Below are positions 1-64,000 of a DNA stretch of 64,000 bases, piece after piece. A program made the position numbers and the translations under genes. The stretch comes from Zygnema cylindricum (Eukaryota; Streptophyta; Zygnematophyceae; Zygnematales; Zygnemataceae), in assembly GCA_037447655.1 (NCBI GenBank), contig JBBHKE010000546.1, positions 49,568-113,567 on the forward strand, in the 5' to 3' direction. Below the pieces are notes generated by a model, which searched no databases, had not been told where the DNA came from, and saw nothing but the letters and a program-made list of their open reading frames with translations. How positions within the stretch are numbered: position 1 is the stretch's first letter; each line of letters starts with the position of its first letter.

Positions 1-124
1 TCCCACTCTCCTCAAGAAAAATGTGTACCAGTAAATGAGCGCACAAAACATAAAAAGGACAAAAACATGAAGTACGCGTGAACAATAGGAATTAAGAATA
101 GCAGCAAAATATTACTGTAGCAAC

Positions 125-498
125 CATAGTTAAAAAGTAGGTGAAAGTAGGCCCATACAATATGCCTATTGTATGCAAAACATACAATATGACATTAAGA
201 CCCATATTGTACTGGTCGCAAAATGTTTTTTTTTTTTTTAAGTAACAGGGTTGAGTACTTGGGTTGCACATCGATCGATAGAGAATTAAACGTCATGTCT
301 ATATTTTGAAAAACATTCGGACAAAAAAAATCTGAGAGTTTTGAGGTATGTTTTATTTAAAACGTTGATATTCGAACGATCGGACAGTCACTGATCAAAG
401 TAGCGATCTAAGAAGATCACATGAAAATCCCATAACACAACTTACCAAACTTAGCACCTACCAAAGGCCTACCATAAAACGCCTACTTTTGAACTATG
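125..498. mobile_element. hAT-like nonautonomous TIR element, family 2, copy 1
   Basis: The ends are inverted repeats starting CATAGTT and ending AACTATG, and the 8-bp sequence GTAGCAAC flanks both sides (117-124 and 499-506). An 8-bp target duplication is typical of hAT elements, although the terminus does not match the usual hAT start perfectly, so superfamily assignment is inference. No coding capacity is seen. A longer relative lies at 42626-43358 with its own 8-bp duplication. Confidence 0.75.
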
Positions 499-506
499 GT
501 AGCAAC

Positions 507-1269
507 ATTAATATATTCGCCCACGTGTCCAAAACCTAACATAAGTTATATGTCATCTACAAAAGGTTATTCCACATATTAAATAATAGTCGCGGGCGAC
601 CCGATGCTTTGCCCTTTGGTTGCCTTTAACGTCGAATTTGTTTTGCGGTTTATCATACCATTACAACCGCGTGAAATACAACAAATAGGATTGTACCACA
701 CGTCTCTTTTCCTTACATCAAGATTAGAACATGACAAGGCCAATCAAAACTCAAATCACTCAACGGCTCATGATCTTACACAAAAACATTCGACGATCAG
801 TTATCGTTGTCACCAGAGACGAATGCGACCAGAATGCTTTTCCCTTTTAAAAAGAGGGCAAAGTAAAAATTACCAGCTTTCACGCTATACCTCTTTATGC
901 TCTAATTTTTACTTTTGTGTCCTCGCTTGAAATTTCCGCAGGATATTCCAAAATCAAGCGCATTCTTTAGGACCCTAATACTAAAAAACACTATTATAGG
1001 GTTTTGGTGTGTACGTTTGCGCAGAAAATGTGCGAATAGTGTGACATTTGTTGCACTGTATGTTTCACGGCAACCTTCGAAGTGGACACATGTTTTTTGC
1101 CCAACAATAAGATGTATAACATCCGTACATAATCAAGACTTGCCAATGATGTTTTGAATTTTGCACTAATTTATTATAGAATTTCAGCGTTACTAATGAT
1201 TAAACCGTGTAGATGCTACCGTTTATTCGTCGATAATGTCGTTTAAACAAAATTCAGGTCTAGGAAGTT
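507..1269. other. AT-rich intergenic DNA, no gene recognised
   Basis: Open frames here are short and have no recognisable domain or codon pattern. I see nothing I can support as a gene, RNA or complete transposon. Confidence 0.5.
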
Positions 1270-1484
1270 CACTCGTATCGCTATTAGTGTTAAATTTTTT
1301 TTGCACTTCAAAGCATCTTTTATCTGTACACGCTTGTCAGATTTTTCATCTGACAGGTGCGATTAAAAGAAAATATTCTCATCTTTCGATTGGCGATCTC
1401 CAATCGAAAATAGGACCAATGTGTACGGAGAAAAGTTGTTTATAGTGGCGAATAAAAAAGTAACACTAATAGCGATTCACGGTG
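1270..1484. mobile_element. CACCGTG-family MITE (decayed copy)
   Basis: The left end reads CACTCGTATCGCTATTAGTG and the right end has the inverted partner CTAATAGCGATTCACGGTG. The interior shares the element's characteristic TCTTTTATCTGTACACG and GTGTACGGAGAAAAG stretches with copies at 8870, 10149 and 48767. The flanks do not show a clean TA duplication, so this copy is old or its end has mutated. Confidence 0.65.
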
Positions 1485-1871
1485 GTGTTTAATAACCACC
1501 ACTGCTGCCAGGCTTTTTACGGTATGACATCGCATTTTATCATTACAACGCATTGAAAAAGTTGAAATTTTCGCATTGCTATATCGTAGAGGTCTCAAAC
1601 GGTCAACCGAAACCGTGACCGACAGTTGACCGACCGCCCGCGCCGGATCCGGAACGGATTTGGTTGCCGAATTTTGGGGGTCGGGCGGTTGCGATCGGTT
1701 GATTCACCAGGAAAAAAAATAAGTAGGTTACGGTCGATCAAGCGAAAAAACGAAAAAAAATGAAAGTTTTGTATCTGTCCATACAATCCAACATTATTGT
1801 ACTTTGTACTCTTTTGTATTGTGGAAGTACTTGACATCATGATGAGTGTCGCAAATCTGAAACGGTAGTAA
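1485..1871. other. Intergenic, GGTCGG/CCGACC-rich stretch
   Basis: The region around 1590-1700 is rich in CGGTCAACCG-type motifs and resembles, in inverted orientation, sequence at 3640-3860. This suggests a low-copy dispersed repeat; no gene is supported. Confidence 0.35.
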
Positions 1872-2825
1872 GGGCGTGTTCCCATGTGTTCAAGTAAGGG
1901 TTTTTTTCCGTCGTTTTCACAGAAAATGGGACTCCCAACGAGAAAATATTACGCCGTACGAAAAATGGGCAAAAATACAAGTACATTTTGCGTCCTCTTG
2001 GAACTCGAAAGGTACGACAATTTGGCGTTATTATCATCGCGACCTACTTCCAGCTCATCTTCACACTTGCACTGGAATAAAATCGCGGTCTGATTTTAAC
2101 CAAAATAACACACTATCGACGAATAAAAAGTAGGTATAGCACGCGTGAAACGTCTTAAAAATTTTTTGAACGAGGGAGAATACACGCTATTTTTTTCCAT
2201 GCTTGTCACGCGCATGTACGTACAATAATGACAAGCATGTACGGAAAAAAAATGTTGGGGTCTCGAACCTCCACTTTCATTCATGGGTCTTTTGCAAAAA
2301 TTTACAACGCCCTCGTCGCTCCCTATCTTTTTCATTCGACCGCTCCTCTTTCTCTCATATCTAAATGAAATGCAACAATAATAGTATCAAATGAAAGATA
2401 TTTTTTTATCTTTTGTTTTATATATTTTTGGTCTCATTTTGATGGCGTATAGAATTATAAATGGCATGAAGAAGAAATCGGGAAGCCATGGCGGAAAGTT
2501 TACGTGTTGATGACGTCATAAGGTAGCATGACTTCGCGATGTCACAAAACCCTAAACATCTACAATGTCACAAAAACTCGACGTCTACAACAGTCGCCGT
2601 TTTTGTAGACGTCACTAATTTTAGGAAATTTCGTAGTCGTCTACATTTCGTTTCGTACTATCGTAGGCTGTCGCATATTTTGTAGACGTCTACACTTGTC
2701 ACATATTTGAAGTAATGAAGGCGCAAGTAATGATTGACAAAGGAACACTTTGAAAAGTACACCGTAAAATCTGCGCTAAAATCCAAAGTAACATTCCAAA
2801 GTTTCTTTTACATGGGAACACGCCT
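1872..2825. mobile_element. PIF/Harbinger-like nonautonomous element (954 bp)
   Basis: The inverted ends are GGCGTGTTCCCATG and CATGGGAACACGCC, flanked by TAA on both sides (869-871 relative position 1869-1871, and 2826-2828). A 3-bp TWA duplication with a G-rich terminus is the PIF/Harbinger signature. The interior contains GACGTC/GTCTACAA-rich sequence that recurs at 42445-42617 and 62725-63000. No transposase frame is visible. Confidence 0.65.
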
Positions 2826-3116
2826 TAAGACTATGCATATCGCAAATCGTAGGGAACGCGACAAATCATAATTATTGGCGGTGTAATATAGTACCGTTTT
2901 AAATAGTGTGGCATACGATCGGTGTCTGACCGCGCAATATTGTACCGTATTAACGAAAAAAGTAAAAATAATGATTTAATACATGCCGTTATGATGTAAC
3001 TACGTTTTCACAAACCGCGTAGTGGAAACGTCATAATGACTTTAAATTGTATGTTTTTCAGATTTATGATAATTACGATTCGCTGAGTAATAAATGCTAG
3101 CCGCTAAAAATAACTA

Positions 3117-3635
3117 CACCGTGAATCGCTATTAACGTAATGAAATAAATAGCGTAACAAAACAATTAGCAACATTTACGCTATTTGAGAATATCGTTTT
3201 TTGTGGAAATAATCTTTATTCTAATTTTTCGTATACTCTAATTTGTACACTGCTTTGTTAAAATTTTTGGAGCATAATATCTCCACACTAAATTATGTAC
3301 ATGTACGAAATTGTTCAAATCGTACGCCGTTGCGTTTTTTTTACATCCGCGTATGCCGGAAAAAAAATACGCAATTACATGTTAGCGCAACTACGGGACA
3401 GCGTGAATGTTTTTTATGTACTTTTCTACTTGAAAAAATACAGAATATTAAGTCTCTGACAGTCCGTACACCACACTATTTATAATGGCACTATATTAGA
3501 GTCATGAATCCTATTTAATGGGCTACCTCAAAGAACGTGTAGAAACATTTCGAATGTTTAATTCTATTTGAGAATTTGCCCAAAAAAACAGGGTACCTCA
3601 ATTAGCGTTCAACACGCTAATAGCGATTCACGGTG
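3117..3635. mobile_element. CACCGTG-family MITE, 519 bp
   Basis: Terminal inverted repeats CACCGTGAATCGCTATTA and TAATAGCGATTCACGGTG are intact and flanked by TA on both sides (3115-3116, 3636-3637). The TA target suggests Tc1/mariner-type mobilisation. No coding capacity. Confidence 0.75.
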
Positions 3636-3948
3636 TAGCTTTGTAATTTTGTACTTTTTCGGTTACGGTCGGGTACGGATGGTCGCGACAAATCGAGTTT
3701 CGGTTGACTTTTATTTTCGTAAACGACGGTCGGTTAACGGTTAACAATTTTGGAGCGTGACATAACACGGTCGGGCGTCGGTTACTCAGATTTTGGAAAA
3801 AAAAAGACGGTCGGTTTCGGTTATATAATTTTTTTACTTTTGCGACCTCTGCTACATCGCGTCGCCACATCTTATCATCAGCGATCTGATATACATCTGA
3901 AAACCGTATCGCTTTTGCACGATACGCGTTTCTCCGGCTACAGTGCAG
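3636..3948. other. Intergenic, GGTCGG-rich
   Basis: Short spacer between two TIR elements with GGTCGG/CGGTTA motifs repeated several times; related in inverse orientation to 1590-1760. No gene is supported. Confidence 0.35.
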
Positions 3949-3950
3949 TA

Positions 3951-5046
3951 CACCGCCAATCGTTATTAGCGTTGTGTACGCTAATTCCGTCCCGCTTTTT
4001 TTTTTTTTTATTCTCAAATAGAATTATCCACACTAATTAAAAAAACCCTAATTCCTAATTAGTAGTGTTGTGTATCGGTAAAAAACTTATCGCGATAACA
4101 CCGATACCGATAGTTATCGGTTATCGAACGGTCAGAGATTCCGATATATCGGTCTGGGACCAACAAATTCCATATCGGCGATAACTTAAAAAATATATAG
4201 TATGCATACAATAGCACTTTATAACATACTGTATTATTTTATTGATTTTATATAGCGTGGCATGCCACGTATAAAAATATGTGCCGTTACCGTTTAGCTG
4301 CAATTTATTACGGACAGCGCAGCATATAAACGTTGGCCGGTTAACTGAACAAAAATTTTACGGCGATGTACGTAATTTTACCAAAAACTGGTGAACATGG
4401 AACTGTAAAAGGACGGCGCACACAAAAGTACAACGGACGCAAAATAACATTCTGCGTGCCGCCGAAATCGAACGGACGACTTGGAATGAGAAAACAAGAG
4501 CGGACGGCCAGCGTGAGCGCCAGCATCCGGAATGGCTCTTTTGGCAGCTTATGCCAAAAAAGCTGGCAGGTTGACACGTGGCAGGTCCCCAGTGGATCTC
4601 AAGGAATAAAGCGACAAAGCCATGGCGTCGGATGTGAAAGGTACATCGTTTTTACTGGATCCGTACGTCTGGAGAATAAGACGTACAGTTTCCGTACGTC
4701 TGGAGAATAAGACGTACAGTTGAGTGTATAGGCCGTACATTTATCTGTACGGTCCGTACAGTTATCGCCGATAACTATCGTTATCGGCATTATCGCCGAT
4801 AAGTACCCGATATTATCGGCTACTTATCGGCGATAAGACCGATATCGATATATCGTACCAATATATCGATTATCGGATACCCGAAAAAAGGCCCATATCG
4901 GTTATCGGCAAATCCTTACCGATACACAACACTACTAATTAGAATAGACGATTTCTTCGAAAATTTTCAAATTCCCAATTAGCGTAAACCACGCTAGTTA
5001 TTCGTATATGCTAAAAAAACTTACACGCTAATAACGATTGGCGGTG
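3951..5046. mobile_element. CACCGTG-family element hosting a nested hAT-like element
   Basis: Left end CACCGCCAATCGTTATTAGC and right end GCTAATAACGATTGGCGGTG are inverted repeats, with TA on both sides (3949-3950, 5047-5048). Most of its length is the hAT-like insertion at 4063-4934, so the host element is only about 216 bp without it. The nesting shows the TA-target element was present first. Confidence 0.75.
4063..4934. mobile_element. hAT-like element, family 1, copy 1 (872 bp)
   Basis: The element begins TAGTGTTGTGTATCGGTA and ends with its inverse complement. The 8-bp duplication CTAATTAG flanks it (4055-4062, 4935-4942). TAGTG fits the YARNG start common in hAT transposons. Subterminal regions are dense in TATCGGCGATAA-like motifs, plausible transposase-binding repeats. 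A near-identical copy in the opposite orientation lies at 38549-39442, and a shorter relative at 55086-55470. There is no transposase gene. Confidence 0.85.
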
Positions 5047-5099
5047 TACTGTACCGTACAGCGTATTCCGAACCTCGTTTGAAAATTTTGGACCCTAAA

Positions 5100-5476
5100 T
5101 AGTAAAAAAGTACAGTACCGTACATCAGCATCTGTACGAAGTAGTACAGTCAACTCTTTTCATATACGATTCTGCGCGACGTCAATCGTTTCTCTACTAA
5201 TTCTACAGAAATGTACTTTACAGTACATATCTAAACCGTCCGTACGCTTTGATCCGATTCTTCCGACGCTCTGCCATATTTTTCTTTCCTCTCCTCTCTC
5301 CTATCTTCTCTCTCCTCTCTCCCACTTCCAAATACTCGGCTAACTTTTCCAGTCCTTTCTTCACGTGCGACTGTGTGCGACTCGTGTTTCGCACGCGCGA
5401 CATTACCGCAGCAAGGCATTCCTTCTAGCCGACACTCTCCCTCGAGAAGCGCGCGCTTCATCTGCCGTACAACAAT
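5100..5476 (+). promoter_or_regulatory. Probable upstream region of LysM gene
   Basis: Directly upstream of the LysM start codon lie GTAC-rich motifs (5108-5150), a TATA-like CATATACG near 5160, and a long pyrimidine tract (about 5280-5345), a common feature of plant 5' leaders. No element is experimentally defined here; this is inference from position and composition. Confidence 0.3.
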
Positions 5477-5929
5477 ATGTCCCGCCGTACAGCACAAGTG
5501 TCCTTCGCGGGGCTATTTTTCCTGCTTCTTTTTTGTACGGCCTGTACGGTCGAGGCGTCGAATGTAAGCTGGTGCCGGGGCAAGCTGATTCGTCTAAAAG
5601 TGACTGACACGTGTGCGACACTGAAGAAGTATTTTACCAAAACGGAGACTTTCAAAAAGCTGAACAAAAGCGCCGTCTGTACGGCCTCGCTTCTGAAAAA
5701 ACTGCGGTCGCAGAGTTCGACAATCTGCATCCCGACAACTTGTACGTACGGACGGTACGGAGTGCAGTACAGTTGCGGCTGGGTGACATTTGTCGATTTA
5801 AGGCTTCTAAACTTTTGGCTGTTTGTGGGTTTTTGGGTTCAGGTACGACTAAGTCAGAATGCACTGCGTGATGAGCCAGGGACAGGCAATAATATCGCCA
5901 GTATTATGCCGATTTTTCGCTGGAATTGA
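5477..5929 (+). CDS. Small secreted single-LysM-domain protein
   Basis: The 150-residue frame starts with a strong signal peptide (basic MSRR, then a hydrophobic core, likely cleaved near residues 26-28). Residues about 33-86 fit a LysM fold: C33, then the TDTCATL motif (usual GDTCATI), an F..LN motif near 59-63, C68 and a closing TICIP at 82-86. LysM domains bind N-acetylglucosamine polymers such as chitin, Nod factor or peptidoglycan outside the cell; plants have short secreted single-LysM proteins of about 100 residues. The tail after about residue 100 is aromatic-rich and unlike the family, so it may be read-through into an intron or a degraded 3' end; the true coding end could be near 5780. 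Start chosen because it gives the signal peptide. No kinase or GPI signal is seen. Domain assignment is fairly sure, function as chitin receptor or effector-like protein is not. Confidence 0.6.
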   Translation: MSRRTAQVSFAGLFFLLLFCTACTVEASNVSWCRGKLIRLKVTDTCATLKKYFTKTETFKKLNKSAVCTASLLKKLRSQSSTICIPTTCTYGRYGVQYSCGWVTFVDLRLLNFWLFVGFWVQVRLSQNALRDEPGTGNNIASIMPIFRWN

Positions 5930-5969
5930 AACACGGGATATGGGAAGCTGGGGTCGGAAGCTGCATTGG

Positions 5970-6420
5970 AGATCGTCACAAGAGGTTGGACATTAGGCAT
6001 GGGACATTGCTGGATTTTGGGCATAATGATAATGTTTAGGACATAAACATGGGAACTGGGCATTGGTCATTAGACATTGGGCCTCTGACATTGGACATTG
6101 GACATCAGACATCAGACATCGGCATCGGACATTGGAGAATGAACATCAGGCAATGGGCATCGAACATTGGATATTGGACAAAAAACATTAGACATCAGGA
6201 ATTGGACGTCAAACATGGGCCATTAGACGTCAGACATTCGACACTTACACATTGGACATTGGTCGTTGGAATTTGGATACTGAGATTGGAGATTTGAGGT
6301 TAAGCAATGGGCATGGACTTTGGATGTTGTGTCTACGGACATGGGATATGTTGGATACGGAGACATCGGACATTGGATATCAGGTATCGGTCACGACCCA
6401 TCGGACAATGGAGGAGGCAT
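5970..6420. repeat. Degenerate ACATTGG/ACATCGG tandem repeat
   Basis: For about 450 bp the sequence is built from imperfect repeats of GGACATTGG, GACATCAGACATC and close variants at 6-15 bp spacing. Open frames across it are products of the repeat, not genes. It begins just after the LysM reading frame ends and fades into AT-rich DNA. Confidence 0.75.
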
Positions 6421-6470
6421 CTTCCTTTCTTGTGTCTTTCTACCGTGTGCGGGTGGAATAATTTTGTGAT

Positions 6471-7790
6471 AAAGACGTGTCGTGAAGATTGTGAACAGTT
6501 GAGTTTGAGAAACAATATTAGAGATTGCTCATTAAGCATTTGAAAGTAAGATTTAGATTGGAATATTGGATAGAATCGGATTTGACCATGCGATTTTTTA
6601 CATTGGAATTTGATTATTAATAACACATGGTGTGTGGCATTCGAACAAAAAAATGGCCATCAAAATGGATATATTTTCCTTGTTAATCAACTTCAGCGTC
6701 ACTTAATTGTAAATTTGCATTGGACATAAAAAGTAGCTTTCAGGCATGTGACCTTGAATTTCACACATAAATTTTTTATGAATGGTATTTTTATGATTGG
6801 ATTTTTTTTTATTTTTTTTGAGGATGATTTATTTTGTAACCCTATTTTTCATCATTTTGGAAAATGAAAGGTTCCAGCCACGATAATGTTTATGTGAGAA
6901 GAATACTGGAATATAGACATTGACATTAAGAAAGGCAACATATACTCAGAAGCATTTTGTTACCTGACTGTGGACTAGAAACAAAGGTTTGAGCCTCGAA
7001 ATTAGGATTTTGATATTGTACATTATGAAGCATGGTTGGTTTGATATTCAATGAAAAGTGATTATTGGGCATTGAATTATGTGAATAGTGAGTGAAAGAT
7101 ATAAGATTCCTTTGATTCCTCATAAACCCAAGTAGAGAATACCACGAGAAAAATTCCAATTTGTTATTCGACATCTATATGTATGCTATTTATTTTTATC
7201 TGTATTTCATTCATTTAGCTTATAGTGAAAGCAACCTTGAGGTTATATCGTTCAAAACATTACACACATTTTTTTTTTTTGCTTTTTTTTTTTTAATCGT
7301 CCGTACCAAGGATGTTTGTCATTATGTTTGTGTGCAATGGTTAGCAAGGTCTTTACAAATCTAATTTTTGGTGTTTCTATGTCCTTAAATAGTAAATCGT
7401 TAGAAACAGATAGCCTTTGGGTAATCAATTTGCATCTACATAGTTCTCATTGTAAAATTTTCAGTAGAGTCGTCTTTATAAAATTTATCCATGAAGCATA
7501 ATTTCCAACATTCAAACATTCTATGAGTGGATAACATAACGGATATTGGAAGTTGGTAAGATATAAAGAACAAAAGTTAGTGAAAAATAAGATATCTAAG
7601 ATGCTTATTTCAACCAAATTATAGTTAGTTGTTAGTATTTGAATATAGTTCCTTAGGTAGAAGAAGGATTTGCATGATAGTATGCTCTTTAACTAAACAA
7701 TGACGTCACAACCATTTAAACAGATTCTAAGAGTACATGCTCAGTAGTTCTAGGGCACAAAAGTTCAAGATACAATTGTAATAGTAATAA
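6471..7790. other. AT-rich intergenic DNA
   Basis: Long AT-rich stretch with homopolymer T runs (for example 7268-7292). Short open frames on both strands have no recognisable domains. Nothing supported. Confidence 0.5.
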
Positions 7791-7794
7791 GTAG

Positions 7795-7950
7795 TGTTGT
7801 GCAGTGAAGGCCTTTTGCCGATATTCGATATGTATCTAAGTTTAGGTACCCGATAATCGATAGATTGCTTCGATATATTGAGAAGCTCAATATCGCGATA
7901 TTTTGCGATATATCGAGCCGACATGTCAATATATTATATAGCGATATACC
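7795..7950. mobile_element. Remnant of hAT-like family 1
   Basis: Begins TAGTGTTGTGCAGTG like the terminus of the element at 55086, followed by ATCGATA/GCGATATATCG-rich subterminal sequence. No matching right end with an 8-bp duplication was found, so this is a truncated copy. Confidence 0.45.
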
Positions 7951-8737
7951 GTGGTCTGTTTTTAGAGTTTTTTGTGCGGTTTTTTATGGGTTTTTGGGCT
8001 CCCATACCCCTTCCATAAAAACGTTTTTATTGTTTTATATGGATGATTAATTATTAGAAATAGTAGTGTTTTTAATTAAATTAACATATGCAACTGTGAC
8101 GTATTGTCATTATGCTTCCACAGTATGTTTTATAAAATAACAGAAGCGCGCAACTCCTTTAGTGGGGGGCAAGTAGAAAACATAATTTCGTTAGGGTTTC
8201 AAAGTACTACGGATAGGGTTAGTTTGTATTACAAAAAGTTACAAACAAGTAAGACGTCATTATCACCGCCTTAAAAAGAAAACATAGTCAAATGATATTT
8301 TTTCCATTCTGACCGCCTATAACAAATAGATAGCTGCACTTTAATTAAGGCGTCTGTTTTACCGCCATAATAATTAACCGAGAAACAGTTAAAAGCAACT
8401 TAAAATCGAAAAAGCAACTACGTAATGCTTCTTACCTGCAGATTGCTCAGGAAAATCGAACAGTTTGCAAAAATAATGTTGACAAATGATCATTTGCAAT
8501 CGATGAAATTAGTGTGACTTATTTGTTACTATATTTACGGTTTTGTTCGTACTAATTCTATAACGTATTGTTTTTTTGACCGATACATGTTGCGCTGTCT
8601 AGACTAAAGTTCTGTAATCAAATTCACGTCAATGTTTTCAAAAAAATACTATATTATTTAGTACTATATTTAAATAGTACTATATATTTTCATATATATC
8701 GCGGCTAAATTTTCACCCGATACACAGTACTGTACTA
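7951..8737. other. AT-rich intergenic DNA, no gene recognised
   Basis: No domain-bearing frame, RNA gene or complete transposon visible. Confidence 0.45.
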
Positions 8738-9179
8738 CACCGCTAATCGTTATTAGTGCTGAAGTTTTTTTCTACTACTTAAAAAATATTTTCTTCGTGC
8801 ACACTTATCCGATAGTCGATCGGAGACAATTAATAGGGAGGCGATAATCGTCCCTTCCAATAGCAGCTACACCGTGTATCGCTATTAGTGCTAATAGTTT
8901 TTTAGACACTCAAAACAACTTTTATCCGTACACACTGTCCGATTTTCACATGGAAACCGCCACTCGGTAGACGAGATTCTTGGATTTCAATCACAACTGT
9001 CAGATCCACTATCCGAGAAGCATGTACGGAGAAAAGATGATTTATGTTGCAAAAAACAGTAACACTAATAGCGATACACGGTGTATCTGATTGAAAATCC
9101 GACAAGTGTTCACAAGTGTGCAGGAATAAAATGTTTTAAGTGGTGAAAAAAACTTCAACGCTAATAAGGATTAGCGGTG
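8738..9179. mobile_element. Outer CACCGCT-type MITE with nested MITE
   Basis: Left end CACCGCTAATCGTTATTAG pairs with right end CTAATAAGGATTAGCGGTG. Inside it sits a second member of the same superfamily (8870-9083), so this is a MITE within a MITE. The flanks are not a clean TA pair on the right side. Confidence 0.65.
8870..9083. mobile_element. CACCGTG-family MITE, 214 bp, nested
   Basis: Intact inverted ends CACCGTGTATCGCTATTAG and CTAATAGCGATACACGGTG, with TA on both sides (8868-8869, 9084-9085). Same size and interior as copies at 1270, 10149 and 48767. Confidence 0.8.
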
Positions 9180-9280
9180 TTGTAGGATCGAATTTATTCA
9201 TAAATATGTATTTAAAGGTTTAAAATTCAAAGTCATTAATTTGATTGACGTCCACGAAAGTATCACAGAGATCAAACTTA

Positions 9281-10018
9281 GGGTGAAGTTCCATCATACG
9301 TTTCTGTAATTGTACGGCAAACTCTACAGACCGGGTCGATTGAGTCGATGTTCCATCACGTAGAGTCTGTAAGCCACGTGTTCTAACTTGACTGGCGCCA
9401 CGCAAGCTACGATTCGATATTGAATATCTTTCAGATTTTTAGCACCGACAAACTTAACTTCAAATCTTGACTTGCGTACCATGTACCTACGTACGAAGTA
9501 CTCATACGACAAAAAAATTATACTTTTTGCAGACGCCAGTCTGTACGCCAGCTCATTTTTTAGGGTTTCAGTTTTCGAACATAACGAAAGTCCTTTGAGA
9601 GAAATAGTGTGACGAACAAAAGTTACCGAAAATAGCGTGACGAGGGAATGTTACGAAATTTCGTTTTTATTTTCGGTTGTATTTTGGAAAGCGCGTGTCA
9701 TGTGCAAATCTTAAGATTTTTCGTTGGTTTTCCATCATGACACGTAGCTTAATCGTCCAGCGTGTCACGATTTATTTTTTTCTGTATCTGCCAACCCACC
9801 TCCTCGAGGTGGGTTGACAGTTACAGAAAAAAATGAAGCGAACTCCTCGCAGATGAACATCCGACGGCCATTATTACTTCCAAGACCTTCGGAGAGTATC
9901 GGAAAGATTCTCTGTAATGTTGTTTTTCGTATAAAAACAAAATTGGCGGTACGATTTGGTACGGAGGGTCGCCGATTTCTGTAAACTACGCCACTTTTCG
10001 CCTGATGGAACGTCACCC
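9281..10018. mobile_element. PIF/Harbinger-like MITE, GGGTGAAG family, copy 1 (738 bp)
   Basis: Ends GGGTGAAGTTCCATCA and TGATGGAACGTCACCC are inverted repeats with perfect TTA duplications (9278-9280, 10019-10021). A second copy occupies 51480-52140 in intron 7 of the monooxygenase gene. The interior of this copy contains a long hairpin at about 9773-9832. No transposase is encoded. Confidence 0.8.
9773..9832. repeat. Long hairpin inside Harbinger-like MITE
   Basis: CAACCCACCTC and GAGGTGGGTTG face each other across a 3-base loop, and the pairing extends outward through CTG/CAG and TTCTGT/ACAGAA with few mismatches. Copy 2 at 51480-52140 has only one arm, so the palindrome may be specific to this copy. 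Confidence 0.7.
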
Positions 10019-10148
10019 TTATATTTATAAAGCTATTGTGGCTGGTGTTCTTAAGTGAAAGTGGAGGATCAAAATAATAGGCGTGTAAGTTGTAGCGGGT
10101 TACAGGTCAAATTAGTAACGGAATCTAATGCATACGGTTTGTGACGTA

Positions 10149-10365
10149 CACCGTGTATCGCTATTAGTGTTAACATTTTTTTCGCCACCTAAAACATCTT
10201 TTATCCGTACACACTTGTCCCATTCTTAATTTCAGACAACCAATCGGAAGCTGAGATTCTCAATTTTCAATCGCAACCGTCAGATCCCCATTCCGACATG
10301 TGTGTACGGAGAAAAGATGTTTTACACGACGAAAAAAACATTAACACTAATAGCGATTCACGGTG
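10149..10365. mobile_element. CACCGTG-family MITE, 217 bp
   Basis: Intact inverted ends CACCGTGTATCGCTATTAG and CTAATAGCGATTCACGGTG, flanked by TA on both sides (10147-10148, 10366-10367), with the family's GTGTACGGAGAAAAGATG interior. Confidence 0.8.
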
Positions 10366-10367
10366 TA

Positions 10368-10980
10368 CTGTACTCAATGAATCAATAAATCGTTTAGTAC
10401 GCGCGTTGTTTGATTTCGTACGATATTTTGTAAGGAACGTCATCCGGACTTCATGTAATTTCGAAGTAAGTTTAGCGCACGATTTTGTGACGTGCGTTCG
10501 TGTGAGATTTAATTTCAACTGGAGGACTTTTTTGTACAGAAATGTTACGTACCGTCTGATTGGTTAGAAAATGGTAGTATTACATAGTAATTCAGCACGC
10601 TCATTGGTCAGTCTTAGTCAAAGCTGATCAATGATTGGCACAGATGAAAACCTGTTCAACGGAGCGTTTACATTGGCCTGGATGGTCCAACGCGATTAGG
10701 GTAAATATAACTACAGTAGTGGAAAATAAAATTCATCACTTTTTTAATTTTGGATATACATTGTGGAAATTAACGAATTTCCTGGCGAAAAGTGATGCTT
10801 TAAACAAACCAGTTTAAAGTGGAGCAATTTAATTTTTGCAAGTGAATCTCTTTCTAACTATTAGTGTTAATAGAAGTTAAGTGTGAGAATTACCTCAAAG
10901 AGGAGTCATAGTGGAGAGAGACTTTAAAATAAAGGTTGAGCAAAAAGGTAAGAGACCAAGCTAATGTTATATGGACAAAA
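10368..10980. other. Intergenic, no gene recognised
   Basis: An open frame of 89 codons at 10298-10567 begins inside the MITE and has no recognisable domain. Nothing else is supported. Confidence 0.4.
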
Positions 10981-10984
10981 AACT

Positions 10985-11690
10985 AATTTTGAATAAAAGT
11001 TGTATGTTAATGAAGCACCATCTTTTGATGGTAAGAAAATTGATAGAGTTCAATGTTAAGATATTCCACATGGAAGTCTAAAAATTGTGATCATGATGAT
11101 TATAATTTTTTTGGTGTCACTTGTTTGAATGATGATGTTATGGTATTACACCTAAGAAAGGTCTAATTTGATCCTATATACTGTTGATTAGGAAACCTTC
11201 AAAACTGCGATCAATTTGTTCATTTATACATCTAAGATGGTAGAAAAATGATTGAAATGTAAAAAAGTTGGATCTGTAAATTTTATATACACATATAAGG
11301 TATTGGAGTTAGGGAATTAGTTGGGATGTACGCGAGAAATTAGATCACCTAGGAGTAGTTTGAATGAAGTGTGAGAGAGGTGTGCGGAAGAATTTGAGGA
11401 GGGGTTAAATGGTGGGATTAGAATAGGCAAAATTGCTTTTAGGGAAATTTGAAAGGTGGTCAAAATGTTAACGCAATTTTTTTCTTCACAATAAAAAAAA
11501 ATAAACTAGGAGTCATAAATCTAACACCAATAAAAAAAATGGCATAAAGTTTTTGAGTGTGCCAAATTGAAAAGATTAATTGGTATAACTGTAATTGGGA
11601 AGAGGATTTTGATAAAAAATTCTCAAAATTGGAAAAAAATCGCTTGTTTTAAATGTTGAGGTCCAAATCACTATGTTAAAGATTATTTAA
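10985..11690 (+). pseudogene. Decayed retrotransposon gag with zinc knuckle remnant
   Basis: Conceptual translation in shifting frames gives gag-like pieces (an APSFDG motif near 11017-11040) and, at about 11641-11690, a zinc knuckle of the CX2CX4HX4C type in which a stop follows the second Cys and the last Cys is replaced by Tyr. Many stops and frameshifts show a dead copy. Whether it is copia or gypsy cannot be told. Confidence 0.45.
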
Positions 11691-11699
11691 AAAAAAAGA

Positions 11700-12680
11700 C
11701 TTTACAACTACATCGTGAATTGCTATTAGAGTAAAATAATAAATAGCATAAAAAAAATAGTGTTATTAACGCTAATTGGGAAAAAAAAAATTGAAAAATA
11801 ACATATATACTAATTAATCACTAATTGTAATTTGGGTTTTTTTAAATAATAAATACACGCCGTATCAATGTCTACACTAATATATGTACCCATACAAAAT
11901 CTGACAATTCCTACGCCGTCGTTTATTTTGGACGTCCGTACGTGTCAGAGTATTTTCAGGCAGTAAACGTCAGCGGTATACTGTAAAGCGTTATATTTTT
12001 TAACAGTTACGTTGTATTTAACGTATACTGCTACAACAACTACGCAACGCTGTTTTATCAATAAAAGTGGTTGGTTGTCCGTTGTAATGTTATATGTTTA
12101 CATTAATAACGACCATTAACTTTAATATGTCGTATTTGAGAGTATATGTTAGAGTTAATTGACGGTAAAATATGTTTTAAGTTTAATAAGGTTGCTCACT
12201 GAAACATCTTGTGAAACACTAACCGGTATTAGCGTTAAAGTTAGTATGTATTAAAGTTAATATTAACTCTAAATAGGTGAAAAATGTACCAAAATATCAA
12301 CCAAGTCATCTAACGCGTAATATGATTGGTCGCCCAAAATTACACGTGGCCACTTTCATATCTACGTAAACGATAAGGCTGAAAAAAAATGTTGATAATG
12401 TCACAATAACCGCTTGTCCTATCTGTGCCTGTTCCAAAAACGATCTGCACATTCAATATGCCCCAACGGTTCCCATAGGTCAGCTATGAAAATCGCTCGC
12501 ATACTTTTTCACCTGAAACTGACCGAAATTTTCAAACATTCCCGCTCTCACTATTTCGTTTGAAAATTTTGAATAATTTGACTTTGAAATACAATTTTGA
12601 GATTTTTAAACATTCCGCTCTCACTAATTCGTTTAAATTTTTTGAATAATATGAATTTGTAACACAATTTTCAGTTTCAA
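11700..12680. other. AT-rich intergenic with one MITE-like left end
   Basis: Near 11708 the sequence CATCGTGAATTGCTATTAG resembles the CACCGTG-family left terminus, but no matching right end was located. The rest shows no gene. Confidence 0.35.
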
Positions 12681-12683
12681 ATT

Positions 12684-13137
12684 TTGTACACCGAAACTTT
12701 AGGAAAGGGTCTCCGTCTTTTTCTTCCCGACGCCTCCTCTTTCATTGGTATATATACATCACTTCCAACCCAACCATGGCACGATCTCATCAGCTTCTGT
12801 ATTTTCCTTGCCTCTTACCTTCGGTTTTTTATCTTCATATCATTTCTTGTCCGCAATCGTTTGTTGTTCTCAGGAAATGTGTGGCCCGTCAATACAATGT
12901 TTGCAGAATATACGGCGAGAATCACCCTTAGGCCTGAAATTTCTCCATTTCCCGCTATTGAGGAAATGGAGGGGAGCGAGACTCAAAAACACGAATTACC
13001 GACTGAAAAAACACCGAACGTGGAGCCCTCGAAGGAACTGTAATCGGGGATGTGGACCCGCCACGTGGAGACTACAAGGACGTCTCTGTGTTGGGGCGGA
13101 AAATGTAGCACGTATCCACAAAACTTATCGCGTGTGA
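12684..13137 (+). other. Possible promoter and short open frames, function unknown
   Basis: A TATA-box-like GTATATATAC lies at about 12748-12757, followed within 30 bp by ATG at 12776. Two overlapping frames of 119 and 130 codons cross the region with no recognised domain; the part encoding MEGSETQKHELPTEK is hydrophilic. This may be the 5' end of a transposon gene or chance. I could not link it to a family. Confidence 0.15.
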
Positions 13138-13418
13138 GTAATCAATTGGATAATCCCAGATTGTTATATCAACGGAGATTGTAAAGAAGTTTCCAAAACT
13201 CTACGCGGAGGTGTATATGACATGTAAAAGTGTTTGCATTTTTTCTTTTCATTTATGTCACTAACCCTGGATGCACATGTTGTTTGTCGCTTGCTCCTTA
13301 ATTTTGTTATCTTACTTGCCTCAAATTCATCTTTGTTATGGCTCTCGTCCCCCCAATCACCCCATCCCCTCCCCCGTAACACCTCTCATCTTCTAAACCT
13401 GTCACCCTTCCCCCCCTC

Positions 13419-13660
13419 ACTTATAATGAGACACCCTCTTTTTGTAACACCCTTCATGACGATCCTTTCCATGTCATTCTCTCTCTTTTTTAAAATCGCA
13501 TTGGAGTGTCGGCGCATGGTTAGAGACATGTCACCCTCCTCCCCAAACTTATAATGACACAACCTCCTTTTGTAACACCCTCCTTCATGACGATCCTATC
13601 CATGTCATTCTCTCTCTCTTTCTTAATATCGTATTGGAGTGTCGGCGCATGGTTAGAGAC
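13419..13660. repeat. Tandem duplication, unit about 128 bp
   Basis: A unit starting ACTTATAATGA and containing TTCATGACGATCCT and GAGTGTCGGCGCATGG occurs at 13419 and again at 13547, with minor differences. It precedes the GCGACGAC array. Confidence 0.75.
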
Positions 13661-13935
13661 ATCGGACTGGCGACGACAATGCGTCGTCGCCTCAATGTTT
13701 GATTTGTTGAAAAATTCGGTTTCACTAGATTCGAGACAATGTATTGGCGACGAAAAATGGGTCGTCACCTCAATGTTTGAGTTTTTGAAAAATCCGGTTT
13801 CACGAGATTTGAGATAATAATTTGGCGCGACAAATACGTCGTCGCCTCAATGTTTGACTTTTTGAAAAAATCCGGTTAACCAAATTGGAGAGAATCCATT
13901 GGCGACGACAAATGCATCGTCGCCTCGGTGACAGA
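13660..13935. repeat. GCGACGAC array, about 3.5 units of roughly 85 bp
   Basis: Each unit has an inverted pair GGCGACGAC...GTCGTCGCC followed by CTCAATGTTTGA and a TTTTTGAAAAATCCGGTT stretch. Similar GCGACGA motifs recur at 17219-17330, 22285-22390 and 24635-24770, around the transposase pieces. They look like subterminal repeats of a DNA transposon, which is inference. Confidence 0.65.
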
Positions 13936-14879
13936 CGGCCAGTTTGAAACTTTGAGCTGAAATTAATTCTTTTTCTCTTTGACGCCGAACGGCCTATGTC
14001 GTCCCACAACCTCGTTTCGTTTTGTTGGCCTTGGAATTGTCGAGCGCAACAGAGCGACGACGCATTTTTCTTTTCCAAATATACAACACGTAAGTATAAT
14101 ACGCACTGAATTGTAGTATCCACACCATACGTAAAACTTTCAATTTTTTCTATACGTTTTTCGGTCAAAAAATTGTTTAGTTTTCCACTCTTCGTTTCGG
14201 TCAAAAAATTGTTTAGTTTTCCACTCTTCGTTGCCACTGTTGTCGATAGCCATTTTCAGCCATGGATTTACCTTCGAAAGCACCACAGACTACCCCTAAA
14301 ACAACCTACTTTGAATCCACACAAAATTCTACAGAATACAACAAAACAACTTGAAACTACATAAACAAATAGTTTCTAGGTCATTAAGTATTCTCACAAA
14401 TTTTCATATAAAAATACCAAACTGAATTATCAAATTATCCAGTCAAAGTTGCATAAAAACAGTTTGTCATAACTTTGATAAATCGGAATAACTTCTTAAT
14501 AAAGTAAAACACAGATAAGGCACACACTAGGCCTGCAAATCTGTGACAATATTAACAATACAGGAAAAAACACACATGCAAAATTTCAGATAATTCTGTT
14601 AACAGATCTTAGAGCAATCCTCAGGTAAAATTACCAAAAATGATCATTAACACAAGATCATTGAGACATTTGGTACAAAAAGTTCCCTAAAAAAAAATAA
14701 AAAAATGACTATATCTTATAAATATCCAGTAGAGGTCACTACTGAATGTAAGGAGGCATACTAGCCGTACGCTATCTACCAGCTACTTGTATTAATATTA
14801 GTATACCCGAATATTTCGAGGTATGTCAAAATGAGTAAATCTACACTAATAAGTAATTAACAAAAGGACAGATTACTAT
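13936..14879. other. Intergenic, no gene recognised
   Basis: Contains a direct repeat TTTCGGTCAAAAAATTGTTT near 14159 and 14195, and otherwise AT-rich DNA. Nothing supported as a gene. Confidence 0.4.
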
Positions 14880-15060
14880 TCCACCAAATATTTACACCGA
14901 CACCTCGTAAAATCCGCGTACTAAGTGACAGTGCGCTTAGTCACTCGGTGATAAGTCCACGTAGCAAGCAGACATAACATACGTAGGGCCCAGTTGATAA
15001 TACACCCTGAAAAATATCGGCGGACGCCGTCCGCCTTTAAAATATACCACGAACCACTTG
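14880..15060 (-). mobile_element. Fragment related to copia-type LTR of 61 kb
   Basis: Read on the minus strand, this stretch matches 61110-61300: a GCGGACGGCGTCCGCC hairpin, CTACGTGGACTTATC, GTGACTAAGC and CGGTGTAAATATTTG occur in the same order and spacing. It is a short LTR remnant with no visible ends. Confidence 0.55.
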
Positions 15061-15509
15061 CCGAAATGAAATCGTACCCTCCAAACCATACCGTACCAAA
15101 AACCACGTATTTCGTTATAACTGTCGCCTGCCGAAATAAAGGTACGCCTGTCCAAAATAGATTTTACGTACTAGCGGCGTCATTTTTAATAAATGTCGTC
15201 TGTTGTATTATGTTCCGTACGGTTAGCGTACACTTTCAAACATTTCGAATATTTAACATCGGATCACTTCGCGCTCCGCCGTCCATTTCTCCAACGCATT
15301 TCGTATTTTTCGAAGTTCCAAAAATAATTAGTTCATTTCCTCCCCCAATCCACAAATCCATTCGAACCTCCACATTACATCCAATTATTAATTTATGCAC
15401 GAAACGTCGCGTACGCACAAAATGTCGCGTACGCACGAAACTAACTTTTCAAAAACAACAGCCGCGTCTTCCTTTTCTCTTTATTATATGCGTTTGACAA
15501 AAATAGCCA
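15061..15509. other. Intergenic
   Basis: The 167-codon frame at 14994-15497 runs through the LTR remnant and shows no domain. Nothing supported. Confidence 0.35.
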
Positions 15510-17060
15510 TGGATAATAGCAACCAACGATGGCGACGACGTACTGTTATAGCTTACCTGCGATGATATCCTTTACTTGTTCAATAACACACGACGTCAAG
15601 AAAGTGGAAAAAGGGGAAAAGTACGAATGAACAAGGAGGGAGAGCCACCAACCGAAAAAAAAAAGTAAATTCTGAATGAGGTAGACAAAAAAAGAGATGC
15701 ACCTGAAGCTATGAGTTGTAGAAGAGTTACTACACAGAAGTTAGCAGGTGAAATAAGGCAGCAAAAGTGTTTGCCATTGAATAAGACCCGGATGCGAATG
15801 TTGACGCGAAGGGGAAAAATTGGCACCGAAAAGGGTAAAGGGAGAAATGATAAGTCTTAAGAGGTACCAATGAAAGATATTTTTCCGGAAGATGAAGGTA
15901 AGGTAAAAAAACATTCGATTTGGTTGAGGGGTTTAAGGAAAGAGATACAAAGTAAGGTGGAAGTGGAGGATAAAAAATTGAGTGAAAAAATAAAAGGAAA
16001 AAAAACAATGGGCAAGGAAAAAAAAAAAAGGCGGCAACGGCCGAGGAAAGAGGAGAAAGTGAGGCACGGGAACGGGAAAAGAAAAGAAAAAAGATAGCAA
16101 GAGAGAAACGTAAAATTCTAGATGAGAACAAAATTTTGGATGAAGACGACGAGGACAAGGATAACATACCTTCTTGCTCCGAGAGCGACGAGAGCATTGT
16201 TGAAGGTGAAAAACCGCCGGAGGAGAACTTCTCTCGATAAAGTTAATCCGTTGGAAATCCCGGTTACGAAGTGTGTGGATTACGCCGAAACCGAGAACGA
16301 CCAAAGTCCGAATAGCGTAGAGCGTAAAAAAAAAGATGAATATGTAAGTGAAGATGAAATATTTGTCGCGCCCCCCTCACCAAACACGGAGAGTGCTCTC
16401 GTAATGGCACCTTCGGGACCTCAACCGCATTACCGGGTGGTGGAACCCGATTGGTTTTTTCCGCCTCCCTCAAGTTAGGATGCCATAGATAGTTTTATAC
16501 TATTCGCCGAACATTATATTCTAAATACCGAATGGCCGGAGCATTGGCGTTATGGGGAACCCCGTCCACTTAATCGAAAGAGAAATCCCCATCCTAAAAT
16601 GCTCGACATCCCACCCCATGTCATCGCTCATCCGACGTGGCTATTCATCGCGCAAGAGAACCGAAGATCGACATTTGCCTACATACAGTAATTTGATCCC
16701 AAGGTAGACCCCATTGCGTGGGTCGATCACGAAGAGGATGGATTTCGTGTGAATGTCCCCGGGTTGTTGCGGCATAACCATCCGTGAAACCTCGACTATA
16801 CACCATTCTCAAGTATGCTTGAAAGACTCACGAGTTAAAAGCTCCTCAAAACGCTCGTACAAACGTTTTGTATAAGTTTCAGAATCTAAATGTGAGTTGT
16901 GGCCGTTTATTCCAACTCCTAAGGGTTCGACGACCGATTATTCCGGCACCACCATCGATAAGAGAAAGCTTAACTTGTATCATGGCGGAGCTCATACAGT
17001 AGTCGAGGGTTGAACAAAAGCAAATATTCGTGGATCGAGAGCGCGTGACGATTCTTACGA
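15510..17060 (+). pseudogene. Unrecognised transposon-associated ORF, copy A
   Basis: The likely start is the ATG at about 15510 (MDNSNQRWRRR). Next comes a Lys/Glu-rich charged stretch (15870-16180) and an acidic stretch, then a Pro-rich segment ending FFPPPSS. A conserved block follows (16495-16880) with the motifs EWPEHWRYGEP, HPTWLFIA and LLRHNHP. Stops and frameshifts at several points make it non-functional. The conserved block is repeated at 17986-18530 and 21595-22140 and always accompanies transposase pieces, so it was probably an accessory or N-terminal part of the same transposon. I do not recognise the family; no catalytic motif is evident. Confidence 0.45.
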
Positions 17061-17218
17061 GGGAGTTCTAAAAAAAAAAAGTAATAATCGTTATATTTGT
17101 GTTTTTATATTTTGTTTATCTTTTATTTTCCTCTAACTTGTCATATTTAACGCACTCACTCCCATTTTGGTTTTTTGCGTTAGGTAGATAATTATTTTCT
17201 AGTAGCAACGACTTGGCC

Positions 17219-17330
17219 TCTTCGGTGAACCAGCGACGACTTGACTTCGTCGCTGAAAAATAACTTTTCCATTACAGCAGCTGGTCGTCGTTGAATCAGC
17301 GATAACTAGTTCTCGACGCTGAAAACGTAA
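17219..17330. repeat. GCGACGA inverted-repeat cluster
   Basis: AGCGACGACTTGACTTCGTCGCT and two further GTCGTCG/GCGATAAC motifs form small hairpins. A matching cluster lies at 22280-22390 in the paralogous module. Confidence 0.5.
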
Positions 17331-17339
17331 TTGGTGGAG

Positions 17340-17985
17340 GAGTTTTTAGATGCAAAAAAACCGGTATGAAATTGTTGGTAAAGATTGTAAAGACCTTGGC
17401 CGTTGAAATCATTCGTCGAATGAAAAAAAAAAATTTCACTTAGAACTTAACAACGAATTTGGTCGTGAGATCAAAATTAACATCACAAAACGGTGGTTTT
17501 CAACGTTTTTTGGAAAAACACAACATTGTGGCTTGAGCCCAAAAAAAAACCTTTTGTGTAGTCCGGAAAAAAAAAGCACATCGAAAAAACGGTGGCCTAT
17601 CACATGTAGGTATTAATAAGAGGATTTTTATTGGGTATGCCGCATTTTTTCCTTCTTTTTATCAGATTATGTCTTATTAATTGTTTAAATTTTTTGTTTG
17701 TTCGTGCTTTTTAAAATTTTTGAAGGTAATAACATTTTTATTTTTATTTTTTGCCTCTCATTTTCATGATGATAAGATGTAATACAATAATGTTGCCTCT
17801 ATTATTGTATTTATTTGTGTTATTATTGTTTTTTTTGTTTTTTTTTCCAACAGCTTCGTGGGAATTAGGTCGATTCAACGACGATTTGGTCGAAAACATC
17901 GACTAGACCTATAAAATAGTTAACATAGACAACGGAAAAACATTGGGGTTGAGAGGCGATGATGTTCTTAATTTACCGAATGGCC
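17340..17985 (+). pseudogene. DDE_1-type transposase fragment, copy A (HTH and DDE start)
   Basis: 17370-17640 translates, with frameshifts, to a helix-turn-helix-like N-terminal segment parallel to the better copy at 22396-22690. A putative intron (about 17630-17871) separates it from a DDE-start piece at 17872-17985 containing GRFNDDLVEN. It then fuses abruptly to the unrecognised ORF block at 17986. Stops are present, for example in place of the Met-Asp of the first catalytic motif. It is non-functional. Confidence 0.5.
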
Positions 17986-18530
17986 GGAGCATTTGCGTTA
18001 CAGGGAACCCCGTCCACTTAATCGAAAAAAAAATCCCTATCCTGAAATGCTCGAATCCTAACCCATAACACCGCTCATCCGGGGTGGCTATTCATCGCGC
18101 ATGATGACCGAGGATTGATATTTGCCAATATACGACAATTCGATCCCAAGGTAGACCCCCTCACGTGGGTCTTTCTCGAAAAGAAAGGATTTCGTGAAAA
18201 TGTCCCCTAATTGTTGCGGCATCACCATTCGTGGGACCGCCGACTATACACCATTTTCAAGTATGCTCGAAAAACTCTCGAGTTAATGGCTTTTCGAAAG
18301 GCTCGTACGAACGTTTTGCATAAGTTTCAAAATCTAAATGTGAGTCGTGCCCGTTAATTTGAAATCCCAAGGGTTCGGCGATCGTTTATGCCTTTCACCA
18401 CTGATGGAATAAGACTTATCATGTATCATTGTTGTGCCGATACGGCAATTGGCGGTCCAACAAGAGCAAATGAGAGTGGATCGAAAGCGCGTGACGATTT
18501 TCACGACGAAGAAAAAAAGATGGATAATTT
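17986..18530 (+). pseudogene. Unrecognised transposon-associated ORF, copy B
   Basis: Second copy of the conserved block first seen at 16540-16880, including the equivalents of PHPKML, LFIA and the C-terminal IGGPTRANESGSKARDD motif (18445-18500). It starts exactly where the DDE-start piece breaks off, the same junction as copy C. Several stops and frameshifts. Confidence 0.45.
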
Positions 18531-20260
18531 GGACTTAAACGTTGAAAATGAACTCGATAAAGTTTTGGTTTCAACTTTATTTTCCACGGAACTATTAAGT
18601 CCTTCAACTTACCTTAACGATACAGTAAGAGGATTTTCCAATGAAATTGAGACAACGTTTTATCCTCTTTCTATTATTCAAATTCCTTCTGATGGTTCTC
18701 TTTCTTACATTAGTTTGCCAAGTTCAACAATGACTCAATCGTTAATGATTACTTCTCAATTTGAAAAGGTAAAAAATCATTACATTATTTTTTTTTTTTA
18801 ATGTATTCATTTTATTTTTTGTTTTTAACGTAATATAAGAGTATCATTAATGTGTTTTTTTTTCTATATTTTCACAATGATCAAATTCGAATATACATCA
18901 AGTACTCTTCAAAAACACACCTATTCATACTACAACAATTCGTGTTTTTCAAAAAACCAATGTTGAGGTATGTTTTGGTTAGTTATTAACCACTAACAGT
19001 TATGATTTTTTTTTCATGCTTTTGTTTACTCATAAGTTTCTCTTTGCATTTCACTAATTTTCATTTTTTTTCAGGATGTCGACCCAATTTTCATCAAAGT
19101 AAAGGATTTTTCAACAGCTTCACGTCACTTTTACATGATACTAAAATGTCATCATGTCGGGTTCGGTCGTCAAATAAGACCAAGTTCTTTTTTGCTTCAG
19201 ATTACAATGTATGATGAGAGTGGAGCCCATCTTAACATAAAGTGTTGGGATTTAAATCAAAGCGATTTTGATTCGGTTTTTAGAAAAATGTGCAATTTTC
19301 AAAGAGACAAAAGTCATCAAACTCCCAAACCCTTTACTTGGTAAAGATCGTGATGATAAAAAAAAAAAATACATGTTTATTTCAAAGTTTAATAGGTAAA
19401 TTGTTAAACATATATGTCATTTCAATGACAAAGGTGAATTCTAAAATAACTTACCATAATGAATAAAAATTCTCTTCATCTAACCAAATATAGTTTATTT
19501 TCTACCAGATTCCAAAATAATTGAAGAAGGATGTCCATTAGGAACACAAAGTGAAAGTTTGATTTTGTTAAATTTATCACAGGTTCATGTTTATAGCCAA
19601 AAATATCGTTGCATGACACTAAAAAAAAACCATGCCTACCCTTTTTGTTATTCTCTAGTCATTGTCGGTGATAAATTCGGAAAACAAACTTTTTATTGTA
19701 AACACTGTAATTGCACCATTGCTGAAAAAATAATTACATTCAGGTTAAAAATGACGGAGAAAAGTAAAAACCAAATTTCTCATCAAAGCTTATGAAATAA
19801 AATATCTTGCTCTATATTGATAATACATTAGAAGACCAATCGTCATTCAATCATATTACATCAAATAAATCAATATATGCTTTAAATACTAAAAAAAAAA
19901 TTATCTTTTTCTATTGGTAATGAAGTTCGATATGGAAAGATCTTCTCCCAAACAATTCTGGCCCGGAGTGGAATCACCTGCAACTAATGGACGACAAAGT
20001 TAACAAAAATTGCAAAAGATTTCATTTTGGAATTATATAAAGAAACATTTATTCTTAAGGTATGATCAATTTCAAATTTTGTTTTTCCCGCAAATGTAAA
20101 AAAAATATGAATCATTAAATCAAAAAATCACAATTTTTTTTTGTTATGCAGGTCTTATTAAGAAATTTTCAAAATAAATTTCATTACAAAATGGACAGTT
20201 TTAAAAATATTGCTACAATGATTTCTAAACGAAAAGTAACAATCTCTTGTTATCAAAATT
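18531..20260 (+). pseudogene. RPA1-like (replication protein A large subunit) fragment
   Basis: Segments that read like separate exons resemble RPA1 single-strand-DNA-binding folds. 19076-19343, preceded by a TTTTTTTTCAG acceptor, contains an MYDESG motif and a following LNIKCWD strand typical of an OB fold. 19516-19792, preceded by CTACCAG, contains YPFCYS and FYCKHCNCTI, resembling the C-terminal zinc-ribbon OB fold with one Cys lost. 18531-18767 ends at a plausible GTAAAA donor. RPA-like genes are known cargo of plant Helitrons, but I did not find Helitron ends. It is inserted between two pieces of the DDE-transposon complex. Likely a captured, non-functional copy. Confidence 0.45.
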
Positions 20261-20269
20261 AACAAATGA

Positions 20270-21042
20270 TTTCTATTTTTTTGAACAATTACACTTTCAA
20301 AAATCAAAAATTACAAAACTTGTGTTTCATTTTTTTCAAAAAGATAACAACTATATATTTGTCTTGGAAAACTCCTATTGTTAGTATAGTTATGTATTTA
20401 TACGCCTAACTTTTGTTTTTTGAGCAACATATACAAAATCTTAACTTTGGTTTTTATTTTTATATAGATTAAAAGCAACGACTGAACTTAATTTGACGAA
20501 AAACAAAATACTTAAAAGAGTCTTGTTTCAAAAAGCATCGATATTATTAGTGTTATTGTTTTCTACAATTAAGACGATAAACTTTTTTTTTCTATTTTTT
20601 TATATATATAATTTTTTAAATATATATTATATATTTATATATAAATATATATATTTTTTTCTCAAAAATATGTGTGTTATGGTTTTAGGGGTTTGATTAG
20701 CACATTATTACTATGTGATTAAAAGTTTAAAGGGTTTTGATTAATTCCCAATTTAAGATTCAATTTTTTTTTTTTTAGTCATTAAAATTTTTTAGGCTAT
20801 AAAAAGCAAAGTATTTGTCATGGTTTTCCACATAAACAAAAATATCAATAATACTTGCTTACTTGCAAGTAATATCATAAAAAAAAACAAAGTAATTAAA
20901 GTATCACCAAAACAAAGTATTCAAAGTATTTGTATGGTATTTAAAAAAAAAAAAAAAAACCAAAGTTTTTAATGTTGTCACATAAAAAAAACAAAGTAAT
21001 TAAGTATCACTGAAACAAACTGGTGTTGTATTTAAAATATAA

Positions 21043-21085
<43 letters not shown>

Positions 21086-21470
21086 TATCAATGTTTGTAA
21101 TGTAGGCCAGCCTTTGAGCTGATAATGATGTTCAACAACTTTCTTGGTCCTTAAACTAAGTTGGTTGATAAAAAAAACACAAAAAAAAAATTCAAATTAA
21201 CAATGTAATCTAACAAACAAATATTATGAATGAAAACAAGTTTTTGTAATGTGGGTCAGCCTCTGAGCTGATATTGATATTTATGCAACCTTGTAAGTCT
21301 TAGGCCTAAGTTGGTTGATAAAAAAAAAAAATGAAAAACAAAGTACTCAAAGTAATCAATCTACTATAATAAACAATGAAAATTAATAAATATTAAGTGA
21401 TTGTAATGTTAGCTCTATTATTTTACTTATTTGTATTATTATTTTTCTTATTTGTTTTTTTTCTAACACC
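20270..21470. other. Very AT-rich DNA with (AT)n and a degenerate direct repeat
   Basis: Contains an (AT)n run at about 21045-21083 and a roughly 65-bp direct repeat at 21105-21170 and 21245-21320 (shared core AGCTGATA and CTAAGTTGGTTGATAAAAAA). No gene is supported; the 67-codon frame at 20493 is low-complexity. Confidence 0.5.
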
Positions 21471-21479
21471 TTTGTAGGA

Positions 21480-22140
21480 ATTAGGTCGATTCAACGAGGA
21501 TATAGTCAAAAACATAAAGAAGACCCATGTAATGGTTAACATGGACAACGGAAAAACATTGTGGTTGAAAGGCCATGATGTCGTTAAGTTACCGAGTGGT
21601 CGAAACATTAACGTTACGAGTAACCCCTTCCACTTAAATCGAAAGAGAAATACCCATCTTGAAATGCTCGACATCCTACCCCATATCACCGCTCATCCAA
21701 CGTGTCTATTCATTGCTCATGAAAACCAAGGATCGACATTTGCCTACATACGGCAATTCGATCTCAAGGTAGACCCCCTCACGTGGGTCGTTCGTGAAGA
21801 AGATGGATTTCGTGTGAATGTTGCCGAATTGTTGCGGCATCACCATCCGTGGGACCGCCGACTATACACCATTCTCAAGTATGCTCGAAAAACTCCCGAG
21901 TTCATGACTTTTCAAAAAGCTCATACGAACGTTTTGCATAAGTTTTAGAATCTAAATGTGAGCCGTGCCCGTTAATTTAAAATTCCAAAGGTCCGGCGAT
22001 CGATTATGCCATCTTCACCACCGATGGAATATGAATGACCACGTATCAATTCGGAGCTCATATGATAATTGGCGGTGCAACTAGAGCAAATAAGACTAGA
22101 TCGAAAGCTCGTGACGATTCTCACGAGGAAGTTGTAAAAA
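21480..22140 (+). pseudogene. DDE-start piece fused to unrecognised ORF, copy C
   Basis: 21480-21594 encodes the start of the DDE domain (GRFNEDIV, then MVNMDNGKTLWLKG). It passes without a break into the unrecognised ORF block at about 21595. This is the best-preserved copy of that block: residues of the open frame 21532-21948 include HPTCLFIAHENQGSTFAYI and LLRHHHPWDRRLYTILKYA. The C-terminal part (to 22130) has IIGGATRANKTRSKARDDS after a frameshift. The same junction occurs in copy B, showing that a chimeric unit was duplicated. Family not recognised. Confidence 0.5.
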
Positions 22141-22284
22141 AAAAAAAAATAGGTATGTTTGTTTTTCCATATCTTGTTTACATTTTATTTCCTCTAACTA
22201 CTGTCATGTTTAACGCACTTACTCACATTTTAGTTTTTTGTGTTAGGTGGATGATTATTTTCTAGTAGCAACGATTTAGCTTCT

Positions 22285-22390
22285 TCGGTGAACCAGCGAA
22301 GCTTTGGCTTCGTCGCTGAAAAGTACTTTTCCATTATACCAGCTGGTCATCGTTTAACCAGCGACAACTAGTTTACTTCGCTAAAAACGT
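22285..22390. repeat. GCGACG inverted-repeat cluster, paralogue of 17219-17330
   Basis: AGCGAAGCTTTGGCTTCGTCGCT and further CAGCGACAACTAG motifs occupy the same position in module C as the cluster at 17219-17330 does in module A. Confidence 0.5.
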
Positions 22391-22395
22391 AATTA

Positions 22396-24220
22396 GTGGA
22401 GTTTTTTAAAAGTAAAAAAACTGGTAAAAAAATGTCGGGAAGCATTGTGAGGACCTTGGCGATTGAAATCATTCATCGAATGAAGGATGAAGAATTTCAC
22501 CCGAATATTAACAAAAAATTTGGTCCCGAGATCAAAATTAACATCACAAAACAGTGGTTTTCAACGTTTTCTGGAGAAGCACAACATTCTAGCTCAAGCC
22601 TAAAAAATAAAACTTTTGTGTAGTCCGAAAAAAAAAGAGCACATCGAAAAAACAGTGGCGTATCACATAGGGGTTATTAACACGAGGATTTTTATCAAGT
22701 AAGCCTCATTTTTTCCTCCCCTTTATCGTTTTATGTCGTATTAATTGTTTGCATTGTTTGCATTTTTTGCTTGTTCGTGCTTGTTGAGGGTTTTGAAGGT
22801 ATTACCAATTTTTTTTTTTTTTTACACCCCCGTCATTTTAAAGATGACAAGATGTAATACAATAATGTTGTCTCTTTTATTGTAGTTATTTGTGTTATTA
22901 TTATTCTTATTTTTTTTTCCAACACTTTACTAAAAATTAGGTCGATTCAACGAGGATTTGGTCGAGAACATGGATGAGACCCATGTAATGGTTAGCATGG
23001 ACAACGAAACATTATTGGGGTTGAGGGGCGATGATGTCGTTAAGTACGCGGATGTTGCTGGCGGCGGAGATTCAATGACGTTGATGGTGTGTCTCACCGG
23101 GGGAGTGAATGCCAAAATCGAAGCACCGATAATTATATTCACCAATCGTTATAGAAACTACCTGATAAAGGGTTTCCTTGATAACATACCCGGTCTGTTA
23201 CCTTAAAAATCTATTTTTATTTTATTTTTTATGAATATTTTTCTTCAACTCATTTTTTTACGTATTTTTTTCATTTGGTAAATGTATTAGGGGTTTTTAT
23301 TGCTTTTAATGTATTTACTTTCCCCCCTCCTCCCATTTGGCTTTTCTCTCTCTTCCTATTTTATTCTTGCTCTTTCCCCACCCTCTTCCCCTCTTTTTTT
23401 TTTCCCTCTCCCTTTCCATTCACTTCACCCTCCCACTATTCGTCTCATTTTGACATCATTTTTTGTCTTACATCATCCACGTCAGTTTTCGTCTTTTCTA
23501 CTAACGTTGTTGTCTTTGTTCAACATTTACGATAGTAGGGGTTTATTACCACACCGGTCTTAAAGGTTGAAACGATAAAACGATAAAACGATTTCCCCCT
23601 AACGGTTTCAAAACCACAGATCTAACCAAGTGGATCGCGAAGGACATGAGAAGGTTATGTTTTTAGGCAATTGCGGCTGCAATAATATGTCGGAGGAGTT
23701 GAGTCGGTTGTTGCTCGCCAAGCGAAGAATCTTCCAATTTTTTCCTCTATGCACTATACACTGTGTGCAGCTTGCGGACTCGTTCGTAATTTAAAAGATC
23801 AAAAAGGTATGGACCAAAAAGTGAGAGGCTTGGAAGATGGAGGGGATCTAAGACGATCAATGGATAGAACCGAGAAACAAAAGTTATTCGGAAAAACCAA
23901 AAAGGCAAAAGAAGAAATTCTTCCTAAGATTGGTAGGCGATTCTATTCGCGAGGTAAATGCACTAAAAGATAAGAACGGGATGGGATACGCACGAAAAGC
24001 GATGATTCAATGTGGTTTGTTGCTGAAAAATGGGATATGGGAGGAGAGTATGCTCACTGAGCAGTTAAAAATCGTCATAATGAAATGGCGGAATTACTTC
24101 AAAGGCGATGATGTGCCACTTCCCAACATAAAGGCACGAGAATTTCTCAAAAGTATGCGAGATGTAGGCACTCATGAAAACGAGGTTACCGAAAAAAATT
24201 TGGTAGACGATTTTATATAA
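22396..24220 (+). pseudogene. DDE_1-type (pogo/Tc1-mariner-like) transposase, best copy, disrupted
   Basis: 22396-22690 encodes an N-terminal helix-turn-helix region, ending with AYHIGVINTRIFI after a frameshift. A GTAAGC donor at 22699 and TTAG acceptor at 22940 bound a probable intron. 22941-23205 carries the first catalytic motif (ENMDETHV, Asp and Glu present) and LTGGVNAKIEAPIIIF, a strand conserved in DDE_1 relatives. 23620-24220 carries the second motif, now GNCGCNN where DNC...HN is expected (Asp lost), then QLADSFVI with the third Asp, followed by a C-terminal region (SIREVNALKDKNGMGYARKA). Stops and frameshifts between segments make it non-functional. It would cut and paste DNA at TA-like sites; no clear ends of its own element were found. 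Confidence 0.6.
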
Positions 24221-25085
24221 TCCCATTTCAACTATATGAATTAATTAGTAAAATAAAGATTGAGGGTGAACACTAGTTTTTTAATATTAATTTGAATTTG
24301 TTTGTTATTTTTGTTATTTTTGTTTTTTTTGTCTCGTTTGCGAAGTTTGGTTATTGATTTTTAGTGTTAGATTGAATTTATTTTTTCGTTTTTGTTTATT
24401 TAGTTTCGTGTGCGAAACTAAGTTATTGTTTGTATACATTTCGTCGGTATTAAATATTATTTCACACTTTTATTTTGTGCGTTTTTTTTGATAAAGTTGT
24501 ATTCGAAAATGTATGAGGACATTGATTTATCATTATAATGCGTATTTGCATGGATTATCCTTTTGTCTCCTTGAGTTTTCCACAATCATTGACTGTATTT
24601 GCCTCTTCCACAATGGTGGAATTTCACCTCACCCAATCAGCGACAAGACAGTTTCGTTCCTGAACGAAAAAAGTTAAGTTGAACATTCGGCGAAACACAA
24701 TTTTTCGTTAATACTGGCTTGGCGACGAGAATGCCTCGTCGATTGATCATTTCCAGCGACGAGAGGGTGTAATACGTTTAACCATATAATGTTTGAGACC
24801 AAAATAGTTTTTTTTCTCCGTGTTTGAAGGAAGTTCAAATTAATAAATTCTTTTGAACTTCCTCTAAAAAAAGAGAAAACATTTGTGGCTAGCAAAATAT
24901 GTGTGTTGCTTGTGTAACTCTTTGCTTTGAAAATGTTAAACTTGTTTTTGTATTTCATGGTGTCTTCCTCCTCTCCCTTACCTTTGTTGAGTTCTTATTC
25001 ATCAATGGTTTTTTTTTTGGCCCTTTCATTTAATGATTTTATTTTTACATATATCGATTTTAAAATTCTCTACAACTAATCCTCC
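24221..25085. other. AT-rich DNA with GCGACGAG motifs
   Basis: AT-rich spacer. At 24635-24770 AGCGACAAG, GGCGACGAGAATGCCTCGTCG and AGCGACGAG recur, resembling the array at 13660-13935, so this may mark the right side of the decayed DNA transposon. A small hairpin GAAGTTCAAATT...AACTTCCTC spans about 24828-24862. No gene is supported. Confidence 0.4.
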
Positions 25086-28000
25086 CTCGCAGCTTACCAA
25101 GAACCTAATCTCTGCAACTGTCCTATATGAAAAAGAGTTTGAAACAGAAACTAAGAAAGGAATCTTCACAGCAAGCTTTGATAATGAGGTCTATTTGATA
25201 ACTTAGAAGGGCAGTCATGGTATGTTCAGAATTGTACTTTGCAATGAAAATACTGTTCTCTACCCGTGTGCAAGTGATATGATGCTTTGGCACAAAAATT
25301 TGGGGCATGTGCATCTAGATAGATTAAAGAAAATGAACAAAAGTAGAATAGTGGGATGGTATTACTTTTGAAGATGATGAGACCTCTGATGATTATAGTG
25401 GATGTGCCCAAGGGGAGATTCATAGACTTCAATTTCCAAAAGAAACCACATTTAGAAGACAGAAAGTATTGGATCTAATTCACACTGAATATTGGGGACT
25501 TGCTAGGTATGCGTCACATGGGGGGAAGAGATGGATGTTAACTATCACGGATGATTGGTCTAGATACACTAAGGTATAATTTCCACAAACATAAGTCAAA
25601 GGTATTAAGATGTTTCAAAGAATATAAAGCATGGAGTGAAAAACTACATGAAACCTCAATAAAAGAGATAAGAAGTGATAATGGGAAAGAATACACCTCA
25701 ATGGAATTTGAAGAATTTCTTAAAGAGGAAAGAATTCATCATGAGAAAATTGTTCCTTATAATCGGGAACAAAATGGAGTAGCAAAAAGAGTGAATAGAA
25801 CTTTAGCAGATAAATCTAGAATTATGCTAACTGATAAGATGATAGGATTGCAGTTTTGGGCAAAGTCTATGAACTATGCAAATTTCATCAAAGATAGAGT
25901 CGTAACTTTAGTAAATAAGGAGGAAACTCCGTATGAGAGGTGGACAGGAAGAAACACAAATTTGTCTAGATTGAGAGTGTTCGAAAGTCAAGTCAATAGT
26001 TTGGATTCCGATAAAACTAAATGGAAGTAAGAGAGAAGAGGGAAACCAAGATATCTTGCAGGATATGATGAGAGCACAAAATGATACCGAGTATATGATT
26101 TGAAAAAGAGAGATATCATTTTGGTAAAACACATAGTGGTGATTAATGAAGTAAAGTCCATTGATCCATTCAAATATAATAAGAAAATCAGATTTGTATC
26201 GGATCAGGTTTTTGACTTTGATTTTGGAAATGAAGATAAAGAAGATGGAGAAAATAAATAAATTTGCAGATATATCAAAAGAGATGGAGGAAAAGACAAC
26301 ATCTGAGGTAACGCCACAATACGAAGTGGAAACCGATGAGGAACTTGATGACACACCTGAATTGAAAGATAGGCGACCTGAGAATCTTCCTAAATGAAAC
26401 CCAAGGATGCCTTCCATACCGGCGTCATATTTTGAAGGGGGAAGAAGTAGTGAACGACAAAAAGAAAAACAAATAAATAACCATCTCACAAAGATGTCTC
26501 ACCCAGATAAACCTTAGACATACTTAGAGGCCATATACACCCCAGAACGTGGATCACTACTATAAATGAAGAAATGGCCTCCATCATGTAAGCCAATACA
26601 TAGGAGTTGCTAGATTGTCCACCGGACCGAAAACAGATTGGATGTAAGTAGATGTTTAAACTTAAACAAAACCCATATATTAGAATTAAAAGATACAAAG
26701 CTAGGCTGGTTGCTAAAGGTTAAACTTAGAAAGAAAGAATAGACTATGAAAAGACCTTTGCACTTGTACTCAAATTCCCTTCCGTTATAATCCTCTTAAG
26801 TTTAGCCGCAGCAGAGGGTATGGAAATACACCAGATGGATATTAAGACCACCTTGTTACACGCAGAGTTGGAAGAAAAAATCTACATGAGGCAACCAGAA
26901 GGATTCGAGGAAAGTGGAGAAGAAAGTAAGGTATGCAAACTGATAAAATCACTTTATGGCCTTAAACATACATCAAAAATAGAACATAAAGTTGGATGAA
27001 ATTCTGACTGGTTTGGGGTATATCAGAATTAGTTTGGATCACTCTATATAAATATATTTGAAGATGTGAATAGAGTGATGTTCGTTGCTATTTATGTGGA
27101 TGATTTGATAGTCTCAAGCAAGTTCTTAGATAAGATTAACAAACTAAAACAAGATCTAAGAAGTTGGTTTGAGATGAAATATCTCAACGAAGCAAAATAC
27201 ATTTTGGGGATTCAAATGGAGAGGGAAAGAGGGAACAGAATTAAAAGACTCACTCAAAAGGAAGCTATTGGTAATATGTTAGAAATGTTTTAGATGGATA
27301 AAAAAAATGGATGTACCACTCCCATGGATAAAAAAAAAATATCAGAGGGGAGTGAAGAGGGAGGAATATTGATTTTGACTAATGAGATAGATGAGGAGGA
27401 AAATATTTTTATGGAAGGGATTCCGTATCGGCATATTGTTGGCAGTTTAATTTACTTTATAAACTGTACTCGTCCACGTGTAGCGAGGTGTCCTCGGGAG
27501 AAGTCTAAATGAGCCCAGAAAGAGAGATTGAAAACCAGCCAAAAGAGTGATGAGATATTTGGTGGGAACAAAAAAATTGTGGTTCTGTTTAAGGGGGGAG
27601 CACATTAACATTATTGCTAGAAGTGATGCCAGTTATGAGATTTTCCCTTAAGGGCGGTGTACAACTGGATATGCGTTGCAAATTGGATCTGGTGTATGCT
27701 ATTGGAGTAGCAAACAACATAAAGTAATTTCTCAGTCCACTATGGAGGTTGAGAACATTCTTTTTTGTGCTGCCACCAAAGAATTATTGTGCATGAAATC
27801 TCTTATTAAATAACTTGGGTTCATGAAGTCTGGAACTCAAAATGTTTTTTGTGATAATCAAGCTGCTATCTCTATTGCAGCTAATCCGAAACATCACTTC
27901 AAAGCTAAACATATGGATATTACACTAAGCTTTGTCACAGAGAAGGTTGAAAATAAAATTATTCAACTGAATCATAAAAGTGATAGAGAAATGATTGCAG

Positions 28001-28110
28001 ACAGACGAGGATTTATCTCCTGAAGAACAGAAGTTCATGCAGACTATTCCTTACAGGCAAGTAGTGGGAAGTCTAATCTATTTTATGAATTGTACCCGGC
28101 TGCCCCCCCC
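25085..28110 (+). pseudogene. Ty1/copia retrotransposon 1, 5'-truncated and rearranged
   Basis: Starts inside the gag-pre-integrase region (LISATVLYEKEF), followed by the zinc-binding MLWHKNLGHVH motif (about 25280). The integrase core is in the open frame 25551-26030 (IRSDNGKEYTS, then the RVNRTLADKSR region that normally carries the catalytic Glu). Reverse transcriptase is broken, with IYVDDLIVSS at about 27090-27120, and RNase H spans 27650-28020. At about 28000 the RNase H is cut and joined to a second, upstream-type copia piece (QTIPYRQVVGSLIYFMNCT), so the 3' end is chimeric. Many stops. No LTR is attached on the 5' side. Confidence 0.75.
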
Positions 28111-28114
28111 CACT

Positions 28115-28557
28115 GGGAAAACTTGCGGTGGTGAAATGTCAATTTTTCTTCTCTTTTCTCTCCCCCCCTCAAGCTGCAAAGTTGCCTGCATCGCTAACAA
28201 TAGAAGAGCTTGAAGGTAAACAACCGTGGATTCCAAGGACTTGAGATTGAAAAAGGCGAGTGCATGCTTCATACCCATGTAATCAAAATCAAGTCCATAC
28301 ACTATCAAATTAGGCTGCACCTATGAGGTCTGAGATACTTGGTGTTGCCGTGGTGTCTTCATGAAATGCCATCGCTTCTTACCGTTTTGCAATCGTTGGT
28401 GTTGTCCTGATTCCCGCCTTACTGTCAAAAATCATTCTTGTTGCTCCTTTCCGATAAGCGTGACTGTGAGGGAAAGAAACCAAAGTTGGGAGTGCTTTCC
28501 GTGGTAATCTTGGTTGGTTGCACCGAAAGAAAAGAGAGCGGTCTGGTCGCGTCACTT
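28115..28557. other. Spacer between copia pieces, not identified
   Basis: No domain could be assigned on either strand. It is bounded by the chimeric copia 3' end and an LTR start. Confidence 0.35.
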
Positions 28558-28558
28558 T

Positions 28559-29550
28559 TGAAATCACTAGATTTAGGTGAGATATTTTCTAGGTCTTAAT
28601 TAAAACAAAGAAAATAAAAACAGAGGCAGCCTACCTCCACCTTCTCTCTTTGGCCCCCACACTTGTTGTAGTCACTGAAGGAGAGAGAGGGCGGTGGAGC
28701 CATGGCTGCTTTAGCTCCATAGGCAAGGCTTAAGAGTGACCTAAGTCACTCTCAACCAAAAAGGTTGAGTCCTGCAGGACTCGAACCTCCAACCGGTAGG
28801 GCGAGGCATAGCCGTTAATTCTTACCAGTTTGTCGTAGTAGTACGTTAGGATACATGGGGTTCGATAGCTATTTATACAATAGATAGACGACTAAATCCG
28901 ATTAACGAAATTACAAATAGGAAAACTAGAAACTAGTTGGGGAATTTAGTGCTAACGAAACAAATGTATCGAACATTTGTTTTGAACGGCTGAGAATTAA
29001 AACCGAGTTGGATCCAACGGCTCACATCAATGCCGAGATCCAAGAATGGCCGCTTTGGGGGTTTTCGGATGTAACATGACCTGGCGACACGTGGCAATAT
29101 GTCATTCGGAAACTGGAATCCTGGGGAGCGTGAGGACAAGTCCGGAGGAGACAGACGTCCACTCCATGGCCTTGTCGTACACAGGCCGTACAGAAAGTAC
29201 ATCGGCCATAGTACCTTCTGTACTATACAGTCTTCTGATTAGTTCCATACATCAGTATATAGGGGTTGTGAGAGGGTTTAGAACTTAGTGAATTGAGGAG
29301 GTAGCCACCTCTCTCTCAACAAGCTTGTATAAATATTGGCACCTTTTGCCACTCAATAATTAATCGCCTGGTTAGGCGTTTTCAGTGATTCCTTTTTCTG
29401 TGGACTCAGGGGAGTCCAGACTGCACAGGGGTGCACTCAGATTATCTATTTATCTGATAGGGTAGCAATTGCTCTCGTTGAAAGTGGGTTAGTCAAAAAC
29501 TACCTAGAGGCTTCCTCAATTTTGGTCCAAATGGATGACACAGAATTGCA
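28559..29550 (+). mobile_element. Copia-type LTR A (5' LTR of element 2)
   Basis: Begins TGAAATCAC and ends GAATTGCA, directly followed by a primer-binding site. Its early part (TATTTTCTAGGTC, GAGGCAGCC, CCACACTTGT, GTCACTGAAG) is shared with LTR-B (39631), LTR-C (minus, 30610-31150) and LTR-D (60986). A TATA-like TATAAATATTGG occurs near 29328, and CAGGGGAGTC near 29407 is shared with LTR-B. About 992 bp, close to the 982 bp of LTR-D. An antisense B-box-like motif lies at 28772-28786. Confidence 0.65.
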
Positions 29551-29565
29551 GGTTATGGGCCCACC
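29551..29565 (+). other. Primer-binding site, half-tRNA type (initiator Met)
   Basis: GGTTATGGGCCCACC immediately follows LTR-A. It is the exact complement of the anticodon stem-loop region of plant initiator tRNA-Met (GGTGGGCCCATAACC, from general knowledge), not of the tRNA 3' end. Such half-tRNA priming is known for Drosophila copia, Ty5 and Osser. Confidence 0.65.
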
Positions 29566-29574
29566 CTGTAGGGT

Positions 29575-30605
29575 GCCCATATTCACGGATGTGGATTCAT
29601 TTACTGGGAAGCTATGATGACAGGGGCATTATGTGAGAAACGATACTGGGGTATTGTTCGTGGACAAGTGAAACATCCATCTCAAGGAACTCCACCAGGG
29701 TTTGGAGAAGTGAGGTTTTTCTGCAGCAGGATCTGCTCGAACGGAGGAGAGAGATGATGGGGACAGCAGTGTGTCCGAAAAAGGGAAAGGAAAGGAGACA
29801 CCTCTCACTCCTCTTGCCATGGCACCCGGAGCGATGGCCGTGAAGACCGAGGAAAACGACATTCAGATGTGGGAGTACACCAACATGAATGCCAGGCACT
29901 TCATTCTGAGGCACCTCACCCAAGCGTTAGCAACTTCTCACCTTCAAATCTTCAAGGCCGAGGAGTTGTGGATGACCTTAGTGGAGATCTATAGAGCTGG
30001 CACCATTCAGGAGCTTGAGCTGGCTGAGCAAAGGCTGATTAGTTATACTTTCAAAATAAGAAAGATGTTGGACTATTGCACCGATCTCTCTTGTCTATAC
30101 ATGGAGATGGAAAGTGCCGGATGGACAGGCACTATGAAGATGAAAGTTAACACTCTCATCATGAAGTTTTGGGAGGAGTATGAAAATATAGTATACCGAG
30201 TGCAACAAATGGATGATAGTGCTTGGAAGTGGAGCATCGCGGTTTGAATGATACTCATACAAGAAAAGACCATTGAGACCCGAAGAGGAGGAAAGAGTGT
30301 TCAAGTTCTAGCTGCCGGAACTGACCGATGGAGGAAGGATCCGAAGAAGCCGTACCACAGCTTCAAAGGGGAAAAGGATAAATTTGGAGAACCAAGGACT
30401 CCAAAGGGCCTTTGTCATTTCTACAAAAAGCCGGGGCACTTCATAGCTAATTGCATCAAGCTATCGGAGTTGAGGCTCCAAGAAAATCGTGGAGGTGGTT
30501 CTTCCGGAGGGAAGAAGAAAGCACTTGTGGTCAGACGAGTGAAAAGAGAGACCGAGGAAGACGAGTCCTCCGAGGAGGAGGATAGGGAGCTTCTTCTTGA
30601 AAAGA
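29575..30605 (+). pseudogene. Ty1/copia element 2: gag with zinc knuckle, truncated
   Basis: After the primer site, shifting frames give a gag start, then the open frames 29771-30247 and 30248-30790. The capsid-like part has LAEQRLISYTFKIRKMLDYC near 30020-30080. The zinc knuckle at about 30412-30456 reads CHFYKKPGHFIANC, with Tyr replacing the second Cys, so it is probably defective. An acidic Glu-rich stretch follows. Homology with element 3 (35215 onward) stops at about 30605, where an inverted LTR begins. Confidence 0.7.
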
Positions 30606-31150
30606 ATCCCGAAATCCTCTTCCGCAATCTCGGCGTTAATTCCGGCCGTCCGATTAAATTCATATTTAATCGTAGCCGTAATAAATGCATGTGCGATATT
30701 CTTTTCTATAAAGAAACAAATGCGCGGTATTGGTTTCTTATCCATACCGCTATCCGTACTTTTACAATTATGGATCTATGTCTCCCCTAATCAGTTATAG
30801 TTAAATGAATTTTCCTACTTAATAACATTTAAATAAATATCATACCCTACATTACGTAACATTCGATGAAGACTTAACGGCTAAAGCTACCGTCTACCGT
30901 CTGCCTGCCGGCCGGTAGGTACAAGGATCAAATCCTGTAGCCGGCACCATATCCTATTAGTAATAAAACCCCTAACTAATATATATTCCCGTAAACTTCT
31001 AGTTAGCCTAGGTAGCTATGGCTCTAGCTCCCTCTCCAATTTCTGAATGACTGCGACAAGTTTGAGAGTTGGAGAGAGAAGTTAGAGGTAGACTGCCTCG
31101 GCTTCTTTCTATATTTCTATTTAGACCTAGAAAATACTTTAAATGGATCA
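30606..31150 (-). mobile_element. Inverted copia-type LTR fragment C
   Basis: Read on the minus strand from 31150 it gives TATTTTCTAGGTCT, GAGGCAGTCTACC, CTCTCAAACTTGTCGCAGTC in the order found at the starts of LTR-A, B and D. It is the 5' half of an LTR in inverted orientation, joined at about 30605 to gag of element 2. At 30925-30953 is a tRNA-like arm (AAGGATCAAATCC and a following GCCGGCACCA). Confidence 0.6.
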
Positions 31151-31259
31151 TTATGTGTTGGATTGGCACGTGAAGCCGGTCCAATACGGGGTAGAATATG
31201 GAATATCCATACTCGAGCTGCCCGTAATAAATGGGTACGGACCCGCCAGTCTCTACATC

Positions 31260-31331
31260 GAGCTGGTGGCACAGTGGTAGTGCGTTCGCAGCTGAAGTGA
31301 AATGTCCCAGGTTCGAACCCTGGCTGGCTCT
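31260..31331 (+). ncRNA. tRNA-like sequence in left LTR of TRIM
   Basis: Folds by hand into a cloverleaf: acceptor GAGCTGG/CTGGCTC, D stem GCAC/GTGC, anticodon stem TTCGC/GTGAA, variable loop ATGTC, T stem CCAGG/CCTGG with loop TTCGAAC. The A box region (TGGCACAGTGGTAG) and B box (GGTTCGAACCC) match Pol III internal promoters. The anticodon would be CTG, but position 33 is G rather than the near-universal T, so this is a tRNA-like domain and not a normal decoding tRNA. Confidence 0.7.
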
Positions 31332-31384
31332 AATTTACCCAAGTGTGGGACATGCCGAATCCCGGATTTATAGGAAATCTAACA

Positions 31385-31397
31385 TGGTATCGGAGCC
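31385..31397 (+). other. TRIM primer-binding site (initiator Met 3' end)
   Basis: TGGTATCGGAGCC starts at the first base after the left LTR, complementary with one mismatch to the 3' end of plant initiator tRNA-Met. Confidence 0.8.
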
Positions 31398-31545
31398 AGC
31401 GGGATTGCGGATGGTTTGACCGGCTTTTTCGTGAGGGGGGGTATTGGATTGGCACGTGAAGCCGGTCCAATACGGGGTAGAATATGGAATATCCATACTC
31501 GAGCCGCCCGTAATAAACCAGTACGGACCCGCCAGTCTCTACATC

Positions 31546-31617
31546 GAGCTGGTGGCAGAGTGGTAGTGCGTTCGCAGCTGAAGTGAAAGGTCCCAGGTTC
31601 GAACCCTGGCCGGCTCA
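31546..31617 (+). ncRNA. tRNA-like sequence in right LTR of TRIM
   Basis: Same cloverleaf as the left LTR copy with acceptor GAGCTGG/CCGGCTC and discriminator A, variable loop AGGTC, and intact T arm. One D-stem pair is lost (GCAG). The two copies differ at several bases, yet the acceptor, anticodon and T stems stay paired in both. Confidence 0.7.
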
Positions 31618-31689
31618 AATTTACCCAAGTGTGGGACATGCCGAATCCCGGATTTATAGGAAATCTAACACAGCGGCTCACATGGCGAC

Positions 31690-34667
31690 AACTTAGCGGA
31701 AGTTGTCAACAGTAGCGTCCTAGCCGGAGGGGTAGAAGCAAATCCACCAGTAGGATTGGAATTCGACATTAACTATAAGGTAGACCGCTTGAGGCTAGGG
31801 CTGCTGTAGAGCTTGGGAAAATGGATTGGACCCTAGGGGAGCAGTTGGATCCTCAGCAGAAGGCGCAACTTTTCGAGCTATTGGCCGAAAACAAGCAGGT
31901 GTTCTCATGGTCAGAAAAAGATGTCGGTATTTACAGAGGAACACCTTTCCGAATCGATTTGATCGACGAGACGGCTACTGTTTTGCAGAAGCAATATCCT
32001 CTCAGTTTCAAAGAAACAGAATTCATCACGGCCAAAAGTCCAAACTTTGGTGGAAGTCGCATTGGTTCAGGAAAGTACCGGACTTCATGGGTTCACTTCC
32101 CCGACAGTTCTCCCTCCCAAGAAGAACTCTTCCGGGAAGACTATAGATTTCCGGATATGTGGAGATTATCGCATGCTGAACACGGCCACCATCTCTGATC
32201 GGTATCCGATGCTGACTCCGGAAGAGATATTAGACTCTCTTGCTGGCGCCATTATATATTCCACTCTATACATGAACAATGGTTTCCACCAGATTGCCAT
32301 GGAACCAAAGCACAGGGAGAGAACTGCATTTTGCTCTGGTTCCTGACTTTATGAATGGATTTACATGCCCTTCGGGCTTAAGAATGCACTGGAAAAATTC
32401 CAACGGGCACTGGACGAAGCGCTCCAAGGAATCGATTGTGCCTGATGCTATATTGATGATGTTATTATATTCTCAAAGACTTTTGAGGAACACTTGGAGC
32501 ATATCCAGATCGTTCTCGGGGCACTCCAAGCAGCGGGCTTCAAATGTCGCCCGGGCAATGGCATTTTTGGGGTAGAGAAAATCATTTACCTCGGACATGA
32601 GGTGACTCCCAGGACTGTGGGTCCCCACATGGTAAAGGTGGCAGCCCTTGATGCTCTTCCCCCAACAAACGACATCTCGGCCCTTCACACATTTTTTTGT
32701 TTGGCTAATTACTATCGGCGGTTCATCCACGAGTTCCGTAGTCACGCCCAAGCCCTTAACCAGCTATTGCGAAAGGACCAAGAGTGGGAGTGGGCCGAAA
32801 AACAATAGATCGCTTCCAGTTCTTCAAGGATGCTTTGAAGCACCACCCCGTGCTCCGGATGCCTGCTCACTAGAGACCTTTCCTCCTTTATACTGATTCG
32901 AGCAAGTTTGGATTGGGAGCGGTTCTGGCTCAAGTCGATGATGCCGGAGCTGAATATGTGGTGGCCTACGCCAGCCGGAGCAACAACAAGGCAGAGGGGA
33001 ATTATAGCAGTTACCACAGAGAGTTACTCGCAGCGGTTTGGGCCATCGAGCATTTCCGACCTTATTTGTACGGAGTCCATTTCACCTTGATTACGGATCA
33101 CCAACCTCTGAAATGGATCATGGAAAATAGTAAGTAAACCGGCAACCTCGCCTGATGGGTTGTTGTCTTGCAGGAATATGATTTCGACATTGTTCATAGA
33201 GCATGGGAAATCCATGGGAATGTTGACAGACTTAGCCGGAATCCTGATCCTTTCACCATGGATTCTACCGGGCTGGATATGATGAGGACCCTGAGATCAG
33301 TCTAGGAATCATTCGATCATCCTTTGCTTTCATCTAGCTTCCCCAATCTAGGGGGGAACTGTCAAATTTCTCGGCCGACGTGGAGGGGCAGGCGCCCATA
33401 GAGGCCGGACAAAAGGACATCTGAAACGACCCAAATGCTCTCTTATCTATCGAGCAAGGGTTGCCTCTTCCCCACTTGAATAGAATTCAATTATCCCAAG
33501 TACAGACTCGGATGGCTCCGTATGATTGGGAAAAAGGCGTTCTCCTTCGAAAATGGTCAAACGGCACGAGGAAAGTGGTTCCTATCCCCTTTGACTGAGA
33601 AACTCTGATTTCCAATCTCCCTCGGCAATGTGGACACTTTGGGCAAAAGCGGACCACTTCCCTGGTTATAGGCTCTTTTTGGTGGCATGGGTTGCGGACC
33701 CAAGTCAACCGAATTGTGCAAACTTGCTCCTCATGCGATCGAATAAAGGCAGCTTTTGACAAAAAGGGCGGGACTGAGCTTCATTCGCTTTCTATCTGGG
33801 GGATGTTTTATTGGTGGTCGTTGGATCTTTTGGGACCTCTTCCAACCAGCAGGGGGGGGGGGGGCGTGTGCTAGTCATGATAGAACATTTTTCCAAGTGG
33901 ATCGAGTTGGTGGTTTTGCCTTGGAAGGAGTCCAAGGCAATTGCAGATGCCTTTTTGCAACGGGTTTTAGCCCAATTCGGGGTGCCTGCGGAAGTTCTAA
34001 CCGACCAAGGCTCCGAATTTGCCAGAGAATTTTCCAACCTCTTAGAAAAATGCCTAGTCGACCATCGGCTTACCAGCCGTGACCACCCTCAAGTCGACGC
34101 TTTGGCCGAAAGGTGTGTACAGACTGTGAAGCGGTCACTACGAGAATATGCAGTTGAATAAGATTTGGGGGAGTGGGACAAGAAAGTGCCTTGTATTGCT
34201 ATGGGTTACAGATTCAGCAGACAAGCTTCTCTCCACTCCTATAGCCCTTATTTCATTCTATTTGGACGACATCCCATCTTGCCCAGAGCTGCATCGGACT
34301 AAGCGGTGGTCCCTCGGAGATGGATGACAAGGGGACAGTCGAAAAACTGATCCTCGACAAAGCCAAGATATTCCACAGAGAGATGCCTCTTGCCATGGGC
34401 AATTTGCAGGCGGCTCAACACCGAGACCACTTCTGGTATTCTCAACGTCGGAGCGCGAATTATATGCCCTGGCAGCGACGATTATTGCCGGGGGACTTTG
34501 TATATCGTATGCAACAGAAGAATGACACGCTGGATATTTCTACTGGGAGAGTAATTTTGAAAGTGGTTGAGGTTTCTAACAAAGGGGTTCTTACATTGGA
34601 GGGAAAGGATGGTCGACGAATTAAAGAGAATCACATCAATGTGGCCCCCTGCCATATTCTAGGATAG
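31690..34667 (+). pseudogene. Ty3/gypsy pol, gag missing, frameshifted
   Basis: The segment starts abruptly next to the TRIM with no gag. Order: region upstream of RT (WTLGEQLDPQQKAQLFELLA, 31821), reverse transcriptase with MPFGLKNALEKF (32367) and YIDDVIIFSK (about 32449-32480), RNase H with LYTDSSKFGLGAVLAQ (32890) and ITDHQPLKWIME (33089), and integrase with LDLLGPLP (33820), LTDQGSEFA (34000) and an ERCVQTVKRSL segment (34110). A C-terminal piece (34320-34667) has LLPGDFVYRM and GVLTLEGKDGR motifs. RT-RNase H-integrase order is that of Ty3/gypsy (Metaviridae). Stops at about 32445, 32807 and 34159 and frameshifts inactivate it. Confidence 0.8.
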
Positions 34668-35205
34668 GAACACGAACCCACTTTCCACTTAACTTACTTT
34701 GCCGATCCTCCTTCGTATTCATCAGCTTGCAATCAATCCTCCCAGTTGCACGACATATTGGTCTACAATCAGTGTGGTCAATTTTGGCATTAAGCGTGTC
34801 TCCCCTCCTCTTGGGAGCCACACCCTCTACGCTGCAGCATCTGGTTCTGTGGGAACTGCAAATAGAGCGGGTAATTGTTTTTATATCTTAGTCACGCTTG
34901 ACTAAGAGGGGGGAAAATTGGGATATCAGCCCGATTACCGAGACCCAAATCCCTTCCCCCCGCCTGGGGGGGGGAAGGAAGGGGGAAGGGATAACTTTCG
35001 CCTTCCCCTTGCCCTCATCTTTATTCCCTGTCCAAGCATATCTCCTATTTTGCATGCATATCTATGGGAGGGATGGGGCAACAGTGGGCAAGATCATCAC
35101 TTCGTGAAGCATTCGCATTCGAGGTTTTTTTGCAGGACTCCAATGCCGACAACTCCGGGCTGTGGGCCCTTCCCTCACAGTAATCACGCATGCTCGACAC
35201 AGGGG
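34668..35205 (+). other. Possible gypsy 3' untranslated tail and LTR fragment
   Basis: AAGAGGGGGGAAAA at about 34902-34915 could be a polypurine tract, followed by TTGGGATATCAG. C- and G-runs at 34950-34990 form a hairpin. No second copy of this sequence is present in the window, so an LTR cannot be proved. Confidence 0.3.
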
Positions 35206-38200
35206 CAAAAAAATCAGACCGAGGAGTTAGGACTAAAGACTCCCAAGGGTTTGTGCCATTTTTGTAAGAAACCAGGGCACTATATGGCTGAGTGCACTAA
35301 GTTAACCGAGTTGCGGTTAAAGGAAGGGCAGACCGGTGGACCCCCGAGAGGAAAGAAAAAGGCCCTTGTGACACAAGTACATGAGGCGGAATCTGAGGAC
35401 GAGGATGATGAACTCCTATTGGATAAGGAGTTGGAAGAGAAGAAAGAGGTCAAAATTACACGAAAGCAGAAATGTGCTTTCGCTGGATTGAAAGGTGAAG
35501 CATGTTGGATTGTAGACTTAGGTGCATCCATGCACATGTGTAAAGATAAACACCTGTTCCCTAAGATAAGAAAGATTCCCACCGTAGAGATAGTGTACGG
35601 GTATTGGAGGATTGTCACTACTACTCTTGTAGGATCCGTAGATCTAAAAGTGTTAGTAGAAGAAAATCCATCCATAGTTACATTCTCCAATGTATTGTTT
35701 ATTCCAGAGCTGAACAAAAACCTCATCTCTACGTCTGTATTAGATGATAAGGGTTTTGATACTAGCACTAGGAAAGGAGTCTTTACTACTAGTTTTGAGG
35801 AGGAAGTTTATTTTACTGTTGAAAAAGGTAGCCAAGGGATGTTTAGGTTGATTTTGAGCAATGAAAAGAAGAAACTTTATTATGCTGGTGTTCATGAGAT
35901 AATGTTGTGGCACAAGAGGCTTAGGCATGTGAATCTAGATAAGTTAAGAGAGATGAAAAAGATGGGAGTAGTGGAAGGGATTCAGTTCGGTGAGAGTAAG
36001 AATCTAAGTGATTGTAGTGGATGTGCTCAAGGTAAAGCACACAGGTAACCCTTCCCAAAAACTGCCACCTATAAGGGAGAAAAGATCCTAGATTTAGTAC
36101 ACACAGATATTTGGGGGCCAGCCAGAGTGCCATCACCCGGGGGGGAGAGATTTATGATGACTATCACCGATGATTAGTCTCGATATTCAAGGGTTTATTT
36201 TTTGAAAAAATAAGTCTAAGGCTCATGAATGTTTTAAACAAAATAAAGCATGGAGTGAAAAACTCCATGAAACCTTAATCAAGAGAGTAAGGTGTGACAA
36301 TGGTGGAGAGTATACCTCTAACCAGTTTGAGGATTTTCTGAGAGAAGATGGAGTGCAACACCAAAAGACAATTCTTGAAAATCTAGAGCAGGATGGTGTA
36401 GCTGAAAGATTAAATAGAACACTGAGTGACAGTGCTAGGAGTATGATGTCAAATAAGAAGATAGGAAAGAAGTTTTGGGTTAAAGCAATGAATTGTGCAA
36501 ATTTTCTCAAAATTATAGTTCTTACTTCAGCTGTAAAAGACCAAACACCCTATGAGAGATGGACAGCCCGAAAACCATATATTTCACTCTTAAAGGTTTT
36601 TGGTAGTCAAGTGTTCAGTTTACACACAAATTGGTCAAAATAGAAGTTAGACCCAAAAGGAAAACTAGGATATCTACTAGGATATGATGAAGATGTTAAA
36701 GGATATAGAGTCTATGATCTCAAAAGAGAGGATATTATCCTGGTGAAACATCTAGTGGTTATGGATGAAGGAAAATCTATAGAGCCCTTTAAGCATACAA
36801 AGACAGTCAGAATCTAATTTGAGTCAGAAAATTTTGATGACTTTGAGCTTCCTAACTATCCAGGATTTCAAGAAGATGATGATCTTGCAGGTACAGATAA
36901 GATCGAGAAATAATCAAATGTGAAACCCTTAGTATTAACTCCAACCGAAGCGGAAGACGTGGTGGATATTGACCCGAAATCAAGGGAAAAGGGAGAAGTA
37001 GAAACTCTTCGGAAGAATCCAAAAGAGCCATCTATTCCGGCAACCGAGTTTGAGGGATGGAGAAGAAGCAGCAAAAGACTGGAAGATGGGCAAGTTAAGC
37101 ATAAGGTAACCAAACTGTCCCACCCCGATGAACCTCTAACTTATAATAAGGCAATGACTTGTCCTGAGAGAAACTGGTTGAAGAAAGCCATTAATCAGGA
37201 GATGGCCTCAATTATGGCTGCCAATACATGGGAATTGATGGATTGTCTTCTTGACAAGAATCCAATTGGGAGTAAGTGGGTATTTAAGCTGAAACTCAAC
37301 CCGGATAACACCATTGAGCGCTACAAGGCTCGGTTAGTGGGGAACGGATTTCCCCACAAAGAGGGAATTGACTATGAGGAGACTTTTGCTCCGGTCGTCA
37401 GGTTTCCTTAGGTTCGCATACTCTTAAGTATGGCGGCAGCAGAAGACATGGAAGTGCATCAGATGGACATCAAGACGGCCTTTCTACATGGAGAGTTGGA
37501 AGATGAAATTTTTATGCGACAGCCCGAAGGGTTTGTGGAGTAAGGGGAGGAAAGCAAGGTATGCCGATTGATCAAATCTTTGAATAGGCTGAAACAGGCA
37601 CCCCAGAAATGGAACAAAAAACTCGATGCGTTTCTTACAGGTTTAGGATATATTCCAATCAGCTCAGATCACTCAATTTATTTGTTTGAAGATGAGGAAG
37701 GAATTATTTTTATTGCAATTTATGTTGATGATTTGCTTATTTTAAGTAAATCTATGGATAAAATAAATAAGTTGAAAAATGATATATAAGGAAGATTTGA
37801 AATGAAGGATATGGGAGAAGCAAGGTATATTTCGGGAATTCAGGTAGAGAGAGACAGAGATAGAAAAATAATAAGATTAACTCAAAAAGAGGCCAGTGGA
37901 AACATGTGAGAAAAATTCCAAATAGGCAAGGCTAATAGTTGTACCACTCCTATAGAATTAAAGAAGGGAAGTGAGGGGAGTGTGGAAGAGGGAGTTATAA
38001 TCTTAGATGATGAGGTAGGCTCAAAAGAGAAAAGATTTATGCACACCATCCTTTATAGACAAGTAGTGGGCAACCTAATATATTTCATGAATTGTACCAG
38101 TCCGTACATAGCCGCAGCTGTAGGAGTACTAAGTAGGAGTCTTAATGCTCCCACAAAGAAAGATTGGGAGGTAGCTAAAAGAGTCCTTAGATATCTCATA

Positions 38201-38540
38201 GGGACTAGGGATCTATGGTTGCTTTTGGGTGGGAACAATACTGACATCACCACTTGAAGTGATGCCAGCTATGGGGATGCTCCTATGAGGAGATGTACAT
38301 CTGGATATGTATTGTATATGGGTGATGGGGCTTGCTGCTGGAGCAGCAAGCATCAAAAGGTCATTGCTCAGTTCACCATGGAGGCTGAGTACATGGCTTC
38401 TTGCTCAGCAGTAAAAGAATTAATGTGGGTCAAGTCTTTGCTTGGTGAGCTTGGTCATCGTAAGAGTGGTGTCCAAAAAGTGTTTTGTGATTATTAGTCC
38501 GCCATTGCCATTTCTGCCAATCCTAAACATCACTTTAAAG
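35206..38540 (+). pseudogene. Ty1/copia element 3, main part (gag zinc knuckle to RNase H)
   Basis: Starts mid-gag. Zinc knuckle CHFCKKPGHYMAEC at about 35252-35294 is intact. Protease motif is DLGAS instead of DSGAS (about 35515). The integrase zinc region MLWHKRLRHVN (35904) leads to the core with HTDIWGPA (36103), VRCDNGGEYTS (36290) and AERLNRTLSD (36400). Reverse transcriptase has FKLKLNPDNTIERYKARLVG (37285), MDIKTAFLHGELED and YVDDLLILSK (37722), then RNase H to 38540. Stops and frameshifts occur throughout (36048, 37411, 37788 and others). A hAT-like element interrupts RNase H at 38549; the last part resumes at 39451. Confidence 0.8.
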
Positions 38541-38548
38541 CCAAACAC

Positions 38549-39442
38549 TGGTGTTGTGTATCGGTAAGGATTTGCCGATAACCGATATGGGCCTTTTTTC
38601 GGGTTTTCGATAATCGATATATTGGTACGATATATCGACATCGGTCTAATCGCCGATAAGTAGCCGATAATATCGGGTACTTATCGGCGATAATGCCGAT
38701 AACGATAACTATCGGCGATGACTGGACGGACCGTACAAATAAATGTACGGCATGTACACTCAACTGTACGTCTTTTCCCCGGACTTGTAGAAGCACAGAA
38801 AGTACAGTAGCCGCCACGATATCTGTACGGTTTTGATACAGATCCAGTAAAAACGATGTACCTTTCACATCCGACGCCATGGCTTTGTCCCTTTATTCCT
38901 TGAGATCCAGTGGGGACATGCCACGTGTTAATCTGTCGACTTTTTTGGCATAAGCTGCCAAAAGAGCCATTCCAGGATGCCGGCGCTCACGCTGGCCCGT
39001 CCGCTCGTGTTTTCTCATTCCAAGTCGTCCGTTCGATTCCGGCGGCGCGCAGAATGCTATTTTGCGTCCGTTGTACTTTTGTGTCCGCCGTCTTTTTCCA
39101 GTTCCATGTTCACCAGTATTTTAGTAAAATTACGTCCGTCGCCGTCAAACTTTTGTTCAATTAACTGGCCAACGATTATATGATGCGTTGTCCGTAATAA
39201 ATTGTAGTTAAACGGTAACGGAACAGATTTTTATACGTGGCATGCCACGCTATATAAAATCAATAAAATAATACAGTATGTTATAAAGTACTATTGTACG
39301 CATACTATATGTTTTTTAAGTTATTGTCGATATGGAATTTGTTGGTCCCATACCTATATATCGGAATCTCTGACCGTTCGATAACCGATAACTATCGGTA
39401 TCGGTGTTATCGCGATAAGTTTTTTACCGATACACAACACTA
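38549..39442. mobile_element. hAT-like element, family 1, copy 2 (894 bp), inside copia
   Basis: Begins TGGTGTTGTGTATCGGTA and ends TACCGATACACAACACTA, with the 8-bp duplication CCAAACAC on both sides (38541-38548, 39443-39450). It splits the copia RNase H between AKH and MDI codons, which rejoin across the insertion. Opposite orientation to the copy at 4063-4934 and very similar to it. Confidence 0.9.
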
Positions 39443-39450
39443 CCAAACAC

Positions 39451-39630
39451 ATAGACATTAGACTTAGCTTTGTTAGGGAGAAAGTAGAACACAAGATAAT
39501 CAGTTTGGAGTATAAACTAGATAGTGAAATGGTAACAGATATGATGACCAAACTTGTGCCTTCCCCTAAAGTAATTTTTTGCCAAAGAAATGTGGTCTTA
39601 AAATAAAGAGTGACTAGAAAATATGGGGAG
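39451..39630 (+). pseudogene. Ty1/copia element 3, 3' end and polypurine tract
   Basis: The RNase H C-terminus continues after the hAT insertion to a stop at about 39605. The purine-rich AAAATATGGGGAG (39618-39630) is the likely polypurine tract, directly before LTR-B. Confidence 0.65.
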
Positions 39631-40450
39631 TGTAAAAATTAAATGTTATTTTAGTATTTTCTAAGTTTTGTAAAATGCAAAAAAAAAGCAGAGGCAGTTT
39701 GCCTCTAACTCCCATCTCCAGCTCCCACACTTGTCGCAGTCACTGAAAGTTGGAGAAGGAGATAGAGCCATGGCCGCCTATGCTATCCAGACAGGGAAAG
39801 ACATTAGATTGGTAGATTTACCAAAATAGTAATTGACGGACCCGGTATTTGAACCTGGTACCGGCCATCCGTTAGAACCACCGGTTTCCGGTAGCCTTAG
39901 CCAATAAGTCCAAGATCAAGGTTATAGGATATAGGGTTTGATAAGAAGATAAATACTCACACGTAGGCTATTTCATTTAACAAGATATTTGGACATATAT
40001 ACAATTTGCACAACCATATTGGAATACGGCATCTCCCGGGATTACAGGAACGAATCCAAAAATGACATGTGTCGACTTGTCGGCCATGTCGTACAATGGC
40101 TGTACAGAAAGTACATCGGCACATGTACCTTTATGTACGATACACTATTATGATTGGTGCCATACTCCACTAGATAGAGTTTTACAGATATAGGACTTAG
40201 AAAAATTTGATAGATTGGACCCTCTCTCCTAGGAAGGTGTTGTACAAAAGGTCAACTTTGACCCTCCATAACTTACTACTCAAGGGAGCAAATTCAGAGA
40301 TTATTTTTTATAAAGACTCAGGGGAGTCTTCCCTTCACAAGGGTGAAGGTGGTTAGAATTTTTGTCTGTTACAGTGGCAGTTATACTTGTTGAAACACAA
40401 AGGGGCCAGGTTATCCTAGAGGCTTAGTGTGAGCTGCCTACTCTGAGGAC
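39631..40450 (+). mobile_element. Copia-type LTR B (3' LTR of element 3)
   Basis: Starts TGTAAAAATTAAATG after the polypurine tract and follows LTR-A in order: TATTTTCTAAG, GAGGCAGTTTGCC, CCACACTTGTCGCAGTC, later CTGTACAGAAAGTACATCGGC and CAGGGGAGTC. The right end is not clear; a copia fragment follows at about 40452. It contains an antisense tRNA-like stretch at 39838-39911. Confidence 0.65.
39838..39911 (-). other. tRNA-like sequence antisense in copia LTR-B
   Basis: On the minus strand TTATTGGCTAAGGC resembles the A box of class II tRNAs and CCAGGTTCAAATACC resembles a B box, with GGAC and GTCC at the two ends. Equivalent stretches occur in LTR-A (B-box-like GGTTCGAGTCC, about 28772) and LTR-C (30870-30953). 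The stems are weak in this copy, so it may be a decayed tRNA-derived module. Confidence 0.35.
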
Positions 40451-40451
40451 A

Positions 40452-41120
40452 TATGGAGGTCTCAAAGTTACACTCCCATGGAATTCAGGCATGAATTGGA
40501 AAGAATTGATTCAGACTCGATCATAATGGTTTGTGAGAGTCTAGAGGCAAGGGAGAAAAAATTTATGGCTTCAAAGCCATATAGACAGGTAGTTAGAAGT
40601 CTTGTATATTTTATAAACTGTACAGGACCTGATGTAGCAGCAGCCGTGAGATTCTTTAGTAGAAGGCTGCAAAATCCTAAAAAGGCAGACTGGGAAGCAG
40701 CAAAAAAGGGTGTTGAGATATCTTGTAGGTACACGAAATCTTAAGCTTGTACTCAGAGGAGGAGAAGTAAAAATACAAACGTGGAGCAACGCTAGCTATG
40801 GGGACATGCCAAGCCGAAAATCTACAACCAGTTGTGTTTTAAGATTGGAGATGGAACCTGCTTCTAGAGCAGCAAATTACAAAAGGTTACAGCTCAATCC
40901 ACAATGGAGTCAAAATACATGACAACAGCTTCCGCCCTCAAGGAGCTCCTATAGGTTAAGTCTATTTTATAGGAACTTGGGTATATGCAAACAGGTCCTC
41001 AGTCTATCTAGTGTGATAATCAGGCAGCCATTGTCATTGTCTCTAACCCGAGCCATCATTTTAAAAACAAACACATGGATGTTAAACTTCACTTTGTCAA
41101 AGAAAAATAACTAAATAGAG
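40452..41120 (+). pseudogene. Copia RT-RNase H fragment 4
   Basis: The open frame 40478-40744 contains EKKFMASKPYRQVVRSLVYF and a DVAAAVRFFSRRLQNP region, the connection domain ahead of RNase H. Frameshifted RNase H pieces follow to about 41100 (AIVIVSNP, HHFKNKHMDV). It starts right after LTR-B, where gag would be expected, so it is a rearranged piece of another copia copy. Confidence 0.7.
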
Positions 41121-41129
41121 CTATGAGAA

Positions 41130-42440
41130 GAGACTGAGGACTTCAATTTTTTTTTTGTATAGGACTGTTGTAATACTGACCTTTAATAGTGTGACAGTAG
41201 CATATAGACAATAGAAGTGTACTGTACTTCTGCAAGGACACGCGTTGACAGTGGGAGACGATACAGGTATTCCGGAGTGGCGACCGACACCTATATACGC
41301 GTGTCACAAATCCTACGGGTGGGTTCAGCAAATCGGACGAACGATGACTAATCCGAACATCCGGAGAGAATTGGGAGAGATCGAAAGTAGGTCGTCCATA
41401 CAAATAGATTCGACGGACGCGATCAAAATGGGGACCACAATAAGTAAGTGTGCCGTACGCACTCAGGATGTTTGTACCACGATATCAACATTTGTTTAGA
41501 CTTGTGTGATGAATGCCGACTAAGCATCGGCAACATTAATTGTACGAACATTACTTGTAAAGTTCTGGAAAACAAATTGTTGGCGTTTAGTGCATTAGAA
41601 TTTAGTGTTACACTGTTCATTTAGCGGCAAGTAGTAATTAGGGTTTTGGAAGTACTCGCGGTACAGTTACGTACAGGTTGTATACTTTGTCGTAAGTCAA
41701 GATAATACTCTATTACGGCCACCCGAATTAGTGTGACCATTAGATACTCTGTGTAAGTATATAGTTTAGGACTTAGCCAATTTTGTATTATCATGTTTTG
41801 GGATTATGATATTTTAAGGGCAGTTTTTCGGAAACTTCCAGACATCATTTCTTATGGTTAACTGGGTCATTTCGGCTGCAATTTTGGGAATTGTCAATTT
41901 ACTGTGTTGTGTATCACTGTGGCAAATTTGAGGTATATTGGCTTTTTGAGTAATATTTTGTGTCAGCTGAAAGTTGGTTGTTGAGTAGGTGTTTGATAGT
42001 TTCTGTTGTTTATCATATCTACTACCACTACTACTGTTGGTTCTCCTCCTGCAACGGTGGTTGTAGAACAACACTTTTCACATGTAAATTTATGTAAATG
42101 TTCACACAGAAGAGAATGTTGTCTATTGACGGAGCTATGCGAACGGGTTTTTTTCGATGTAATTTAGTCTTTTGTTTAGTGCAATTTCACGTGCGAGCTC
42201 TATTATATTGAATCATTATTTGTACCTTTTTACTCATAAAAGTACAATTTTGCACGGCCAGACATTGTCCGTACTCCACACTATTTAAAATGAACCTATA
42301 TTAAAATTATTAACGCTAATTCAAACATACCTTAAATAGTGTAAAGAATAATTTATAATTATGTACTATATTTAATGTATTAGAGTCAAAAGTTAAGGTG
42401 GCGGAATTAGCGTTCATAACTAATTACGATTCGTTGTGTA
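41130..42440. other. Intergenic, no gene recognised
   Basis: The 84-codon frame at 41245-41499 has no recognised domain. Near 42390-42436 GGAATTAGCGTTCATAACTAATTACGATTC resembles a decayed CACCGTG-family terminus. Nothing else is supported. Confidence 0.4.
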
Positions 42441-42444
42441 CTCA

Positions 42445-42617
42445 TCGACAATGTCAAAAAAAAACTCGACGTCTACAATTGTCGTTTTTTTCGTAAACGA
42501 TTGTAAATGTCACCTAAGTGTAAGAAAGTAGGACGTTTCGTAATCGTCTTCAATCGTCACAAGTTGTACCCACGTCTACAACCGTCACATTTCAAAATTC
42601 AGATGTCATTTTCTCAC
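42445..42617. repeat. Dispersed repeat rich in GACGTC/GTCTACAA
   Basis: Shares ACTCGACGTCTACAA, CGTAATCGTC and CCCACGTCTACAACCGTCACA with the interior of the Harbinger-like element at 1872-2825 and with 62725-63000. It is therefore probably part of an element of that family. Confidence 0.5.
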
Positions 42618-42625
42618 ATTGGAAC

Positions 42626-43358
42626 CATAGTTCAAACGTAGGTGAAAGTAGGCCCATACAATATGCCTATTGTATATAAAACATACAATATGCCTATTGT
42701 ATGTAAAACATACAATATGACCTTAAGACTCATATTGTATTGGTCGCAAAATGAAAAAAAATAGTAACAGGGTTGAGGTGCACATAGATCGATAGAGAAT
42801 TAAACGTCATGTCTAAATGTTGAAAAACGTTCGGACAATTTTTTTTTTCTGTGAGTTTTGAGGTAATTTTTATTTAAACCGTCAGATTTGGACGATCGGA
42901 CGGACGGTCGCTGATCAAAATAGCGATCTAAGAAGATCACATGAAAAGCCCATAACACAACTTACGATAGGACTATCTGTCATATTAGCGTCTGCAATTT
43001 TGAAGGCCACACTAAATAAAGCCTCAAATTGACCAACCAGGCAGTATGGGACGATAAAAAATAAATATTCCACACTGCCAAAAATATGCAAAAAAGTTGC
43101 CCGTCCACGTTTTTTTTTTTTTCCGGGTTTTCTTTCCCGCGGAATGTCATCCTGCGCCGTGTCAGTTCGCTAAAAAAAATCGTCCGGCGGCGGTCGCTGT
43201 ACTATGATCATACGTCAGATTTGTACGTTTTTATAGGGGTGTGCACAACGCACACACTTACAGTATGCCTACTCTGCGCGAGTTTTGTGCCAAGTTTTGT
43301 GCGCCTACCAATGGCCTACCATAAAAACGCCTACTTTTGAACTATGTTTTGAACTATG
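42626..43358. mobile_element. hAT-like element, family 2, copy 2 (733 bp)
   Basis: Inverted ends CATAGTTCAAA and TTTTGAACTATG, with the 8-bp duplication ATTGGAAC on both sides (42618-42625, 43359-43366). Its first 340 bp match copy 1 at 125-498 closely, but it carries roughly 330 bp extra at about 42966-43300. The right end has a duplicated TTTTGAACTATG. It lies about 490 bp upstream of the monooxygenase start codon. Confidence 0.8.
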
Positions 43359-43382
43359 ATTGGAACGCTCAAAAAAAGTAGT

Positions 43383-43615
43383 ACGGACAATCTTCACAAA
43401 AATCCGAAGTACTTTCTTCAACTTACCGGTTACATACGGAGAATCTTCACAAAAATCCAAAGTACTTTTCTAAACGTACTAGTTACATACGGAGAATCTT
43501 CACAAAAATCCAAAGTACTTTCTTCAACATACCGGCTACATACGTAGAATCTTCACAAAATATCCAAAGTGCTGTACTTCGAAACATTCGTCAAAGTACA
43601 GCACCGGTTACATGG
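43383..43615 (+). repeat. 53-bp tandem repeat upstream of monooxygenase gene
   Basis: Units start at 43383, 43436, 43489 and 43542, exactly 53 bp apart, each with GAATCTTCACAAAA, CCAAAGTACTTT and a closing GGTTACAT. The fourth is longer and diverged. The array sits 235-467 bp before the ATG, so it may lie in the promoter; a cis-regulatory role is inference. Confidence 0.85.
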
Positions 43616-43849
43616 GCCACGTACGGTAGACGGTTAGCTGCGTGGCTTTGAATTCGATACAGTAATACTGTCCTGTTCCGTACAATATGTACTGTAAAGA
43701 ACTGTAGCGGTCAAAGTTCAAAGTCGGGCAGCTCTCGGCGATATCATCTTGCAAAGAAAAGACGCTCGAGCGACGCTTCGGGCGACCGCATCTCCCAGCT
43801 TCACCGTCATCCTTCCTGCTGCAGCTGCGCCATTCTTTTTATCTGCAGC
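43616..43849 (+). promoter_or_regulatory. Proximal promoter and 5' leader of monooxygenase gene
   Basis: Between the tandem array and the ATG lie GTAC-containing motifs (CCGTACAATATGTACTG near 43678-43694) and a C/T-rich leader (43790-43840). No convincing TATA box was seen. The start context GCAGCATGGCGG is favourable for plant translation. Confidence 0.35.
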
Positions 43850-44209
43850 ATGGCGGCTTCCCTTCTCCTCCACCTCCCTTCCATCGGATCCTTCTCTGCG
43901 TCGACTCAATCTCCTCGCGGCGTTAACAGCACTATTTGTTGTCCTAAAACGAGGCAATCTTTTTCTGCGATCCACGCCAAGCAGCTGTACGGATCACAGG
44001 TTAAGACCGCGACCGATGCCGAAAGTACATCTTTTTCAGTCCGTACGATCGCAGTCGTACCCGTCCGAAAGCCGTACTGTCCTGTGAGAGCTTCCGGCGA
44101 GGAGAATGGCGCGCGGAAGGAAAGGCTGGAGTCGGTGGCCATAGTCGGAGGAGGTTTGGGAGGACTGGCGACCGCCATAGCTTTGCGAAGCAGAGGAATC
44201 AATGCGCAG
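43850..44209 (+). CDS. Monooxygenase exon 1 (residues 1-120)
   Basis: Transit peptide and FAD-binding GGGLGG. Ends CGCAG before donor GTAGGT; phase 0. Confidence 0.85.
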
Positions 44210-47200
44210 GTAGGTGTCGGAAACCATTTTTTAAACCAGTTTTCTGAACAAGTTTTGAAAGACGTTTTAGAACAAGTTATGATGATATAATTTATGAAAC
44301 AGTTTATGACAATTTTCGAAACAAGTTATGAAACAAGTTTTGCAGTGGAATACCTAATAATGATTCAATTCAGCACTTGCTGTTAAATATTAGAAGTGTC
44401 GGGCATTAAAGCTCAAAATTCTAAAAAGTAAATCGCAAAGCTGAGTAGTGGACTGCGGAAATCGACCATGAATATTGTTTCTTCATTTTCAGCATCAGCT
44501 GACACGTGTCAAAGTTGGAAACTGACGTCAATATCAATCATTGCATATCAATGTTTGACGGAGAGGAACTCTCTCTTGCCATGTTTACAGTAATTCTTGT
44601 CGGTCTTGTGTCCAGTATATAAAAAAAAGGGAAGACAAAAAATATAAAAACAACAACGCTTAGCATGTTGCAACATTAGTGGACGACAAGGCGGGATTGG
44701 TTCAAGAACTGATCAAATCTTTTTTTAGTTTCTCTTTTTTTCAACCCAACGTCTCCTTGTGAGGTAACTGCGAGTAAGAACCACAGTGAATGTAAAATAA
44801 AAACCAATTCGGATTATTATTTAGTATCAATAATATTTGTTTTCTTTCATTCTATATGTATGCAATGCTTTCTGAGTATCAAATCCATTAATCTTGAGTA
44901 AATCTTTTGAGTCGAACAAATGTCGGTGGGAAGTACGGTTGGTGGCACCATTGTACTTCCTCTGGACACTCTCTCCTATCCCCTGGGCCTTGATTGGCTC
45001 CCGGTAGATCACAATTTTGATGATCTTGTGATAATGACATTTCAAAGTGGACCATTTTACATTTGGACACCGTCCACTGCGATGTTGATGCTGATCGGTT
45101 TCTTGTTTTTGATAAAATACCAAAAAAAAAAAACAAAGAAGGAAATGAAGGATGCCATTAAAGAATCTGTGTAGTTGAAAACTGTATATGTAATTTGCCC
45201 CGTTTATAACTGCACTTCTTGGTGGACAAAAAAAAATTAACCTGACAATTATTGAAAGTAAACATTTAAGAGCATGATTTTAATAGTGTTGGTGCTATGA
45301 TGATTTTAGGGGATTCATATAAATGGAGTTAAAAGCATTAAAAGGGCGTAAATATGTGATGGCAATTGTACCTTCAATTTTCGGACCAATATGTTGTTCA
45401 CAAATTTCCTTTTTTGCACAATTAGCAGAAAATATATTTTAGCCCTTTTGAGCCCTGGAGTGGCTTGTAGGTGGACCTTTTTCTCACTTGGTTAGACATT
45501 AGGACTTGAGCATCGAACGGTGTTTTGGAAAGTAGATAGTTTGGCCTATCTATTGAAAATATAGTCAAGCACTAAATGACAAACTTAATTTTGAAATTTC
45601 GCTTATCAATTGTCAAACATCGAACCGGAAAGGTCCAATGTTGTACACCACACCTCGTACAGCTATCAGTTATTTCTGGCCTTTAAAATCAATTTTCTCC
45701 GTGCACACTTGTCTTATTTTTAATCCAACAGGAACTATAGAAGGTGAAATTCTTACCTTCTGATTGGCAATCTCCAAATGGACACCTGTGCAAGTAGAAA
45801 ATTTGATTTATCACGCAAATAAGGATACACAATGGACTCATTGATCTTAGAAGTACGCACTCGTTCCATATTCTTGTACTCGTTCCATATTCTTTGCTTG
45901 TTTTTCAGTGAACAACCAACTTTCACGAGGATAATGATGACGCATCTAACCTCATTTCTCTTAAAATTTGCCCTGAGCTCTCAAATCTAATTTCGAACAA
46001 CATCGAATCGAGAAATAGAACACTGAAATTTTAGTGTCCACGATGTGTTAAGTCACCATGAACAACGAAGTTAAGAAATTGAATATCCCTTGTGGCGTCT
46101 ATCATCGCTTAGGCTTCTCTTGTACTTGTTTGGTAAGAACGTGTAACGAGTATTCGAGTTTCAGCTTATTAAATCAAACAAGATAAAAAAACCTGCATTC
46201 TGTCCTCACTTTCCACCAGGTGTATGAGAAAAACCCGACCATTATGGGGGGAGAAGGAACACTTTTATCGCTGTTCCCAAATGGCATGCAAGCTCTTGCA
46301 TTGGCCGACCCCATTCTTGTCTCAAAGGTAAGAAAAAATGGGCAACGTGGCTTTGTACTATGTAGGCTTTCTTTACAGCTAATAGAGGGGCTTTTCAGGT
46401 TTTTCTTACATGTATTAGAGTTTGACGACAAGCCTTTTGAATGCTTTTGCGCTAAGGCTGGTTTTCTTTGGTTCACTTTCACTTTCTTATGTATTTTTTT
46501 CCTTTTTTCACAATTATCATTTTAGTTATAGAATTATTGCTATTTCATACTTCTTCTTTGAGTTAGTAGAGGTGCAAAGGAAATTGTACCCCAAAAAACA
46601 TGCTTTGTTTTTAGTCCAATTTTGCCAACAATATCAATAACTCTGAATTGGTTTTTTCTTAACGCTAATTCTTTTAAAGATTCAGAATCAGCCACGTCAT
46701 CTGGACCTGAATTAGAGTTAGTAACAGTAATATAAGCCCCACTCTAACAATTCCTGTACGCTAATAAGGATTGCTTCACAGCTCAAAGCAGCCGGAGTTC
46801 CGAATCCTGTCAGTCGTTACTACACTCCAGGAGGAGAGTTAGTAACCAATGCGGAAATAACTACGAAAATGGAAGAAATATATGGTTACCCGATGCTTGC
46901 GATTCGATGGAGGGAGGTTCTTAATATTCTGTACCAGTCTCTTCCTCCCAGTTGTATTCACACAGGCTATGAGCTTGTGGGAATTGAACAGGTAAGTGGA
47001 GGAAAATATCGAAGTTTCTCATTTATTTTTTGTTATTGTGATGTTTTTCAAACCGTACAAATTGTGTAAATTTCTGCTATATAAATAAAATCTCTGTTTC
47101 ATGGATTATTGCAGTAGGAAGTTATTTTGCAATTTACAAGGTTAAAAAATAAATACATATGTATGAATGTATTTCCTGATGTATGTCAGGACTTAAAATA

Positions 47201-50200
47201 TGTTGTCGCATTTTGTGAAAAACAGGTTGTGAGGATCCATTTGATTTTTTCATTTTTACAATTAATTCCACACTAATTACCGGCATTGGTGGTCCTTGTG
47301 TTATCAAGTTTATAAATAAAATGTGATGCCATTACTAATTTATCCTAATATTGGAATATGTCATCCAAGATTTTGCAAGAAATTGCGTACTAGAAGCAGC
47401 TTTGCTTGGTTCATTTTTCAAAACTCCCTTACAGACTTGAGTTGTCAACGAAAAAACCCCAAACAATCCTAAAAAATCCCTAAAAAACGTGTTGAAAACA
47501 ATAATGGTAATGGACTTCAAACCTTAAAGATCCATAATTCTATTTTTCAAGCCGTCCACCATCTGATTCTTCTTGCTTATTTTATGATAGTGACTGTTGT
47601 AATCATAAAAAGTTTCGATTTCGGTTACATATAGATACGAGAACAGTCAATGAATCACACAAAGTGCAGATAAAAGTCCAGTGGTAATTTTTTCGAGCCA
47701 ATTGTTTGAACATTGCTCATTAAAAGTTGCAATAAAACTTCATCTTGTGTAGCAATACTATGGTGTGTGTCCCGTGAAGTTGTAATTATCGTCATTGGTT
47801 AGTAATACAAATAAAGCTATACAAGTCCGGTTTGTAATTTTTCCAGCGCAGGTATCTGCAAATTTCTGATTTTTAAAAAAAATAAAGTAATTGCAAAATT
47901 CACAAAAGACAATTTGTCATTTTCTGAACAAAGGATACGATTGGCTGGAAAGTATGTGATTGCAGGGAGAAGACAAAGTAGTTGCAAAATTTACAAAAGA
48001 AGGACAGGAGAAGTTTGTGGAGGTGAGAAATAAGCTTACCGAATTGCTTTCGTCTTTTTTCTTTTCTGTTCCAATGTGTTCCGATCAGCTTCGGTTTTCT
48101 TTTTCTTTTCTCCCGTTTGTTCTTCTCTTTGTTGCTTTGTTTTTTTTGTTTTTTTACGTCCTCTTCTTTTTAGTTTCGTTTCGCTTGTTCCATTTTGACG
48201 CTTTGTATAATTTTGTCACTTCCTTTCTTGTCTCAAAAAGGTGGATAAGTAATACTTGCCTCCAAATAAGAAACATCCCATTATTTTTTTCCTCTATTCT
48301 TTATCGCACTTTGAAATCTTGGGTCTATTCCATTTTCTTCCTGAAAGAGAGTTTACTTTTCAATTTTGCATAAAATCAATAATATCTAGAGAATTTGAAA
48401 AGCACCCTCACCATTATTCCGATATGATGGAGGGAGGCCGATTAACTGCTAAATAGTCAGGACTTGATTTTGGTGGATCGAGAAACAAAGATAGAATACA
48501 CACACTAAAGTTGAAGCAATTGACCACAGAGAGAGAGACCATCCAGGAAAAGTCCATAATATTTTACTCAAAGCTTTTCTCCCGAGCACAAAAAAAGCTT
48601 CACTCCCCTCCATCTACCACCTTTAGTCTTGAAGTCAAAGTCTACTTTTTTCTGCAATTAAGCAAAGTTGCTACACGAGCGCGAAATGCGCGCACCAATC
48701 AAACGACGCAAAAAACCTACAAAAAGGTACTAAAGTACATTCAACGGGCGACGCAATGATACAATACAATGTATATCGCTATGAGTGTTAATGTTTTTTT
48801 TGCCACTTAAAACACCTTTCCTCCGCATAGGCTTGTTGGATTATGGTTTGACGGTTGCGATTGAAAGGTGAGATTCCCACCTTCCGATTGGTGGTCTCAA
48901 AGTGAAAATCGGACAAGTGTGTATGGAGAAAAGATGTTTTGAGAGATAAAAAATTTATTAACACTAATAGCGATACACGGTGTACTATACGAGCGCAAAT
49001 TGTGCCCAACAATCAAACGACGCAACAGACTGACACAAAGGTGCCAAAGTACATTCAACAACGCACACTTCAACAAGAACTTCCATAGCGAATCCTCTAC
49101 ATAAGTGACGGTCCGCTAAAGCGCCAAATCCATCTGTGCCCGATTCCACAATGTACTTAACAGATTTTTAGCAACTTCATTTTCTGAACTTAATCAATTA
49201 AACTTCATCTTTTTAACTGAATCAATTTTGCGAGCTTTATTTTTTGAACAATTTATCTTTCTCGACTTCATTTTCTAGTTATGTGGTTTCGCAGACTCCT
49301 TTACTAATTGGGGCCGATGGCATTCGCTCCAAAGTTAGGGAGGCAGTGGTTGGAGGCGAGACCCCTATTCGCGACAACGGGAGGGCTGTTTGGAGAGCCA
49401 TTATTCCCTTCGACCGATATTCTCATCCGGTAAGTACACTCGGAGACCCTAATTAGTGTGTAATTTAACAAAAGGGCCCAAACCTTGTCATATCTTACTG
49501 GGCGGTAGGTTTCACTTTTGGTGTATTTGTAAAGCTGTTTGTCCACATTGTTTAGCTAGCGGTCATCCCTAGAACTGCTTCCCTCTCCTTCCATTGCATC
49601 TCACTCTCCCTCTCCCTCTCCCTCTCTCTCTCTCCCTCTCCCTCTCCCTCCCCCTCTACCACTCCTCCAAGCTGGAAGCTTTACATTTGGACAAGGCCTC
49701 TTTTATTTGTGTTTTTGTGCCACACTATCTCATGATCGAGTTTTCTTTTGATGTTGTTATTCAATAACTACTTCCAGTTCGAAATAAAGACGATCCCAAG
49801 TATCATAATGTGTTTGTTTCTTTAACTGTAAGTAGGATGAGAGCTGTACCACACGTTAGTGTGTCTGACGCCCAAATTAACATTCAAAACTAAGATCATC
49901 TTGTGTACCCTATTATATACGGAGAAAATAGTACCTGATGCAAATTTGCAATTTGACAGTAGAAATTCACGAATACAAATATATGCTTTGTCTGAACCAA
50001 GTTTTTAGAGTTTAAAATTAATGCTAAAAAACTTGAAAAGACTTGCAAAGACTTGCTCATTTACTTTGCAAAATGGCAGATGGTGAAAAAAGGATATCTC
50101 GCAACTTTTTTGGGTGAGGGCCGTACGGCTCTTGTTGCGGATTCTGGAATGGGATATTTATTTGTGGCATTTACGGTTTTGGATTCCTATAGAGGAGATC

Positions 50201-53200
50201 GGGCCAAAGAACGGTCAAAGAACGGACAAGAAGCCAAAGAACGTCTTAAGGAATTATTTGAAGGCTGGGAATTAGCTCTCAACGTGTTGGAGGTAAGTTA
50301 TAATTTTGACTGAGGTATCCAAAGTGGGTGGTCGAGAGTCTAAAAATGTGGCATTACATTATTCTCTCTCCTCTCTCTCCCTCTCTCTCTCTCCCCCTCT
50401 CTCTCTCCCCTATCTCCCTCTCCCTCCCCCTATCCCTCCCCCTCTCCCTCTCCCTCTCCCTCTCCCTCTCCCTCTCCCTCACCCCTCCCCCTCTCCCTCT
50501 CCCTCTCCCACTCCCTCTCCCTCTCCCTCTCCCTCTCCCTCTCCCTCTTCCCCTTCCCATCTCCTCTCCCTCTCCCTCTCACCCTCTCTCTCTCTCTCCT
50601 CTCTCTATCTCTTCTCTCTCTCTCTTGCTCTCTCTCTCATTTACACAATTGTGAACCATATTCAAATCTTCAAGTTTTTACCATCAATTTTTACATCGAG
50701 TATGGAGAAAATCACTTTTTAAGGACGTTTTGACCTCCAAAGAAGTATATACTGGCACCGTTATTGCGTCCCTTTTTTTTTGTTGTTGTCCTTTGGCGTT
50801 TTAGTAAACCTCCCCATCAAAAAATGACCGGTTAGGAAAAATAATTGGGATTTTTGCAGGTTATTGAACCGGTGGAAATTATTGAACGAAGGGTTTTAGA
50901 TATGCCGGTTTTAGAGCGTTGGGCCTATGGAAGAGTAGCGCTTCTTGGAGGTGAGATTCTCTAGTGATAACGAAAGCCCTATCTTTCCACCTCCACCTCC
51001 TCCTCCGCATCCTTCCCCTCGTCCTCCCACATGGACTTCTATGGAGAGGGAGGAAATTCGCATCGGGGTTCATGAATGTGATAAAAAAGGTTTGGAGTCT
51101 TTGGTTGTTGTCGGACGGAAGTGAGGTCCCGAGGTAGTAGAGGGAGAGGATTTTAGGCAAAAAGGTGAAGGGGAGAGGAAGAGATCAGGTCTTGTTGTGT
51201 TGCTGTTTCCGTATGACACTGAGGCTCCAAAGGGGGTAGATTTTGAAGGTAAGGGCATGGTGGGCAAAGGAGAAGAAACCGAAGAAAGAAATCAAAGAGT
51301 AGAAGAAGAAGAATCATGGCACATGATGTCGGTTGTAATTGTCCCAGGTTAAGAAATGATAAAGTGGAAGCAAAAAACAAAAGACAAAAGTCAACAAAAA
51401 GAATAAAAAAGGGAAGCTAATGTGTCTTCTCATCGTAATCGGTAAATTGAGTGAAAAAAATGAACAATTTTACAGTTCAGGGTGAAGTTCCATCAAGAGA
51501 TTTTTGTACTTGTGCGACCAACTGGCTGTAATATTTTGGACGATGGTCCATCATGTAGAGCCTGCAAACCACGTGTTCTACTTTTAGTGGTACCACGTAA
51601 GTTAAGATCGGATATTGAAAATCGTCAAAGAGTTTACACAACGACCAATTTTAAATTAAAATCTTCATTTGCGTACCAAAGTACGATAAAACTCAGACGC
51701 CTTGTCTTCAACACCAACTCATTTTTTGAGGTTCCTGTTTTTCCGCGTGGCGAAAGAGCGTTATTAGCGATAGTGTGACGAAAGAGCGTTACGAAATAAC
51801 TTATGGATTTTCGGTTGGATTTTGGTGGACTAGTGTCCACTTTGTCCGATCGTACATATCATGTGCAAATTTTGAGAATTTTGGTGGTAGTCTATCGTGA
51901 CACGTATCTTTATCATCCACGTGTCACGACTCTTTGATCCTCAAAGTGGGTAGTCAATTACAAAATCAATTGGCGCAAATGCCTCGCGGGTGAATACCCA
52001 ACGTTCATTGTTACCTCCCCGAATTTTAGAGAACATTGGCAAGATTCTCCGTATTGTTGTTTTGCTAATAAAACAAAATAAGTGGTACAGGTCCGGATAT
52101 TTGTAAACAACTCCACTTTTCGTTTGATAGATCTTCACCCTAAGCCTAGCTTTAGATTTAGAGTGGAATTATTACACTACTTCCCAAACAGAATCGAAGC
52201 CGCGTAGTCAAAAAAATAGAAGTCGCGAAAGACAAAAAGGTATAATTCGGCCAGTGACAAAAAAGGTGGACGGCAAAATTGAGGTCAACATAATATTGAG
52301 TTCATAGACCCTAAAAAGAATCAAATAATCGATAATAAATATGGTGAATGTACATTTCGTCATTAAGAATTCGTGACGCGGTGAGACGGATGAAGCTATG
52401 GTTAGCTAATCTACTACGCTAATGTAAACAATGGTTACAAGATGTGAACGGGTAGTACTAACGTTATCCTTACAATAACAATTAGATTCTATGAACGGAT
52501 ATAAAAGAGACACGAAACAACTATAACGAATTGAAAGTGATATTCGAAACCAAGGTACAATTAAAAAAGTAAGTTTCAGTAATTTCAAAACTCAAATTGT
52601 ACTCCAATACTCTCTCTCAATTTTGTTGTGGAAACTGGGGAATGATAGTAGAGGAGAAATTAGGAAGGGGATTGATGGTGAGAAAAAGGCCTTGAATGAA
52701 GAAGAAAATACAGTTTTTATAATGTTGAAATCAAATCTAACAAGAAAGTCAATGAAGAACGGTTTTAAAAGGGGAACATTTTGAAAAAAATTCTATCGTA
52801 GAAGAAAGAATAAATTGCGTTCTAAGTGAAAGAATGGTTTGTGACAGAAAATTCTTTTTGATTGAGTGGTTGAAGGTCAAAGAAACTTTGAATAAGAGGA
52901 GAAATAAAAGTGGATTGTAAGCTTTGCAAAATAAAAGTGAAAAGATTTTAGAAATTGGATATGAAAAACTACTGAAAGAATAATGTTGAGGGAAAAAATG
53001 AGTGATGAGAAAAGTAAAAAAAATGTCAAAAAAATGAATAGAAATGTCATACGAAGGGCCAATACTCAATGACTTGAAAGGATTTAAAAACATGATAAGT
53101 GGATAAATGTTAGATAAATAGGAGGAAAAGTGATTCCAAAATTCGGGGTCCTCTATCGAACCTAAATGAGAGACAAGGAGTAAATTGGTGATTTAGTGAA

Positions 53201-56200
53201 ACGTAAATACAAAATTTCACAACTATCGTGTGGTAATTCTCCCTCTAAATTCTAGTAGTAGAAATGGATAATGATACAAAGTGAAAGATATTCAAACAGT
53301 AAAGAGTTGTGCATGAACAAAAAATGACTATTGTAGGCGATGTGGATTTGACAAAGCGTACCCAAAGCTCACGGCTGTAATCTGAATAGGTACGTACTCA
53401 AGAACACTATTTTAAGCGACACGAACCACGCGGACCAGATGTGAGGGTAAGACCTGTGGTTTCTGCGACTGTTAGTAATAATCATGCGACGGTTAGTAAT
53501 AATTATGTGACGGTTAGTAATAATAATGCGACGGTTAGTAATAATTATGCGTCAGGTACCACGAGGGAGGGGGACCATAAGAGAAATGAGACGCGGCGTT
53601 TGCGTGAGCAGCGTAGCCAAGGTGCATTGTAAAGCTTGGGAATTTGGAAAAGATTTCGGAGTTAGAGGTGATGATGCCTATTTTTGTAAACTCCCAACTA
53701 GACGTTCTTTTTGGCTTTTGCGGGTTAATGTTGGACACGCATCCACCACGTGGTCACGCTCCTTTCTATTTGCCAAAAGGGATGAGATCCTGCAATATTT
53801 GAAAATTTCTTGGAAGAAAAAGTTGTTAGCTCCAGCCCTTGAACGGACACATCTACTTTGTTTAAGCTATAACGTTGTTCTTCATGCATCAAGCTGTTTT
53901 TGAGATCAGGCATAGTCACGTGAGAGGGATCATTATTCAGGGCACTGACAAAAGCATTAAAGGAATTAGCAAGCCACCCAAGGTGGAACAAGTTAAGTCT
54001 TTATGACTGACGTTATATTTGATGCATTTAAGTCTATCTACTAACCCTTAGACTTTTTGAATAAAAGTCAACAAGCTATCATTTTTCTCTTTTTGAGTGC
54101 AAGTAGATTGTAGACGCGCAAGCCTAGGTGGCCATGTGTCACTATCGTAGTGTTGCATAAAGTTTTCCACGATTTATAGGAAGTGGTTGCAACGTGAATA
54201 AGATTCGAAATCGGACCATCCAAGGAAAGGAAAAGCCGTGAAAGAGCAATGGTATCTTTTTCTTTCTACAAAAACCAAAACAATTTTGGGCTGCATCATA
54301 AGTGGGGGACGTTGGACCAAAAAAATCAAGAATCTTGACGTGACCATGAGTATATCCCCAGATTTTTTTGGAGGGAAACAGATGCTGTACTTGGAACTTC
54401 CAATCATAAACATTTTCGCCTCGAAATTTAGGAACCGAGTTGGATATAGACGAAAAGGAAGGCCCACCACCTATTGAATGGGCCTATTGAATGTGAGGCC
54501 CAGACTGGCCAAAACCAATAAGACAAAGATAATCAAAGAGGCCAAAAATTATTCAAAGTAAAGTAAGGACAAACAACAAGATATAAAGGAGAAGTTTGTC
54601 GTAAAGGTGTCTTGTCAATTGATAATTTACAAAGATGACACGAAGGATTTTATAGTGAAAACTAAAGAATCGGGAAGCCGTAGGGGCGCTTCAAGGTAGA
54701 TCTGATCCTAGTCGTAACTAGCGAAGGTAGGCCTCGTTACGGCAAAAAAAATAAAAAAAGAGATTCGACGCTAAGAACCTTTTACACTAACAAAGGTATG
54801 TACAAACCACTTAAAGAAGTACAAAACGTTACAATAAGGTTCTAGGCTTGTAGTGTAGCGTGTAGGATCTAAATTAGGTGGTGAAAATAGACATAAGCTT
54901 TATTCGAGTTTGAATAGAATAGAGGTCAAAAAGAGTAGTACGTTCATATAATCTGTAATGTAAAAATCAACTAATTGATGGTAAATATGGTGAATGTACA
55001 CATCGTCATTTATAATTAGTGAAACAGCAACGGATGAAACGACGGTTCGCTAAGCTACGTGACGATTAAATACCATGATTACAAGTAGTGTTGTGCGTCA
55101 GTGAATTTACTATCGACGATAAGTTTGATAACCTATATATCGATTATCGTTATCCGTAAAGGGTCGATACATTACGTTATCTCGTTAATGTTAATTATCG
55201 CAGTTAAATGTTGATATATCAGCACCAATAACTGATAACCACCGATAATCGATATATCCCTTCTGTGGGAGGGAGAGAGGCTAAATCGCATAAGGGGGTG
55301 TTTTTTTTTTTTTTTCAACTTTGTTGGGGTAAGGAACTTTCAGTTTAGAATAAGGAAAGGTACGGATGAAATATACTGATATCTATATATATATATATAT
55401 ATCGATAATCGATGCGACAAAAAATGTTATATATCGCTTATCAATAAAAAGTTGTCGTCACACAACACTAATTACAAGTTGTGAACGGATAGTACACAAA
55501 AAATGATTTTTTATGAATCGGTATATAACAGACGGAAATCACTGTACCGTATTGAAAATGGTATACAAAACTAAGGGTACGGCCCCATGAAATTGTAACT
55601 TAGCGAACTCACTTTGTATTCTAGCAAAAATTCTCCATACACTGTTTTCAAGTGTCCCAATGTGTAACAACGAAATTGTTACTTAAGGCTGTGACAATTG
55701 TATACCTCGACGATGTTGGTGATGGTTGTCAACTTCTACAATTTGTCTTGACGCACTGTATTTTTTGAAACATTTTGGAACGTCGCAAGACACACCGTAT
55801 TTTTTGAGACGTTTTGGTATGTCGCATGTCTTTGCGTGACATCGTAGACGTGTAGCCTTCCAACCATGGCTGAACAAGATGCTTTTGCGTTTGCCTCTCC
55901 TATCCTGTCACAATGAATGGACATAGAATTTTTGTGGCCCCTGCAAAATAAAAAACATTTTTTTGTTGGGCGCGTTTGTCGAATTCTTCCCAGTGTGACT
56001 TGGTTTGCGCACATGCAGTCGCCCTCAGCAATGCCTACCTCCACTGGTGGTGCAAAGTAGTGAAGTTTAGAGTGAAGCAGAGGCAAAGTGAACAAGGTGA
56101 GAGGGGCGCGACCTGCAATGGTGCCTTCGCGGAATTTTCATCATTTCGTGAAATGGCATTGCAGCCTTGAGACCCTCGCAAAAAAAAATCCGTACAAGAT

Positions 56201-59200
56201 GCAAGCGGACAAAAAGAAACAACCGTGTGCTTTTTTTCGTCGTCTACAACCTTTTAAAACTTTTGAAACTTGCGAATCTGTTTTTCTTTTCGTGAAAGCG
56301 GTGTTACTTTATTTAAAACACATCGCCGATGTGTTTTAAGATAAGTTTGAAGATGACGTGACTGTGGGTTAAAAAAACACAATACGACAACTTGTAGTAC
56401 ATCGTAAGTTCCACGATGCCGCAAATTGTACTGTACATTTTTGCGATTTCTCCGTACGGTTGTAACTTTAGCAATACGGCGCTAATCTTTTTAGGAAAAC
56501 GACAGAAAAAATCCCTTAGTTAGCCACATGGGGCCTTACCCTAAGGTACACGTAAAAATGTCATTTTGCTAATTACACAATTAAATGTGCACTCCAATAC
56601 TCCCGTTCAATTGTAGTTGTGAAAAGGGGGGAATGATAGTGGAGGTGAAAGAAATAAGGAAGAGATTGAAGGGGAGAAAATGGCCTTGAGTGAAGAGGGA
56701 AAAAAAACTATTTTGTAATGCCGAATTCAAATCGAATATAGAAAATCGATGAAGAAATTTAATAGGGAAAAAATTTGGAAAAATGTCCAATGTACAAGAA
56801 AGAATAAAATATGATATAAGTGAACACATGGTATGTAATGTTGGAGAACTGTCCACTTTGGACTCCACACGTGTGCATCGCGCTGTAAGCTGGTTCGCCA
56901 GTGCGCCGCTAATCGACGTTATATTCGATATTAGGCGCTTGCGTACACATCGGCCGGGTAGCTCAGTTGGCTGAGCTAGTTTACGGCTAGCACCAGGTCC
57001 CGGGTTCGATCCTGGCTTGGCCATTTTCCAAAGTTAATACTTTGGCGCCCATGCGATAAGTTGTATATCGCCGATTTCCAATATGTAACAAAAAATGGTC
57101 TTTGATTGAGTGGTTAAAAGTTAAAGAAGCCTTGTGTAAGAGGAAAAACAAAGGTGGAAAGTAAGCTTTGCAAAATGAAAGGGAAAGATGTGAGAAAATG
57201 GATTTGGAAAGTGACTAAAAAAAGACTGTGGAGGAAAAAAATGAGTGACGAGAAAATTAAACAAATGTTAAAATAAATGAACATAAATGTCATATGAAGG
57301 GATAATTCTCGATGACTTGAAAGGGTCAAAAAACATGGCAAGAGGATGGATGTGAGAGAAAAGGAGGAAGAGTGATTCCAAACAAAGGGTCCTCTATCGA
57401 GCCTAAATGAAAAGATGGAGAGTGAATTGGGAATTCAGTGAAGTAAATTAGGAAACTTCACAACAAGAAATGTATGTCAATAGTAGAGGGTAGAAAAGTA
57501 TCACAACATTGAATTACTTTTTGAGATAATACATATGTAAAATTTTGAATGTTATTTTTGATTTTCACATTGGTCTAAGTACGGCAATTGAGATCAAGGA
57601 ATTTTTATCTTTCTTCTTGTCGTGTTTCGACTGAAAATATGACTAATTTAAAAATATGAATACGGTTTTTTGAAGGAGAATATTTATTCCGTTATTTTAT
57701 TTTGTCACAGTTTGACAGCGGTGAAGACTCGGAAATTGATTTCGCATACTACATTTGGTAGTCTAGTCTAGTGTTTTCTATGCACTTAAAAATTAGCAAA
57801 AAGAATATTTAAAGTTTTTTTTTTAAACCTCTTTCTTTGAATTCGGTACCGAAGAATTTGTTCAGAATTATGGAAAGTTAAGGAGGACTCTTCTTAAGGT
57901 CGCCCAGAATTTTGGATCTTTTGTAGCAAACGGCATTTGTGAATGGCTACAATATTCAACTTAAATATTGTTGACAAAGCTAGTTTTGGGGTCTGTTTTT
58001 TTCACTTCGCAAATAAACTTCTCACTCTGGACCGTATTAATTACCGGAGGAAACATATATGGAATTTGGGTATCTGCCCAAATCAGTCTTATCCTATTTT
58101 TATTCTTCCAGGCTATATTACAATAAGTGGTATAGTTGTCAAAAGCTACGGAGTTTGTTAGTAAACATTGTTTCATTTAGTAAAACCGCATTTGTAAAAG
58201 TAAATGCGGGTCTTATAAAATATAGACACGTTCCTTTCCTCTTCATAAGGACTTCCAAAGCGTTACAAATCCTTCCAGATTATATCTTTTCTGTTTTTTG
58301 TTCCCCGGCAACCTCGGATTTTATGTTGTAGTCATCATTTGGGGATTTCTTTTTGTTTTCTGTTTTTGCTTTTTCAGTTTTTTCATGTTTCTGTTTTTGT
58401 TTTTTAAAAACAGATGCAGCACATGCTTTGACTCCGACACTTGGACAAGGAGCAAATTCTGCTTTCGAAGACGGATGGGAGCTCGCAGCTCAACTATCGA
58501 CAAAAAGTAATCTCCGGTAAAATTATTTCGAGTTTTTTTTCTCGTCTCTTTCCTCGTTTTCTTCTCCTTATTTCCCTCCTTGTTTCCGTGTTTTTATCAT
58601 ACTCTGTCTTTTCCTATTATTGCTTTGTCGTACATATTAAGCAACAAGCGTACAACCTTTTTTTATTTCTTGCTCGTCTTCTTTTGTCCCATTATTTCTC
58701 TGAATATCATATGTTATAAACCTATGGTGACATATTTATAAACCCCTAAGAAAACTCCAAAAGACCCTAAGAAACATCTTTTTTGCTTCTCTATCCTCTT
58801 CCAATGTACCCCGGCTATCGTTATTAGCGTTAACAACAATAATTTGGTGCTGGTTTTCTTTGCCCTCTGACCACAAAATAGCGATAACAATACTATTTTT
58901 TTTTCCTAACGCTAATCCTTTAAACGCTTCAGAGTCAAAAAGTTAAATTAAAAATCTTTGAACGTCATTTCGAACTGAATCAGAAGTAATAACACTAAAT
59001 ATAAACCTCACACTGATAATTTCGTGACTCTAATAACGATTCACGGTCTATTCTATCAATTCCTGTTTGGTATTTTTCTGCATTGTTGTTAGTTTGACAC
59101 TCCTCATTTTCCTCCGTCGACCGCTTTGCCTCTTCTTGGATATTAATAACCTTTGATTTTCTCTATTTTGTGAATGCAAATAGCTATCCAATTCGAACTT

Positions 59201-59425
59201 TCCTGAAACTTTTTTTCTTTTCCTTTCGGTTTTTTTCCCTCCTTGTTTCCTCCGCTTTTTCTATTTAGAGATGCTTTGGAAGCATATGAGGAAATTCGCA
59301 TTCCTCGATTGAAATACATTTCCACACAAAATATGGTGGTTGCTAAAAGGGCGTATGAGAAAAAATCTGCTACATCAACTTTAGATGACTACCTTTTTGC
59401 TTACAAAGGAACCCAGTGTGTTTGA
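43850..59425 (+). CDS. Plastid-targeted FAD-dependent monooxygenase (zeaxanthin-epoxidase-like fold), 9 exons
   Basis: Exons: 43850-44209, 46220-46327, 46782-46991, 47966-48022, 49295-49429, 50080-50292, 50860-50950, 58414-58516, 59269-59425, giving 1434 nt and 477 residues with all junctions GT-AG and frames consistent. Residues 1 to about 80 are Ser/Arg-rich and look like a chloroplast transit peptide. GGGLGG at 100-105 is the dinucleotide-binding FAD motif; LLIGADGIRSKVR (248-260) is the second FAD/NADPH motif; LLGDAAHA (389-396) is the GD motif contacting the FAD ribityl chain. These are the three hallmarks of class A flavoprotein monooxygenases, which use NADPH and oxygen to hydroxylate or epoxidise small molecules. 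Length fits FAD-only relatives; the FHA domain of true zeaxanthin epoxidase (about 660 residues) is absent, so the substrate is unknown. Intron 7 is 7463 bp. No inactivating change was found. Confidence 0.85.
44210..46219 (+). other. Monooxygenase intron 1 (2010 bp)
   Basis: AT-rich, with a decayed CACCGTG-family copy at about 45647-45835 (CTCCGTGCACACTTGTC interior, no intact ends). An 84-codon frame at 44920-45174 has no domain support. Confidence 0.6.
46220..46327 (+). CDS. Monooxygenase exon 2 (residues 121-156)
   Basis: Acceptor CCACCAG, donor GTAAGA, 36 codons in phase 0. Encodes VYEKNPTIMGGEGTLLSLFP, the loop after the first strand pair that closes over FAD (Glu at the end of strand 2 binds ribose in this fold). 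Confidence 0.85.
46655..46781 (+). mobile_element. CACCGTG-family remnant at intron 2 3' end
   Basis: TTAACGCTAATTC and TTAAAGATTCAGAATCAG match the interior of the intron 8 copy at 58909. The right end CGCTAATAAGGATTGCTTCACAG resembles the family's terminal repeat and contains the intron's acceptor AG at 46780-46781. Confidence 0.45.
46782..46991 (+). CDS. Monooxygenase exon 3 (residues 157-226)
   Basis: 70 codons, phase 0; acceptor CTTCACAG, donor GTAAGT. Contains MLAIRWREVLNILYQSLPP, the helix with the family's conserved Arg facing FAD. Confidence 0.85.
47884..47909 (+). repeat. Exon-4-like decoy sequence in intron 3
   Basis: AAAGTAATTGCAAAATTCAC matches exon 4 (47975-48000) with 2 mismatches over 26 bases, 91 bp upstream of it. 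Probably a small tandem duplication; it lacks a complete splice-site pair. Confidence 0.5.
47966..48022 (+). CDS. Monooxygenase exon 4 (residues 227-245)
   Basis: 57-bp micro-exon, phase 0. Acceptor GATTGCAG, donor GTGAGA. Confidence 0.8.
48767..48982. mobile_element. CACCGTG-family MITE in intron 4
   Basis: Left end CAATGTATATCGCTATGAG (mutated) and right end CTAATAGCGATACACGGTG, with TA on both sides (48765-48766, 48983-48984). Interior matches the 214-217 bp copies. Confidence 0.75.
49295..49429 (+). CDS. Monooxygenase exon 5 (residues 246-290)
   Basis: 45 codons, phase 0; acceptor TTTCGCAG chosen over TTCTAG at 49278 because only it keeps the frame into LLIGADGIRSKVR. Confidence 0.85.
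49601..49665 (+). repeat. (CTCCCT)n simple repeat in intron 5
   Basis: About 65 bp of CTCCCT/CTCTCT units. Confidence 0.85.
50080..50292 (+). CDS. Monooxygenase exon 6 (residues 291-361)
   Basis: 71 codons, phase 0; acceptor AATGGCAG, donor GTAAGT. Contains FLGEGRTALVADSGMGYLF, the beta-sheet of the substrate-binding half. Confidence 0.85.
50363..50640 (+). repeat. Long polypyrimidine (CTCCCT)n tract in intron 6
   Basis: Nearly pure C/T over about 280 bp, mostly CTCCCT units. Open frames through it are repeat artefacts. Pure purine/pyrimidine mirror tracts of this kind can form triplex DNA. Confidence 0.9.
50860..50950 (+). CDS. Monooxygenase exon 7 (residues 362-391)
   Basis: Acceptor TTTTTGCAG, donor GTGAGA; 30 codons plus 1 nt. 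Ends GRVALLGG with the Gly of the GD motif, whose Asp codon is completed 7463 bp downstream. Confidence 0.85.
51480..52140. mobile_element. PIF/Harbinger-like MITE, GGGTGAAG family, copy 2 (661 bp), in intron 7
   Basis: Ends GGGTGAAGTTCCATCA and TGATAGATCTTCACCC; flanks TCA and TAA, one base from a TWA duplication. Collinear with copy 1 at 9281-10018, including GTGACGAAAGAGCGTTACGAAAT-like and GGTGAATACCCAACG-like stretches. Confidence 0.75.
52285..53240. repeat. Intron 7 dispersed repeat, copy 1 (empty-site copy)
   Basis: Collinear with 54920-57470: TAAATATGGTGAATGTACA, TTGTGAACGG-like, CACTCCAATACTC, GATTGAGTGGTT and GGTCCTCTATCGA occur in the same order. This copy lacks the three elements inserted in copy 2 and so records their target sites. 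Confidence 0.7.
53465..53548 (+). repeat. 21-bp minisatellite, 4 units
   Basis: Unit GCGACGGTTAGTAATAATNAT repeated four times without gaps. In one frame it would encode a 7-residue repeat (TVSNNxA), but no gene context supports coding. Confidence 0.85.
53640..54470 (-). pseudogene. Copia gag (UBN2-type) remnant in intron 7, antisense
   Basis: On the minus strand, translation in two frames gives a capsid-like order: HYDSDTWPPRLARLQ (about 54130), QKEKNDSLLTFIQ, LVDRLKCIKYN, then FVSALNNDPSHVTMPDL and MHEEQRY (53900-53860). These fit the gag-polypeptide domain of Ty1/copia. Stops and frameshifts are present, and no LTRs were found. Confidence 0.6.
55086..55470. mobile_element. hAT-like family 1 short element (385 bp)
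   Basis: Starts TAGTGTTGTGCGTCAGTG and ends CACACAACACTA; 8-bp duplication ATTACAAG on both sides (55078-55085, 55471-55478). Interior is dense in CGATAATCGATATAT motifs. It lacks the central region of the 870-890 bp members. Confidence 0.85.
55575..56541. mobile_element. PIF/Harbinger-like element, GGGTACGGCCCCATG family (967 bp)
   Basis: Inverted ends GGGTACGGCCCCATG and CATGGGGCCTTACCC with TAA on both sides (55572-55574, 56542-56544). The related empty site in copy 1 (CCAAGGTACAATTAAAA near 52549) has the target only once. No transposase frame. Confidence 0.8.
56839..57083 (+). mobile_element. Solo LTR (245 bp) of a second tRNA-bearing family
   Basis: Starts TGTTGGA and ends TCCAATA (one base from TCCAACA), flanked by the 5-bp duplication TGTAA (56834-56838, 57084-57088), as for LTR elements. 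Copy 1 of the host repeat lacks it. It is close in size and terminal sequence to the TRIM LTR at 31156 but differs inside. It contains a tRNA-like sequence near its 3' part. Confidence 0.7.
56952..57023 (+). ncRNA. tRNA-like sequence inside solo LTR
   Basis: Acceptor GGCCGGG/CTTGGCC pairs with G-T wobbles, the D stem GCTC/GAGC is perfect, the B box is GGTTCGATCC and discriminator A is followed directly by TTTT (57024-57027), a Pol III terminator. The T stem needs one extra base to pair fully and the anticodon stem is not standard (a CTAG/CTAG alternative exists), so this is tRNA-derived rather than a working tRNA gene. Confidence 0.55.
57471..58413 (+). other. Rest of monooxygenase intron 7
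   Basis: AT-rich sequence with no recognised element; the 3' end has a long T-rich tract before the TAAAAACAG acceptor. Confidence 0.5.
58414..58516 (+). CDS. Monooxygenase exon 8 (residues 392-426)
   Basis: Completes the GD motif (DAAHALTPTLGQGANSAFED). The donor at 58517 (GTAAAA) was chosen over 58507 because it joins exon 9 in frame as SNLRDALEAYEE. Confidence 0.75.
58809..59048. mobile_element. CACCGTG-family MITE in intron 8
   Basis: Left end CCCCGGCTATCGTTATTAGC and right end CTAATAACGATTCACGGTC with TA on both sides (58807-58808, 59049-59050). Confidence 0.65.
59269..59425 (+). CDS. Monooxygenase exon 9 (residues 426-477, stop)
   Basis: Acceptor TCTATTTAG; encodes DALEAYEEIRIPRLKYIS and ends TGA at 59423-59425. 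The Y/E..R.PR motif is the C-terminal helix typical of the family. Confidence 0.8.
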
Positions 59426-60530
59426 GAAATGTCCATTTTTTTCCTTTTCCTTTTCTCAAGTTCGTGTTTCCTATTTTACTTTAGATTGTGTTGTTCTTGT
59501 GATCGAGAGTCTATCAAAACTTTGTTTTATGTAATTTACTTCAAGACTTCAAAAATGTAATATAGTTTCATTATTTTACTTTCTTGGAATCGAAATACTC
59601 TTGCGATTTTTTTTTGAATTTTGAGTGATAAGAAAGAGAGCACTTCATTTTTTTTAAGAAAGAAACTAGGTAAAAGAGTAACATGTTTGGGCTTGTTATT
59701 TTTTGTTAGGATTTGCAATGTGGGAATTAATGCCAAAATGTCCATGTTATAATGCTGGTTCGTATTTAGTGTGGTTTAGTTTTGTCGCATGTCACGTCGC
59801 GCATTTCATTTCGTTTCGTTTCCCTTCAATGTTGTTCTATTCGTACGGCTTTGGTCTTTTTTACGGTTTTTAAGTAGTATTCCTCGATTTTATACCTTAA
59901 ATAAATTTCGTATAGTTTTCCCTGTACAGCGTACAAAAATGTCTCCTTAATTCTCAATAAATCCTAAAATGTACGGAAAATATACGGAAATGTACGAAAG
60001 TGTTATAATGCTGGTTCGTATTGAGTGCGGAAAGCAAGATTCTCCACCATTCGATTGGCAGTCTCCGATTGAGAATCGACAAGTGTGAAGGTCTTAAGTC
60101 GCCAAAAAACCTTCAACACTAATAACAGTGAGAGGTGTAATCAATTGATTGATTGTCAAATCATTACTCAATTGTACCAAATCCGTACTATTACATAGAT
60201 TGTGATATTTTGTACAACACATAAGCGCTTCCGCCAAACCAATATATGTTTGCAATTATCATTTCCCCTTGATAAATCTTCTTAGCCATACCATTGGCCA
60301 TTTAATTTTTTTAAAGGTACAGTAGTTCGTCAAAATTAGTGAGTTTTGGACAAATTGAGTTAAGTTTAAAATTTAAGGCAAAACTGAGCGGCAAGTCTGA
60401 GGGCACTTTCGCATGTGCTAAAATTACAGTTATTTTCAGTCGTTTTCCTCCATAACTTAGAAAAAAGCGAGGAAATCCGCAACCGTACCACGAAATTGAT
60501 ATTACCACCTTATAAGTTGCAATACCTTGA
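59426..60530 (+). other. 3' flank of monooxygenase gene
   Basis: Possible polyadenylation context AATGTAATATAG near 59553. A 24-bp direct repeat (TTATAATGCTGGTTCGTATT) occurs at about 59747 and 60003. 60030-60140 is a decayed CACCGTG-family right half. No further gene. Confidence 0.45.
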
Positions 60531-60795
60531 AACTTTATATGTACTGGAGTTTGTCGTCTAGCGCGATGCAGTTTGACGCCAAGCGCATTTCGACCCACTT
60601 CCGCGTCCTTCCAGCTCATCTTCAAACTTTATATAAAATCACCTCGTGAGGTGATTTTAAATAAATTTCCATGAGGTGAGCGAATAGGCAAATGTTGTCG
60701 CACATGTCGGAAGTTTTTGACAATTTTTGTGCGCGAGGTACCAAAAAAAAAACCCAGTGCATGTTTCCAGCATGTGCGTGACTTTTTTCCCTGCG

Positions 60796-60985
60796 CTTTT
60801 TTCCATATAGGGGCCGTGGAGGGGGTCGCGACCAACGGACGCCATTTCGCAAAAGCAAAGTCCGTGAAAGTGACTCTCTTTCCCATTCACACTACCGCGT
60901 CTATCTCACAATTCTTGCAATGAAAACAGTCAATAATGGTATCAAATGAAAGATCTCTAAAAACAATTTCTTGTTACCATCTCTG
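60796..60985. repeat. 190-bp direct repeat, left copy
   Basis: Nearly identical to 62535-62724 (one difference, C to A, noted near 60891). It directly abuts LTR-D at 60986. Confidence 0.9.
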
Positions 60986-61967
60986 TGTAGAAACTAATGG
61001 TTTTATTAGTATTTTCTAGGTCTGAAAAGAAATATAGAAGTCGAGGCAGTCTATCTCTAACTTCTCTCTCCAACTCTCAAACTTGTCGCAGTCACTGAGA
61101 AATTGGAGTCGTGGTACACGTGGAAGGCGGATGGCGTCCGCCGATTTTTTAAGGGACCACATTGTTTTTATGACACATTATCTAGTGGACCGTACATATG
61201 CGATGTCGGTTCACTACGTGGACTTATCGACAAGTGACTAAGCAAGTTGTCACTTATGACGCGGATTTTTGGATGCGTCGGTGTAAATATTTGAAGCATC
61301 AATGTTTTGTCTTATTTGAATTAATGATTTAGTGTTGATTAAAATAGTTATATTTTACGTGATTAATGAGGATATCGACACTTTAATTTATGTGTCGTAT
61401 TTGCAGACAAGTGTACGCTTACGATTGCTTGACTTTCAGGTGTACGCTTACGATTAGTTTTATTTAATGACAGTTATGTAATTTACGTTGGTTATTTTGA
61501 CACTTAGTGATTTGTTAACAGCTCACAAGTGTATATATAGGTTTGAGCTTCATTAGAATAATAATCAATGCTGGTTAGTAAAGTGGGGACCAAAGATGTA
61601 GCATTTTAGGGTTGTCGATTAGGTCATGCACTTTGAATGATAAAATGATTATTTGATTATACATTTGTTTATGTGTGATGCATGCTTTTGTTATTATTTA
61701 TTTATGTTATTTTATGTATGTTTGTTATGCATTATTTATGCATTTGTCCTAGGGTTTGCTTATGTTGATTATTCCATCAAACCTTAGATGTTGTCATAGG
61801 GTTTATTTATGTTGATTATTCCATGAAACCCTAAATGTTGTTTGTTGCGTCTGTGTACGCATATGGAGGATGCATTTCATATGATTGTTCGTCGACCTAT
61901 TTTTGCTTAGCTTTTTGCATGATAGTTTGGGTTGCTTCTGCGGTCTATTTTAGACCAAAGAACAACA
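60986..61967 (+). mobile_element. Copia-type LTR D (982 bp)
   Basis: Starts TGTAGAAACTAATGG and ends AAAGAACAACA, with the family's TATTTTCTAGGTC and CTCTCAAACTTGTCGCAGTC near the start. Immediately followed by a primer-binding site. The last 317 bp (61651-61967) are repeated at 62218-62534. Confidence 0.75.
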
Positions 61968-61981
61968 GGTTATGGGCCCAC
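61968..61981 (+). other. Primer-binding site, half-tRNA type, second example
   Basis: GGTTATGGGCCCAC directly follows LTR-D and matches the site after LTR-A (29551) over 14 bases. Confidence 0.65.
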
Positions 61982-62217
61982 ACCCCATCTATCATATGTT
62001 AGGTTAAGTCGATGTAGGTTTTTGTCACACGCATTGTAGCGGGTTAATATTGTCCTTGCTGGTTGTATTGCAGTAATGGTGTCTGTGTACCCATGAGATC
62101 GGCCTTATCATAGTGTTGGTATGTGCCGAGTTTAATCTTGCATCGCCCCAAGGGTTAACTTAGTGACAGTGCCGAAATGTCTACCCTCAATGAAAATGAT
62201 TAATTATGAGAAATGAT
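61982..62217 (+). other. Residual internal region of copia-type element
   Basis: About 236 bp between the primer site and the truncated second LTR. No coding sequence is seen; the body of the element and the first 665 bp of its 3' LTR have been lost. Confidence 0.55.
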
Positions 62218-62534
62218 ATTTGATTATACATTTGTTTATGTGTGATGCATGCTTTTGTTATTATTTATTTATGTTATTTTATGTATGTTTGTTATGCATT
62301 ATTTATGCATTTGTCCTAGGGTTTGCTTATGTTGATTATTCCATCAAACCTTAGATGTTGTCATAGGGTTTATTTATGTTGATTATTCCATGAAACCCTA
62401 AATGTTGTTTGTTGCGTCTGTGTACACATATGGAGGATGCATTTCATATGATTGTTCGTCGACCTATTTTTGCTTAGCTTTTTGCATGATAGTTTGGGTT
62501 GCTTCTGCGGTCTATTTTAGACCAAAGAACAACA
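62218..62534 (+). mobile_element. Truncated 3' LTR of the LTR-D element
   Basis: 317 bp matching the 3' end of LTR-D (61651-61967) with very few differences, ending in the same AACAACA. Confidence 0.85.
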
Positions 62535-62724
62535 CTTTTTTCCATATAGGGGCCGTGGAGGGGGTCGCGACCAACGGACGCCATTTCGCAAAAGCAAAGT
62601 CCGTGAAAGTGACTCTCTTTACCATTCACACTACCGCGTCTATCTCACAATTCTTGCAATGAAAACAGTCAATAATGGTATCAAATGAAAGATCTCTAAA
62701 AACAATTTCTTGTTACCATCTCTG
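62535..62724. repeat. 190-bp direct repeat, right copy
   Basis: Continues into a dispersed repeat (62725-63000) also seen at 2400-2720, while the left copy continues that repeat to the left. The host repeat was therefore split here by the LTR element. Confidence 0.9.
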
Positions 62725-63000
62725 GGCGTATTTTGATGGCAAGTAGGGTGAGAAAAGACTAAAAAAAAAAATCAAGAAACCATGGCGGAAATTTTTAAAA
62801 TTTGTGACGTCGAAGCTATCATAATTTGAGCGTGTCGTCAAAATGTCACAAACCCTAAACATCTACAATGTCACAAGTAGCTAGACATCTACAACCGTCA
62901 ATTTTTTGTAAACGTCATCAATTGTTGCAAGTTTTGTAGTCGTCTACAACCGTCACAAATTACACCCACGTCTACATCTATCACAATCTAAAGTAACAAT
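62725..63000. repeat. Dispersed GACGTC/GTCTACAA-rich repeat
   Basis: Shares CCATGGCGGAAA, CCCTAAACATCTACAATGTC and CGTCTACA motifs with 2480-2720 inside the Harbinger-like element and with 42445-42617. Confidence 0.55.
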
Positions 63001-64000
63001 TTCATTTTTTTACATAAGAATGCTCTGAAAGTAGTACGGGGAATCTTTGGTAAAACAAAACTACAAGATTAAAGTTTCGGTTACATGCGAAAAGTGCCCT
63101 GAACAGAGTTGCTTAATTTCCAACGTAAAGGCAAATGTCCATTATAACGGAGAGCCCTTTGTTAGCGCAAAAGGTTTCTCGTGGGCACGTTTCCTCCCAA
63201 ACAAAAATGTTGACCTCGCTTCTTCGTCAGAAAGGTAATTGACAAAATTTGAGCACATGCCAGAATTTGGCGTCGTCACATCGCACAATCGCGCGAAGGA
63301 TAACACAAAATTATTTACATAGAAAGAGAAAAAAATCTTGAAAAAACGTTGTTGCTTCCGTATTTACAGACCACTGTACAATGTCAACCGTTATTAGAGC
63401 TAGGAAACAATTAGTATAAAACAGATTTGTGTCATTAACTCTCTTTTGGGTTCAATGGCCTATTTGGCAACCAAAATTAACAAAAAATCATACACCTAAC
63501 ACCAATTTGGATACACATTCCCATATTGTAGCCGCGGTAGTCATTGCTCACATATTCAACCCTTGAACATGTGAGAACACGTTCTCGCTATTTTCCCTCG
63601 TCTTTATGAATGTGAATAAGATTTGAGTGCACTTTTGCGTGGTGACGCACTCAATGACACGTGTCGATGTCTTTATTTAACACTTATGATGTATGTCTTT
63701 ACGAAATAGTGAGCAATTTTAGCATAGAAAAACACATTTTGTACATTTTACTTTAAAAAAAATGAAAATCAGAGTAGTTAACGTTAAATAAACAACAATT
63801 ATGTTAACGTAAAAATAAAATAGAGTTATTAATTATTTTTTCGGTTCGAGGGTCTAAATTTGGGGGCGCCGATTTAGCGTTATTAATGTTAATAATGATT
63901 CACAGTGCAATTTTGTCATGTAATAGTTTAAAGAGACCTTGTCTGTGACTTTTCCTTTGACAATTCCAAAAGTTATAGCATTGCCCGAGTGTACACCCAC
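63001..64000. other. Intergenic to window end
   Basis: A 63-codon frame at 63047-63238 has no recognised domain. Near 63875-63905 GCGTTATTAATGTTAATAATGATTCACAGTG resembles a CACCGTG-family right end. Nothing else is supported. Confidence 0.4.

Follow-up and report, generated by a model that had tools for sequence, protein, structure and literature searches.

Two families of short LTR retrotransposons, probably Helenus-type TRIMs, with a tRNA-like unit in each LTR in Zygnema cylindricum

Introduction

A stretch of 64,000 nucleotides from Zygnema cylindricum (assembly GCA_037447655.1, contig JBBHKE010000546.1, positions 49,568 to 113,567 of the forward strand; hereafter the window) contains a very short LTR retrotransposon, each LTR of which carries a tRNA-like sequence with boxes A and B. 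The locus raises the question of whether this sequence is a working part of the element, possibly an RNA polymerase III (Pol III) promoter, or a passive remnant, and whether elements of this kind are already known. TRIMs with tRNA-like LTRs were named Helenus by Kojima in 2024, from fungi, animals and one plant, and together with Cassandra and Ajax they make up TRIMp3 (PMC10886601). Pol III transcription of Helenus is expected and as yet unproven according to the same source. The first-pass annotation of the window, which knew of no described counterpart and raised the possibility of a new class of LTR element, is therefore superseded on both points. The window element is best explained, and probably correctly so, as a partly decayed copy of a Helenus-type TRIM.

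The element in the window

A repeat search of the window detected direct repeats at 31155-31384 and 31441-31670, with an offset of 286 and an identity of 96%, and other genomic copies fixed the LTR boundaries (Table 1). These limits agree with the first-pass annotation, which had also recognised the primer-binding site (PBS) and polypurine tract (PPT) of the interior. The total length of the element is 515 bp, and the chance expectation for TGGTATCGGAGCC at the PBS is 0.07 with one mismatch permitted.

Table 1. Features of the two TRIM families in the window (window coordinates)
Feature	Position	Strand	Remarks
Family 1, 5' LTR	31156..31384	+	229 bp, TGTTGG...CTAACA; repeat search and other copies
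Family 1, TATA-like TAATAAAT	31225..31232	+	-35 to -28 relative to the tRNA-like unit
Family 1, tRNA-like unit, 5' LTR	31260..31331	+	ARAGORN, Rfam; without TTTT behind
Box A TGGCACAGTGG, 5' LTR unit	31267-31277	+	Sequence
Box B GGTTCGAACCC, 5' LTR unit	31310-31320	+	Sequence
Family 1, interior	31385..31441	+	57 bp, below coding size
Family 1, PBS TGGTATCGGAGCC	31385..31397	+	Matches the ATCGGAG variant of host initiator tRNA-Met
Family 1, PPT GAGGGGGGG	31433..31441	+	Sequence and comparison of copies
Family 1, 3' LTR	31442..31670	+	229 bp; repeat search and other copies
Family 1, tRNA-like unit, 3' LTR	31546..31617	+	One D-stem pair broken; without TTTT behind
Target-site duplication TGTAA, left	56834..56838	+	Flank of family-2 solo LTR
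Family 2, solo LTR	56839..57083	+	245 bp, TGTTGGA...TCCAATA; absent from the first-pass annotation
Family 2, tRNA-like unit	56952..57023	+	ARAGORN tRNA-Val (tac); no Rfam match in this copy
TTTT, Pol III terminator-like	57024..57027	+	Directly 3' of the family-2 unit
Target-site duplication TGTAA, right	57084..57088	+	Flank of family-2 solo LTR

The 72-base tRNA-like unit in each LTR was called by ARAGORN as tRNA-Gln(ctg) at exactly the limits given in Table 1, and in a permissive locus scan the Rfam tRNA model (cut-off 29) scored 47.9 bits for the 5' LTR unit and 48.7 bits for the 3' LTR unit; a gathering-mode scan of the whole window listed only the second of the two. In both LTRs the acceptor, anticodon and T stems are paired, G-U pairs included, as had been noted at first pass. 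The description of the unit as folded gains nothing from stability, as the two 72-mers are no more stable than dinucleotide shuffles (z -0.14 and -0.04), and the case for a tRNA-like unit consequently rests on the tRNA model. The flanks of the window copy, TTATG and CAGCG, form no target-site duplication.

Family 1 across the genome

The genome searched comprises 353 Mb in 2689 contigs. A tRNA-Trp gene (L075), the initiator-tRNA match and the plant hits of an LRR protein would suggest a land plant; the LRR protein matched many plants at about 30% identity, with other hits bearing no plant name, one of them labelled bacterial. A Copia frame and a 545-aa frame had no match at the cut-offs chosen. 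The pattern of the LTR end and PBS junction, with up to two mismatches, occurs 226 times (134 forward, 92 reverse; one occurrence of the reversed-pattern control), and family 1 has a few hundred copies in the genome. A search for the family gave 947 first-look candidates, of which 40 were scored and 52 matches listed; the resulting sample of 40 distinct places (44 loci minus four that overlap), with 89 full LTRs and 53 interiors, consists of the best-scoring copies and is biased toward well-preserved ones. ARAGORN found the tRNA-like unit at all 40 places, so that the check on other copies proposed at first pass came out in favour of the unit as a constant part of the LTR. Across ten loci the Rfam tRNA model gave 53.6 bits in 17 of 21 matches and 44-48.7 bits in the other four. 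An exact 33-base piece of the unit was sought in viral contigs without a match.

Exact 5-bp target duplications flank 29 of the 36 places at which both outer LTRs are complete; at two of the remaining seven, four of the five bases are alike, and at five, including the window copy, there is no duplication. At 11 of 24 places compared, at least one LTR pair is free of substitutions, indicating that movement of family 1 has been recent. More than one interior is present at eight places, in one case (L037) with the two about 1.5 kb apart, and at L027 and L029 five LTRs stand in a row within one outer duplication, one LTR of L029 being truncated.

Primer sites and the host initiator tRNA

Host initiator tRNA-Met was sought with a pattern covering only the start of the plant gene (23 bases), allowing up to two mismatches. 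Such starts occur at 10 places in the genome (reversed control, none), in the forms ATCAGAG (two), ATCGGAG (four) and ATCAAAG (four). The same forms recur after TGGT in the 53 family-1 interiors, with ATCGGAG in 37, ATCAGAG in eight, ATCAAAG in five and ATCGAAG in one, while two start otherwise. In 100 of the 226 junctions, taken in contig order and read by eye, the variable dinucleotide is GG in 58, AG in 20, AA in 16 and another in six (GA in two, AT in three on one contig, GC in one), so that 94 of the 100 listed junctions carry three of 16 possible dinucleotides, namely those of the host initiator tRNAs. Moreover, successive interiors within the arrays L024 and L027 (C2282 and C683) carry mixed primer-site variants. 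The plain reading of these patterns is that reverse transcription can rewrite the PBS from whichever initiator variant primed it. Self-priming, by pairing of the PBS with the element's own unit, was considered by eye and rejected, since the host initiator tRNA accounts for the PBS.

Signals of a Pol III transcription unit

TTTT stands directly behind the unit, at LTR positions 171-190, in 85 of 89 family-1 LTRs (81 of 89 when the search was anchored on box B). It is missing behind the unit in both window LTRs and in one LTR each of L029 and L039. A single T4 in the 286-bp repeat unit is unremarkable in itself, as 591 of 1000 shuffles had none and about four in ten therefore had at least one; given how common T4 is by chance, solely its position and conservation count. 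Of the 89 LTRs, 71 have CAA within the 12 bases upstream of the unit and 78 have TAATAAA near -35, an LTR being scored as lacking both where the script found no unit start; CAA and TATA-like words are frequent by chance. These are among the usual signals of flowering-plant tRNA genes, about 36-45% of which have CAA within 10 bases, 22-32% TATA and 67-72% poly(T) (PMC11700998, from the part of that paper available). The position of this TTTT in nearly all LTRs suggests that the putative Pol III unit is the R region of the element, as in Cassandra.

A second family

The family-1 LTR profile weakly matches the window at 56938-57034 (14.4 bits, E 0.0022), within a solo LTR of a second family (Table 1). 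A genome search for family 2 gave 305 candidates, 40 of which were scored and 52 matches listed; ten pairs among the matches listed are spaced 304-313 apart. Two loci with both LTRs define an interior of 61 bp with PBS TGGTATCAAAGCCAG and PPT GTGAGGGGGCG, and the full element is about 551 bp long. Exact 5-bp duplications are present in six of 14 distinct loci, two of which share one flank; L066 would be a seventh if its end were moved one base earlier, and at three other loci the 3' flank is the PBS itself. TTTT follows all 13 family-2 units printed, from 12 loci, the unit of L059 having escaped the script pattern. The Rfam tRNA model gave 11 matches of at most 44.8 bits among 12 loci, of which L056 and L069 had none, and ARAGORN made no call in three of 13 (L061, L069 and L070).

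A probable route of transcription and copying

The reading to be preferred, and a probable one, is that of a Helenus-type non-autonomous TRIM that is mobilised in trans, using enzymes supplied by an autonomous LTR element, and in which the tRNA-like unit and its TTTT serve as R. Pol III would start just upstream of the unit in the 5' LTR and would sometimes read through the single weak T4 behind it. The transcript would then cross the PBS and the 57-bp interior and stop at the equivalent T4 of the 3' LTR, so that the unit and TTTT would be present twice, as a repeated R for strand transfer, in the manner of the 5S unit in Cassandra. Initiator tRNA-Met would next prime reverse transcription of the usual LTR type, with proteins presumably supplied by another element. 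For Helenus this helper is expected to be an autonomous Copia or Gypsy element; no autonomous element with a matching PBS was seen among the loci examined.

What is shared between the families, and what it may mean

When family 1 is compared with the decayed family-2 copy of the window, the best local alignment covers family-1 positions 101-189 and scores 55, where the best of 500 shuffles reached 33; the piece used was one base too long. With a better family-2 copy (L067) the alignment extends over 68-189 and scores 62 (maximum 36 in 1000 shuffles), spanning ACATCG, the tRNA-like unit and TTTTCC.AAGT; in it TAATAAAT faces the family-2 sequence TATAAATT, with TATAAAT opposite the TATA-like box as judged by eye. 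These comparisons point to a tRNA-like unit common to both families at a significant level, and to a TATA-like box that appears by eye to be shared. The likeness of the PBS, PPT and LTR ends is that of any related LTR elements, and the middle of the interior aligns between families no better than shuffles.

It is unlikely, in view of this distribution, that the unit is a passive remnant of a SINE or tRNA inserted in an ancestral LTR, with the element transcribed by Pol II and the unit inert. Between the families it is the unit with TTTTCC that aligns clearly within the LTR, whereas the upstream flank alone, TATA-like box included, reaches a score equalled by 486 of 1000 shuffles and the downstream flank is slightly above shuffles (35 of 1000 reach its score). 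Moreover, a comparison of one representative unit from each family finds standard pairing throughout the acceptor, D and T stems (16 pairs). Within family 1, the evidence leans the other way: 29 of 72 sites vary in the unit, nearly as often as in the flanks (46 of 105 and 17 of 52), and covariation finds no support, as there are no two-sided pair changes and as many cells changed but still paired as broken (14 each). The minor-letter rate is 0.0066 in the unit as opposed to 0.0117 and 0.0084 in the flanks, so that the stronger conservation of the unit, one of the conditions attached to the original proposal, is weak within family 1 and becomes clear between families. An inert unit would also accord with the window copy, which counts against the preferred reading: neither of its LTRs has the T run or the CAA triplet, so that copying apparently took place from a parental RNA without these signals, unless the pattern arose by conversion or recombination at this copy, which has no target duplication. 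Finally, the unit of one family resembles that of the other no more closely (identity 46/73) than it resembles real tRNAs encoded in the genome, for which identities reach 48/73 and 52/78.

The preferred reading, in which the unit acts as promoter and R, leaves the question of whether the cloverleaf also matters as RNA, by tRNA mimicry in nuclear export, packaging, end processing or recruitment of the primer tRNA, which is quite improbable. A Pol III promoter needs only boxes A and B, not an acceptor stem. Five pairs differ on both sides between the families (three in the acceptor stem, one in the T stem and one in the D stem), with none broken, and to this extent the two-sided stem changes that had been looked for were found between families and not within family 1. 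However, ten real tRNAs of the genome (10 of 63 scored) differ pairwise by a mean of 5.6 two-sided changes in 12 acceptor and T pairs, compared with four between the families; the changes do not exceed the level among unrelated tRNAs, and selection on the fold is thus unproven. Two independent captures of different tRNAs would explain the changes equally well, and the unit has no surplus folding stability. The alignments fit such captures as well as they fit common descent followed by compensatory change, and the bases common to both families just outside the unit favour common descent. A more ambitious proposal may be entertained but is doubtful, namely that R is an entire Pol III gene extending from its start across the cloverleaf to the TTTT, that compensatory change between families has kept the cloverleaf as an RNA fold and not just as a promoter, and that the genomic RNA consequently has a tRNA mimic at either end.

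The units are no ordinary tRNAs. Position 33, before the anticodon, is U in nearly all tRNAs. That the units could be genuine working tRNA genes multiplied by the element is barely credible, despite their being called as tRNA by ARAGORN and Rfam, since position 33 is G in family 1 (loop AGCTGAA) and C in family 2 (loop ACGGTTT) and the best family-1 score in ten loci scanned is 53.6 bits, compared with 64.8-73.9 bits for 55 of 63 places scored genome-wide and 45-62.5 bits for the other eight. The family-1 unit may derive from initiator tRNA-Met, as its variable loop and T stem would suggest.

Relation to Helenus, Cassandra and SINEs

On their sequence features, both families are Helenus-type elements and a well-documented new example of the group. 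As described in the available text of PMC10886601, Helenus elements are TRIMs with two short LTRs, each containing a tRNA-like unit that has boxes A and B, and with a PBS, a PPT and a short non-coding interior, all of which is found here. The fungal and plant families make 5-bp duplications, as family 1 and family 2 do at most and at some of their loci, respectively; several families may occur in one genome, and zebrafish LTR-11_DR forms tandem arrays. The range of Helenus lengths (311-1263 bp) accommodates both families. Most Helenus families have box A TRGCY..YGG and box B GGTTC, which family 2 fits with TAGCT..TGG and GGTTC; family 1 fits at GGTTC and is one position off in box A (TGGCA..TGG). 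The only plant family listed in PMC10886601, Helenus-1_SMo of Selaginella, was compared by its described sizes and has an LTR of 120 bp and an interior of 85 bp, as opposed to 229 and 57 bp in family 1 and 245 and 61 bp in family 2. The available text of that paper contains no account of a T4 behind the unit, of a start-to-stop unit common to families or of PBS variants matching several initiator forms; 'TTTT' is absent from its main text, and both passages there with 'terminat' concern Cassandra. A full-text literature search for Helenus and TRIMp3 returned no other paper on them.

The resemblance to Cassandra that was seen at first pass holds as regards a Pol III-type unit in each LTR. According to the part of PMC7215508 available, Cassandra likewise has a Pol III unit with terminator in each LTR (here predicted), the PBS TGGTATCAGAGC, tandem arrays and no coding capacity. 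Cassandra differs in carrying 5S rRNA in its LTR; in the window no 5S rRNA reached the Rfam cut-off, tRNA being the sole family to do so. The tRNA-derived SINEs (SINE2) are also short and non-coding with a tRNA-like Pol III promoter. SINEs have no LTRs, however, and the LINE machinery that inserts them leaves target duplications of variable length, whereas the LTRs, PBS, PPT and 5-bp duplications found here are those of LTR-type retrotransposition.

Two Helenus-type families occur in one genome, and in one of them the two LTRs of a pair often show no substitution, so that the question of a working Pol III promoter, left open by Kojima in 2024, can be tested directly here. Exact RNA ends can be predicted from the T run and from the start-to-stop unit common to the families, and the primer sites indicate which initiator-tRNA variants prime reverse transcription. 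In addition, tRNA gene finders make false tRNA calls on these elements, as reported for rust fungi (PMC10886601, available text).

Surroundings of the element in the window

Decayed LTR retrotransposons lie around the TRIM at 29714-30787, 31779-34158 and 34906-37408, with a Copia gag (Retrotran_gag_2) at 29714, Gypsy-like reverse transcriptase and integrase at 32446 and 33778, and more Copia gag-pol pieces at 34906-37408. Copia frames occur near many TRIM loci, yet Copia is frequent in the genome, being present in three of six arbitrary 8-kb pieces, and an insertion preference for Copia was set aside as background. A repeat at 28787 (minus strand), also present at 2246 of L045, has the B-box-like GGTTCGAGTCC with TTTT behind it, the Copia frames nearby lying on the other strand; as a candidate tRNA-like unit it was rejected, there being no tRNA call at the site. 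About 200 bases upstream of the TRIM, AAGGATCAAATCCTGTAGCCGGCACCA at 30920-30949 resembles a tRNA-Thr of organellar or bacterial type, of which it would be the 3' half, with the CCA encoded. Further downstream, the frame 43652-44287 is a possible exon of an FAD enzyme, with weak Pfam and PDB matches only, and just upstream of it a 53-bp tandem repeat occupies 43382-43570 in 3.5 copies.
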